Below, piece after piece: positions 1 to 42,389 of a DNA stretch of 42,389 bases. The position numbers were made by a program, and so were the translations under genes. The stretch is from NCBI GenBank assembly GCA_944376265.1, contig CALWCD010000012.1:1-42389 (forward strand), written 5' to 3'. Origin of the DNA: an uncultured Clostridia bacterium (GTDB lineage Bacteria > Bacillota > Clostridia > Oscillospirales > Acutalibacteraceae). The notes beneath the pieces are model-generated. The model was not told the DNA's origin and did not search any database. It saw only the letters and a program-made list of their open reading frames with translations. The first letter of the stretch is position 1. Each line of letters starts with the position of its first letter.

Positions 1-71
1 GCCCGACTGGATTCGAACCAGCGGCCTACAGAGTCGGAGTCTGTCACTCTATCCAGCTGAGCTACGAGCGC
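1..71 (-). tRNA. tRNA-Arg (anticodon CCG), 3' end cut by window edge
   Basis: Read on the minus strand, this gives a 5' acceptor strand GCGCTCG, D-stem GCTC/GAGT, anticodon stem ACAGA/TCTGT with loop CTCCGAC (anticodon CCG, reads CGG), and a TTCGAAT T-loop. The last two acceptor bases and any CCA lie outside the window. The visible 3' acceptor bases (CGGGC) pair with the 5' strand using one G-U pair. The 5' half and upstream region are duplicated at 225-298. Confidence 0.95.
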
Positions 72-76
72 AAATA

Positions 77-105
77 TGTATGAGAACCGCGGAAGCGGTA
101 GTCAA
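77..105 (-). promoter_or_regulatory. Probable promoter of tRNA-Arg
   Basis: Minus-strand TTGACT (100-105), a 17-base spacer, and CATACA (77-82). The -10 lies only about 5 bases from the mature tRNA 5' end, so the leader would be very short. The same arrangement recurs in the degenerate copy at 269-297. Further TTGACTA/TTTGACTA motifs sit just upstream, at about 119-139. Confidence 0.45.
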
Positions 106-224
106 CGTTTTGAAAAATAGTAGTCAAACAGTAGTCAACGGCGGGATTTTTCTTTTCCGCCGAACCCGCAAAGCCCGATGAACACTGGCTTTTTCGGAAT
201 GTCTCAACTGAATCGGCCTGAACC

Positions 225-298
225 GTCGGAGTCTGTCACTCTATCCAGCTGAGCTACGTGCGCAAATATATATGAGAACCGCAGAGGCGGTAGTCAAC
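225..298 (-). pseudogene. Degenerate second copy of tRNA-Arg 5' half plus promoter
   Basis: This 74-base stretch matches 33-106 with four mismatches. It covers the anticodon loop, D-arm, 5' acceptor strand and promoter of tRNA-Arg. The acceptor strand reads GCGCACG rather than GCGCTCG. The 3' half is lost: where the 3' anticodon-stem strand should be, the bases (GGTTC) no longer pair, and only scraps of the T-arm are recognisable upstream. It cannot form a tRNA. It is either a decayed tandem tRNA gene or a scar of an element that recombined in the anticodon loop. No integrase is visible in the window. Confidence 0.75.
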
Positions 299-401
299 TT
301 GTAGGAAGTCTCCTGCTGATCGAGACCATTTCAAGAACCAATTATGAGGATAGCACGGTTCTATTGAAAAAAGAAGGGAATTTTGTCGAAAAAAACTTTT
401 T

Positions 402-821
402 TCACTCTTCCCGGTCGTGCTCCAACTGACGCCGCACCCAATCCACCGCTTCTTCCGCAGAAACGCTTTGAGAAGCGCGAAGCAGGGCAATCAACTTTTT
501 CTCGTCCGGGGCCAGCTCACCAATGGTGCTGGGGTCAGGGAAGGGCTTTTTCGGGCACCGTTCCCGATCCGTCAAGATCACAGGGGCGCCGCTTTCCTCC
601 TCATCCTCGAAGAAAAACTCGATGGGCGCACCGCAGATGCGAGCAATCTTTCCCAACGTTGCCGGATCAGGAGAAGTTTTTCCCGTTTCGTAGTAGGTGT
701 AGGTAGCGCGGTTCATGTTCAAAGCGTCGGCAATGTTCTGCTGGGAATAGCCCGCTTTCAATCGGGCCTGCCGCAAACGGTCCGCCAAAAAACTATTGGT
801 TCCGCCGAAACTTTTCGCCAT
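402..821 (-). CDS. XRE-family helix-turn-helix transcriptional regulator
   Basis: A 139-residue protein. Residues about 11-65 form a Cro/CI-type helix-turn-helix (core AGYSQQNIADALNMNRATYT, followed by YYETGKTSPD), the DNA-binding fold of phage-like and toxin-antitoxin repressors. The C-terminal half is acidic then basic, and has no domain I recognise. The ATG at 821 is chosen over an upstream in-frame codon because GGAGAATGGGAG lies just ahead of it and the HTH starts soon after. It stands alone between two tRNA loci, beside a broken tRNA copy, so it may be the remnant of an integrated element. It could equally be an ordinary stand-alone regulator. Target genes are unknown; the dyad at its own promoter suggests self-regulation. 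Confidence 0.85.
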   Translation of the reverse strand: MAKSFGGTNSFLADRLRQARLKAGYSQQNIADALNMNRATYTYYETGKTSPDPATLGKIARICGAPIEFFFEDEEESGAPVILTDRERCPKKPFPDPSTIGELAPDEKKLIALLRASQSVSAEEAVDWVRRQLEHDREE

Positions 822-920
822 GAAAAAACTCCCATTCTCCTTCTCTCTTGTAGATCCGCCATCACAGCTGAATGAAAGGACCACCCATTAGCATCCCCCA
901 TTCTCTGGCGGAGAACCACG

Positions 921-958
921 AAAAAAGGGGCACCTTTTCAGGTGCGATATATATTATA
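921..958 (-). promoter_or_regulatory. Promoter with perfect dyad, candidate autoregulatory operator
   Basis: On the minus strand a TATAAT (-10) at 953-958 is followed at once by the perfect inverted repeat GCACCT-N4-AGGTGC (930-945) and then CCCC and six T. The dyad would lie at the transcription start. Its shape resembles a terminator, but it is too close to the start to act as one on this promoter, so a repressor operator is the likelier reading. The -35 is weak. The leader to the XRE gene would be about 120 bases. Confidence 0.4.
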
Positions 959-1068
959 TACTAGCTTCGACAAAAAAGCCAGTGATTCGACGCAATTTGC
1001 AGACTAGAGTGAAGTATCTTCACAAGCACGGACTTTTTCCACGGCGAAAAGTTTTTTCTTTCCCTGCA

Positions 1069-1097
1069 TTGACTTTTCCGGTTTCCAGCAGTATAAT
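1069..1097 (+). promoter_or_regulatory. Consensus promoter of tRNA-Gly
   Basis: TTGACT (1069-1074), a 17-base spacer and TATAAT (1092-1097), 17 bases before the mature tRNA 5' end. Confidence 0.9.
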
Positions 1098-1114
1098 AAT
1101 GAGGCATTCAAAAT

Positions 1115-1188
1115 GCGGGCGTAGTTCAGTGGCAGAACATCAGCTTCCCAAGCTGAATATGAGGGTTCGATTCCCTTCGCCCGCTCCA
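1115..1188 (+). tRNA. tRNA-Gly (anticodon CCC), CCA encoded
   Basis: Acceptor strands GCGGGCG/CGCCCGC pair fully. The D-arm is GTTC/GAAC. The anticodon stem TCAGC/GCTGA encloses TTCCCAA (anticodon CCC, reads GGG). The T-arm carries TTCGATT. The discriminator is T (1185) and CCA is encoded at 1186-1188. Confidence 0.95.
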
Positions 1189-1210
1189 GCGGCAAGCTGC
1201 CGCTCCCAAG

Positions 1211-1245
1211 TCGCGAATCTCACTATGGTGAGGTTCGCGATTTTT
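1211..1245 (+). terminator. Intrinsic terminator of tRNA-Gly
   Basis: A 13-base-pair stem, TCGCGAATCTCAC with GTGAGGTTCGCGA, has a TATG loop and is followed by TTTTT. Confidence 0.92.
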
Positions 1246-1704
1246 ATTTCCCGCGTTTTTGGTGTGGGTTCATTCTTGTCCAGACAGCACAGCGGCGTGA
1301 CGCTGGACCCAAGACGCGGTGCTGGTCCCCTGGGGGGACCGCCCAGCACCGACCGAGCCGGCAGGCGAGGCTTTCACTTTTGTGGGGTGCGTTACTTTTT
1401 TGCCCGCGTTTATCCTCCAGCAAGTGATTCACGCGCAGTAACTTCCGCAGCCTCTATTAGCCGCTTTTAAGAGGGCCTTTGTGCGATGGTAAGGGGAGCC
1501 CCCCTATGCTTGGGACCATACCAAACGGTGAACATTCCAGATTGCGACCGCCTTTGGAATGCTCGTCCCAAGCAGAAGCCCGTCGCGGGAGGGGGGAATC
1601 CTGCGACGGGCTTTCCGTTATCTGGAATGTCAAGCTGGCCTTCATTCTGGGAAACAGGGGATGTTCCCCTACGGGGATTCCCGGAATTCCCGGTGTAGAT
1701 TCCC
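1246..1704. other. Non-coding gap with nested inverted repeats
   Basis: No credible gene is seen in these 459 bases. The left part holds a hairpin built on GGTGCTGG/CCAGCACC around 1318-1350. The right part (about 1507-1630) is strongly structured. TGCTTGGGAC (1508-1517) pairs with GTCCCAAGCA around 1565-1574, and inside it CATTCCA pairs with TGGAATG. A 15-base-pair stem AAGCCCGTCGCGGGA/TCCTGCGACGGGCTT follows at about 1575-1612. CATTCCAGAT and ATCTGGAATG form a competing long-range pair. It may be the 3' untranslated region of the Wadjet operon, a small RNA or a degenerate repeat element. No transcript strand can be fixed. Confidence 0.55.
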
Positions 1705-2946
1705 CTATTCCGCCAGAAACACCTCCTGCTCGATGGTAACGCCGTACTTCAAGATCTGCTCCATTGCCCTGCGAAAAAGCGGGTACCTGCCCTCCCTGAG
1801 GGCCGCACGGACTCGGTTCAGATACGTTTCCGAACGTTCCAGGCCTGTTGTGTGGTGGGCCGCAACGTCTTCGCCTGCCATGCGCATGGGCAGCAGGGAG
1901 GGGAATATTTCCTGCAGCTGCTCAAACATTTGAAATCCTCCCAAATCGATATCCGCCCAAAAGACAACCTGTGTCTGCTTGTGCAGCGAGGAGGCTATTT
2001 TGGCGAAAAACTTTCGTTTTTGCGGGCTTGAGCAGCCGCCGTGAAAAACCGCAAGTTCGTCTGGCTGGAGTTCGGAGAGAATGAATTCATCGTAATTGGT
2101 CTTATTCTCAATGAATACCACTCTTCGGACGCCTGCCAGATGGAAGGACTGAATGGCATCCACTCCCGAGCTGGGCAGAGCCAGGCCATAGGGGCTTGCG
2201 GCATCCACACAGATGGTCCCCTTCCCGGTCTGGACGATCCCATGGCCGGAAAGCTCATACAGTTCCGGCCGGGCATATATCCCCAGGTAGGCCAGCTGTT
2301 CCCTCTCCCCCATCTCACTCTGCTCCTTGGCTTCCATCAGCCCGGCAGAGTATTCCAGGGCAATCTTCAAAAACTCTCTCCGCACTTCCCTCTCAAAGGT
2401 CTTGGTATTCTGAAAGCACTGATTGCTGAAGGCGCGCATGGTGATGGCCTCCCCCTGGAGCGAATCGTACATCCGCAGGGCGGTCAGCAGGTTGTCCAGC
2501 AGAAGCATGCCGTTCTTGCAGTAAGAGGGGACCCGCAGTGTCTCCTGGGCCTGACGGCAGACGTCATCCCGCCATGCCCCCACCCAGTCCGTTGTCACAT
2601 CAGCCAGCTTTCCGGCCACTTTCTCCTTCACCATTTCCGCCAGCTCTTTCGGATGGGTCCGGCCTGTTAGGCTGTAGCATTCCGCAAGCCGGTCCAGGTT
2701 CAGCACAACCCGGGAGAGCACCGGCCGCCCGGAGACCCATTGGGCGGAAACCAGCCCTTGGGCCTCCAATTTTCCCACCGCGCTGTTCCATTCATCCCGG
2801 ACCTGGGCGTCCTCATACACATACTCCGGAAGCTCGTGCTTTTCGATCTGCAGCATCACCCTGCGCCCGGAGGCGCCCGGCTGAGTAAGGTGCTTGCTTT
2901 TCTCATATTTGTCCAGCAGGCGGGAAAGAAGGAGTTCCTGTTTCAT
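1705..2946 (-). CDS. jetD: Wadjet anti-plasmid system protein JetD (Toprim-like nuclease subunit)
   Basis: A 413-residue protein matching the JetD plan: an N-terminal arm/helical region (about 1-190) and a C-terminal Toprim-like domain. The Toprim signature shows as VVFIENKTN (Glu280) and VVFWADIDLGG (Asp332, Asp334), the acidic metal ligands shared with topoisomerase VI/Spo11-type folds. In characterised Wadjet systems JetD cuts circular DNA once the JetABC motor has extruded it. The ATG at 2946 overlaps the jetC stop as ATGA and follows AAAGGAGA. A GTG 24 bases upstream is possible but less likely. It is the last gene of jetABCD. The acidic residues are intact, so activity is expected. Confidence 0.92.
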   Translation of the reverse strand: MKQELLLSRLLDKYEKSKHLTQPGASGRRVMLQIEKHELPEYVYEDAQVRDEWNSAVGKLEAQGLVSAQWVSGRPVLSRVVLNLDRLAECYSLTGRTHPKELAEMVKEKVAGKLADVTTDWVGAWRDDVCRQAQETLRVPSYCKNGMLLLDNLLTALRMYDSLQGEAITMRAFSNQCFQNTKTFEREVRREFLKIALEYSAGLMEAKEQSEMGEREQLAYLGIYARPELYELSGHGIVQTGKGTICVDAASPYGLALPSSGVDAIQSFHLAGVRRVVFIENKTNYDEFILSELQPDELAVFHGGCSSPQKRKFFAKIASSLHKQTQVVFWADIDLGGFQMFEQLQEIFPSLLPMRMAGEDVAAHHTTGLERSETYLNRVRAALREGRYPLFRRAMEQILKYGVTIEQEVFLAE

Positions 2947-5900
2947 ATGGAAAAGATCTCCTTTCCCCACGCCTTGGTGTGCATGCGATACCCCTCTTTG
3001 AGGACCAGATGAGTGCGATCTGCAAGCGGCATAATATCCGGCAGCTTGTCCGGCGGCGTGCAGATGATGGCCTGCAGCCCCATTTTCCGCAGCAGGCGGA
3101 CGCTTTCCACAATGCGGTCGCTGTCCATTTTGTTGAACGCCTCGTCAAACACCACCAGCCGCACCGTGTTATTGGCCAGGACAGAGGGGTTGTTGACCTG
3201 ATACAGCTGGGCAAATGAAGCCAGCACTGCAATGTAGAAAGGCGTTTGGGTTTCCCCTCCGGATTTTGTGTTCAGCGTTTGAGAGAGCATCTGCTTGGAG
3301 CCATTCTGGTCCGTGGTTTCCAGGTCGAATTTCAGGTAGGTTCTGAAATCGGTGAACCGCTGGATATTCTGCTGGAGTTCGCTCTGCTTTCTGGCATTGG
3401 ACTGGGTGTCGTCCGACATGGCGATCTGGCTGAACATGGTCTCAATCAGCTTTCCATATTTCTGCTGGAAGGGCAGCGCAAACAGACCGCCCTCACCTTC
3501 CATCAGCTCCGGCGCCATGATCATGTCGTAGTAGTCGGCGTAGTCCGGGCTGCGGTCTACCCGGAACTGGTACTGATCCGTGCCGAACTTGGCCTGCTTC
3601 AGCGCCTTGTTCAGGTTTCTCACCTGCTCCATCACCTGGTCAATGCTGGATTTCAGCTTCGACAAGAAATCGTTCTGGAATTGCTCCAGGGCGCTTGTCC
3701 GGGCAGCCCGGATCTTCTCCCGGTATTCCGGCAGCTCGCTTTCTTCCAGGGTGCGCCGCTCCGCCTCGTACTCATCGTTGTCCGCCGCATCCACCCGGAA
3801 GGGGCAGGGCTTGAACTGATCGGCGTAATTGCTTCTGGCCTGGAACAGGTTTTGCTGGGCCAGGTCCCTTTCGTTCACGGTCTGAGCAAGCCGGTCGCTG
3901 AAGTTTTTATGCACCACAGCGGCCTGTTTCAGCCGCGCCAGCTCCTGCTGATACCGGGGAATGCCCACCGTTTCCGAATACTCCTGGGAAAATTTCCCCG
4001 CCAGGGATTCCTCCATGGCGGCAAGCTTTTGATACAGCTCCGGAAGCCGCTGGTATTCCAGCTGGCGGATCTGCTCTTTCAGCTGTCCTCTTCGGTCCAG
4101 GGTTTCCTGGTGCCGGTCACGCAGCTCTTTGATCTCTCCTCCCAGCCGGTGAATGTTCTGCCGCTGTTCGTCCAGCCAGAAAATATTCAGGCTGCCCAGC
4201 TGTTCCTCGATGGTTTGAATCTCCTTTTCAAGCTCCAGCGTGCGCACATAATCCTCCAGCTTTTCCCCCACGGTTTTCTGCACGAAGAACTGGGTGAACA
4301 GGGGCTCTTCCTGCCGCTTCAGCACCTGAAGAACCGGAGACCAGTCGTGGATCCAGTGCTCTGTCCGGGCCAGCTCCTCCTCCAAGCGCCGGATGCGCAG
4401 CGCCACAGCCCGGCGGCCGATATAGGCGTCCTCCATCAATTCCCGGCGCAGCGGTCGGGTGACGTACCCCTGATAGAGCATCCCTTCCGCCGTGACTGCC
4501 ACCCTGTGCCTTCGGAGGTCTTCCACATGGGCGCAGCAGATCACCCGGCCCAGCAGATAGTCGATATAGCTGCGGGCCAGATCGTTCTGTGTCTCCACCT
4601 TCTGCGCCAGGCTGTTTTCCTGGGGAGTCCATCTTTCCCGTTCCCGCAGCTTCCCTACATCCACAATGCCAAACGAGTGCTGGGAAAACTCCCTTTTTAT
4701 CCGGTTGTAGAGCTTCAGCGCTGCCTGGAAGCAGGCGGGCTCCACCAGAAGGTAAAACTTCTGTGTATTCAGGTACCCTTCCACCGCGCCCCGCCAGGCC
4801 TCCTCTTTGATCTCCAGCACGTCCGCCAGAATGGGCAGCTCCACCGGACGGCCCACCTGCTGTGCCAGCTCCCCGCTCAAGCGCTTCTGGAGCTGGAGGA
4901 GCGCCGGGGGATAATCCTTCACATTCCTGCGCAGGTTGTCCAGTGCCGCCCTCTTTTGATCCGCCTGGGTCTTGAATTCCTCCAGTTTGTCTTCCACCTT
5001 GTGCCCGGCGTTCCGGATGGCCCCGGACAGCTCCCCCGTTGCAGACTGGGCTTTCTCAAAGACAGCCAGCGGCCTGGAAAACAGCTCCGGCCCCGCCTTC
5101 TCAAAGGGGGCGTATGCTTTCCCGGCCATTTCCGCGGCCTGCTTCACACCCATCAGGTCCTCTTTCTCGTCCCAGGACGCAATCGTCTCCCACAGGCTCT
5201 TCATCCGGCTGGCCTCCCGCCGGATATCCAGCGCCAGCCCCTGAAGGCCCACCATCAGTCTTTCGTTTTCCCGGGCGCACTGCTGCTTCTGCTGCGTGAG
5301 CTTTTCCTCCTCCTGAAAGACACTGCTCTGCGCTACCGCCAATTCCAGCTCCCGTTTCCGGGCTTCTTTTTGTGTGATTTCCTCGCTCAGCGCCCGGACT
5401 TGCTCCTCGGTTTCGTCCAGCGAGGTTTTGCAGTCCCGCCGTTCCAGCTCTGCCCGGTCAATGGCAGATTTCTCCACCTCTTTTTCCGCCCACAGGGACA
5501 GAAACGATTGAATCCGCCACCGGTCGATGGCCTGCCTCCACTCCCGGTATTTCCGCCCGATCCCCCTCAGGGCTTCCAGCTTTTCCTCCTGCCGTTGTGC
5601 CAGCTGCTCGTGGCGTTTGTAGTCCCGGATATTCTGCTGCATGGCCTCGATATCCGGTTTCTCGGGAATATCGCAGATGTTTTCCGTGATGAATTTCTGT
5701 ATATCCACAATGGGGCGGAAGGAAACGGCTTTTTTCATCATCCGCATGGCCTGTTTGTTGTGGACGTTCCACTTTGCCAGCAAGTCCTTCTGGTACTGCT
5801 CGTGGGTGTCATAGAGTTTCCCGTGGGTGCCATAGGTTTTCAGGTACAGCCGGAGAGCGGGAATATCCATGGCCTCCCCCTGGCGGACAAAGCAGTCCTC

Positions 5901-6296
5901 CGGCAGGCCGCCGCTGTAAAGGAAAAAGCGGTCCGTGCGGCTCCCGTCGTTCCGGCAGTCGAAAATGATGCCGCACACAAACTGCGTTCCCTCCACCTCG
6001 TCCCAGAATTCACAGGCGATAAAGCTGGAAAAATCCTTTGCCCGCCGGGAGCCGGGGTTATTCTCATCCATGTCCGCCCGCAGATATCCGTCCAGCGTCC
6101 GCTGGGACTTTTCGTTGGCTGCCTGGTTGAAGTTGCGGGCGTTGGTCTCCCCCAGAAGGACAATCTGGAGGGCATCGATAATGGTGGATTTTCCGGCGCC
6201 GTTCTTTCCTGTCAGGAAATTGATGTCGTCCACCTGGATGAGTTCCTTGGAGAAATAGAGCCAGTTAATCAGCAGGATTTTCTTCAGCTTCTTCAT
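2943..6296 (-). CDS. jetC: Wadjet system SMC/MukB-like ATPase JetC
   Basis: A 1117-residue SMC-like protein. The N-terminal head carries Walker A TGKNGAGKST (about 29-38). The C-terminal head carries the ABC signature SGGETQ (about 1012) and Walker B RLVVFDEAFNKMD (about 1046-1058, DE at 1051-1052). Between them lie long Glu/Gln/Arg/Leu-rich coiled coils (roughly 220-470 and 650-900) around a hinge-like middle. It is the loop-extruding motor of the JetABC condensin, which recognises small circular DNA. Its start overlaps the end of jetB by 32 bases and its stop overlaps jetD by 4, so the operon is translationally coupled. A large open frame on the opposite strand is only a GC-driven shadow. 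Confidence 0.95.
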   Translation of the reverse strand: MKKLKKILLINWLYFSKELIQVDDINFLTGKNGAGKSTIIDALQIVLLGETNARNFNQAANEKSQRTLDGYLRADMDENNPGSRRAKDFSSFIACEFWDEVEGTQFVCGIIFDCRNDGSRTDRFFLYSGGLPEDCFVRQGEAMDIPALRLYLKTYGTHGKLYDTHEQYQKDLLAKWNVHNKQAMRMMKKAVSFRPIVDIQKFITENICDIPEKPDIEAMQQNIRDYKRHEQLAQRQEEKLEALRGIGRKYREWRQAIDRWRIQSFLSLWAEKEVEKSAIDRAELERRDCKTSLDETEEQVRALSEEITQKEARKRELELAVAQSSVFQEEEKLTQQKQQCARENERLMVGLQGLALDIRREASRMKSLWETIASWDEKEDLMGVKQAAEMAGKAYAPFEKAGPELFSRPLAVFEKAQSATGELSGAIRNAGHKVEDKLEEFKTQADQKRAALDNLRRNVKDYPPALLQLQKRLSGELAQQVGRPVELPILADVLEIKEEAWRGAVEGYLNTQKFYLLVEPACFQAALKLYNRIKREFSQHSFGIVDVGKLRERERWTPQENSLAQKVETQNDLARSYIDYLLGRVICCAHVEDLRRHRVAVTAEGMLYQGYVTRPLRRELMEDAYIGRRAVALRIRRLEEELARTEHWIHDWSPVLQVLKRQEEPLFTQFFVQKTVGEKLEDYVRTLELEKEIQTIEEQLGSLNIFWLDEQRQNIHRLGGEIKELRDRHQETLDRRGQLKEQIRQLEYQRLPELYQKLAAMEESLAGKFSQEYSETVGIPRYQQELARLKQAAVVHKNFSDRLAQTVNERDLAQQNLFQARSNYADQFKPCPFRVDAADNDEYEAERRTLEESELPEYREKIRAARTSALEQFQNDFLSKLKSSIDQVMEQVRNLNKALKQAKFGTDQYQFRVDRSPDYADYYDMIMAPELMEGEGGLFALPFQQKYGKLIETMFSQIAMSDDTQSNARKQSELQQNIQRFTDFRTYLKFDLETTDQNGSKQMLSQTLNTKSGGETQTPFYIAVLASFAQLYQVNNPSVLANNTVRLVVFDEAFNKMDSDRIVESVRLLRKMGLQAIICTPPDKLPDIMPLADRTHLVLKEGYRMHTKAWGKEIFSI

Positions 6297-6900
6297 CTTT
6301 CTCTTCCTCCTCCTTTCTCAGCACGGACACAATGGCGTTCAGCCTTTCACTGGAAACCGCCGACAGCACGGTAGGCAGTATGGCAAATTTGCAGCCTGCC
6401 TGATTGTACCTGCCCTCTATCCTCTGGATCACCGAGTGGTTGTCCAACAGGGAAAGGGCCCGCTTCACCTCGTCCATATTGGGCTTTGCAGGCAGGATTG
6501 CGTAGTCTGTAACCACCTTCTCCAACAGGTCCCGGACAGAGCACACCGCATCCTGGGCCAGCCCCAGCCGCTCTAAGTTCTCCTCGTACAGCATTCGAAT
6601 AGCCAGAAGGATGGCGGTTTCCTTTTTGTTCAGGCTGCACCGATTTGCCTCATCCGTGTTCAGCACATAGAAGTAGCCGTTCATATCGTCCTTGCGCAGG
6701 TCCCAGTCCAGGAGAGCCAAATACTCCTGTATCACCTCAAAATGGGTGGAAAGGAACACGTAATCAGGGTTATTGACCCGCCCCTCCCCCTGCTTGTACA
6801 CGGTTCTGACCACATACGTTCGGCTGAGCAGTTGGTTGCAGACGGCTTTAAAACGTTCCAGCTCTTTTTGTGTGGCTGTATTGATCCAATCAAGATTCAT
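6265..6900 (-). CDS. jetB: Wadjet system protein JetB (MukE-like winged-helix subunit)
   Basis: A 211-residue protein. It holds the small second place of the Wadjet operon, taken in the family by a MukE/ScpB-like winged-helix kite protein that bridges JetA and JetC. Helical and winged-helix character is visible (for example NKKETAILLAIRMLYEENL at about 90-108), and the C-terminus ends in a Lys/Glu run. I assign it from context and size more than from a signature motif. The ATG at 6900 (MNLDWINT) is preferred: it overlaps the jetA stop by 11 bases and avoids a Ser/Arg-rich extension. Type II systems usually carry a DUF6063-type protein here, and I think that is the better match than type I DUF4194. 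Confidence 0.85.
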   Translation of the reverse strand: MNLDWINTATQKELERFKAVCNQLLSRTYVVRTVYKQGEGRVNNPDYVFLSTHFEVIQEYLALLDWDLRKDDMNGYFYVLNTDEANRCSLNKKETAILLAIRMLYEENLERLGLAQDAVCSVRDLLEKVVTDYAILPAKPNMDEVKRALSLLDNHSVIQRIEGRYNQAGCKFAILPTVLSAVSSERLNAIVSVLRKEEEEKDEEAEENPAD

Positions 6901-8293
6901 GGTTTCTCTCCTTGCGGGTGATCTGAAGCTGAGGGATGGTGTACTCATTTTCCGTGAACGTGCCCTCCAGTTCCCGGACCAGATAGTCCGCGTCCGGGTC
7001 CTGCCCTGTGAGCACAGCCAGCATGCTCATGATGTAGGCCTTGTCGTCCGACAGTCCCAAATCCTTGGAATAGCAGATATCCCGGCCCTCCAGCCACGTT
7101 CCCACATAGGCCGCAATGGCGGCCCGGCCATACTCGGTGCGGAACAGCCGGGCGGCCTGCTCCTCCGTGGCGGCATCCAGCCCTGTTTCCTCTATGAGAA
7201 CCGGCGATGCCTTCACACGTTTTCCGGGCCGCTTGCGGTACCAAAGACTTTTCTCCGAAAGGAACGACTGCTCCAAAAGCTGGAACACCGGCTGGATTCG
7301 GTCCACCAGCTGGGAGGAACGGCGGTTTTCCCCCAAGGCCCCCAAAAGATAGTTCAGGTTTCCTCGGACATTGTAATCCCGGTTGGTCAGATTCTCCAGC
7401 TTCTGGGTGGTGGCCCGGGTGTATCGCCGCACCTGCTGGTCGATTTCATCCAGGAAGTCGTGCTCGATGCTGTCATAGCAGTCCTTTACCCAAAACATCT
7501 TTTGCAGCAAATCCCTTCGGCACTCGTCCAGCGTAGCACCCCGGCGGTCCTGCAGCGCGGCGTTGGAAAGGGCCAGCAGCAGCGCGTCGTCCTCCACCCA
7601 GCTTGTGAGGATCGTCTGAATGGGGACCCGGTATTTGGGAACGGAATCCTTGATTTTCAGCGGACGGATATAAGCCTCCACCACTTTTTGACCAAACTCA
7701 TCGAAATGGGAAGCCAGCACGTCGTTCACTTCCTGCATCTTGATCTGAAGCTGAAAGAAGTGCTTTACGTTGTGGTAGACCATCTGCAGCAGGTGGATCA
7801 GCGCCTGGGTGTTCTCGTAGGCGCTGTAAACCGCCGCCATTTTATCGTAGACGCTGCCGCCTTCCGCTGCCACCTTCAGGGTGGAATAGGTGCCGAACAC
7901 GTAGGAATAGCCCCGCACGGGGCTGTCGTCCCGGAGCTGATGGAACACTTCCAGCAAACGGCTGCTGTACCCGGGAACCGTGATGTATTCCTCAAAGTCC
8001 TCGCCGCGCTCCCTTTCAAACCAGCCCTTGCGGTACAATTTCCGCACGAGAAACCTGGCCCGGCCTGAAATGTCCCGCAGCTCCTCCTCGTCGATATCCT
8101 CTCCCTCAAAGGTGGCATCGGCCAGCTGCTGCTCCAGTTTCCCTCTCAGCATGGAGTAAAACGTGTCTTCCGGGATTTTCAGATTTTCTCTGTAGGTCTC
8201 GTAAAGCACATCCAGTGCATCCGCATACAACGCCCGATTCGGCGACGCCAGCACAGAAAACAGCTCTGTGGGAACGCGCTCAAACAGATTCAT
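6890..8293 (-). CDS. jetA: Wadjet system protein JetA (kleisin/MukF-like subunit)
   Basis: A 467-residue, largely helical protein in the first place of jetABCD. It starts MNLFERVPTELFSVLASPN and its size and layout fit the type II JetA family (once catalogued as DUF5716). In the complex JetA is the kleisin that links the JetC heads and recruits JetB. The ATG at 8293 follows GGAAGGGGG at good spacing; an ATG six bases upstream would be too close to it. Its stop overlaps jetB. I see no frameshift in any of the four genes, so the system looks complete. Confidence 0.88.
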   Translation of the reverse strand: MNLFERVPTELFSVLASPNRALYADALDVLYETYRENLKIPEDTFYSMLRGKLEQQLADATFEGEDIDEEELRDISGRARFLVRKLYRKGWFERERGEDFEEYITVPGYSSRLLEVFHQLRDDSPVRGYSYVFGTYSTLKVAAEGGSVYDKMAAVYSAYENTQALIHLLQMVYHNVKHFFQLQIKMQEVNDVLASHFDEFGQKVVEAYIRPLKIKDSVPKYRVPIQTILTSWVEDDALLLALSNAALQDRRGATLDECRRDLLQKMFWVKDCYDSIEHDFLDEIDQQVRRYTRATTQKLENLTNRDYNVRGNLNYLLGALGENRRSSQLVDRIQPVFQLLEQSFLSEKSLWYRKRPGKRVKASPVLIEETGLDAATEEQAARLFRTEYGRAAIAAYVGTWLEGRDICYSKDLGLSDDKAYIMSMLAVLTGQDPDADYLVRELEGTFTENEYTIPQLQITRKERNHES

Positions 8294-8394
8294 CCCCATT
8301 CCCCCTTCCACGGATATCGTTTTGCAAAATCCCCCTGGCACAGGGGGCGCAAGTCCCGCCGCTTCAACCGCTTTTGGCAGGTTTCGACACTAAA

Positions 8395-8423
8395 ATCATA
8401 TCACATATGGAACGCTTCAAAAA
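8395..8423 (-). promoter_or_regulatory. Possible promoter of the jetABCD operon
   Basis: Minus-strand TTTTTG (8418-8423), a 17-base spacer and TATGAT (8395-8400), about 100 bases upstream of jetA. The -35 is poor, so this is tentative. Confidence 0.4.
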
Positions 8424-8454
8424 GTCCCTTTTTTCAAACTGTGGAGCCATTTTT

Positions 8455-8488
8455 CCCTTTCCTCCGGGCCATAGCCCGGAGGAAAGGG
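8455..8488. other. Perfect 15-bp hairpin between jetA and ridA
   Basis: CCCTTTCCTCCGGGC and GCCCGGAGGAAAGGG enclose a CATA loop. No T-run follows on either strand, so it is not a standard terminator. It may insulate the Wadjet promoter from upstream transcription. Confidence 0.6.
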
Positions 8489-8497
8489 GACTGTTTC

Positions 8498-8547
8498 CAA
8501 AAAAAGAACGGCAGGCTGACCCAGTTCCGGGCTGTCCTGCCGTTCTT
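8498..8547 (-). terminator. Intrinsic terminator of the RidA-family gene
   Basis: On the minus strand AAGAACGGCAGG and CCTGCCGTTCTT form a 12-base-pair stem followed by a run of T (plus-strand A-run 8498-8505). Confidence 0.85.
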
Positions 8548-8589
8548 GTGGCTTTTGGTTTTGCTGATGGGTCCTCCGGCCTGTTGAGC

Positions 8590-9054
8590 TTACTCTTCCA
8601 CTTCAAAGAGGGCTTCGGTCTCCACAGGCATGTTCAGGGGCAGAGCGCTGACGCCCACGGCGGAACGGCTGGGCATGCCCACCTCTTCGCCGAAGAGCTG
8701 GATCAGCAGCTCGGTGCCGCCGTTGGCCACCTGGGGCTGGGCGTAGAAATCGGGGGCGGAGGCCACAAAGCAGGTCACCTTCACCACGTTCTTCACCTTG
8801 TCCAGGTCGCCGATCTCCCGCTTCAGCACGGCCAGCACGTTGAGCATGGAGTTTTTGGCGTACTCATAGCCCTGCTCGGCGGTGACGTTCACACCCAGGC
8901 ACCCGGTGACAGGCTCTCCGATGGAGGGGCCGCAGCCGGAAATAAAGTACAGGCCCTGGGCGAACTTTTTGGCGGGAGCGTAGGAACCGGCCTTGGTGGG
9001 GGGCGTGGGCAGGCTCAGGCCCAATTCTTGCAGCTTTTCTTCGATCTTGCTCAT
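8590..9054 (-). CDS. RidA family protein (enamine/imine deaminase-like)
   Basis: A 154-residue member of the YjgF/YER057c/UK114 (RidA) superfamily. Family landmarks are AQGLYFISGCGP, the KNVVKVTCFVAS strand and SRSAVGVSALPLN, whose Arg corresponds to the substrate-carboxylate-binding Arg of RidA. Family members hydrolyse reactive enamine/imine intermediates made by PLP enzymes, although many subgroups have other or unknown roles. It is longer than canonical RidA (about 128 residues), as usual for the subgroup with the GEPVTGCLG insertion. The ATG at 9054 follows GGAAAGGATG. It is monocistronic, with its own terminator and an extended -10 promoter (TGCTATACT) around 9099-9107. Confidence 0.88.
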   Translation of the reverse strand: MSKIEEKLQELGLSLPTPPTKAGSYAPAKKFAQGLYFISGCGPSIGEPVTGCLGVNVTAEQGYEYAKNSMLNVLAVLKREIGDLDKVKNVVKVTCFVASAPDFYAQPQVANGGTELLIQLFGEEVGMPSRSAVGVSALPLNMPVETEALFEVEE

Positions 9055-9098
9055 GGGAATCATCCTTTCCAAAAGAAGTGACTGACGGTTCTATCCGT

Positions 9099-9107
9099 AG
9101 TATAGCA
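9099..9107 (-). promoter_or_regulatory. Extended -10 promoter of the RidA-family gene
   Basis: Minus-strand TGCTATACT, about 45 bases upstream of the start codon. No good -35 is present. Confidence 0.5.
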
Positions 9108-9157
9108 CGTTCCGGGAAAAATGGATAGGGCGTTTTTCCAGGGAATGGAGCCAAACA

Positions 9158-9194
9158 GAAAACCCAGCCGCCGCCCTGGAGGCGCACAGCCGGG
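9158..9194 (-). terminator. Probable terminator of the HTH-cupin-acyl-CoA synthetase gene
   Basis: Minus-strand CCCGGC and GCTGGG close a GC-rich stem followed by TTTTC, about 100 bases after the stop codon. The remaining 9195-9294 holds nothing recognisable. Confidence 0.55.
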
Positions 9195-9294
9195 TGTTCC
9201 TGATTTATGGGTGTGCTTCGTGTGTCTCGGTGCGGGAGGGCCGCCGCCTTTGAAAGAAGGCAAGCATGTCCTTCGGACGTACTGTTCGCGGGCT

Positions 9295-11589
9295 TTAGCC
9301 TTTCAGTTCCACACGGCGGATCTTGCCGGAGATGGTCTTGGGCAGGTCGTCCCGGAATTCTACAATCCGGGGATACTTGTAGGGAGCGGTGTTCTTCTTC
9401 ACGTAGTTCTGGATCTCTTTCTTCAGTTCCTCGCTCTTTTCCGTACCCTTGGTCAGCACGATGATGGCCTTTACCACCTGGCCGCGGACCGGGTCGGGGG
9501 CGCTGGTGACGGCGCACTCCAGCACGTAGGGCAGCTCCATGATGACGCTCTCGATCTCGAAGGGCCCGATGCGGTAGCCGGAGGACTTGATCACGTCGTC
9601 GGTGCGGCCCACATACCAGAAGTAGCCGTCCTCATCCCGCCAGGCGGTGTCGCCGGTGTGGTAGATGCCCTCGTCCCAGGCCTCTTTGGTCTTTTCCTCG
9701 TCCCGGTAGTAGCCCATGAACAGGCCGCAGGGGACGCCCCGGGTGGTGCGCACCACCACTTCGCCGGTCTCGCCCACAGGGGCGGGGGTGCCGTCGGGCA
9801 GAAGGATGTCCACGTCGTACAGAGGGCTGGGAACACCCATGGAGCCGGGCTTGGGCACGGTGCCCACCGGGTTGTAGATGGTCAGGGTGGTCTCGGTCTG
9901 GCCGAAGCCCTCCATCAGGGACATGCCGGTGGCCCGCTTCCACTGCTCGTACACCTCCGGGTTCAAGGCCTCGCCGGCGGTGGTGGAGTACTCAATGGAG
10001 GACAGGTCGTACTTGGAAAGGTCCTCCTTGATGAAGAACCGGTACATGGTGGGCGGGGCACAGAAGGTGGTGATGTGGTACTTTGCGAACATGGGCAGGA
10101 TGTCGTGGGCGTCGAACTTGTCAAAGTCGTAGGTGAAGATGGCAGCCTCGTTCATCCACTGGCCGTAGTACTTGCCCCACAGGGCCTTGCCCCAGCCGGT
10201 GTCGGAGATGGTGAAGTGGAGGCCGTCGGGGTTCACGTTGTGCCAGTATTTGGCGGTGATGTAGTGGCCCAGGGCGTACTTGTAGTTGTGCTCGGCAATC
10301 TTGGGATAACCGGTGGTGCCGGAGGTGAAGAACATGAGCATGGGATCGCTGCCGCAGGGGGCATCGGCCTTGCGCTCGTAGGTGTCGGGGAATGCCTCCA
10401 TCTCCTTGTCGAAGTCGTGCCAGCCCAGGCGGTTCTGGCCCACCATGATCTTCACTTCCACGCTGGGGCAGTTCTGGGCGGCCTTCTCCGCCTCGTCGGC
10501 CACCTGGCCGTCGGCGGTGCAGAGGATGGCCTTCACCCCGGCGGCTTTAAACCGGTAGTCGAAGTCGTGCTCCATCAGCAGGTTGGTGGCGGGGATGATC
10601 ACCGCGCCCATCTTGTGCAGGGCGGTGATGACAAACCAGAACTGGTAGTGGCGCTTTAACACCACCATCACCCGGTCACCCCGCTGGATGCCCAGGCTCT
10701 CCAGGTAATTGGCGGTTTTGGAGGACCAGCGGCTGATATCGGAGAAGGTGAAGCGGCGCTCCACCTTGTCACGGGACACGTGGAGCATGGCAAGCTTGTC
10801 GGGAGACTTCTCCGCCAGCTTGTCCACAATGTCGAAGGCGAAGTTGAACTTCTCCTCGTTCTGGAACTGAATGCCGCTGAGGATGCCGTTTTCGTCCAGG
10901 GTGGTCTTCACAAAGGGGGTGGAGACGGTCTCCCGGTCCTGGCGGGCCAGCTTGGCGTCAATCAGCTTCTGGAACCGGTCCTGCTCCGGGGCGAACTCCT
11001 CGGCGCCCTTCAGGACGATGGCGTAGATCTGGCACTCTTCCCCGCCGGTGGCGATCATGCCGTGGGGAGTGGCGGAGTTGTAGTAGATGGAGTCGCCCTC
11101 ATGGAGCACCTCCACATGGCTGCCCACCTGCATTTTCATGGTGCCCTTGATGACGATGTCAAACTCCTGGCCCACGTGGGTGGAAAGCTTGATGGCCACG
11201 TTCTGGGCGGCGGGGTCGTAGGGCATGGTGACAAAGAAGGGCTCGGCGGTCTTGTTCTTGAACAGAGGGGCCATGTTCAGGTATTTAAAGCCCTGCCGCC
11301 GGGTGATGGGCAGCCCGTCGCCTTTCCGGTTGACGGTGTAGGTGGACAGGGTGGGGGAAACGCCTTTGATCAGGTCGGTGGGGTCGATGCCGAAGCGCAT
11401 GGCGCACTTGTAGATGAAGGTGAAGCTGAAGTCCTTCTCCCCCGCCTCGCACTGCTCGTATTCCTCCTTGGAAACGCCGGTGCATTTGGCCATTTCCTCC
11501 TGGGAAAGGCCGGTGATCTCCCGCATGGTGCGGATGCGTTCCGCCACCTCGGCAAGCTGTGTTTTCAGGTCTGTTTTTTCCATTTCCAT
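9295..11589 (-). CDS. XRE-HTH + cupin + medium-chain acyl-CoA synthetase fusion
   Basis: A 764-residue three-part protein. Residues about 13-68 are an XRE helix-turn-helix (ITGLSQEEMAKCTGVSKEEY). Residues about 115-193 are a cupin (HVGQEFDIVIKG ... GDSIYYNSATPHGM). Residues about 235-760 are an adenylate-forming acyl-CoA synthetase of the medium-chain (ACSM) type, with the ATP loop TSGTTGYPK, GFGQTETT, YHTGDTAWRDEDGYFWYVGR and the C-terminal lysine loop PKTISGKIRR. The enzyme half should convert a carboxylic acid, ATP and CoA to acyl-CoA, AMP and PPi. The HTH-cupin half looks like a ligand-responsive regulator. The ATG at 11589 follows AAAGGGGA. It is expressed behind a T-box leader. All catalytic motifs look intact; the substrate is not readable from sequence. 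A branched short-chain acid is my inference from the T-box. Confidence 0.9.
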   Translation of the reverse strand: MEMEKTDLKTQLAEVAERIRTMREITGLSQEEMAKCTGVSKEEYEQCEAGEKDFSFTFIYKCAMRFGIDPTDLIKGVSPTLSTYTVNRKGDGLPITRRQGFKYLNMAPLFKNKTAEPFFVTMPYDPAAQNVAIKLSTHVGQEFDIVIKGTMKMQVGSHVEVLHEGDSIYYNSATPHGMIATGGEECQIYAIVLKGAEEFAPEQDRFQKLIDAKLARQDRETVSTPFVKTTLDENGILSGIQFQNEEKFNFAFDIVDKLAEKSPDKLAMLHVSRDKVERRFTFSDISRWSSKTANYLESLGIQRGDRVMVVLKRHYQFWFVITALHKMGAVIIPATNLLMEHDFDYRFKAAGVKAILCTADGQVADEAEKAAQNCPSVEVKIMVGQNRLGWHDFDKEMEAFPDTYERKADAPCGSDPMLMFFTSGTTGYPKIAEHNYKYALGHYITAKYWHNVNPDGLHFTISDTGWGKALWGKYYGQWMNEAAIFTYDFDKFDAHDILPMFAKYHITTFCAPPTMYRFFIKEDLSKYDLSSIEYSTTAGEALNPEVYEQWKRATGMSLMEGFGQTETTLTIYNPVGTVPKPGSMGVPSPLYDVDILLPDGTPAPVGETGEVVVRTTRGVPCGLFMGYYRDEEKTKEAWDEGIYHTGDTAWRDEDGYFWYVGRTDDVIKSSGYRIGPFEIESVIMELPYVLECAVTSAPDPVRGQVVKAIIVLTKGTEKSEELKKEIQNYVKKNTAPYKYPRIVEFRDDLPKTISGKIRRVELKG

Positions 11590-11651
11590 GTTGGTTCCCC
11601 TTTCTGCGCGAAACGCGCCTTGTTTCTCCGGCGCTGGATTCCGAACTGTGA

Positions 11652-11954
11652 AAAAATAAAAAATCCGTCTCAAAGAAACTCTCTGAGACGGACTAGATAT
11701 CCGCGGTACCACTCAAATTGCGCTTTCGCGCCACCTCGTCGGGCTCCAGCAAGCCCTATGCACTAACGCAGCATACACGGGAAGCGCCTACTTTCCACAG
11801 GGGGATTTGGGGCCTCCGGCTCGGAAGGGATTGATCCTCTGGCGTCCTCCGCCGGCTCGCAGCAACCGCCGGCTCTCTGAAGGAAGGACAGCCGGACCGT
11901 CTTCGTCGCAGCCTTTCCTTTGGCTTTTTTACAAAGCCTATTGAGTTGTGGTTC
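11652..11954 (-). ncRNA. T-box riboswitch leader of the acyl-CoA synthetase gene, probably Ile-responsive
   Basis: On the minus strand the leader has the T-box core GTGGTACCGCGG (about 11701-11713) in an antiterminator. A distal stem I with the AGAGAGCCGG and TGCTGCGAGCCGG elements precedes it. A terminator follows (TCCGTCTCA/TGAGACGGA, 11664-11692, then a T-rich run to 11652). The T-box bulge TGGT pairs with tRNA ends whose discriminator base is A. The specifier region AGGATCAATCCC is less canonical than in the second T-box. ATC (Ile) followed by A fits the A discriminator best. GAT (Asp) and TCA (Ser) are alternatives, but those tRNAs normally carry a G discriminator. Confidence 0.85.
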
Positions 11955-11960
11955 CTAAAC

Positions 11961-11989
11961 AGAGTACACCACTTTTGAAAGAATGTCAA
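11961..11989 (-). promoter_or_regulatory. Promoter of the first T-box transcript
   Basis: Minus-strand TTGACA (11984-11989), a 17-base spacer and TACTCT (11961-11966). It lies just after the dehydrogenase stop codon. No terminator separates the two, so readthrough from upstream could also feed this T-box. Confidence 0.8.
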
Positions 11990-12006
11990 GAGCTTCCTGC
12001 AAGTTT

Positions 12007-13083
12007 TTATCCGGCAAAGCTCTGGCTGTATGCTTCCAGCCGCTGAATGCCCTGGACGATCATGTCCACCGTCACCTCATAGGGCCACTTGCGCACGTCG
12101 ATGCCCTTCAGGGCCTTTTCCGCCACGGCCTCCAGGTCCTGGGGCTTGGCGTGGATGTCCGAAAGCCGGGTGGGCAGGCCGATGGACCGGTTGAAGGCCA
12201 TCACCTTGTCCCGCTCCTCCAGCTGCTTGTCGATGGTAAGCATGGCCAGAATGCCGTAGGACACCACTTCCCCGTGGAGGTGATGGTGCTCCTCGGTGCT
12301 GGGCAGGATGGTAAACCCGTTGTAGATGGCGTGGGCCAGGCCGGTGGTGTAGTCCACCTGGACGAAGTTGGACACCAGCCCCGTGGACACGATAATGCCC
12401 AGAATCACCTCGGTGAGCTCCGGCGTGACCTGATGGGCCTTGCAGTCCTCCATGGCCTTCCTGCCCCAGCGGAGAATGGGCTGGGCGCACATGGTGCTCA
12501 GGGCAATGCCCATGGCATCGGAGTGGGCGGGCACGTCTCCCCGGGAAGAGGCGGTGCACTCAAAGTGCTTGGCCATGGTGTCCCCCATGCCGGCCCACAG
12601 GTACTTCACCGGGGCGTCGGCAATGATCTGGGGGTCGATGAAGATGTGGGTGGGGGGCACCTTGGAGAAGGAGTACTCCCGCAGGCTGCCGTCCGGGTGG
12701 TAGAGAATGCCCAGGCTGGTGCAGGAGGCGCAGGTGGAGGCAATGGTGGGGAAGGTGAAGAAGGGCCGGCCAGTCTGGTGGGCCAGCACCTTGCAGGTGT
12801 CAATGGCCTTGCCCCCGCCCACGGCGAAGATCATGTCCGCGTCCGCCACTTGGGGCCGCAGCATTTCAATGTTCTCCACGGAGGCCTCTCCCCCGTACCA
12901 GTAGGTGCCGGTAATCTCAATCTCCGAGCCCTCCACAGCCTTGCGCAGCTTCTTCTCCGCGGCGGCCAGGGCGTGCTTTCCGCCGATGATGGCCGCCTTC
13001 TTTCCAAAGGGAGCGCACACGGCAGGGACGTTTTCGTAGGCGTCCTCTCCAATGGTATATCCTGCAAACAATGTCTCTTGCAT
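12007..13083 (-). CDS. Iron-containing alcohol dehydrogenase family (GldA-like) protein
   Basis: A 358-residue group III metal-dependent alcohol dehydrogenase of the glycerol-dehydrogenase type. The NAD(P)-binding motif FAVGGGKAIDTCK (about 86-98), a TIASTCASCTSLG turn and the metal-site segment EEHHHLHGEVVSYG are visible. Such enzymes interconvert alcohols or hydroxy compounds with aldehydes or ketones; the substrate is not inferable. It lies 40 bases after the YkvI-type transporter gene and should share its Leu T-box leader. Glycerol dehydrogenase is the closest well-known relative, but the amino-acid-controlled setting argues for an amino-acid- or keto-acid-derived substrate. The ATG at 13083 follows GGAAGG. 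Confidence 0.85.
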   Translation of the reverse strand: MQETLFAGYTIGEDAYENVPAVCAPFGKKAAIIGGKHALAAAEKKLRKAVEGSEIEITGTYWYGGEASVENIEMLRPQVADADMIFAVGGGKAIDTCKVLAHQTGRPFFTFPTIASTCASCTSLGILYHPDGSLREYSFSKVPPTHIFIDPQIIADAPVKYLWAGMGDTMAKHFECTASSRGDVPAHSDAMGIALSTMCAQPILRWGRKAMEDCKAHQVTPELTEVILGIIVSTGLVSNFVQVDYTTGLAHAIYNGFTILPSTEEHHHLHGEVVSYGILAMLTIDKQLEERDKVMAFNRSIGLPTRLSDIHAKPQDLEAVAEKALKGIDVRKWPYEVTVDMIVQGIQRLEAYSQSFAG

Positions 13084-13123
13084 GGTGAAAACCTTCCTTT
13101 CGCAATGGGTATGGTGATGTCGG

Positions 13124-14350
13124 TTACACGTGCTGGGGCTGGCCCTCCGGGAGAGCGTCCTCCCGGTCCTCCCGGGCGGCGGCCGCCTCATTCCGGCAGC
13201 GGCTTTCCGCCTCCGGATGCTCTTTCAGGTACCTGCGGTTCTTGTACACCCCCACGGTGAGGAAGGGTACAATCACCACAGCGATGGCGAAATAGCCGCA
13301 GTAGCCGTAGCCGTACTTGATGATGTTGGAAAGCCCCGCCAGAGAAATGGTCATGGACAGGATGATGATAAACGCCGCCACCACCCCGCTGCGGGCGGGA
13401 GCGTAGGAGATTTTCCGGAAGACAGACAGCTTTTCAAACCGGGCCACAAACCCGAAGGTGGTGGTCACCCCGGTGGAGATGAGGCACAGCAGCAGGCAGA
13501 TGCCGTACACCACCGTCAGCCAGCCCATTCCCATCTCCTTGCACACGGTGAGGGTGGGGATCACGGTGCCCCCTTCCACAGAGGTGTACATCCCCTGCCA
13601 GGACAGCAGCATGAAAATGGACAGCACCAACGCCACGGAGTTCATGCCGAAGGAGATCCACATGGACCGGGAGCAGGCCTTCTTGGTGGTCAGCGGCGCC
13701 CCGCAGGCGATCATGGTGGGGAGGGTGACGCACTGGAATCCGGCGTAGGTAAAGCAGTTCAAAACGGCCTGAGGGACGTTCCCGAAGCCCTGGGTCTCAA
13801 AGTCCTTCCAGAGGACTTCCTGCAGGCTGCCGCTGTATGCCACGCCCACGGCGTAGATGGCCACAGCGGTAACCAGAATGGCAATGCCCATGTAGGTGCT
13901 GGCCGCCCGGACCAGGTCCGCGCCGAAGATGGTCAGGCTGAGCACCACCAGGCCCACCAGCACAATGCCCAGGTAGTAGTTCAGGCCGAAGTAATCCTGC
14001 AAAGCCGAGGCCGCCCCGGAAATGGCCGCCGCCACCGCCATGAGCACCATGATGTAGAAAAAGATTTCGAACAGCACGTACAGCTTGTCAAAGGGGCGGT
14101 ACAGGGTCTGGAACAGCTCCTTGTAGGAGGAGAGGCCCCGGGTGTTCACCATGAGCATGGCCTCCCGCATGACAATGGTGAGCAGCAGCATGGCCCCCAC
14201 GGCGCTGACAGGCCCCAGCCAGCCCAGCCCCACGTAGTAGGTGTGGGCCTGGTTGCCGGTGGCGAAGCCGCCTCCCGCGTGGGCGGAAAACAGCACCGCC
14301 CCCACGGAAAACAGGGTGAGAAAGGGAATTTTCGCGGACACTTTGTTCAT
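13124..14350 (-). CDS. YkvI-family membrane transporter
   Basis: A 408-residue polytopic membrane protein with about ten to eleven hydrophobic helices. It starts MNKVSAKIPFLTLFSVGAVL with the glycine-rich AHAGGGFATGNQ motif in the first helix. This is the YkvI family of putative amino-acid/APC-fold transporters, whose substrates are largely unassigned. A charged cytoplasmic tail (from about residue 375) ends the protein. The ATG at 14350 has a perfect AGGAGG. It is the first gene after a T-box whose specifier is CUG, which points to leucine or a related branched-chain compound as cargo or product. That is regulatory inference only. Confidence 0.85.
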   Translation of the reverse strand: MNKVSAKIPFLTLFSVGAVLFSAHAGGGFATGNQAHTYYVGLGWLGPVSAVGAMLLLTIVMREAMLMVNTRGLSSYKELFQTLYRPFDKLYVLFEIFFYIMVLMAVAAAISGAASALQDYFGLNYYLGIVLVGLVVLSLTIFGADLVRAASTYMGIAILVTAVAIYAVGVAYSGSLQEVLWKDFETQGFGNVPQAVLNCFTYAGFQCVTLPTMIACGAPLTTKKACSRSMWISFGMNSVALVLSIFMLLSWQGMYTSVEGGTVIPTLTVCKEMGMGWLTVVYGICLLLCLISTGVTTTFGFVARFEKLSVFRKISYAPARSGVVAAFIIILSMTISLAGLSNIIKYGYGYCGYFAIAVVIVPFLTVGVYKNRRYLKEHPEAESRCRNEAAAAREDREDALPEGQPQHV

Positions 14351-14392
14351 AACGCAACCTCCTGAGAGATAGATTTGAGTTCCCCCAGGGCA

Positions 14393-14693
14393 CAAAAAAG
14401 CTCTTTCGTCTTCTCCTGCCCACAGGGACAGAAGAGACGAAAGAGTAAAGCTTCCGCGGTACCACTCTTCTTCATTTCAACAACGAAATGCACCTTTGCG
14501 GGTACGGGCCGGGCCATTCGGCACAGCTTGATACCCCTGCGCTGGTAACGGGCGCAGCTCCGTCGGCTCCTACTGTTGGTTCGGGCCGCCGTTCAGCGGT
14601 CAGTTCGGCATGTGGCTTCCTGAGTGCCTCGCACCATCCGGCACCTCTCTGACAGGGTCCCACGCTTACTACTCCGCGTCTTCACGTTTTCCG
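14393..14693 (-). ncRNA. T-box riboswitch leader, Leu (CUG) specifier
   Basis: A canonical T-box on the minus strand. Stem I has GAAGACGCGGAGTAGTA on the 5' side and GAACTGACCGC on the 3' side, forming the loop E pair AGTA/GAA. The specifier is CTG at 14601-14603, followed by the conserved A and a GCGG/CCGC stem. The distal loop elements CAGAGAGGTGCC and GGTGCGAGGCAC are present. The antiterminator core GTGGTACCGCGG spans 14453-14464. A terminator, CTCTTTCGTC with GACGAAAGAG, is followed on the minus strand by CTTTTTTG (14393-14445). The TGGT bulge fits the A discriminator of tRNA-Leu. Confidence 0.93.
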
Positions 14694-14699
14694 CAACAT

Positions 14700-14728
14700 A
14701 AAATACCACCATTTTTCTCCCTTGTCAA
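14700..14728 (-). promoter_or_regulatory. Promoter of the Leu T-box operon
   Basis: Minus-strand TTGACA (14723-14728), a 17-base spacer and TATTTT (14700-14705). Confidence 0.85.
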
Positions 14729-14873
14729 GCGGCTGTTTTGAATTTTTTTCGTTCACATCCTGCAAAACAGCCTTTCTGGTCCGGGAAAAAGGCCACATTC
14801 CCCAGGCGGTTCAATCCAGGTTTCCCGCCAGGGGGACTATCTCTGCCTGGGTATTTCCTATCGCACGAAACAC

Positions 14874-14921
14874 AAAAGCGCGGCAGGCCCGGCACACCGC
14901 CGGAACGCCCGCTGCGCTTTT
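14874..14921 (-). terminator. Hairpin, probable terminator of the Mrp gene
   Basis: AAAAGCGC and GCGCTTTT close a GC-rich stem-loop about 25 bases past the stop codon. On the minus strand the descending arm ends in TTTT. Confidence 0.6.
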
Positions 14922-14945
14922 CGTCTCAGGTTTCAAAAATCCCGG

Positions 14946-15788
14946 TCAGTTTTCCTTTTCCGGCAGGCTCTCAATCAGGTCGGCGGCGCCGTCCAGCCAG
15001 TCGCCCTCGAACAGCTCGATGGCGCCCCGGTCGCAGGCCCAGGCCAGCTTCTCCTCCATGGGCAGCTTGCCCAGCACTTTCAGGTTGTACTTGGCCGCCA
15101 CTTCATCGATGTGGCTCTCGCCGAACACGGGGATCATCTTTCCGCAGTCGGGACACTGGACGTAGCTCATGTTCTCCACAAGGCCCAGCACCGGCACATT
15201 CATCATCTTGGCCATTTCCACCGCCTTAGAGACGATCATGCTCACCAGCTCCTGGGGAGAGGTGACAATGAGGATGCCGTCCAGAGGCAGGGACTGGAAC
15301 ACGGTCAGGGGGGCGTCGCCGGTTCCGGGAGGCATGTCCACAAACATGTAGTCCACGTTGCCCCAGACCACGTCGGTCCAGAACTGCTTGATGGCTCCGG
15401 CAATGACGGGGCCCCGCCACACCACAGGGTTGGTCTCCTCTTCCAGCAGCAGGTTGATGCTCATCACCTTGATGCCGGTTTTGGTCTCTACGGCGTAGAT
15501 GCCGTTCTCATCGGAGAGGGCACGCTGCTTCATGCCGAAGCACTTGGGGATGGAGGGACCGGTGATGTCGGCATCCAGCACAGCCACTTCGCTGCCCCGG
15601 CGGCGCAGGGTGGTAGCCAGCAGAGAGGTGACCAGGGACTTGCCCACGCCTCCCTTGCCGCTGACCACGCCGATGACTTTCTTCACGTGGCTCAGGTCGT
15701 TGGTCTTTTCCAAAAAGCTCTGGGGCTGCTGCCGGGAGGGGCAGTCCATCCCACAGCTGGAACAATCATGGGTGCAGTTTTCGCTCAT
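14946..15788 (-). CDS. Mrp/Nbp35-family Fe-S cluster carrier ATPase
   Basis: A 280-residue P-loop ATPase of the Mrp/Nbp35/ApbC family, which assembles and hands on 4Fe-4S clusters in the cytoplasm. The N-terminus carries the Nbp35-type cysteine cluster CTHDCSSCGMDC (Cys5, 9, 12, 16). The deviant Walker A is VVSGKGGVGKS (about 41-51). DADITGPSIP and DMPPGTGD are the switch and Walker B regions, and CPDCG is the C-terminal CxxC cluster-binding pair. All key residues are present. The ATG at 15788 follows AAAGGATG and puts the cysteine cluster at the true N-terminus. It is monocistronic. It would serve the many Fe-S enzymes of an anaerobe. Confidence 0.93.
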   Translation of the reverse strand: MSENCTHDCSSCGMDCPSRQQPQSFLEKTNDLSHVKKVIGVVSGKGGVGKSLVTSLLATTLRRRGSEVAVLDADITGPSIPKCFGMKQRALSDENGIYAVETKTGIKVMSINLLLEEETNPVVWRGPVIAGAIKQFWTDVVWGNVDYMFVDMPPGTGDAPLTVFQSLPLDGILIVTSPQELVSMIVSKAVEMAKMMNVPVLGLVENMSYVQCPDCGKMIPVFGESHIDEVAAKYNLKVLGKLPMEEKLAWACDRGAIELFEGDWLDGAADLIESLPEKEN

Positions 15789-16200
15789 TGTTGACTCATC
15801 CTTTCTCGTTGGGCGGGCACTCCCCGCCCTTCTATTGTACCCTTTTTTTTCGAAAAGTAAAGTGGCAATGCGCCTGCCCCGTGGATGCCGACAACGCAAA
15901 AGTTTTTGATAGGGCAGAGCCCTGCGGCCTCAGTTACCTTCCCTAAGCGCGGGGGCTACACTCCACTTCGGTTGGTCCTGAACGCAGTCCACTGGACTGC
16001 AGGACCCCTCGTCGAGGGTTCCCCGGCTAGGAGCCGGCGGGACCTGCGATGAACGAGTGCAAACCGTCCGCGCCTTGACCTATGTGCTGGGCACCATGCG
16101 GTCTGCGGCGCTGCTTTTCTTTTGACGGCTTCGCCGTTGAGACCTTGGGGCGCCGCCCCAAACCCCGCAAGTTTTTTGAAAAAAACTTGACTAAAAACTT
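15789..16200. other. Hairpin-rich non-coding gap between mrp and the histidine kinase gene
   Basis: No credible gene. Three short perfect palindromes follow each other between about 15980 and 16045: GCAGTCCA-C-TGGACTGC, CCCTC-GT-CGAGGG and CCGGCT-AGG-AGCCGG. Nearer the kinase gene, GGGGCGCCGCCCC (16147-16159) and CAAGTTTTTT-GA-AAAAAACTTG (about 16168-16189) form two more hairpins. The last pair lies directly after the kinase stop on the minus strand and may end that transcript. The rest looks like a degenerate repeat. Confidence 0.55.
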
Positions 16201-17631
16201 TTACGTTTCGCTCTCTTCCCCGCTCACCGGCAGCTCGAACCAGAAGGTGCTCCCCCGGCCCAGCATGCTTTCCACCCCGTACTGCCCGCCGTGCATGTCC
16301 AGAATGTTCTTCACAATGGACAGCCCCAGGCCGGAGCCCATCTGGGCCCGCTTGTGCTCCTTGTCCACCTTGTAGTACCGCTCCCAGATGTCCTTCAGCT
16401 TTTCCTGGGGGATGCCCTCCCCTGTGTCCGTAACGGAGATGCGCACCTTGTCCCCTTCCACCGTCTGGCTCAGGGTGATGGTCTTGTCCTCCCCGGAATA
16501 GGTGATGGCGTTGTTCACCAGGTTGTACACCACCTGGGAAATCTTCAGCTCGTCGGCGTCTACCCAGACCTCCTCCCCGCAGTGGAAGGAGAATCGGTAG
16601 TCCGCCAGTTTGTCGTACCGGTGCAGAATGGCCCGGATGCTTTCCGTAAGGTTGAACCTGGTCTTTTCCAGGGGCAGCACCCCCGCCTCCAGCTTGGACA
16701 GGTCCAGCAGGTCGTTGACCAGGTTGGTCAGCCGCTCCGCCTCGTCGATGATGATCTGCACGTTCTCCGGAGTGTTCTCCCCAGGCAGGTCCCGCATCAC
16801 TTCCCCGTAACCCTTGATCATGGTCAAAGGGGTGCGCAGGTCGTGGGACACGTTTGCCAGCAGGTCCCGCCGCAGGCCCTCCACCTTGGAGAGCTCCCCG
16901 GCGGCGTAGTTCAGGGTGCTGGCCAGTTCCCGCACCTCCCGGGCGCCCCCCTCTCTAAAGCGGATGGCATAGTCCCCTGTCGCCAGCACCTTGGCGGACT
17001 CGTTGATGGCCGAGAGCGGCCGGGAGATCTTCCGGGCGATAAGCAGGGCCAGCACCACACCCAGCAGGGCCATCACCACCGTGAGGGCGGTCACCTGCAC
17101 CAGCAGGGTCTCCTGGATGGAGTCCACCGGGGTGATCTCACTTTCCAGAAGCACCATCCGGTTGAGCCCCGCGGCCGTCCGGGTGATGGTGACGTAGAGG
17201 ATCACCTCGTCCTGGGTGCCGTCCCGGTTCACAAAGGGGGAGTGGTAGCTGGTAAGCCAGGTGCCGCCCTGGAAGTTCACGTTGTCAAACAGCTCCGCCC
17301 GGCCGGCCCGGGTCATGTTGTTGAGAAAGCTCTCCTTTTGGGAAGAGCGCCAGCCGCAGTCGATCTGGCCGAATTCATCGGTGACCATGATGTTGATCCC
17401 CGTGTTCAGGCACAGCTCCTTTACCTGGTCGTCCAGATCCTGGTCGTCCAGATAGCGTTGGACCATCTCGGAGGTGGCCTTTACCTGGGCCGTTTTCACC
17501 GCCCGGTAGAAGGGGTCCAGCAGGACGATCTGGAACAGCCACAGCAGCGCCCCCACCACCAGGATGAACACCCCGAAGCCCAGGAGAATCTGCCCGCCAA
17601 TGCCCAGGGGCCGCGTTTTCAGCCGCTTCAT
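16201..17631 (-). CDS. HAMP-domain sensor histidine kinase
   Basis: A 476-residue membrane sensor kinase. The first membrane helix is about residues 13-38. An extracytoplasmic sensor region spans about 40-175. The second helix (about 177-199) leads into HAMP (about 199-250). The HisKA box is LANVSHDLRTPL (phospho-acceptor His263). The ATPase domain has the N box (NLVNNAITYS), DTGEGIP and GSGLGLSIVK. It autophosphorylates and passes phosphate to the regulator encoded just upstream, with only two bases between the regulator stop and this ATG. The sensed signal is unknown, and no obvious target operon adjoins it. Confidence 0.95.
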   Translation of the reverse strand: MKRLKTRPLGIGGQILLGFGVFILVVGALLWLFQIVLLDPFYRAVKTAQVKATSEMVQRYLDDQDLDDQVKELCLNTGINIMVTDEFGQIDCGWRSSQKESFLNNMTRAGRAELFDNVNFQGGTWLTSYHSPFVNRDGTQDEVILYVTITRTAAGLNRMVLLESEITPVDSIQETLLVQVTALTVVMALLGVVLALLIARKISRPLSAINESAKVLATGDYAIRFREGGAREVRELASTLNYAAGELSKVEGLRRDLLANVSHDLRTPLTMIKGYGEVMRDLPGENTPENVQIIIDEAERLTNLVNDLLDLSKLEAGVLPLEKTRFNLTESIRAILHRYDKLADYRFSFHCGEEVWVDADELKISQVVYNLVNNAITYSGEDKTITLSQTVEGDKVRISVTDTGEGIPQEKLKDIWERYYKVDKEHKRAQMGSGLGLSIVKNILDMHGGQYGVESMLGRGSTFWFELPVSGEESET

Positions 17632-17633
17632 GG

Positions 17634-18317
17634 TCAGTTCCCCTCAAACCGGTAGCCCACGCCCCGCAGGGTGACAATGAACTTGCTGTAGGGGCCCAGG
17701 CTGCGGCGCAGCAGCTTGATGTGGGTGTCCAGAGTGCGGTCGTCGCCGTAAAAATCGTAGCCCCACACGTTGGTGATCAGCATCTCCCGGGTCAGGGCGA
17801 TGTTCTTGTTCTGGGCCATGTACACCAGCAGGTCGTACTCCTTGGGGGAAAGCTCCGCCCGGACCCCGTCCACCGTGACAATGCGGGCGTCCAGGTCGAT
17901 GGACAGCCCCTGGAAGGTGAGCACGTTTCGCTTGGGCTCCGCCTCCCGGGGCCGCACCCGGTTCATGATGGCGGTGACGCGCATCATCAGCTCCTTGGGG
18001 GAGAAGGGCTTCACCACGTAGTCGTCCACCCCCAGCTCAAAGCCGTGGATGCGGTCGTACTCCTCCCCCCGGGCGGAGAGCATCAGCACCGGGGTGCTGC
18101 AGGTCTTGCGGATCTCCTTCACCGCGGAAAAGCCGTCCAGCTCGGGCATCATCACGTCCATAATGATGATGTCGAAGGCCTCGGGATGGCGGCGGCACAG
18201 CTCCACAGCCTCCATGCCGTTCTGGGCCTCTGTGACCTGGTTCCCCTCAAATTCCGCGTATTTCCGGATCAGCGCCCGGATTTTCTCCTCGTCGTCCACC
18301 ACTAAAATGCGGAACAT
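17634..18317 (-). CDS. OmpR/PhoB-family response regulator
   Basis: A 227-residue regulator. The receiver domain (about 1-115) holds the acidic pair Asp8/Asp9, the phospho-acceptor Asp54 (IIMDVMMPELDG) and the conserved VVKPFSPKEL lysine. The C-terminal winged helix (about 130-225) contains the recognition region DDRTLDTHIKLLRRSLG. It pairs with the downstream kinase in one operon. Target genes cannot be read from the window. Confidence 0.95.
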   Translation of the reverse strand: MFRILVVDDEEKIRALIRKYAEFEGNQVTEAQNGMEAVELCRRHPEAFDIIIMDVMMPELDGFSAVKEIRKTCSTPVLMLSARGEEYDRIHGFELGVDDYVVKPFSPKELMMRVTAIMNRVRPREAEPKRNVLTFQGLSIDLDARIVTVDGVRAELSPKEYDLLVYMAQNKNIALTREMLITNVWGYDFYGDDRTLDTHIKLLRRSLGPYSKFIVTLRGVGYRFEGN

Positions 18318-18442
18318 AGATCCACCCCCGTGTTCGTTCAGTTTCGGCGCCCCGAAGGGCCCGTTGTGTTCAGTGTACCGTCCCTCTGTGAAGCCCCGGT
18401 GAAATTTCCCCGAAATCCCGGCGCTTTTCCGCCTTTTTGCTT

Positions 18443-18471
18443 AGTATATCCCAGGCCCAGGTTTTTTTCAA
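18443..18471 (-). promoter_or_regulatory. Promoter of the two-component operon
   Basis: Minus-strand TTGAAA (18466-18471), a 17-base spacer and TATACT (18443-18448). It diverges from the cytidylate-kinase promoter 20 bases away. Confidence 0.75.
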
Positions 18472-18490
18472 GCGGGCCTCCTATTTGCGG

Positions 18491-18519
18491 TTGACTTTTT
18501 GGAAAAAAGAGGGTATGAT
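18491..18519 (+). promoter_or_regulatory. Promoter of the cytidylate-kinase-like gene
   Basis: TTGACT (18491-18496), a 17-base spacer and TATGAT (18514-18519), followed by an AT-rich leader. Confidence 0.8.
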
Positions 18520-18595
18520 AATTCTAGGGATATTATCTATAATTATTATAACTACTTCCAGAAATATTGGGTTGTTTCTATAAGGAGGAATTGTT

Positions 18596-19213
18596 ATGCT
18601 GCCTGTCATCACCATCGCACGTCAATACGGAAGCGGAGGCCACGAAGTGGGGGAAAAGCTGGCCCAGAAACTGAACCTGCCCTTCTATGACAAGGCCCTC
18701 ATTGCCATGGCCGCGAAAAAGAGCGGCATCTCCGAGGAAGTGTTCGTGGATGCCGACGAAAAAGCCGCCAGCAGCCTGTTGTACTCCATGGTGATGGGCA
18801 GCTATGCCTTCGGCGCTCGTGTGCCCAGCATCAACGAGATGCCCATCAACGACAAGCTGTTCATCATCCAGTCGGACATCATCAAGAAGGCGGCGGCGGA
18901 AGGCCCCTGCGTCATTATCGGCCGGTGCGCCGACTACATCCTGCGGGAACATGAAAACTGCCTGAACGTGTTCATCCACGCGGACAAGGCCGCCCGTGTC
19001 AAGCGCATTGTGGCTCTGGGCCACTGTGACGAGAAGAAGGCCCCGGACTTTGTCACCAAAAAGGACAAACAGCGGGCCAACTACTACAACTTCTACTCCA
19101 ACAACCGCTGGGACGACCTGCTCAACTACGACCTGACCATTGACACCTCCCGGTTCTCCGTGGACCTGGCGGTGGAAATGCTCATCGACGCAGCCAAGAT
19201 GCTGGACAAATAA
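18596..19213 (+). CDS. Cytidylate kinase-like family protein
   Basis: A 205-residue P-loop protein of the cytidylate-kinase-like family (Cytidylate_kin2). The N-terminal loop ITIARQYGSGGHEVGEKLA is the variant nucleotide-binding motif typical of this group. CVIIGRCADYIL and the Arg/Lys-rich lid segment TKKDKQRANYY follow the nucleoside monophosphate kinase plan. Members are common in Clostridia, often beside true CMP kinases or standing alone, and their substrate is usually not established. The ATG follows AAGGAGG. It is monocistronic, with a strong terminator. Confidence 0.88.
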   Translation: MLPVITIARQYGSGGHEVGEKLAQKLNLPFYDKALIAMAAKKSGISEEVFVDADEKAASSLLYSMVMGSYAFGARVPSINEMPINDKLFIIQSDIIKKAAAEGPCVIIGRCADYILREHENCLNVFIHADKAARVKRIVALGHCDEKKAPDFVTKKDKQRANYYNFYSNNRWDDLLNYDLTIDTSRFSVDLAVEMLIDAAKMLDK

Positions 19214-19255
19214 CCTCTGGGTACAACGCACAAGCGACCCCCTATATTCCCTGAA

Positions 19256-19301
19256 CCGGGAGGGGGAGGGCACACAAGCCCTCCCCCTCCCGGCTTTTTC
19301 T
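19256..19301 (+). terminator. Strong intrinsic terminator
   Basis: A perfect 16-base-pair stem, CCGGGAGGGGGAGGGC with GCCCTCCCCCTCCCGG, has an ACACAA loop and is followed by TTTTTCTTT. Confidence 0.95.
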
Positions 19302-19329
19302 TTCCAAATGGAGCAAACCGTGGTATAAT
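19301..19329 (+). promoter_or_regulatory. Promoter of the ApbE-NusG II-Gx operon
   Basis: TTTCCA (19301-19306), a 17-base spacer and an extended -10 TGGTATAAT (ending 19329). Confidence 0.7.
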
Positions 19330-19395
19330 GGCTGGACAGAACGTTCCGGCGGACCCTGCGCAGCCGCCGTTTTCCCCAGACTAAAGGAGCTTTCT

Positions 19396-20457
19396 ATGAA
19401 ACATTTCCTGGACCGAATTTCCGAAAAGACCGCCCGCATCCTGGCCCTGTGCTTTTTGGCCGGGGGGATTTTGCTGCTGGCCGCCGCCCTGTGGATCAAC
19501 TTTGGGGGACTGGGCAGCAGCACCACCCTGACCACCTACGCCATGGGCTCCTACGTCCAGCAGACCGTCTACGGCAAAGGCCGGGAAGAGGCTGCCAAGC
19601 AGGCCTCCTCCGCGGTGACGGAGCTGGAAAACCTGATCTCCTGGCGGGTTGAGGACAGCGACGTGCAGCGGCTGAACCAGGCGGCGGGCACGGAGTTTCT
19701 GGAGATCGACCAGCGGACCTGGAACGTGCTCTCCACCGCCTTGCAGGTGTGCCAGGCCAGCGGCGGCGCCTTCGACGTGACCATTGCCCCCATCAGCTGG
19801 CTGTGGGATTTCGACCAGGACCCCCACCTTCCCTCCGGTGACCTGATCCAGTCCCTGCTGCCTGCGGTGGACTACGAAAACGTCTCTCTGCTGGAGGACG
19901 GCACCGCCGCCCTTCAGACCCACGACACCGCCATGGATCTGGGAGCGGTGGGAAAGGGCGCCGCCTGCGACGCCGCCGTGGAGGTCTACCAGGAGCTGGG
20001 GGTGGACCAGGCCGTGGTGTCCGTGGGGGGCAGCGTGGGAGTCTGGGGGGAAAAGTCCTCCGGCTCCCCCTGGCGCATTGCCCTGCGGGACCCGGACTCC
20101 CAGGGCTCTCTGGGCGAGCTGGACATTTTAACCGGGTTTCTCTCCACCTCCGGCAGCTACGAAAAGCAGTTCACCCAGGACGGGGTCACCTACCACCACA
20201 TTCTGGACCCGGACACCGGCTATCCGGCGGAAAGCGGCCTTGTCTCCGTGACGGTGTGGAGCGGCAGCGGGGTGCTCAGCGACGCCCTGTCCACCGCCTG
20301 CTTTGTGCTGGGCATGGAGGACAGCCTGCCCCTTCTGGAGCAATTTGACAGCGGGGCGGTGTTCATCACCCAGGACCATGAGATCTACGTGACGGAAAAC
20401 CTGGCGGACGGCTTCACCCTGGACTCGGACCAGTACACTCTGGCCGGGACCCTGTGA
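19396..20457 (+). CDS. apbE: FAD:protein FMN transferase (ApbE family)
   Basis: A 353-residue ApbE/Ftp-type flavin transferase, which attaches FMN covalently to a Ser/Thr of exported or membrane flavoproteins using FAD and Mg2+. Residues about 14-37 form a membrane anchor, so the enzyme acts outside the membrane. Family motifs are YAMGSYVQQTVYG, GGAFDVTIAP, DLGAVGKGAACD, HHILDPDTGYPAE and the C-terminal DALSTACFVLG. It leads an operon with a NusG-II protein (7 bases on) and a Gx transporter, a grouping seen in Rnf- and electron-transfer-linked loci. No FMN-binding target protein is in the window. Confidence 0.93.
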   Translation: MKHFLDRISEKTARILALCFLAGGILLLAAALWINFGGLGSSTTLTTYAMGSYVQQTVYGKGREEAAKQASSAVTELENLISWRVEDSDVQRLNQAAGTEFLEIDQRTWNVLSTALQVCQASGGAFDVTIAPISWLWDFDQDPHLPSGDLIQSLLPAVDYENVSLLEDGTAALQTHDTAMDLGAVGKGAACDAAVEVYQELGVDQAVVSVGGSVGVWGEKSSGSPWRIALRDPDSQGSLGELDILTGFLSTSGSYEKQFTQDGVTYHHILDPDTGYPAESGLVSVTVWSGSGVLSDALSTACFVLGMEDSLPLLEQFDSGAVFITQDHEIYVTENLADGFTLDSDQYTLAGTL

Positions 20458-20464
20458 GGCGCCT

Positions 20465-20851
20465 ATGGAGGAAAAACGCTTTCTCTCCCCCCTGGGCCTG
20501 GTGTTCTGCGGGCTGCTGGTGCTGGCGGCGGGAGTGCTGTATCTGGGGCTGTCCCTGGCTCCCCAAGGGACAAGGGCCATTGTGGAAAAAAGCGGGGTAG
20601 TGGTGCTGGAACGGGATTTGTCCCAGCTGACAGAGCCGGAAACCTTCACCCTGGAAGGGGAGCAGAACATCCAGGTGACGGTGGAGCTCTCCCCCCAAGG
20701 GGCGGCGGTGGTGGCCTCCGGCTGTCCGGACCAGGTGTGCGTGCGAACCGGGACTTTGACCAAAGCCGGAGAGACTGCCGTGTGTCTCCCCGCCAGGGTT
20801 ACCCTGCGGCTGGAGGGCGGCGGGGACTCTGTGGACGCCACGGTGTACTGA
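20465..20851 (+). CDS. NusG domain II-containing membrane-anchored protein
   Basis: A 128-residue protein with one N-terminal membrane helix (about 8-34), then a small extracytoplasmic NusG domain II-like beta domain. The conserved SGCPDQVCVRTGTL ... GETAVCLPARV segment carries three cysteines in the family's usual places. Its function is not established. It is regularly found next to ApbE and Gx-transporter genes, and in Listeria-type flavin-based electron-transfer loci the EetA protein is, as I recall, of this kind. The start codon has only a weak GAGG ahead, so translation is probably coupled to apbE. Confidence 0.85.
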   Translation: MEEKRFLSPLGLVFCGLLVLAAGVLYLGLSLAPQGTRAIVEKSGVVVLERDLSQLTEPETFTLEGEQNIQVTVELSPQGAAVVASGCPDQVCVRTGTLTKAGETAVCLPARVTLRLEGGGDSVDATVY

Positions 20852-20866
20852 GGAAAGGAGGTCCCC

Positions 20867-21373
20867 ATGAAACGAGCATCCGGCCGGGTGGCCTTTACCG
20901 GGCTGCTGGCTGCCCTGGCCCTGGCCCTCTCCTTTTTGGAGGGGCTTCTGCCCCCCCTGCCCATGATGCCCCCCGGGGCCAAACTGGGGCTTTCCAACAT
21001 TGCCGTCATGTACGCCGCGGGAAGCCTGGGCCTGCCCACCGCCCTGTTTCTGTCGGTGTTCAAAGGGCTTTTCGCCCTGATGACCCGGGGCGCCATGGCG
21101 GGGATTATGAGCCTGTCCGGCGGACTGTGCAGCACGGTGGTCCTGTGGCCGCTGCTGAACAAGACAAAGGCATCCCTGGGAGTGGTGGGAGTCTGCGGGG
21201 CACTGGCCCACAACGCCGCCCAGCTGGGCGCGGCCTATGTCCTCACCAGCACCAGCGTGCTGTTCTACGTGCCCTTCCTGCTGGTGTTCGGGGTCCTGAC
21301 GGGCCTGGTCACCGGCCTGGTGCTGAAGGTGACTCTGCCCCCTCTGGAGCGGCTGAAACGCTTTTTGGGATAG
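20867..21373 (+). CDS. Gx transporter family protein (HepS component I-like)
   Basis: A 168-residue membrane protein with about five hydrophobic helices and many Gly pairs (GLLPPLPMMPPGAKLGLSNI). It belongs to the Gx-transporter family, also annotated as heptaprenyl diphosphate synthase component I, which resembles ECF-type substrate-binding membrane subunits. The ATG follows AAAGGAGG, 15 bases after the NusG-II gene. A prenyl synthase often follows in related loci but is absent here. EetB of flavin-based electron transfer is of this type. The transported substrate is unknown. Confidence 0.85.
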   Translation: MKRASGRVAFTGLLAALALALSFLEGLLPPLPMMPPGAKLGLSNIAVMYAAGSLGLPTALFLSVFKGLFALMTRGAMAGIMSLSGGLCSTVVLWPLLNKTKASLGVVGVCGALAHNAAQLGAAYVLTSTSVLFYVPFLLVFGVLTGLVTGLVLKVTLPPLERLKRFLG

Positions 21374-21418
21374 AAAAACTCCTCCGTATGAGGTTTCATA
21401 CAGAGGAGTTTCGTTTTC
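21374..21418. terminator. Bidirectional terminator
   Basis: AAACTCCTCCGTATGA and TCATACAGAGGAGTTT pair with one mismatch. T-rich flanks exist on both strands (CGTTTTCTCT on plus, GTTTTTCTA on minus). It serves the convergent Gx-transporter and lipoprotein genes. Confidence 0.85.
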
Positions 21419-21428
21419 TCTTGCTGCG

Positions 21429-22073
21429 TTACTTCACCAGGCAGCCGCCCCATTCCACTGCCGTAAAGCCGTTGCGTTCCGGAGCGGTCAGCTCTTGGGC
21501 AGGGATCTCCACCGGATCTTCCACAGGCTTCCAGGCCATGAACACTCGCAGCAGGGTGTCGGGGGCCGGCGCTATGGACAGCTTCGCCGCTTCCGTGTAG
21601 GCCTCACGCTGGAAGGCGATCAGGTTGTAAGTGCTTTCTTCCATCTGGGGCATCCAGTAGACGATGAACTCGTTGGCCTCCTTCCGGGTGAGGCCCAACT
21701 GGCTGAGAGCGTCCTCCAGGAAGGATGCGGTGTCCTCCCCGGCCACGCAGAAACCCTGGGAGAAGTCGTACTCCACCTGGTCCTGGCCTTCCCAGTAGAG
21801 GTAGTTGTAGGTTTGGCCTTCAGCGTCTGTCAAAGCGCCCTCCGGGCTGGCGGTGACCGTCCAGCCGTCCTGGTAGGCAGGATACGTGCAGGTCAGCTCC
21901 CCGGCATAATCCAGCTTCACGGTGACTTGGGTCTCCTCCTCCGGGTAGAGGTAGATCACAGGCTTTGCGGCAGTTTCGTACTCTTCTTGGGACCCTTGGC
22001 AGGCGGCAAGTCCGTAGACGCACGCCAGCGCCAGCAGAAGCGCCAAAACTCGGTTTCGGTTCTCTTTTCTCAT
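21429..22073 (-). CDS. Lipoprotein of the uncharacterised KPVIYLYP/YLYWEG family
   Basis: A 214-residue lipoprotein precursor. The signal peptide ends in lipobox LAAC at about residue 25, so the mature protein should sit on the outer face of the membrane. The mature part has a recurring pattern I recognise from uncharacterised proteins: AAKPVIYLYPEEETQVTV, then TYPAYQDGWTVTASPEG and NYLYWEGQD, with a second half containing EFIVYWMPQMEE. No catalytic motif is evident. The ATG at 22073 follows AAAGGAGGT at good spacing; longer frames upstream lack a signal peptide. It appears monocistronic. Confidence 0.8.
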   Translation of the reverse strand: MRKENRNRVLALLLALACVYGLAACQGSQEEYETAAKPVIYLYPEEETQVTVKLDYAGELTCTYPAYQDGWTVTASPEGALTDAEGQTYNYLYWEGQDQVEYDFSQGFCVAGEDTASFLEDALSQLGLTRKEANEFIVYWMPQMEESTYNLIAFQREAYTEAAKLSIAPAPDTLLRVFMAWKPVEDPVEIPAQELTAPERNGFTAVEWGGCLVK

Positions 22074-22193
22074 CTGCCATACCTCCTTTTTCAAAATGCC
22101 TTTTCCACAACTTCCTTCCTCAGGGTGGAAACATTCCCCCTGTACCCTCATTGTACCACTCCCGAGCCTGGAACACAATGTCTCTCCCGCTCT

Positions 22194-22676
22194 TTAGGTG
22201 TCCAGCTCCCCGCAGTACAGGGTGCGGGTTTGGGCGTCGTACACGGCGGCGGTGAAGTTGTAGGACCCCCGGCCCCGGACGTCCGTCTCCGGGCTGTGGG
22301 TCTGGTCGTCCCAGAAAAACCAGCACCCTTCCTCCACCCGGGGCAGCAGGGCTTTCCCGTCCTTGCCGGTGAGATAGGGCCCTGCCAATTCCCGCCCGTA
22401 AAGCAGGACTTCCCCGTCCTCCTTGACCGGCAGGGCATGCCACCCCTCCCCGGTCTGGGCGGTCTGTTCCAAGGCGGCGGCGTCTGTTGGGGAAAGCTCC
22501 ACCTTCCAGTACTGGGTGCCGTCCCCCATCCAGCCGTGTTCGTCCCAGTATTCCGAAAGGGTGGAGTCCGTCAATGTCACCCCCAGGGTGCCAGGGAGGG
22601 AATCCCGGCTCCCCACGCAGCCCGCGCAGAGAAGGGCCAGGGCCCCTGCCAAAAAAACAGTGAAAAAGCGTTTCAT
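22194..22676 (-). CDS. Small putative lipoprotein
   Basis: A 160-residue protein with a typical lipoprotein signal, MKRFFTVFLAGALALLCAGC (lipobox CAGC, Cys20). The mature domain has many Trp and Gly residues (SEYWDEHGWMGDGTQYWKV, EEGCWFFWDDQ) and ends at a cysteine-containing strand. I do not recognise the family. It lies 120 bases upstream of the other lipoprotein gene on the same strand, but no clear operon signal joins them. Confidence 0.78.
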   Translation of the reverse strand: MKRFFTVFLAGALALLCAGCVGSRDSLPGTLGVTLTDSTLSEYWDEHGWMGDGTQYWKVELSPTDAAALEQTAQTGEGWHALPVKEDGEVLLYGRELAGPYLTGKDGKALLPRVEEGCWFFWDDQTHSPETDVRGRGSYNFTAAVYDAQTRTLYCGELDT

Positions 22677-22757
22677 GCAATCATCTCCTTTTGCCGCCAG
22701 TATACACCCCTTTCCCCCGGGAGCGCAACGACCGGACTTTTTGAAAGGGAATACCCG

Positions 22758-22786
22758 TTGACAATCTGCTCAATGTTATCTATAAT
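22758..22786 (+). promoter_or_regulatory. Perfect consensus promoter upstream of the first CNNM/CorC gene
   Basis: TTGACA (22758-22763), a 17-base spacer and TATAAT (22781-22786). This implies strong transcription of a leader of about 225 bases. Confidence 0.92.
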
Positions 22787-22824
22787 GAAGTCACTACTAA
22801 CCACAAAGAGAGGTCACATCCATC

Positions 22825-22965
22825 ATGGACGACGGTGACAGTCACCCTGCCAGCGCCACTGTAAACACAATAACCCATTCGGATAGAAAGCATAACTTGC
22901 CGCGGTTTTTCCCGGCAGGCTGTGTTTTTTTGTGTTTTCGGAGCCGGTTCCACCCGCGGAAGTAG
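22825..22965 (+). CDS. Putative leader peptide ORF with acidic N-terminus (46 codons)
   Basis: ATG follows GAGAGG by 11 bases and opens a 46-codon frame beginning MDDGDSHPASATVN, ending RSRFHPRK then TAG. Three of the first five residues are Asp. The frame runs straight through the intrinsic terminator at 22891-22931. A comparable ORF (25771-25884, minus) precedes the second CNNM/CorC gene. The two share an MD start, acidic residues and an H-[SN]-x(0-1)-[DN]-R-[KN]-x-[NK]-L block (THSDRKHNL here, CHNANRNVKL there). I infer a regulatory leader peptide whose translation decides terminator folding. The codons past the terminator are probably irrelevant. Confidence 0.5.
   Translation: MDDGDSHPASATVNTITHSDRKHNLPRFFPAGCVFLCFRSRFHPRK
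22891..22931 (+). terminator. Leader attenuator upstream of the first CNNM/CorC gene
   Basis: CATAACTTGCCGCGG pairs with CCCGGCAGGCTGTG around a TTTTT loop, with one bulge and one mismatch, and is followed at once by seven T (22925-22931). It lies about 90 bases before the gene start and inside the leader ORF, so most transcripts should end here unless something prevents folding. Confidence 0.82.
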
Positions 22966-23018
22966 GGCCGCTTGGTTTCTCATTCATTTCCCATCACCAC
23001 TAAAGGAGTGCGCTCATT

Positions 23019-24344
23019 TTGGAAATTTTACTGCAAGTTGTGTTAATTCTCATCAACGCCTTTTTCGCCGCCACAGAGCTGGCGGTGGTGTCCCTGAACA
23101 GCACCAAGCTGCGCAAGCTGGAGGAGGACGGCAACAAGACCGCCTCCAAGCTTTTAAAAATGGTGGAGGAGCCCTCCGCCTTTCTGTCCACCATCCAGGT
23201 GGCCATCACCCTGGCGGGGTATTTGGGCAGCGCCTTCGCCGCGGAAAACTTCTCCGGGAACCTGTCCAACTGGCTCTACTACACCCTGGGCTTCCAGGCA
23301 CTTTCCCTCAAGGCCCTGAACACCGTTTCCATCATCATCATCACCATCATTCTCTCCTACTTCACCCTGGTGTTCGGCGAGCTGGTGCCCAAGCGCATTG
23401 CCATGCAGAAGCCCTATGAGGTGGCAAAGCTGGCCTGCGGGGTCATCCGGGGGATGGCCTTTGTCCTGCGGCCGGTAATCTGGCTGCTGAGTGTTTCCGT
23501 CAACGCTGTGCTGCGGCTGCTGCGGCTGAAGGTGGAGGCGGAAGAGGAGAGCGTCACCGAGGACGAGATCCGCATGATGGTGGACCTGGGAGGCCAGCGG
23601 GGCACCATTGACGAGGACGAACAGGAATGGATTCAAAACGTGTTCGACTTTGGGGACATCTCCGTGCGGGAGGCCATGACTCCCCGCAACGACATGGACG
23701 CTCTGCCCGATGACGCCGACGACCAGGAGATCCTGGAAATGATCCGGGAGTGCGGCCGCAGCCGGATGCCGGTGTACCAGGAGAACATCGACACCATTGT
23801 GGGCATTCTGAACGCCCGGGACTTTCTGCTGGACCGGAACTCCGGGAAAAACACTCCCCTGAAGAAGCTGCTGCGCCCCGCCTACTTTGCCCCGGAGACC
23901 ATTAAGGCCGACAACCTGTTCAAGGAGATGCAGAAGGAAAAGGTCCACATTGCCATTGTGGTGGACGAATACGGCGGCACCGAGGGCATCATCACCATGG
24001 AGGACCTGCTGGAGGAGATCGTGGGCAACATCTACGACGAGTTCGACCAGCCGGAGCAGCCGGAAATTGTCCCTCTGGGGGAAAACCAGTGGCGGGTGTC
24101 CGGCGCCACGCCTCTCAGCAGCCTGGTGGATGACCTGGACCTGCCTCTGCCGGAAAGCGACGACTACGACACCTTGGGAGGCATGATCGTCACCCGCCTG
24201 AGCAGCATCCCCAAGGACGGGGAGGAGCTGGACCTGGAGGTCAACGGCGTGGCCCTCCACGTGGAGCGCATTCGGGACCACCGCATCGAGAGCGTGGTGG
24301 TCCGGCTGCTGGTGCCCAAGGGGAAGAAACAGCGGGTCTCCTAA
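23019..24344 (+). CDS. CNNM/CorC-type (HlyC/CorC, 'hemolysin') metal transport protein
   Basis: A 441-residue membrane protein. The CNNM (DUF21) transmembrane domain (about 1-180) has three to four helices and the [15 protein letters not shown] signature. Two CBS domains (about 205-330) follow, with [20 protein letters not shown] and [21 protein letters not shown] CorC_HlyC domain ends the protein (about 345-435). Relatives export Mg2+ or sometimes Co2+. The old 'hemolysin' label is not supported by mechanism. The start is TTG at 23019, 11 bases after AAAGGAG. A non-ATG start plus an attenuated leader implies tight dosage control. A convergent paralogue follows. Confidence 0.92.
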
Positions 24345-24362
24345 AAAGCCTGACACAGCAGA

Positions 24363-24395
24363 GGAGCTGCCGTTTTTCCCGGCAGCTCCTTTTTT
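24363..24395 (+). terminator. Intrinsic terminator of the first CNNM/CorC gene
   Basis: GGAGCTGCCG and CGGCAGCTCC form a 10-base-pair stem followed by TTTTTT. Confidence 0.93.
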
Positions 24396-24425
24396 GTGCC
24401 TCTTCCAGGCGCCAGGGGTGGGTGT

Positions 24426-25691
24426 TTACTTGTCGGAGGACTCTTCCTCTTCCGGCTGTTCCAGTTTGGTGACCCGCACCTTCTGGATCCGGTTGCTGCT
24501 GACTTCCTCCACCTTGATGGACAGGCCGCCGTACTGGAAGGAATCTCCGTCCACAGGCACCTTGCCCATCCGTTCCATAATCCAGCCGCCCAGGGAGACG
24601 CTGTCGGCCTCGTCCTCGATGTGGAAGTAGGAACAGAAGTCGTCGAAGGTCAGGTCGCCGTCGATAAGGTATGTATGGTCGTCCAGCTGCTGGAAGGACT
24701 CCTCCTGCTCGTCGTGCTCGTCCCAGATCTCGCCCACCAGCTCTTCCAGGATGTCCTCCATGGTGACAATGCCCAGGGTGCCGCCGTACTCGTCGATGAC
24801 CACGGCAATGTGGGACTGGTGAGACTGGAGCAGCTTCAGCAGGTCGCTGACCTTCTCCGTGGGATGGATGAAGATGGGCGGGGTGATGATCTCCCGGATG
24901 GGCTTCTGGGTGACGCCGTTGCCGGTGTAGAAGTCCTTCTGGTGGATGACGCCCACCACCTTGTCGATGTCGTCGTCATACACCAGCAGGCGGGAGAAGT
25001 GAGACCCGGTAAAGCTCTGGGCGATCTCCTCCTTGGTGGAGTCGGCGCTGACGGCAATCAGGTCCACCCGGGGGGTGAGAATGTCCTGGGCTTCCAGGTC
25101 CCGGAACTCCACGGCGTTTTTCAGCAGGGCGCCCTCGTCCTTGTCGATGCTGCCGTCCCGCTGGGCCTCCTCCAGAAGCATCATCAGCTCCTCGGGAGAC
25201 ATTTTGGAATCCTCCTCGCTTTTCAGCAGCTTGGAGATCAGCTTTTTCCACTGGAAGAACAGGAAGTTGAGGGGGGTGAGGATGAAGATCAGCAGGTTGA
25301 TGAGGGGGGCGCTGAACATGGCGAACTTCTCGGGGAAGTCCTTGGCAATGCTCTTGGGGGTGATCTCACCGAAGATCAGCACTACAATGGTGACCACCAC
25401 TGTGGACAGGGTGGCGCCCATGTCCCCGTAGAACTTCACAAACAGCAGGGTGGCAATGGCGGACACGGCAATGTTCACAATGTTGTTGCCGATGAGGATG
25501 GTGGAAATGAGCTTGTCATAGTTTTCCGCCAGACGGGCAGCCAGCTGGGCCCGGCGGTTTCCGCTGTCCGCCAGCACCTTGATGCGGATGGAATTCATAG
25601 AGGAAAAGGCGGTCTCCGTGGCGGAGAAGTAGGCGGACATGATGATGCAGAACAGCATAATCAATATGCTGGGCAGTTCATTTGCAAACAT
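24426..25691 (-). CDS. CNNM/CorC-type metal transport protein, second paralogue
   Basis: A 421-residue protein with the same plan as the 23019 gene: a CNNM membrane domain (about 1-145, [19 protein letters not shown]), two CBS domains (about 200-330, [20 protein letters not shown] and [20 protein letters not shown]) and a C-terminal CorC_HlyC domain. The two differ throughout, so this is an old duplication, not a recent one. Mg2+ or other divalent-metal efflux is the likely role from family knowledge. The ATG follows AAGGAG by 11 bases. The gene converges on its paralogue and has its own promoter, leader ORF and attenuator. Confidence 0.92.
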
Positions 25692-25759
25692 AATAAAAGA
25701 AACTCCTTACATTTTCGTTTTCATTGATTCAAATTCCGTAAAAAACCTAAAATAAACAC

Positions 25760-25803
25760 AAAAAACACACCTATTCCCGCAAACGCACCAGGGGGACAGG
25801 TAT
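25760..25803 (-). terminator. Leader attenuator upstream of the second CNNM/CorC gene
   Basis: On the minus strand ATACCTGTCCC pairs with GGGAATAGGTGT (G-U pairs allowed) and is followed by GTG and TTTTTT. The stop codon of the leader ORF lies inside the 3' arm. It sits about 70 bases before the start codon. Confidence 0.78.
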
Positions 25804-25884
25804 GTTACACACAATGAAAACAAGCTTTACATTCCGGTTCGCGTTATGACAAGGTGTACAATCGTCACTACTGGAACTGTCCAT
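25771..25884 (-). CDS. Putative leader peptide ORF (37 codons) upstream of the second CNNM/CorC gene
   Basis: ATG at 25884 opens MDSSSSDDCTPCHNANRNVKL and ends with TAG (25771-25773) in the terminator stem. AAAGGA lies 14 bases upstream, a loose but possible ribosome site. It shares the MD start, early acidic residues and the H-[SN]...R..[NK]-L block with the leader at 22825-22965, and a TCATGGAC start context. Both sit between a strong promoter and an attenuator for homologous genes, which is why I list so short a frame. Translation is unproven. Confidence 0.45.
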   Translation of the reverse strand: MDSSSSDDCTPCHNANRNVKLVFIVCNIPVPLVRLRE

Positions 25885-25922
25885 GAAAAAAGATCACATC
25901 CTTTTGTTTCGTATCAGCATTG

Positions 25923-25951
25923 ATGATACCGTGTTTTTCTCAAAATGTCAA
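25923..25951 (-). promoter_or_regulatory. Promoter of the second CNNM/CorC transcript
   Basis: Minus-strand TTGACA (25946-25951), a 17-base spacer and TATCAT (25923-25928). The leader to the start codon is about 225 bases, close to the length at the first paralogue. Confidence 0.85.
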
Positions 25952-25989
25952 GGGCTTCCTCCCTTCCCCTATGGGAAAGAAGGAAGCCC
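25952..25989 (-). terminator. Hairpin after the Sir2 gene, probable terminator
   Basis: GGGCTTCC(T) and AGGAAGCCC close a long stem, 20 bases past the Sir2 stop codon. The T-run after it is broken (TTGACATTTT) because it doubles as the -35 of the next promoter. Confidence 0.6.
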
Positions 25990-26010
25990 AGGTTTTCACA
26001 TTCCGGGTGT

Positions 26011-26739
26011 TCAAAGGCCCGCGCAGTGTGCCAGAGTTTCCACCAGGTCCTCCCGGATGACCAGATCCGCCCGGGAGTCGTAAGGGGTGGGGTCCCGGTT
26101 GAGGATGACAAGCTTCGCCCCGGGAGACAGGTACTCCACCAGCCCCGCCACCGGGTACACCACCAGGGAGGTGCCCGCCACCACCATCAGGTCCGCCTCC
26201 TGGGCATAGCGGATGGCAAGGCGCAGGTCCTGCTCATTCAGGCTCTCCTGGTAGAGCACCACGTCCGGCCGGATGACCCCGCCGCACTCACACCGGGGCA
26301 CCCCTGTGGTGCCGGTGACGCAGCTCATGTCGTACCGCTTCCCGCAGGACAGGCAGTAGTACCGGTTCTCGTTGCCGTGAAGCTCGATGACATTCTTGCT
26401 CCCCGCCATCTGGTGAAGCCCATCGATGTTCTGGGTGATGACGGCCCGCAGCTTTCCCTCCTGCTCCAGCCTGGCCAGGGCGTAGTGGGCCCGGTTGGGC
26501 CGGGCGTCGGGGTAGAGCATCACGTTGCGCATAAAGTCGTAAAACTCCTCCCTGTGCCGGACAAAATAGGTGTGGGAGAGCATCTCCTCGTAGGAGCGGC
26601 CCTCCTTCTTCTGCCGGTACAGCCCGTGGGCACTGCGGAAATCCGGAATGCCGCTGGCGGTGGACACCCCGGCCCCGCCCAGGAAAATGGTCCGTTTGCT
26701 CTCTTCCAGCCACTGCTTCAAGGTCTCTTCCTGTGTCAC
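26011..26739 (-). CDS. cobB: NAD-dependent protein deacylase (Sir2 family)
   Basis: A 242-residue sirtuin. NAD-binding motifs GGAGVSTASGIPDFR and TQNIDGLHQMAG, the catalytic His in IELHGN, and a four-cysteine zinc site (CLSCG ... CECGG) are all present. It removes acyl groups from protein lysines using NAD+ and yields nicotinamide and O-acyl-ADP-ribose. The start is GTG at 26739, seven bases after AAGGAGGGG, overlapping the exonuclease III stop as GTGA, so the two are translationally coupled. The longer frame upstream lies inside the exonuclease gene and is rejected. Confidence 0.93.
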   Translation of the reverse strand: MTQEETLKQWLEESKRTIFLGGAGVSTASGIPDFRSAHGLYRQKKEGRSYEEMLSHTYFVRHREEFYDFMRNVMLYPDARPNRAHYALARLEQEGKLRAVITQNIDGLHQMAGSKNVIELHGNENRYYCLSCGKRYDMSCVTGTTGVPRCECGGVIRPDVVLYQESLNEQDLRLAIRYAQEADLMVVAGTSLVVYPVAGLVEYLSPGAKLVILNRDPTPYDSRADLVIREDLVETLAHCAGL

Positions 26740-27509
26740 AGCAGGTCCCCTCCTTCTTTCAAAACAAGCTCCACCGGGCAGTGGTCGCTGCCCTCCACCT
26801 CCGAAAGGATCCGGCTGTCCTCCAGGCGGGGGATCAGCCGCTCGTCCGCCAGAAAGTAGTCGATCCGCCACCCGGCGTTGTTTTTCCGGGCGTTGAACAT
26901 GTAGCTCCACCAGGAGTAGGCCCCCTCCAAATCCGGGTAGAAATGCCGGAAGGTGTCCACAAACCCGGAAGCCAGCAGCTCGGAGAACTTTCCCCGCTCC
27001 TCGTAGGAGAACCCGGCATTGCCCACGTTGGACTTGGCGTTTTTCAGGTCGATGGGTCGGTGGGCCACGTTCATGTCCCCGCAGACGATCACCGGCTGCT
27101 GCTCCCGCAGGCGGGCCAGGTACTCCCGAAAGGCGTCCTCAAAGGCCATGCGGTAGTCGATGCGCACCAGGTCCCGCTGGGAGTTGGGGGTGTACACCGT
27201 CACCAGGGTGAAGTCCTCATACCGTGCGGCAAGGACTCTCCCCTCCTCATCAAACTCCGGCAATCCCATGCCCCAGGTCACCTCCAGGGGCTCTTTTTTG
27301 GAGAAAACAGCCGTGCCGGAATAGCCCTTCCTGGTCACAGCCGAGTTCCAGTACTCATAGTAGCCGGGGAAATCGAAATCGGCCTGCTCCTTCTGCATTT
27401 TCGTTTCCTGCAGGCAGATCACCTCCGGGGCTTCCCGTTCCAGAAAATCCGAAAAGCCCTTTCCCATGCAGGCCCGCAGGCCGTTGACGTTCCAGGAGAC
27501 CAGCTTCAT
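26736..27509 (-). CDS. xth: Exodeoxyribonuclease III / AP endonuclease
   Basis: A 257-residue EEP-fold nuclease. The family motifs are MKLVSWNVNGLRA, VICLQETKMQ (metal Glu), GDMNVAHRPIDLKN, WWSYMFNARKNNAGWRIDYF and the terminal GSDHCPVE (catalytic His). It cleaves at abasic sites and has 3'-5' exonuclease activity in base-excision repair. The ATG at 27509 follows AAAGGATGA. It is the first gene of a two-gene operon with the sirtuin. Length and motifs are standard. Confidence 0.96.
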   Translation of the reverse strand: MKLVSWNVNGLRACMGKGFSDFLEREAPEVICLQETKMQKEQADFDFPGYYEYWNSAVTRKGYSGTAVFSKKEPLEVTWGMGLPEFDEEGRVLAARYEDFTLVTVYTPNSQRDLVRIDYRMAFEDAFREYLARLREQQPVIVCGDMNVAHRPIDLKNAKSNVGNAGFSYEERGKFSELLASGFVDTFRHFYPDLEGAYSWWSYMFNARKNNAGWRIDYFLADERLIPRLEDSRILSEVEGSDHCPVELVLKEGGDLL

Positions 27510-27581
27510 GTTCCCATCATCCTTTCCCTTCCCCCACCCGGGGAAAATTTCCAATTTTTTAAAGTATTTTTCAGGCGGCCA

Positions 27582-27590
27582 TGCTATAAT
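27582..27590 (+). promoter_or_regulatory. Extended -10 promoter of the cyclophilin gene
   Basis: TGCTATAAT, 31 bases before the start codon. No good -35. Confidence 0.65.
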
Positions 27591-27620
27591 GTGAAAAACG
27601 CAACCAAGGAGGAGATTTTC

Positions 27621-28148
27621 ATGCAAAATCCCATTGTCACCATTGAAACCACCCAGGGCACCATCACTGTGGAGCTGTACCCCGAAGTGGCTCCCAACAC
27701 GGTGAACAACTTCATCTACCTGGTGAAGCGGGGCTTCTACGACGGCACCATCTTCCACCGGGTCATCCCCGGCTTCATGATCCAGGGCGGCGACCCGGAA
27801 GGCTCCGGCATGGGCGGCCCCGGCTACGGCATCAAGGGCGAATTCGCCATGAACGGCTTCCAGAACGACCTGAAGCACACCACCGGCGTCATTTCCATGG
27901 CCAGGTCCCAGCGGCCCAACTCCGCCGGCAGCCAGTTCTTCATCATGGTGGACGACGCCCCCTATCTGGACGGCCAGTACGCTGCCTTTGGCAAGGTGAC
28001 CTCCGGCATGGAGGCGGCCCAGGCCATTGTGTCCGCTCCCCGGGACCGTGCCGACCGCCCCTACGAGGACCAGATCATGGAGAAGGTGACCGTGGAGACC
28101 TTCGGTGTGGACTATCCCGACCCCGTCACCGGTCCCGAGCACGGCTAA
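27621..28148 (+). CDS. Peptidyl-prolyl cis-trans isomerase, cyclophilin type
   Basis: A 175-residue cytoplasmic cyclophilin with no signal peptide. Core motifs are GTIFHRVIPGFMIQGGDPEG (Arg of the active site), ISMARSQRPNSAGSQFFI and YAAFGKVTSGME. It speeds cis-trans isomerisation of Xaa-Pro bonds. The length is typical of bacterial single-domain enzymes. The ATG follows AAGGAGG. It is monocistronic, between its own promoter and a terminator. Confidence 0.95.
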   Translation: MQNPIVTIETTQGTITVELYPEVAPNTVNNFIYLVKRGFYDGTIFHRVIPGFMIQGGDPEGSGMGGPGYGIKGEFAMNGFQNDLKHTTGVISMARSQRPNSAGSQFFIMVDDAPYLDGQYAAFGKVTSGMEAAQAIVSAPRDRADRPYEDQIMEKVTVETFGVDYPDPVTGPEHG

Positions 28149-28178
28149 GGGGGCTGCGCCCCGGGCGTGACGCGGGAA

Positions 28179-28219
28179 CGTGCGCTTCGCTTACTCCCAG
28201 CGCCGGAAACCATGAGCTC
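28179..28219. repeat. Direct repeat, copy 1 (41 bases)
   Basis: Starts CGTGCGCTTCGCTTACTCCC and ends TGAGCTC. Copy 2 at 28299-28339 is the same except for one base, exactly 120 bases on. Flanking sequence is also loosely similar, suggesting a decayed 120-base tandem unit. Both strands stay open, but I see no gene. Confidence 0.85.
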
Positions 28220-28298
28220 GCTGTCCGCGGGGTTGCGCACCGGGCACGCCGCGCCTGTGCTGGAGGCTGGCGCGCGTCCGCGCCGTGAGAAGCGGGGG

Positions 28299-28339
28299 CG
28301 TGCGCTTCGCTTACTCCCAGCGCCGGAAACCGTGAGCTC
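28299..28339. repeat. Direct repeat, copy 2 (41 bases)
   Basis: Second copy of the repeat at 28179-28219, with one A-to-G difference. It lies in the gap between the cyclophilin stop and its terminator, so the repeats may be transcribed as a 3' untranslated region. Confidence 0.85.
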
Positions 28340-28363
28340 CCGGTCCGCACACAACTAACTCTC

Positions 28364-28391
28364 AGAGGGAGGCCTTCGGGCCTCTCTTTTT
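28364..28391 (+). terminator. Intrinsic terminator of the cyclophilin gene
   Basis: AGAGGGAGGCC-TTCG-GGCCTCTCT followed by a T-run, meeting the 3' end of the convergent phosphorylase gene. Confidence 0.88.
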
Positions 28392-28392
28392 G

Positions 28393-29703
28393 TTACACCT
28401 CTTCGATACGCTCCAGGATCAGGGGACCCATAACGGGGGCTTCCTGTCCCACCTTCAACGCGGAGAGGAACCGCTCCCGACCCCGGTGGCAAAGGTCTTC
28501 TCTCTGGGCGTAAAGCAGGGCAATGGGCTCGCCCTTTGCCACGGCGTCCCCCTTGTTTTTCAGCAGGACGATGCCGGCTCCGTAGTCAATGGGGCTGTCC
28601 TTTGTCTCCCGGCCAGCGCCCAGTTCCACGGCGGCCAAACCGCACTCCTCGGCGTTTAAGCGGGTGAGATACCCTGTCTCGGGGGCGGACACCTCCAGAC
28701 AGACCTGGGAGAGGGGAAGCTTTTCCGGCTGGAGGACGCAGCTGCCGTCGGCCCCCTGGGCTTCCACCATGTCCCGGAATTTCTCCAGGGCCTTTCCCGA
28801 GGCCACCGCCTGGGAAGCAAGCCCCCGTGCCTCCTCCAGAGTGGAGGCCTGTCCCCCCAGGTAGACCATGTTGGCAGAAAGCTCCAGGCAGAGCTCTCTC
28901 AGGCGGGGGTCTCCCCTGCCGGACAGCACCTGGCAGGCCTCCTGGACTTCCAGAGCGTTGCCCACGCACCGGCCCAGGGGCATGTCCATGTCGGTGATCA
29001 GGGCCACGGTGCGCCGTCCCACCTGGGCGCCGATGCGGACCATTTCCCGGGCCAGCGCCCGGGAGTCCTCCCGGGTCTTCATAAAGGCGCCGGAACCCAC
29101 CTTCACGTCCAGCAGGATGGCGTCGGCGCCGGCGGCGATCTTTTTGGACATGATGCTGGAGGCGATCAGGGGCAGGCTTTCCACCGTGGCGGTCACGTCC
29201 CGGAGAGCGTAGAGCTTCTTGTCCGCCGGGCACAGGTTCCCCGACTGGCCGATAATGGAAAGCCCCGTCTCCCGGACGATCTGGAAGAACTCCTCCCGAG
29301 GGATGGCGGTGCGAAAACCGGGGATGCTTTCCAGCTTGTCCACGGTGCCGCCGGTGTGGCCCAGACCCCGGCCGCTCATCTTGGCGATCTTCACTCCGCA
29401 GGCCGCGGCAATGGGCCCCAGGATCAGGGAGGTTTTGTCCCCCACCCCGCCGGTGGAGTGCTTGTCCACCTTCACCCCGGGGATGGAGGAAAGGTCCACC
29501 ATGTCCCCGGAATGGGCCATTTCCATGGTCAGGTCCCCGGTTTCCCGGCGGGTCATGCCCTGGAAAAAGATGGCCATCATCAGGGCAGAGGCCTGGTAGT
29601 CGGGGATCTCCCCCCGGGTGAAGCCCTGGACGAAGAAGCGGATCTCCTCCCCGCTCAGTTCTCCCCCCTCCCGCTTTTTGTGGATGATATCGTACATGCG
29701 CAT
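28393..29703 (-). CDS. pdp: Pyrimidine-nucleoside phosphorylase
   Basis: A 436-residue family-II nucleoside phosphorylase with the signature KVDKHSTGGVGDKTSLILGP (about 78-97) and MSGRGLGHTGGTVDKLE (about 108-124). It splits thymidine, deoxyuridine and uridine with phosphate into base and (deoxy)ribose-1-phosphate. Full length, motifs intact. It is the last gene of a six-gene salvage operon whose cytidine deaminase feeds it deoxyuridine/uridine and whose aldolase uses the deoxyribose product, though no phosphopentomutase is present here. DeoA (strict thymidine phosphorylase) is the close alternative; length and Firmicutes setting favour Pdp. Confidence 0.93.
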   Translation of the reverse strand: MRMYDIIHKKREGGELSGEEIRFFVQGFTRGEIPDYQASALMMAIFFQGMTRRETGDLTMEMAHSGDMVDLSSIPGVKVDKHSTGGVGDKTSLILGPIAAACGVKIAKMSGRGLGHTGGTVDKLESIPGFRTAIPREEFFQIVRETGLSIIGQSGNLCPADKKLYALRDVTATVESLPLIASSIMSKKIAAGADAILLDVKVGSGAFMKTREDSRALAREMVRIGAQVGRRTVALITDMDMPLGRCVGNALEVQEACQVLSGRGDPRLRELCLELSANMVYLGGQASTLEEARGLASQAVASGKALEKFRDMVEAQGADGSCVLQPEKLPLSQVCLEVSAPETGYLTRLNAEECGLAAVELGAGRETKDSPIDYGAGIVLLKNKGDAVAKGEPIALLYAQREDLCHRGRERFLSALKVGQEAPVMGPLILERIEEV

Positions 29704-29726
29704 GGATTACTTCCCCCCTATGGGAT

Positions 29727-30278
29727 TTATTGCAGATACAGATTCATATACCAGGCGTCAAAGGACAGGCCGTTTACCTTCATGAAGTTTTTGTACAGGC
29801 CCATTTTCTGGAAGCCCACCTTCTCGTAAAGGGCGATAGCGGGAGCGTTGTCCGCGCGCACCTCCAGCTGGAGCACCTCCAGTCCGCAGTCTTTGGCAAA
29901 CTGGATGAGAGCCTCCATGGCTCGCCGTCCCACCCCCTGGTTCCAGTAGGCCTTCCCCACGGAGATGGCCACTCCTGCCCGGTGGGCCACCCGCTCCCGA
30001 GTGGTCAGGGCATTCACAGAGGAAATGGACACCACCTCATCCCCTACGAAACCTGCCAGCATGATGGATTTCTCCGCCCTCCGCTGCAGCTCCAAAAAGG
30101 CCCGCTCCCGGTCCTCGGCCATGGGAAAGCCGTTCTCCCCAAACAGCAGGTTGTCGCTTTCCCCGCCCACCCGGTTCAGGTAAGCCAGCACCTTGGGGGC
30201 GTCGTCGGGGACAGTCTCCCGGAGCAGAAGGGCCTGTCCGTTCTTCAGGGTATAGGTTCTGGGTTCCAATTTGCTCAT
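29727..30278 (-). CDS. GNAT-family N-acetyltransferase
   Basis: A 183-residue GNAT acetyltransferase. The acetyl-CoA-binding stretch is GVAISVGKAYWNQGVGRRAM (motif A, Q/R-x-x-G-x-G/A type, about 103-122), and the later LEVRADNAPAIALYEKVGF segment is typical of RimI/RimL-like members. The substrate is not predictable. The ATG at 30278 follows AAAGGAG. It lies 23 bases upstream of pdp and 34 bases after the deaminase, so it is co-transcribed with salvage genes, but its link to that pathway is unclear. Confidence 0.85.
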   Translation of the reverse strand: MSKLEPRTYTLKNGQALLLRETVPDDAPKVLAYLNRVGGESDNLLFGENGFPMAEDRERAFLELQRRAEKSIMLAGFVGDEVVSISSVNALTTRERVAHRAGVAISVGKAYWNQGVGRRAMEALIQFAKDCGLEVLQLEVRADNAPAIALYEKVGFQKMGLYKNFMKVNGLSFDAWYMNLYLQ

Positions 30279-30312
30279 GGGGAGCACTCCTTTCATCAAA
30301 GTTGCCGGGACA

Positions 30313-30738
30313 TTACCGGTCCAGGTCCCCGGGACCAAAGGCCTGGGGCAGCAGCTCTTCCAAGGTGTAGGCTTTCACCCCGGCGCCGTCGGTGAGGAGG
30401 ATCTCAAACTGGGGGCCGCAGAATTCCGCCATCACCTGGCGGCACACGCCGCAGGGGGCGCAGAACTGGCTGGGCTCTTCCCCCGCCTTCCCCCCGGCGA
30501 TGGCAATGGCGGAGAACCGCCGCTTGCCGTCGTTCACCGCCCGGAAAAAGGCGGTGCGCTCGGCGCAGCAGGTGGCGGTAAATCCGGCGTTTTCAATGTT
30601 GCACCCGGCGTAGACGGTGCCGTCGGCGCACAGCAGGGCGGCTCCCACGGCAAAGCCGGAGTAGGGAGTGTAGGCGTTCTGCCGGGCTTCCTTGGCCCGC
30701 TGGACCAGGGCCAGACGCAATGCTTCCTTCTGTTCCAT
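30313..30738 (-). CDS. cdd: Cytidine deaminase
   Basis: A 141-residue homotetrameric-type cytidine deaminase. The zinc site is CNIENAGFTATCCAERTAFF (His replaced by Cys as in the tetrameric class, catalytic Glu in CAE) and CAPCGVCRQ. It converts cytidine and deoxycytidine to uridine and deoxyuridine. The ATG at 30738 overlaps the deoC stop by one base (TGATG); a GTG three bases upstream is also possible. It is in the middle of the salvage operon. Confidence 0.94.
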   Translation of the reverse strand: MEQKEALRLALVQRAKEARQNAYTPYSGFAVGAALLCADGTVYAGCNIENAGFTATCCAERTAFFRAVNDGKRRFSAIAIAGGKAGEEPSQFCAPCGVCRQVMAEFCGPQFEILLTDGAGVKAYTLEELLPQAFGPGDLDR

Positions 30739-31394
30739 CACAGGCCCTCCTTTTGGGCCAGCTTCACCAGCCGGCTGGTGCCCAGGCGGTCCGCTCCCAG
30801 GGCCAAAAAATCCTCAGCGTCCTCTTTGGAAGAGATGCCTCCCGCGGCCTTCACCTTCACCTGGGGAGCGGTGTGCTCCCGGAGAAGGGCCACGTCCTCC
30901 CGGGTGGCTCCTCCCGTGGAGAACCCGGTGGAGGTCTTGATGTAATCCGCCCCAGACTCCGAAACCACCCGGCACAGCCGCTCCTTTTCCTCCTGGGTGA
31001 GCAGGCAGGTCTCGATAATCACCTTGAGCACATGCTCCCCGCAGGAAAACTTGACCGAGCGGATCTCTTCCAGCACCTGGCCGTAAAGGCCGTCCTTCAC
31101 CCAGCCCAGATTCACCACCATGTCGATTTCGTCGGCGCCGCTGTCCACAGCGTTTCGGGCCTCGAAGCACTTCGCGGCGGTGGTGTTGTACCCATTGGGG
31201 AAGCCGATGACGGTGCACACCTTCACCTTCCCCTGGGCGTACTCCGCCGCCTGCTTCACATAGGAGGGAGGGATGCACACGGAAGCGCACCCGTAATGGA
31301 TGCCCTCCTCCACGATTTTTTGAATGTCCTCCCACCGGGCCTCCTGCTTTAAAAGGGTGTGGTCCACGTGGGAGAGGATCTGGTTCCACTCCAT
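30738..31394 (-). CDS. deoC: Deoxyribose-phosphate aldolase
   Basis: A 218-residue TIM-barrel class I aldolase that splits 2-deoxyribose-5-phosphate to glyceraldehyde-3-phosphate and acetaldehyde. The family motifs are [46 protein letters not shown] (Schiff-base Lys) and KVKAAGGI. The ATG follows AAAGGAG, 12 bases after the kinase stop. Together with cdd and pdp it completes most of the pyrimidine deoxynucleoside breakdown path. Confidence 0.96.
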
Positions 31395-31406
31395 AGAAGT
31401 CTCCTT

Positions 31407-32351
31407 TCAGGCGGTGCCCGCCAAGATGATTCTGGAAAGCTCCTCCCGGGTGGGAAGGCCCTCGTTGTCGCTGCGGTGGGTGATCTGGATGGCGCCGATC
31501 ACGTTGCCCCGGAAGGTGGCCTCCTCCAGGGTCTCCCCTTCCGCCAAGGCGCTGATGACACCGGCGGCAAAGCCGTCCCCGGCCCCTACGGTGTCCACCT
31601 TTTTCGCGGCAGGGAAGGCGGGGGAAATGCCCTGTCTGCCTCCCTTTTCCGAGAAGAAGGCCCCCTCTTTGCCCAGTTTCACCACCACGTATTTGGCACC
31701 CAGGCCGTGGTAGAACTCCGCCACCCCTTCGGGGGTGTCACGGCCAGTGAGGATTTTTCCCTCCCCCAGGCCGGGCAGCACGGTCTCCACCCCTTCCGCC
31801 AGGGAGTTGAGGGTGGACACCATCTTTTTCTCGCTCTCCCACAGCTGGGGCCGCAGGTTGGGGTCGAAGGTGATGGGCAGCTCCAGGGCCTTGGCCCGAC
31901 TGATCAGCCGCTTGGTGGCGGCCAGGGCGCTCTCTGAAACGGCGGGGAAAATGCCCGTCACATGGAGCCGCTCACAGCCGTACAGGTCCAGGCCGTCAAT
32001 GTCGTGGGTGGAGATCTGGGAGGCGGCGGAGCCCTTCCGGTAGTAAGCGATGTCCGGGTCCCCCTGGCTGGTGGAGCTCTTCATCATAAAGCCTGTCTGG
32101 GCGGACTCGGTCTGCATTACCAGGTCGGTGGCAATGTGGTTCTGCCGCATGCCCCGGAGAATCCGCTCCCCCAGGGGGTCGAAGCCCAGCCTGGTGCAGT
32201 AAGCCGGGGTGTGGCCCAGCCTGGCCAGGCCCACGGCCACGTTGTATTCCGCTCCCGCAATGGAAACGCTGAAGCTGTTTACCTCGCTGAGAGCCCCGGT
32301 CTCATTGGCCATGAACAGACCCATGGGCTCTCCCATTAAAATAATTTTCAT
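31407..32351 (-). CDS. PfkB-family sugar kinase (2-keto-3-deoxygluconate kinase-like)
   Basis: A 314-residue ribokinase-fold enzyme. AGAEYNVAVGLARLG is the N-terminal glycine motif, ITFDPNLRPQLW is typical of 2-keto-3-deoxygluconate and fructokinase-like members, and VDTVGAGDGFAAG holds the catalytic Asp and anion hole. By sequence it looks KdgK-like. Its place beside deoC makes a deoxyribose or ribose kinase role possible, since a deoxyribokinase would supply DeoC directly. Sequence alone cannot decide. The ATG at 32351 follows AAGGAGGGG. Confidence 0.85.
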   Translation of the reverse strand: MKIILMGEPMGLFMANETGALSEVNSFSVSIAGAEYNVAVGLARLGHTPAYCTRLGFDPLGERILRGMRQNHIATDLVMQTESAQTGFMMKSSTSQGDPDIAYYRKGSAASQISTHDIDGLDLYGCERLHVTGIFPAVSESALAATKRLISRAKALELPITFDPNLRPQLWESEKKMVSTLNSLAEGVETVLPGLGEGKILTGRDTPEGVAEFYHGLGAKYVVVKLGKEGAFFSEKGGRQGISPAFPAAKKVDTVGAGDGFAAGVISALAEGETLEEATFRGNVIGAIQITHRSDNEGLPTREELSRIILAGTA

Positions 32352-32396
32352 TTTAGTATGCCCCTCCTTTTTGTGGCGCAATTCTCATCTGGTTTC

Positions 32397-33368
32397 TCAT
32401 TTTTGGGGCGGCACCGTGGTCTTCACCAGGGTGCACGGCCCCAGGACACGGACCTTTCCCGCTCCCGCGGGAAGAAACAGGCTGTCGCCGGGACGGAATT
32501 CCAGGGTGTTCTCCGGCCCCTCCAGAACGCCCCTGCCCTGGGTAACCAGCAGGGAGACAAAGGAATCCGCCCCCACCTCCAGCTCCATTTCGTCCTCCAC
32601 CTGGAGCCTGTCCACGGCAAAGTACTTGCACGCCCCCAGCCGCTGGACCGTGCCCCCGGCCACCGCTTCCGGCGCCCTGCTGTGGGAGGAGGTGTCCGAG
32701 GGCTGGAAATCGGACACTTCCAACGCCTTCTCCACGTGGAGCTCCCGGGGCTTGCCGTCGGCTCCCCGGCGGCCGTAGTCGTAGACACGATAGGTGCAGT
32801 TGGAGTTCTGCTGGATCTCACAGATCAAAATCCCCGCTCCAATGGCGTGGATGGTCCCGCCCTGAATAAAGAACACGTCCCCCGGGTGGACCTCCACCCT
32901 GTTGAGCACCTCCAGCACCGTGTTGTCCTGGATGCGCCGGCGGAACTCCTCCTTGGTCACCGGGCGGTTGACCCCGAAGTAGAGGTAGGCGCCCGGTTCG
33001 CAGTCCATCACGTACCACAGCTCTGTTTTTCCGTACTCCCCCTCCACCTTCAGGGCGTACTCGTCGCTGGGGTGGACCTGAATGGAGAGGGGATCCTTGG
33101 CGTCGATAAGCTTGATGAGCACCGGGAACCGGGGAAAAGCCAGGGTGTTTGTCCCCAGCACCTTGTCCCCCGCCCGTTTCGCGTACTCCTCCAGCGTCAA
33201 GCCGTCAAATTCCCCGCCGCTGATCCGGCACTCCCCGGCGGGATGGGTGGAAAGTTCCCAGCTTTCCGCCACTTTTGGGAGATCGCACTGTTTGCCGTAC
33301 ACGTCCCGCAGTTTGGTACCTCCCCACAGGTACCCCTGAAACGCTGGGGCAAGTTTTTCCAGCTTCAT
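32397..33368 (-). CDS. manA: Mannose-6-phosphate isomerase, class I
   Basis: A 323-residue type I phosphomannose isomerase, of the short Firmicutes form. SIQVHPSDEYALKVEGEYGK and ELWYVMD give zinc ligands, GTIHAIGAGILICEIQQNSN is the second metal/active segment, and a cupin-like C-terminal domain follows. It interconverts mannose-6-phosphate and fructose-6-phosphate. The ATG follows TTGGAGG. As first gene it may head the whole salvage operon, an unusual partner for nucleoside genes. Confidence 0.93.
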   Translation of the reverse strand: MKLEKLAPAFQGYLWGGTKLRDVYGKQCDLPKVAESWELSTHPAGECRISGGEFDGLTLEEYAKRAGDKVLGTNTLAFPRFPVLIKLIDAKDPLSIQVHPSDEYALKVEGEYGKTELWYVMDCEPGAYLYFGVNRPVTKEEFRRRIQDNTVLEVLNRVEVHPGDVFFIQGGTIHAIGAGILICEIQQNSNCTYRVYDYGRRGADGKPRELHVEKALEVSDFQPSDTSSHSRAPEAVAGGTVQRLGACKYFAVDRLQVEDEMELEVGADSFVSLLVTQGRGVLEGPENTLEFRPGDSLFLPAGAGKVRVLGPCTLVKTTVPPQK

Positions 33369-33423
33369 GGGCTGTTTCCTCCAATCATTGCAAGATTGTC
33401 ATCCGTTGTTACAACACTGTCAC

Positions 33424-33452
33424 GGGACAAATTCTTCTTTTTATGGTATACT
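33424..33452 (+). promoter_or_regulatory. Promoter of the tandem membrane-protein pair
   Basis: GGGACA (33424-33429), a 17-base spacer and TATACT (33447-33452), with an extended -10 TGG directly ahead. Confidence 0.65.
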
Positions 33453-33504
33453 ATTTTTGGGAAAAAGGCAAACCTTTTTGTCACGGGGAAGGAGGAGATC
33501 CCCT

Positions 33505-34296
33505 GTGAAAAAGAACGCATTGGTTCTGTTTCTCTCGCTGCTCTTCTGTTTGCTTCTGCCCCTGCCCGCCTCCGCCAACGCGGCGGAACCGCCCCGGCTT
33601 TCGGTGATGGTTCTGAACCCGCCGGAAGGCCTTCGCCTGTCCCTGGTGTTCACCAGCCAGGACCAGGAGGAATCCGTGGAAGCGAACGGCACCCGTCTGG
33701 CCTGGGAGGGCTATTACCTGTTCCGGCCGGCTTCCTTCCCCAGCTTTTGGGACTGGGAGGATTCCCCCCAGGATATGACCATCGTGCTGAAGGCGGAAAC
33801 GGCTGAGGAGAGCTTTTCCATCCCGGTGGACAACGAAACCCTCACCACCGGTACCGGTTCCTACTACAACAACCTCTGCGTGCTGGACCTGTCCGCCCAG
33901 ACACTGACCCCAGGGGCACCCTGGTGGCGTAAGCCGGTGCTCATCCTTCTGCGGGTGGGACTCACCCTTCTCCTGGAGGGGCTGGTGTTCCTGCTGTTCG
34001 GTTACCGGCAGCGCCGCAGCTGGCTGGTATTCCTTCTGGTGAACCTGGTCACCCAGGGAGCGGTAAACGCTGTGCTGCTGGGGAGCGTGGGACCTTTCGG
34101 CAACCTCTACCCTTCGGGCCTGGCCTATCTGCTGGTGTACGTGCCCATGGAACTGGCGGTGATGGTGGTGGAGATTGCGGCCTTCCGCAAACTGCTTCGG
34201 GAGAAGCAAAAGCTGAACGCCACGGTGTACGCCATCGTTGCCAACCTCTTAAGCTGGCTGCTGGGAGGCGCCATGCTCACCTACCTGCCCCTTTAA
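33505..34296 (+). CDS. Secreted/membrane protein of unknown function, tandem paralogue 1
   Basis: A 263-residue protein with a signal peptide (about 1-26, ASANA cleavage region), an extracytoplasmic beta-rich domain (about 27-145) and four hydrophobic helices (about 150-262). The membrane half contains PWWRKPVLILLRVGLTL then FGYRQRRSWLVFLLVNLVTQ. The downstream gene has the same plan and nearly the same membrane core. The family is not one I know, and no catalytic motif shows. GTG start at 33505 after GGAAGGAGGAG; the longer ATG frame upstream lacks a signal peptide and overlaps the promoter. Confidence 0.8.
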   Translation: MKKNALVLFLSLLFCLLLPLPASANAAEPPRLSVMVLNPPEGLRLSLVFTSQDQEESVEANGTRLAWEGYYLFRPASFPSFWDWEDSPQDMTIVLKAETAEESFSIPVDNETLTTGTGSYYNNLCVLDLSAQTLTPGAPWWRKPVLILLRVGLTLLLEGLVFLLFGYRQRRSWLVFLLVNLVTQGAVNAVLLGSVGPFGNLYPSGLAYLLVYVPMELAVMVVEIAAFRKLLREKQKLNATVYAIVANLLSWLLGGAMLTYLPL

Positions 34297-34312
34297 AGAA
34301 GGAGGCGCTTCC

Positions 34313-35086
34313 ATGAAACAGAAAGTGTTGGGGCTTTTGCTTGCCCTGGCCCTCTGCCTGGCCGTTCCTGTGACGGCCTGCGCCAACGGGCTGGAATCCC
34401 CCTGCCTCACTGTGCTGGTGCCCCACCCTGCCTGGGGACTGACCCTCACCTTGGAATTTGACAGCGGCACCTCCCTGGAACCCCTGGTGCTGAGACGGGA
34501 GGGAAAGGGGTGGGAGACTTACTATCGGTTCAGCTACTACGACCTCTGGGGCGCGCGCGACTATGGGCTCCAAAGCTTGGAGGGCGCCCAGCTGCTGGTG
34601 GACAGGAATGGGGAAACCTTTTCCGTCCCCGTGGACCCGGAGGGCTTTACCACCTATGACAACCTGGTCACCCTGGACCTGCTGGGCCGCAAGCTGATCT
34701 ACGGCCAGCCCTGGTGGCGGCAGCCGGTGCTCATCCTTTTGCGGGTGGGGCTCACCCTGGCCCTGGAGGGGGGCGTCTTTTACCTGTTCGGCTACCGGCA
34801 GCGCCGCAGCTGGCTGGTGTTTCTTCTGGTGAATCTCGTCACCCAGGGAGCCGTAAATGTGTGCATCCACTTCCTGTTCCCTGTGGCGGTGGACGCCTAC
34901 CGGGCCATGGTCTTTGGAATGTTCTTTTACACGCCCATCGAAATTGCCGTGCTGCTTATAGAGCTGCCGGCCTTTGTGCTGCTGTTGAAGGAGCACCGGA
35001 AACGCCGGGCCGCCGGCTTTGCCGCTGCCGCCAACCTGTGCAGCTGGGCCCTGGGAGGATGCTTCCTCATGTTTCTTCCTCTATAG
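34313..35086 (+). CDS. Secreted/membrane protein of unknown function, tandem paralogue 2
   Basis: A 257-residue paralogue of the preceding gene, 16 bases downstream. It has a signal peptide (VTACA at about 19-23), an extracytoplasmic domain (about 25-140) and the same four-helix block, with LVFLLVNLVTQGAVN identical to its neighbour. The membrane half is much better conserved between the pair than the outer domain, as if the outer domain had diverged to bind different things. Function unknown. ATG after AAGAAGGAGG. Confidence 0.8.
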   Translation: MKQKVLGLLLALALCLAVPVTACANGLESPCLTVLVPHPAWGLTLTLEFDSGTSLEPLVLRREGKGWETYYRFSYYDLWGARDYGLQSLEGAQLLVDRNGETFSVPVDPEGFTTYDNLVTLDLLGRKLIYGQPWWRQPVLILLRVGLTLALEGGVFYLFGYRQRRSWLVFLLVNLVTQGAVNVCIHFLFPVAVDAYRAMVFGMFFYTPIEIAVLLIELPAFVLLLKEHRKRRAAGFAAAANLCSWALGGCFLMFLPL

Positions 35087-35141
35087 ATATCACCGTTTCT
35101 TTCCAGATAGATCCATATTTCACCCTCACCTTACAAACAGC

Positions 35142-35178
35142 GAACGCCTGCTGGGGACCGTACTCCCAGCAGGCGTTC
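35142..35178 (+). terminator. Hairpin after the tandem pair, probable terminator
   Basis: A perfect 14-base-pair stem, GAACGCCTGCTGGG with CCCAGCAGGCGTTC, with only a weak T-rich tail (CTCCTGTTT). Confidence 0.65.
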
Positions 35179-35191
35179 CTCCTGTTTCAAA

Positions 35192-35224
35192 GGAAAACGC
35201 TCCCGGGGTCCGGAAGCGTTTTCC
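35192..35224 (-). terminator. Terminator of the penicillin-binding protein operon
   Basis: GGAAAACGCTCCCGG and CCGGAAGCGTTTTCC form a perfect 15-base-pair stem. Its descending arm contains GCGTTTTCC on either strand, just past the transpeptidase stop codon. Confidence 0.7.
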
Positions 35225-35227
35225 TAG

Positions 35228-36589
35228 TTATGCCAAAGCGGACAGCACCGCGCTGACCACAGAGCCGGCGCTCTCAATGCCCCCGGAGCCGTCCTCCACC
35301 ACCACGGCGAAGGCGTAGGGGTACACGGTGGAATCGCAGAAGCCCACCATCCAGCAGTTGGGGCCCTTGTCCTCCCCCACCTCGCCGGTGCCGGTTTTGG
35401 CGCAGACGTTCATTCCATCGGGGAACAGGTAGTCCCCGTAATAGTACTCCACGTTGCTGCGCAGCAGCTCCTTCAGCTGGGACGCCTCACCGCTGGAAAC
35501 AAGCTGGCGGCTGCCTCCGGTGATCTCCCCCAGAAGGTCCGCCCCCTGGGTGAGCCGGGGCTGAACGTACTCCCCTCCGTTGGCGATGGCACCCATCAGG
35601 CACATCATGTGGTAGGGGTTCGCCAGCAGCGTGTACTGGCCCACGCCGGCCCAGCCCAGCTGGTTGGCGTTGGCCCCGGCCAGGTCGATGGTGCTCTCCA
35701 TGGTGGAGATCCCGTTCAGGTCAAAGGAGACGTTAAAGCCCATTTCCTTGGCCTTGGCCTGAAGGGCTTCCGCCCCCAGGTCGTTGGCCAGCTGGGCAAA
35801 ATACACATTGCAGGAATTTCCCAGCGCAGCGGCCATGTCCTGGGTGCCGTGGGCGTTGCCGTGAAGGCAGGTGATGTCGCTGCCCGCCAGCTCCACGGAA
35901 CCGCTGCAGGAGTAGGTGATGGTGCTCCAGCTGTCAGGCCACCGCTCCATGGCGGCGGCCGCGGTGACGATTTTGAAAATGGACCCGGGAGTGAAGGAGC
36001 TGGACAGGGTGTTGTCCAGGTAAGCGCCCTTGTAGGCGTCGTTGGTCTCCAGGTCTTCCGGAATATTTTCCGGGTCGAAAGTGGGGGTGCTCACCTTGCA
36101 GAGAATGTCCCCCGTCTGGTAGTTGTAGACGATCACCCCGCCGTTTTTGCCGCCCAACGCGTTGTAGGCGGCAGCGCAGGCGTCTTGATCCACCGTAAGG
36201 GCGATGTCGCTGCCCAGGCGGTTGAAAAAGGTGTTGTTCAGCCCGGTGACAATGTTGTAGCCGGAAAGCTTGCTGCTCATGGTGGACTGAATACTGGTGC
36301 TGATGTAACCGTAAGGGTCCCCCACCGTGTGGAGCAGGGCCCGGCGGACGGTCTCATCCTGGCTGTACAGGCGGGTGCCGTCCTGGGTGGTGGCAAGCAG
36401 GCTGCCGTCCCGGTCGGTGATGTCCCCCAGTTTCACCGTGGAGGTCTCCCCGCTGATGTGGCCGTTATAGGGCTGCATGGCCCACTTGCCCCCGTTGAGG
36501 AACAGGTTTACCAGCAGATAGCCCAGCCCGCCCAGAAAGGCGGCCAGAAGAATATAGAGGACCATAGAGCGAAATCCTGTGGTGCGCAT
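35228..36589 (-). CDS. Penicillin-binding transpeptidase (class B-like)
   Basis: A 453-residue membrane-anchored transpeptidase with an N-terminal helix (about 8-30) and a penicillin-binding domain (about 130-450). The active-site triad is complete: SxxK in FTPGSIFKIV, SxN in GNSCNVYF and KTG in CAKTGTGE. It crosslinks peptidoglycan outside the membrane. The short N-terminal pedestal resembles the PbpA/PbpI-like partners of SEDS glycosyltransferases. The gene starts three bases after the FHA-SEDS gene, so the two probably form a synthase pair. ATG after AAAGGAGG. Confidence 0.92.
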   Translation of the reverse strand: MRTTGFRSMVLYILLAAFLGGLGYLLVNLFLNGGKWAMQPYNGHISGETSTVKLGDITDRDGSLLATTQDGTRLYSQDETVRRALLHTVGDPYGYISTSIQSTMSSKLSGYNIVTGLNNTFFNRLGSDIALTVDQDACAAAYNALGGKNGGVIVYNYQTGDILCKVSTPTFDPENIPEDLETNDAYKGAYLDNTLSSSFTPGSIFKIVTAAAAMERWPDSWSTITYSCSGSVELAGSDITCLHGNAHGTQDMAAALGNSCNVYFAQLANDLGAEALQAKAKEMGFNVSFDLNGISTMESTIDLAGANANQLGWAGVGQYTLLANPYHMMCLMGAIANGGEYVQPRLTQGADLLGEITGGSRQLVSSGEASQLKELLRSNVEYYYGDYLFPDGMNVCAKTGTGEVGEDKGPNCWMVGFCDSTVYPYAFAVVVEDGSGGIESAGSVVSAVLSALA

Positions 36590-36592
36590 GGG

Positions 36593-38434
36593 TCAAACCT
36601 CCTTTCGCGCGTGGCGGCCTCCCCCACCATAGGAAGGGGAACCGGTCCTCCTCCGAGAGGGGCTGTTGGCCGGCGGCTGGGTCGAAGGCTCCCTGGTCCG
36701 GGAGGGCGGCTGGGAAGCCTTCTCCCGCATACTTCTCCGAGAAGCCCGGCGGGCGGCATAGGTGCGCTCGTCGGAGGCCTTCAAAAAGGCCATCATGCCC
36801 CAGACGGAGATCATGCTGGAGCCGCCGGAGCTGATAAAGGGCAGGGTGACGCCGGTGAGGGGCAGCACGTCTGTGGCGCCGTAAACATTCAGCGCCGTCT
36901 GGAACAGCAGCATCCCCGCCGCGGCGCAGGCGGCGATGGAGAAGAAGGTGGAGCGGCTGCGGGTCACGTCGCTGCGGGCGTAGAAGATGAACAGTACAAA
37001 GACCAGCAGCACCACCAGCCCCAGCAGAAGTCCCTGTTCCTCGCAGAGCAGGCCGAACACCAGGTCGCTGTCGGCGGCGAACACGGGAGCCAAATAGCTG
37101 TTCCCCAGGCCCACCCCGAAAAAGCCGCCGCTGGCGATATAGGTGAGCACCCTGGTCTGCTGGTAGCCCAGGTCGTCGTTGATGTGGTCCCACACATGGC
37201 CCCAGCCCATAAACCGGTCCAGCACATAGGGCTTCACCGCCAGCACCACAAACACCGCCAGCACCGCACCCGCCAGCACCAGGGCAATGGTGCGCACGCT
37301 GCCGGACCGCATGAAGGCGATGATGAGGAAGGTGGCGAAGAGGATCAGCGCCATGCCGAAGTCGGGCATCAGGGCCAGCAGGCCGATGCAGGCGCCGGTG
37401 AAGATCAGGAATTCGCCGATGTTCTTCTTGGTCTGCAGCCGATCCAAGGTGGAGGTGCCCACAAAGATGAAGGCGATCTTCACAAACTCCGAGGGCTGCA
37501 CGCTGATGGGTCCCAGGTGGATCCAGTTTTTGGAGCCGTAGGAGCCTGTGCCGATGAGCAGCGTCAGCGCCAGCAGTGCCAGCGCGCCAATGCCGATCCA
37601 CAGCCGGCACTTGGCCACCCGGTCCATGTCCCCCATGAACCACAGCAGAAAGCTGAACACCACAATGCCCAGCAGCATGGCGGCGATCTGGGTGGTGATG
37701 CCCTCGATGTCATAGGCCGCCAACAGCTGAATGCCGATCCCCGAAAGGAGAAAGGCCACGGTCTCGATCTCAAAGCTGACCCGGTGGAGAACCCCCAGGG
37801 AGAAACTGTACAGTCCCCAGCCCATCACCAGCACGGCGGCAAAGGGGATCATCTGCTCCGGATGGAGCTCGCCCCCCATGCACAGGCCCTGGACCGCCAC
37901 CAGCAGCAGGGTGAAGGTGGCCACCATCATCAGCTTCAGGGGGGAGGCAGCCTCCCGGGAAAACCCGGTGAACAGTCTTCGCTGTTCCCGGGGCTGGGCG
38001 TCGGTGTTCCACAGGGTGAGGGTGGTGGAGCCCATGGTCACCCGGTCCCCGATGTTCACCAGCTTCCTGCCTTCCACCTTCCGGCCGTTCACCTGCACCC
38101 CCGCCTTGGAACCGGTGTCGCAGATGAACCAGCCCTCGTCCCGGCGCATCAGCACCGCGTGGTCACGGCTGATGGTGGCGTCCGGCACGTAGATATCGCA
38201 GCTTTTGCTGCGGCCGATGGAGTTTTCCCAGTACAGCACCGGGAACCTGGTGCCCGAGGCCTCGTCCCACAGCATGATCACCGGGTCCCGGCGGCGCTGG
38301 CCCTTTTTAAAGGAGGTGTAGCACCGCCACACCACGTAGAAGGCCAGCAGCGGCACCAGCACCCGCAGGACCAGCAGCACTGTGGGCAGCACCCCGGACT
38401 GGAGAAACTCCAGGATAGTATCCATAATTTCCAA
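36593..38434 (-). CDS. FHA-domain SEDS protein (FtsW/RodA/SpoVE family)
   Basis: A 613-residue fusion. One membrane helix (about 12-38) precedes a cytoplasmic FHA domain (about 70-142: SIGRSKSCDIYV, TISRDHAVL, VNGRKVEGRKLVNIGDRV), which binds phosphothreonine peptides. Then about ten membrane helices carry SEDS landmarks: GSYGSKNWI, QPSEFVKI, MPDFGMALI, QQTRVLTYIASGG, and GVTLPFISSGGSSM. The C-terminus is Arg/Ser/Pro-rich. SEDS proteins polymerise lipid II into glycan strands. The FHA domain suggests control by a Ser/Thr kinase, not present here. The TTG at 38434 has AAAGGGGA at ideal distance; the ATG at 38425 is the alternative. Confidence 0.92.
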   Translation of the reverse strand: MEIMDTILEFLQSGVLPTVLLVLRVLVPLLAFYVVWRCYTSFKKGQRRRDPVIMLWDEASGTRFPVLYWENSIGRSKSCDIYVPDATISRDHAVLMRRDEGWFICDTGSKAGVQVNGRKVEGRKLVNIGDRVTMGSTTLTLWNTDAQPREQRRLFTGFSREAASPLKLMMVATFTLLLVAVQGLCMGGELHPEQMIPFAAVLVMGWGLYSFSLGVLHRVSFEIETVAFLLSGIGIQLLAAYDIEGITTQIAAMLLGIVVFSFLLWFMGDMDRVAKCRLWIGIGALALLALTLLIGTGSYGSKNWIHLGPISVQPSEFVKIAFIFVGTSTLDRLQTKKNIGEFLIFTGACIGLLALMPDFGMALILFATFLIIAFMRSGSVRTIALVLAGAVLAVFVVLAVKPYVLDRFMGWGHVWDHINDDLGYQQTRVLTYIASGGFFGVGLGNSYLAPVFAADSDLVFGLLCEEQGLLLGLVVLLVFVLFIFYARSDVTRSRSTFFSIAACAAAGMLLFQTALNVYGATDVLPLTGVTLPFISSGGSSMISVWGMMAFLKASDERTYAARRASRRSMREKASQPPSRTREPSTQPPANSPSRRRTGSPSYGGGGRHARKEV

Positions 38435-38470
38435 GGGCTCATCCCCTTTCCCACACCGGACTCACCCGGC

Positions 38471-39154
38471 TTATTTCCGTTCCTGCAGGGGCACAGTCTC
38501 CCCGCTGGTCTTGTGGATCATCCCGCTGGGCAGGAAACCCCGCATCATGGAGAGGGGGTACACGTGAGAGCCTCTGCCCACCACCGTGCCGGGATTCAGC
38601 ACGCTGTTGCACCCCACTTCCACCTGGTCCCCCAGCATGGCGCCGAACTTTTTCAGGCCGGTTTCCAGCTTGCGGAAGCCCAGGCTCACGGTGACGGGGG
38701 TCTTGTCCTGCTTCACGTTGGAGGTCACCGCGCCGGCGCCCATGTGGGACTTGTACCCCAGAATGGAATCCCCCACATAGTTGTAGTGGGGCACCTGCAC
38801 GTTGTCAAAGAGGATTACGTTTTTCAGCTCTGTGGAGTTGCCCACCACGCAGTGGGCGCCCACCAGGGCGTTGCCCCGGATGAAAGCCCCGGGCCGCACC
38901 TCCGTCTCCGGGCCGATGACGCAGGGCCCGGCAATGTAGTTGTTGGGGTAGATCTTGGCGGTCTTGTGGATCCACACGTTCTCTCCCCGCTGTTCATACT
39001 CCTCCGGGGACAGGGTGGCTCCCAGCTCCAGGATGAAGGCGCCGATCTTGGGCAGGGCTTCCCAGGGGTACTGGGCAGCCTCCAGCAGGGGCGCGGCGGC
39101 GGTGTGGGTCAGGTCGTAGAGCTCTTTGGTAAACAGCTTTGCTTCTTCCTTCAT
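38471..39154 (-). CDS. Left-handed beta-helix (hexapeptide repeat) sugar-nucleotide-type protein
   Basis: A 227-residue protein. An N-terminal helical segment (about 1-55) is followed by imperfect hexapeptide repeats (VWIHKTAKIYPNNYIAGPCV onward, about 60-200) that make a left-handed beta-helix. It resembles the acetyltransferase half of GlmU, especially around GPCVIGPETEVRPGAFIRGN and NYVGDSILGYKSHMGAGAVT, but no pyrophosphorylase domain is present. It may acetylate an amino sugar for wall precursors, which fits the adjacent synthase genes, but the substrate is unknown. ATG after AAAGGAG. Confidence 0.85.
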   Translation of the reverse strand: MKEEAKLFTKELYDLTHTAAAPLLEAAQYPWEALPKIGAFILELGATLSPEEYEQRGENVWIHKTAKIYPNNYIAGPCVIGPETEVRPGAFIRGNALVGAHCVVGNSTELKNVILFDNVQVPHYNYVGDSILGYKSHMGAGAVTSNVKQDKTPVTVSLGFRKLETGLKKFGAMLGDQVEVGCNSVLNPGTVVGRGSHVYPLSMMRGFLPSGMIHKTSGETVPLQERK

Positions 39155-39197
39155 AGCGGTTCTCCTTTCCCGGAACGGAAGGGCCTTCCGCTCCTTT

Positions 39198-39223
39198 TGA
39201 AAAGAGGGCGGACAGCGCCGCCC
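39198..39223 (-). terminator. Probable terminator of the low-complexity lipoprotein gene
   Basis: On the minus strand GGGCGG-CGCTGT-CCGCCC is followed by TCTTTTC, about 15 bases past the stop codon. Confidence 0.6.
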
Positions 39224-39238
39224 CCTGGTCTTGTGTCG

Positions 39239-40114
39239 TCAGCTCTGGAACTGCAGCACAGTTCTGTCAATGGTGTCCAGCTGGTTGGTGTCCAGCTGCA
39301 GCTCCCCGTCCTCGGTCTGGAGAATGTCCAGGGTGATAATCACCGGCTGGTCTCCGAAGCGGATGTCCTGCACCAGCTCCTGGCAGTACTCCACCACCTT
39401 GTTCACAAACAGGTCGTTGGCGCTGACAGAGGAGGTCTCCTCCTGGTCCCCATCCTCGTCCTGAGAGCTTTCCTGGCTGCTGGAGCTGTCCCCGTAGCTG
39501 TCATCGCCGTAGCTGTTGTAAGAATCATCATAGCCATAGCTGTCGGAATCGTCATAGCTGTCGCCGTAGCCGTAGCCGTAGCCGTCGTCATCCCCGTAGC
39601 CGTAGCTGTCGTCGGAGCTGCTGCTTTCCTCCTGACGGTTGGCCTCTTCCAGGGCCTGAATGGCCTCCTCCTGGGCTTCGTCCCGCAGCTGGCCGATCTC
39701 GCTCTCCAAATCGTTGAAGTTCACAATGGGGGTGATCTCAATCTCCAGGGAGTAGCCGCCCTCCACCTTCTGTTCGTCCTTCACGGTGTAGTCCGCCTGA
39801 AGCAGCGCCTGGCGCATCACTTCCTCCAGCTGGGAAAGCTGCGGGTCACTGGGGCTGATGCCATAGGTGTTGCAGAAGTTCACCGCCGCGTTCTGCACGG
39901 TGGTGGTGTTGTTCTGCATGGCCTTTTCCTCGGTGGTGGCGGCAATGTCCACATATTCCGTGTTCTTGCCCTTGTAGGAGCTGTCCAGCAGCGCCTGGAA
40001 GTAGCCGGAAACATCGTAATCCGCAAAGCCCGTCATGGGCAGGGAGCACCCGGTCAGCAGCAGGGACATGGCCGCCGCTGCCGCCAGGGATCTCCATCGC
40101 ATTCCTTTTTTCAC
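39239..40114 (-). CDS. Lipoprotein with Tyr/Gly/Asp/Ser low-complexity insert
   Basis: A 291-residue lipoprotein precursor (lipobox LLTGC, Cys23). The mature part (about 24-160) is helical and includes a dimer-like acidic run (SEIGQLRDEAQEEAIQAL). Residues about 163-230 are an extreme low-complexity tract of Ser, Asp, Gly and Tyr (for example DDDGYGYGYGDSYDD), giving a flexible, acidic, aromatic-rich linker. A structured tail (about 232-291) follows. The N- and C-terminal parts resemble uncharacterised Firmicutes lipoproteins; I do not know the function. GTG at 40114 is chosen because GAGGAGGG lies six bases ahead. It is only 25 bases after secA. Confidence 0.82.
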   Translation of the reverse strand: MKKGMRWRSLAAAAAMSLLLTGCSLPMTGFADYDVSGYFQALLDSSYKGKNTEYVDIAATTEEKAMQNNTTTVQNAAVNFCNTYGISPSDPQLSQLEEVMRQALLQADYTVKDEQKVEGGYSLEIEITPIVNFNDLESEIGQLRDEAQEEAIQALEEANRQEESSSSDDSYGYGDDDGYGYGYGDSYDDSDSYGYDDSYNSYGDDSYGDSSSSQESSQDEDGDQEETSSVSANDLFVNKVVEYCQELVQDIRFGDQPVIITLDILQTEDGELQLDTNQLDTIDRTVLQFQS

Positions 40115-40139
40115 GTCGCGCCCTCCTCTGCCTGACGGT

Positions 40140-42389
40140 TCACTCGTTGCGGCCGCAGCACTTTTTGTATTTCAGGCCGCTGCCGCAGGGGCAGGGATCG
40201 TTGCGGCCGGGCTTCTTCTGCTTGCGCACCGGCTGCTTCTGGGCGGTGTTGTCCCCGGCGGTGGAAGCGGTGGTCTCCTGGGCCACCTGCTCCCGCTGGG
40301 GAGCTTCCTCCTTTTTCCGCAGCCGCACGGTCAAAATCATCTTGGCGGTGTTCTCCCGAATGGCGGAGATCATGCCGTCGAACATGTCAAAGCCTTCCAG
40401 GCGGTACTCCACCACCGGGTCCTGATGGGCGTAGGCCCGCAGCCGGATGCCGTCCTGGAGCTGCTCCATGGCGTCGATGTGGTCCATCCACTCCTGGTCC
40501 ACGTTGCGCAGCAGCACCACCCGCTCCACTTCCCGCATAATGGGAGAGGTGAACTCCTGCTCCTTGCGCTCGTAGAGCTGGTCGGCCTTCTCCTGGAGCT
40601 CCTTGGTCACGTGCTCCGGCTCCAGGTCCTCAATCTCCGACTTGGTAAAGTGCAGGTCTTCCGGCCCGATAAGCCAGCCCAGATAGTGCTCCCGCAGGCC
40701 CATAAGGTCCCAGTCGTCGTGGGGCACGTTCTCCGGCAGGAAGGTCTTCACGTTGGCGGCAATGGCCTCGTGGATCATGTTCTGGATCTGGGGCTTCACG
40801 TTCTCCCCGTTGAGCACCTGGTCCCGCTGGCCGTAGATGATCTGCCGCTGGCTGTTCATCACTTCGTCGTACTGGAGCACGTTCTTCCGGATGGCGAAGT
40901 TACGGCTCTCCACCTTGCGCTGGGCGCTCTCAATGGAGTTGGACACCATCCCCGCCTCGATGGGCACGTCGTCCTCGATCTTCATCTTGTCCATCAGGCC
41001 CTGGAGCCGCTCGCCGCCGAAGAGGCGCATCAGGTCGTCCTCCAGGGAGATGTAGAACCGGCTCTTGCCCGGGTCGCCCTGACGGCCGGCGCGGCCCCGC
41101 AGCTGGTTGTCGATCCGGCGGGACTCGTGGCGCTCGGTGCCGATGATATACAGGCCGCCCAGCTGGCGGACCTCCTGGGCCTCGGGGGCGATCTCTTCCT
41201 TATATTTCTTGTTCAGCTCGGAGAAGGTTTTCCGGGCCTCCAGGATCTCCTCGTTGTCGGTGTGGCTGAAGGCGGTGGCCTCCACCAGCAGCTCCTCGGA
41301 GTAGCCCATTTTCCGCATTTCCGCTTTGGCCATAAACTCCGCATTGCCGCCCAGCAGAATGTCGGTGCCGCGGCCGGCCATGTTGGTGGCGATGGTCACA
41401 GCTCCCTTGCGGCCTGCCTGGGCCACGATCTGGGCTTCCTTCTCGTGGAACTTGGCGTTCAGAACCTGGTGCTTCACGCCCCGGGCCTTCAGCAGCTTGG
41501 AGAGCAGCTCGCTCTTCTCAATGGTAATGGTGCCCACCAGCACAGGCTGGCCCTTCTCGTGGTGCTCCACAATGTCGTCGATCACCGCCTGGAACTTGGC
41601 CTTTTCCGTCTTGTAGACCACGTCGGGGCAGTCCTCCCGGATCATGGGCCGGTTGGTGGGGATCTCCACCACGTCCAGCTTGTAGATCTCGGAGAACTCC
41701 TCCTGCTCGGTCATGGCGGTGCCGGTCATGCCGGAGAGCTTGCTGTACAGGCGGAAGTAGTTCTGGAAGGTGATGGTGGCAAGGGTCCGGCTCTCCCGGG
41801 CGACCTCCACCCCTTCCTTGGCCTCGATGGCCTGGTGCAGGCCCTCGTTGTAGCGGCGGCCGTACATCAGGCGGCCGGTGAACTCGTCCACGATGATGAC
41901 TTCCCCGTCCTTCACCACGTAGTCCTGGTCCCGGTGCATGATGCCCCAGGCCTTGATGGCCTGGTTCACGTGGTGCTGGATGCGGATGTTGTCCGGGTCG
42001 GTGAGGTTCTCAATGCCGAAGAACTCCTCGGCCTTCTTCACGCCCCGGCGGGTGAGGGAGCAGGTTTTCAGCTTCTCGTTGACGATGTAGTCGTAGTCCT
42101 TGTAAAGCTCGTCGTTGTCCTCTTTCTCATCGGTCTCCTTGACGCGGACGGGGGTGAGGGAACGGGCGAAGGCGTTGGCCCGGCCGTACAGGTCGTCGGC
42201 CTTGGCGCCCTTGCCGGAGATAATCAGAGGGGTCCGGGCCTCGTCGATGAGGATGGAGTCCACCTCGTCCACAATGGCGTAGTTGTGGCCCCGCTGGACC
42301 TTGTTCTCCTTGTAGGTGACCATGTTGTCCCGCAGGTAGTCAAAGCCCATCTCGTTGTTGGTGCCGTAGGTGATGTCGCAGGCGTAGGC
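40140..42389 (-). CDS. secA: Preprotein translocase ATPase SecA, N-terminus beyond window
   Basis: 749 residues are visible and the frame stays open at the window edge. The missing part is the first nucleotide-binding lobe with Walker A. It begins at the conserved [18 protein letters not shown]. The DEVD Walker B ([15 protein letters not shown]), the preprotein-crosslinking domain, the second helicase lobe ([32 protein letters not shown]), the helical scaffold and wing domains, and the C-terminal zinc motif [20 protein letters not shown] all follow. It drives unfolded preproteins through SecYEG, and the zinc tail binds SecB or ribosomes. Nothing is broken in the visible part. Confidence 0.98.

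Follow-up and report, generated by a model that had tools for sequence, protein, structure and literature searches.

Candidate leader-peptide attenuators upstream of CNNM/CorC genes in Clostridia, with Mg2+ as the probable signal

Two CNNM/CorC genes with separate leaders

The window analysed here, a 42,389-nt stretch of DNA from an uncultured Clostridia bacterium (Acutalibacteraceae), carries two CNNM/CorC genes, each equipped with its own leader. Both genes encode CNNM transmembrane, CBS and CorC_HlyC domains above the Pfam gathering scores, and both have sequence relatives in the PDB (e.g. 7m1t). The features of the locus are as follows, the 5' ends of the leaders being placed by assuming a transcription start 7 nt past the -10 box.

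22758..22786, + strand: sigma-70-type promoter of leader 1, TTGACA-17-TATAAT, 12/12 consensus matches
22793..23018, + strand: leader 1 (5' UTR of CNNM gene 1), inferred from the promoter position
22825..22965, + strand: leader ORF 1, 46 aa, MDDGDSHPASATVNTITHSDRKHNLPRFFPAGCVFLCFRSRFHPRK (MDDGDSHPAS...FHPRK)
22886..22929, + strand: intrinsic terminator hairpin 1, -21.6 kcal/mol, T7 at 22925-22931, wholly within ORF 1
23019..24344, + strand: CNNM/CorC gene 1, TTG start; Pfam CNNM, CBS, CorC_HlyC
24426..25691, - strand: CNNM/CorC gene 2, convergent with gene 1; Pfam CNNM, CBS, CorC_HlyC
25692..25916, - strand: leader 2 (5' UTR of CNNM gene 2), inferred from the promoter position
25806-25764, - strand: intrinsic terminator hairpin 2, -17.9 kcal/mol, T6 run, ORF 2 stop codon in the 3' arm
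25884-25771, - strand: leader ORF 2, 37 aa, MDSSSSDDCTPCHNANRNVKLVFIVCNIPVPLVRLRE (MDSSSSDDCTPCHN...VRLRE)
25951-25923, - strand: promoter of leader 2, TTGACA-17-TATCAT, 11/12 consensus matches

With this assumed start, both leaders measure about 225 nt (to 23018 and to 25692, respectively). Between positions 20000 and 30000 there are nine promoter-like sites, compared with 2.1 (sd 1.6) in shuffles, and the two top scores belong to the promoters of leaders 1 and 2, in agreement with the initial annotation, which had assigned a strong promoter to each gene.

Judging from its sequence, the product of gene 1 is a probable Mg2+/cation exporter; another member of the CNNM family, MpfA, is reported to have protected S. 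aureus against high Mg2+ (PMC6711546).

The leaders belong to a clostridial family

The arrangement originally described at both genes, a leader of about 225 bases with an acidic ORF and an overlapping intrinsic terminator, is more than a chance coincidence, since 36 further leaders with the same anatomy were found in other genomes. Together with the window pair they form a family of 38 examples from Oscillospirales and other Clostridia. The gene downstream is a CNNM gene in 33 cases and a P-type cation ATPase gene in four, with a contig edge in the remaining one; all 37 identified downstream genes thus encode CNNM proteins or cation transporters. Promoters with 11 or 12 of 12 consensus matches precede 28 of 36 leaders of the family, against 0.3% of shuffles, and the leader ORF ends at, inside or beyond the terminator.

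A pattern scan returned 51 stretches, 17 of them clostridial leaders preceding a CNNM gene (15), an ATPase gene (1) or a contig end (1); the other 34, examined by a CNNM test only, had no co-directional CNNM match within 2500 nt. An order-level scan gave 33 places, 13 of them leaders with a CNNM or ATPase gene downstream, while both gene types were absent at the 18 tested of the other 20. Most members were found by patterns with a set start motif and a set distance to the T-run, so these features are partly selected for. A terminator-only search blind to the ORF (70 rows, about 40 loci inspected) matched nine leaders (L093, L116/L203, L117, L118, L188, L189, L190, L204 and L208). The leader is present in 3 of 54 stretches upstream of CNNM genes from the genus, family and order, and many related CNNM genes lack it.

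Searches at the class level returned mostly chance-like places. In one such search G000, G619 (leader L173) and G679 (an mgtE leader, L243) were judged real, and L244 to be coding.

The leader ORF is under coding selection

The leader peptides have acidic starts (MDDGDS, MDSSSSDD, MDSDSSDD and others), range from 17 to 58 residues (n=38) and diverge widely after about residue 10. The peptide frame is conserved with a synonymous bias, the pattern that the initial annotation had proposed to look for in related leaders. Among six members of the genus, pN/pS of ORF 1 is 0.08 over the first 10 codons and 0.30 over the last 17, against 1.21 and 1.04 in the other frames, and synonymous-biased changes in the genus ORFs continue beyond the terminator. 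The distribution of changes over codon positions also speaks for a coding frame.

The same picture emerges from the whole family. Between codon 8 and the outermost pair of the hairpin, the leader frame is open in 37 of 38 leaders (other frames, 20 and 11; shuffles, 19.3); measured to the core helix, it is open in 36 of 38 (18 and 11; 17.8), both exceptions having a stop codon 2 nt ahead of the hairpin. With one representative per group (n=25), the frame is open in 24 (against 9 and 8) to the outermost pair and in 23 (against 7 and 8) to the core helix. It is also preserved through indels, and the pattern that would speak against a peptide, frameshifts and stop codons alongside conserved RNA, was looked for and not seen in the 37 leaders with a clear hairpin. 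Because the frame stays open up to the terminator in 36 or 37 of 38 leaders and changes are biased towards synonymous ones, the sequences indicate that the leader ORF is translated and under coding selection.

A proposed peptide block common to the two window ORFs, H-[SN]...[DN]R[KN]x[NK]L, did not hold up in the same way. It is literally present in both, and is not retained in orthologues (HVHFIKHNL in L004; HTLIPNFIL in L033, the orthologue of leader ORF 2, MDSSSSDDCTPCHTLIPNFILIAYDMPVPILRE); it looks like a coincidence, combined with the fact that the terminator stem is itself part of the coding sequence. Within the genus, the peptides share a C-terminus, AGYAFLCF..FYPRN, that is likewise coded in part by this stem.

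Ribosome position and terminator formation

Hairpin 1 is conserved in 7 relatives: pairing is kept in 122 of 126 stem cells, and five pairs show two-sided change. A generic terminator scan listed part of it (22901-22924), missed hairpin 2 and gave no excess of terminator-like sites at 20000-30000 (8, with 10.7 in shuffles). What speaks for the two terminators is their conservation.

The overlap of ORF and hairpin is conserved: none of the 37 leaders with a clear hairpin (that of L137 is ambiguous) has its stop codon more than 2 nt ahead of it. In the predicted geometry, a ribosome that has reached the stop codon would hide 50% or more of the terminator 5' strand in 37/37 leaders (L137 left out), and a ribosome at codon 7 would cover none of it. 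The predicted ribosome-free fold retains the terminator in 35 of 37, the full terminator not being kept in L178 and L185. An upstream CCTGCC:GGCAGG antiterminator, spotted by eye in leader 1, was discarded as it is absent from L008.

Taken together, coding selection and the conserved overlap of ORF and terminator lead to the prediction that full translation means ON and early abortion means OFF: completion of the peptide should allow read-through, and early pausing or drop-off should end in termination. The direction proposed initially, opposite to that of MgtL, is supported by the predicted geometry, but its proposed chemical basis, the acidity of the peptide, leaves the conserved codons unexplained.

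Conserved rare codons, also in mgtE leaders

Serine codon 6 is AGT in 12/12 leaders not selected for AGT, a codon that makes up 6.5% of serine codons in the downstream genes and 13.7% (7/51) in codons 2-12 of 97 genes from the same contigs. Arginine in leader codons 7-15 is CGA in 11 of 18 cases, against a background of 5.4%. Aspartate in codons 2-9 is GAC in 79 of 97, and GAC-AGT is absent from 3 of 38 leaders (L008, L204 and L208).

In related genomes, AGT and CGA are found again in leaders that precede mgtE, a Mg2+ importer gene. In 20 mgtE leaders, collected by peptide and not by codon, arginine is CGA in 20/20 (against 1.8% in mgtE genes) and serine is AGT in 19/20 (against 6.5%), with proline third bases free to vary. 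In the same genome, the leader before mgtE has an N-terminus that is not acidic. Acidity alone is an incomplete account, as it explains neither the conserved AGT and CGA nor this leader.

These recurrences allow a broader and rather doubtful idea, a common translational Mg2+ sensor for import and export in Clostridia, in which short leaders share a conserved core of slow codons, [CGA or GAC]-AGT-ANN-GAC, read out by Mg2+-dependent decoding or ribosome stability. The sensor would then be wobble-codon reading plus the nascent chain, and not an RNA aptamer or a protein; it would be wired to an overlapping terminator before exporter genes (CNNM or cation ATPase), which would be turned on by high Mg2+, and to a different RNA arrangement before mgtE. 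A predicted antiterminator within the ORF of L243, which would give ON at low Mg2+, was rejected, being absent from the fold that includes the 5' UTR of this single sequence. A comparison of the L243 leader DNA with 61 relatives of G679 returned itself and short weak matches.

Proposed mechanism and alternatives

We favour, with a probability of roughly 60%, a mechanism in which a leader-peptide attenuator governs each CNNM gene and turns the exporter on at high Mg2+ through ribosome stability. The strong promoter would yield an RNA whose first ORF has an Asp/Ser-rich start, spelled in rare and probably slow codons (GAC-AGT, often CGA). A ribosome that passes this stretch would reach the stop codon and block the 5' strand of the terminator, letting RNA polymerase continue into the exporter gene; one that pauses or drops off there would allow the terminator to form, leaving the gene off. 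The odds of passing would most likely be set by ribosome stability, and hence by free Mg2+. Mg2+ control through nascent-chain destabilisation is plausible. Acidic N-terminal nascent chains are reported to destabilise ribosomes, an effect countered by high Mg2+ (PMC9718836, PMC11282234). The ion sensed could also be Ca2+ or another, given that the ATPase downstream of L165, the one tested, best matches Ca2+-type models, below their cut-offs.

The codon data raise the possibility, in our view an unlikely one, that the signal is not peptide acidity but the speed of decoding over weak wobble codons near the start, with low Mg2+ or scarce tRNAs slowing the ribosome ahead of the terminator. AGT is read via G:U and CGA via I:A wobble, and the preference for both, far above background here and nearly invariant in mgtE leaders whose proline codons vary, speaks for such a sensor. 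However, aspartate in the same stretch mostly uses GAC, the well-paired codon, and the GAC-AGT pair is missing in three leaders. The ORF might instead report translation capacity (EttA, EF-P, L31, ATP or ribosome health), since EttA is described as helping ribosomes past acidic residues near the start of a peptide, MgtL included, where they would otherwise pause or drop off (PMC11282234), and L31 as countering the same effect (PMC8092293). A set of downstream genes consisting of CNNM genes and cation transporters in every identified case is a better fit to an ionic signal, and we regard this alternative as quite improbable.

Leaders of cation transporter genes are often riboswitches, and the constrained synonymous sites (AGT, CGA, GAC) are what an RNA motif would also produce. 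A classical metal riboswitch with an incidental ORF is nevertheless very hard to reconcile with a frame kept through indels and past the terminator. Rfam at gathering score found no family in the window leaders or in six further leader loci, the two matches from a permissive scan of leader 1 fell far short of their gathering scores, and a search short of full covariation analysis found no conserved structure in the leaders other than the terminator. That the ORF encodes a small functional protein acting elsewhere in the cell is barely credible: the C-terminus conserved in the genus would fit, but it is partly the coding sequence of the stem, and the 38 peptides differ too widely in length and in sequence past the start.

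Comparison with known systems

The attenuator proposed here resembles amino-acid attenuators of the trpL type, in which a leader peptide is translated and the position of the ribosome decides the fate of an intrinsic terminator. It differs in that no biosynthetic gene lies downstream and that a ribosome halting early is predicted to bring transcription to an end, not to rescue it. M-box riboswitches (RF00380) also provide leader control of Mg2+ transporters and sit before some clostridial mgtE genes; Rfam detected none in leaders 1 and 2.

Within top-ranked, mostly non-subscription literature, we found no leader of this kind before clostridial CNNM, P-type ATPase or mgtE genes. The underlying logic is not wholly new, as expression at high Mg2+ has been suggested for CorC and YoaL (PMC12421838). 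Salmonella CorC (YbeX) is suggested to have a ribosome-destabilising N-terminus and hence to be made at high Mg2+, and the leader YoaL, which precedes a CorC-domain protein, may raise mgpA/yoaE expression under the same condition (PMC12421838). CorC, unlike the CNNM genes, relies on its own N-terminus with no separate leader, and a terminator mechanism is absent from the account of both that we draw on (PMC12421838). E. coli YoaL, among named leaders the nearest, overlaps its downstream gene and starts with MDRHRRHF..., and this non-acidic start led us to reject it as a relative of the CNNM leaders.

Other close parallels are also enterobacterial. MgtL, the leader of mgtA in E. coli and Salmonella, is, like the CNNM leaders, a short ORF with early acidic residues; it lies upstream of a Mg2+ transporter gene, and ribosome drop-off at low Mg2+ is reported to be its sensor (PMC11282234). 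It acts, however, on a Rho-dependent terminator and an importer that is ON at low Mg2+, whereas the CNNM leaders place an intrinsic terminator under the ORF of a probable exporter predicted to be ON at high Mg2+; their peptide (MDDGDSSD) also lacks the EPDP of MgtL. MgtQ of Salmonella mgtB is a similarly tiny ORF whose Asp2 and Glu5 destabilise ribosomes and which sets expression of a Mg2+ transporter; it is described as acting on translation of an importer via alternative stem-loops (PMC8092293), in contrast to the transcription termination predicted here. The nascent-chain Mg2+ sensors in the literature covered are enterobacterial, serve importers and are on at low Mg2+; the clostridial family combines the opposite predicted wiring with a conserved codon signature before probable exporter genes and, if the prediction is true, would extend control by the ribosome as an ion sensor to Clostridia.

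Two CNNM/CorC genes with acidic leader ORFs

The two CNNM/CorC genes of the window are convergent, and solved CNNM/CorC structures, 7m1t for example, include sequence relatives of their products. Upstream of each lie a near-consensus promoter and a leader of roughly 225 nt, with an acidic ORF and a hairpin that a T run follows. The annotated features of the region and its surroundings are:

23019-24344, + strand: CNNM/CorC gene 1 (Pfam domains CNNM, CBS and CorC_HlyC, all scoring above cut-off)
24426-25691, - strand: CNNM/CorC gene 2 (Pfam domains CNNM, CBS and CorC_HlyC, all scoring above cut-off)
26011-26910, - strand: gene for a Sir2-family protein, upstream of CNNM gene 2 (Pfam)
14430-14691, - strand: T-box leader (RF00230, 106.6 bits)

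The arrangement, which the initial annotation had described for these two genes, belongs to a real leader family, mostly upstream of CNNM/CorC genes, of which 38 members were assembled. Relatives of gene 1 with M[DN]DGDSHPAS or MDDADGG leaders were found at six loci in five other genomes of the genus (L004, L005, L007, L008, L074, L075), and the leader-2 type before one gene-2 relative (L033). Many related CNNM genes have no leader, which was present in only 3 of 54 stretches upstream of such genes; in the window's own genome, the stretch examined upstream of a third CNNM-like gene (contig C66, L053) yielded no acidic leader ORF. Further members came from a terminator-only pattern over 295 genomes of the order, and from start-plus-terminator patterns over the genome_contigs collection (51 stretches, 17 of them leaders and some repeat loci), 391 genomes of the class and 394 of the order.

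By best match, the downstream gene corresponds to CNNM gene 1 in 23 of the 38 cases and to CNNM gene 2 in 10; four leaders (L093, L165, L175, L202) precede a P-type cation ATPase, and one contig ends before the downstream gene (L128). Co-directional CNNM, the only gene looked for there, was found in none of the other 34 genome_contigs stretches, and neither CNNM nor ATPase lay downstream in the 18 places tested of 20 others from the order search (394 genomes). The L165 ATPase has Pfam cation-ATPase domains, and its best NCBIfam models are of the Ca2+ type, with scores below cut-off. Leaders before an ATPase related to Ca2+ pumps may mean that the signal is not Mg2+ alone, or that this ATPase moves Mg2+.

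By eye, the spacing from Shine-Dalgarno to ATG is long (about 11-15 nt) in many leaders of the family (window: 22793-22824, + strand; 25885-25916, - strand), a feature that may make initiation weaker or influence early elongation. Separately, in genome G003 (contig C32; L005 reverse strand, near 510) the gene-2 promoter leads directly into the middle of a CNNM gene, the leader and CNNM N-terminus being absent through either a deletion or an assembly error.

Translation of the leader ORF

None of the search patterns required an open frame. With the border set at the outermost hairpin pair, 37 of 38 leaders keep the frame open from codon 8 onwards; the remaining frames reach 20 and 11, and shuffles 19.3. 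Setting the border at the core helix gives 36 of 38, compared with 18 and 11 for those frames and 17.8 for shuffles; the stop codons of the two exceptions, L156 and L204, lie 2 nt short of the helix. When each group is reduced to a single representative, the frame is open in 24 of 25 (9 and 8 in the other frames) at the outermost-pair border and in 23 of 25 (7 and 8) at the core helix. Among six genus members, and with the small number of codons and relatedness of these sequences in mind, the first ten codons give a pN/pS of 0.08 and the last 17 one of 0.30 (1.21 and 1.04 for those 17 in the other frames), and the last six codons, 3' of the terminator, have 1, 0 and 5 variable columns at codon positions 1, 2 and 3. 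On sequence grounds, the evidence points clearly towards translation.

Terminator overlap and predicted sign

A hairpin and T run were found in all 38 leaders, the best hairpin being ambiguous for L137. In a MAFFT alignment of the genus, 122 of 126 stem cells pair and five pairs carry two-sided changes, compared with 42-62 paired cells and 0-3 such pairs after a shift of one to three columns. In predicted folds with no ribosome bound, 35 of 37 leader RNAs keep at least 70% of their terminator pairs (exceptions L178, L185). A ribosome placed at the stop codon is predicted to shield half or more of the stem's 5' strand in 37 of 37. Taken with ribosome-footprint geometry, for which textbook lengths were used, this predicts a leader that would be OFF by default, without full translation, and ON once translation is completed, in agreement with the geometry and sign initially proposed. 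An early pause and an early drop-off lead to the same prediction.

A start motif of acidity and rare codons

Residues 2-9 of the leader peptides are rich in Asp and Ser. According to the respective reports, Asp/Glu-rich N-terminal nascent chains destabilise ribosomes, an effect counteracted by high Mg2+ (PMC9718836), and such destabilisation controls mgtA through MgtL (PMC11282234) and mgtB through Asp2/Glu5 of MgtQ (PMC8092293).

Judging from its codons, the start motif is more than acidity. In all 12 leaders examined from the genome_contigs search that had not been chosen on their serine codon, codon 6 is AGT. In the downstream genes AGT accounts for 6.5% of Ser codons; across codons 2-12 of 97 genes from leader-bearing and related contigs, its share is 13.7% (Fisher 1.9e-8 against the latter; the 12 leaders are non-independent, and a rough collapse to seven still gives 5e-9 under a naive model). 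GAC-AGT lies within the first nine codons of 35 of the 38 leaders (exceptions L008, L204, L208), 13 of which turned up in the order search (394 genomes) that required it. CGA accounts for 11 of the 18 Arg codons at positions 7-15, compared with 5.4%, and the mean over codons 2-12 (-1.18) indicates rarer codons than the expected value of -0.975 (sd 0.025). For Asp, by contrast, GAC predominates: across 28 leaders it is used at 79 of the 97 Asp positions between codons 2 and 9.

This codon signature is a new clue, which either sharpens the destabilisation mechanism, in that slow codons would lengthen exposure of the acidic nascent chain, or suggests that the sensor is decoding itself.

Leaders before mgtE and relation to known systems

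One class-level match (L243) is a leader that precedes mgtE, of a Mg2+ importer family (Pfam). Its relatives contributed 29 mgtE loci, and in 14 of these (L257, L258, L266, L269-L274, L276, L279, L281, L283, L284) a Shine-Dalgarno-like sequence precedes an ORF whose start reads M[DE]..P or M[DE].[DE]S-like. The reverse complement gave 0 and shuffles 0.14, under a definition written after these stretches had been seen. Ten such loci were scanned with Rfam; an M-box was present as well in three (L270, L279, L284), which suggests double Mg2+ control.

None of 30 mgtE loci of the window's relatives matches this definition; one of them (L287) carries a similar MDGSSHSRRTDG. A GTG-started ORF, ..P-R-S-[SNKT]-[DGN], is present in 20 of the 30 (L316, on contig C79 of the window's own genome, and others within L289-L315), after L288 was set aside from 21 as a chance match. 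Its Arg is CGA in 20 of 20 and its Ser AGT in 19 of 20, with the third base of Pro free. By eye, these leaders look structured, with anti-Shine-Dalgarno pairing near mgtE; the six scanned had no Rfam leader match. Rare codons, conserved here as CGA and AGT, are thus a feature of importer and exporter leaders alike, and early acidity is not.

Gene content, together with E. coli studies of destabilisation, is the basis on which we infer the Mg2+ link itself. Acidic or acidic-proline leader peptides of other clostridial mgtE genes (MDSSPVPDK, MDTSPLPDK, MDPNPDSY) recall MgtL. The initial annotation knew of no leader of this type upstream of CNNM genes; we likewise found no published description of the family, with the qualification that a high-Mg2+-ON logic has already been suggested for CorC and mgpA in Salmonella (PMC12421838).
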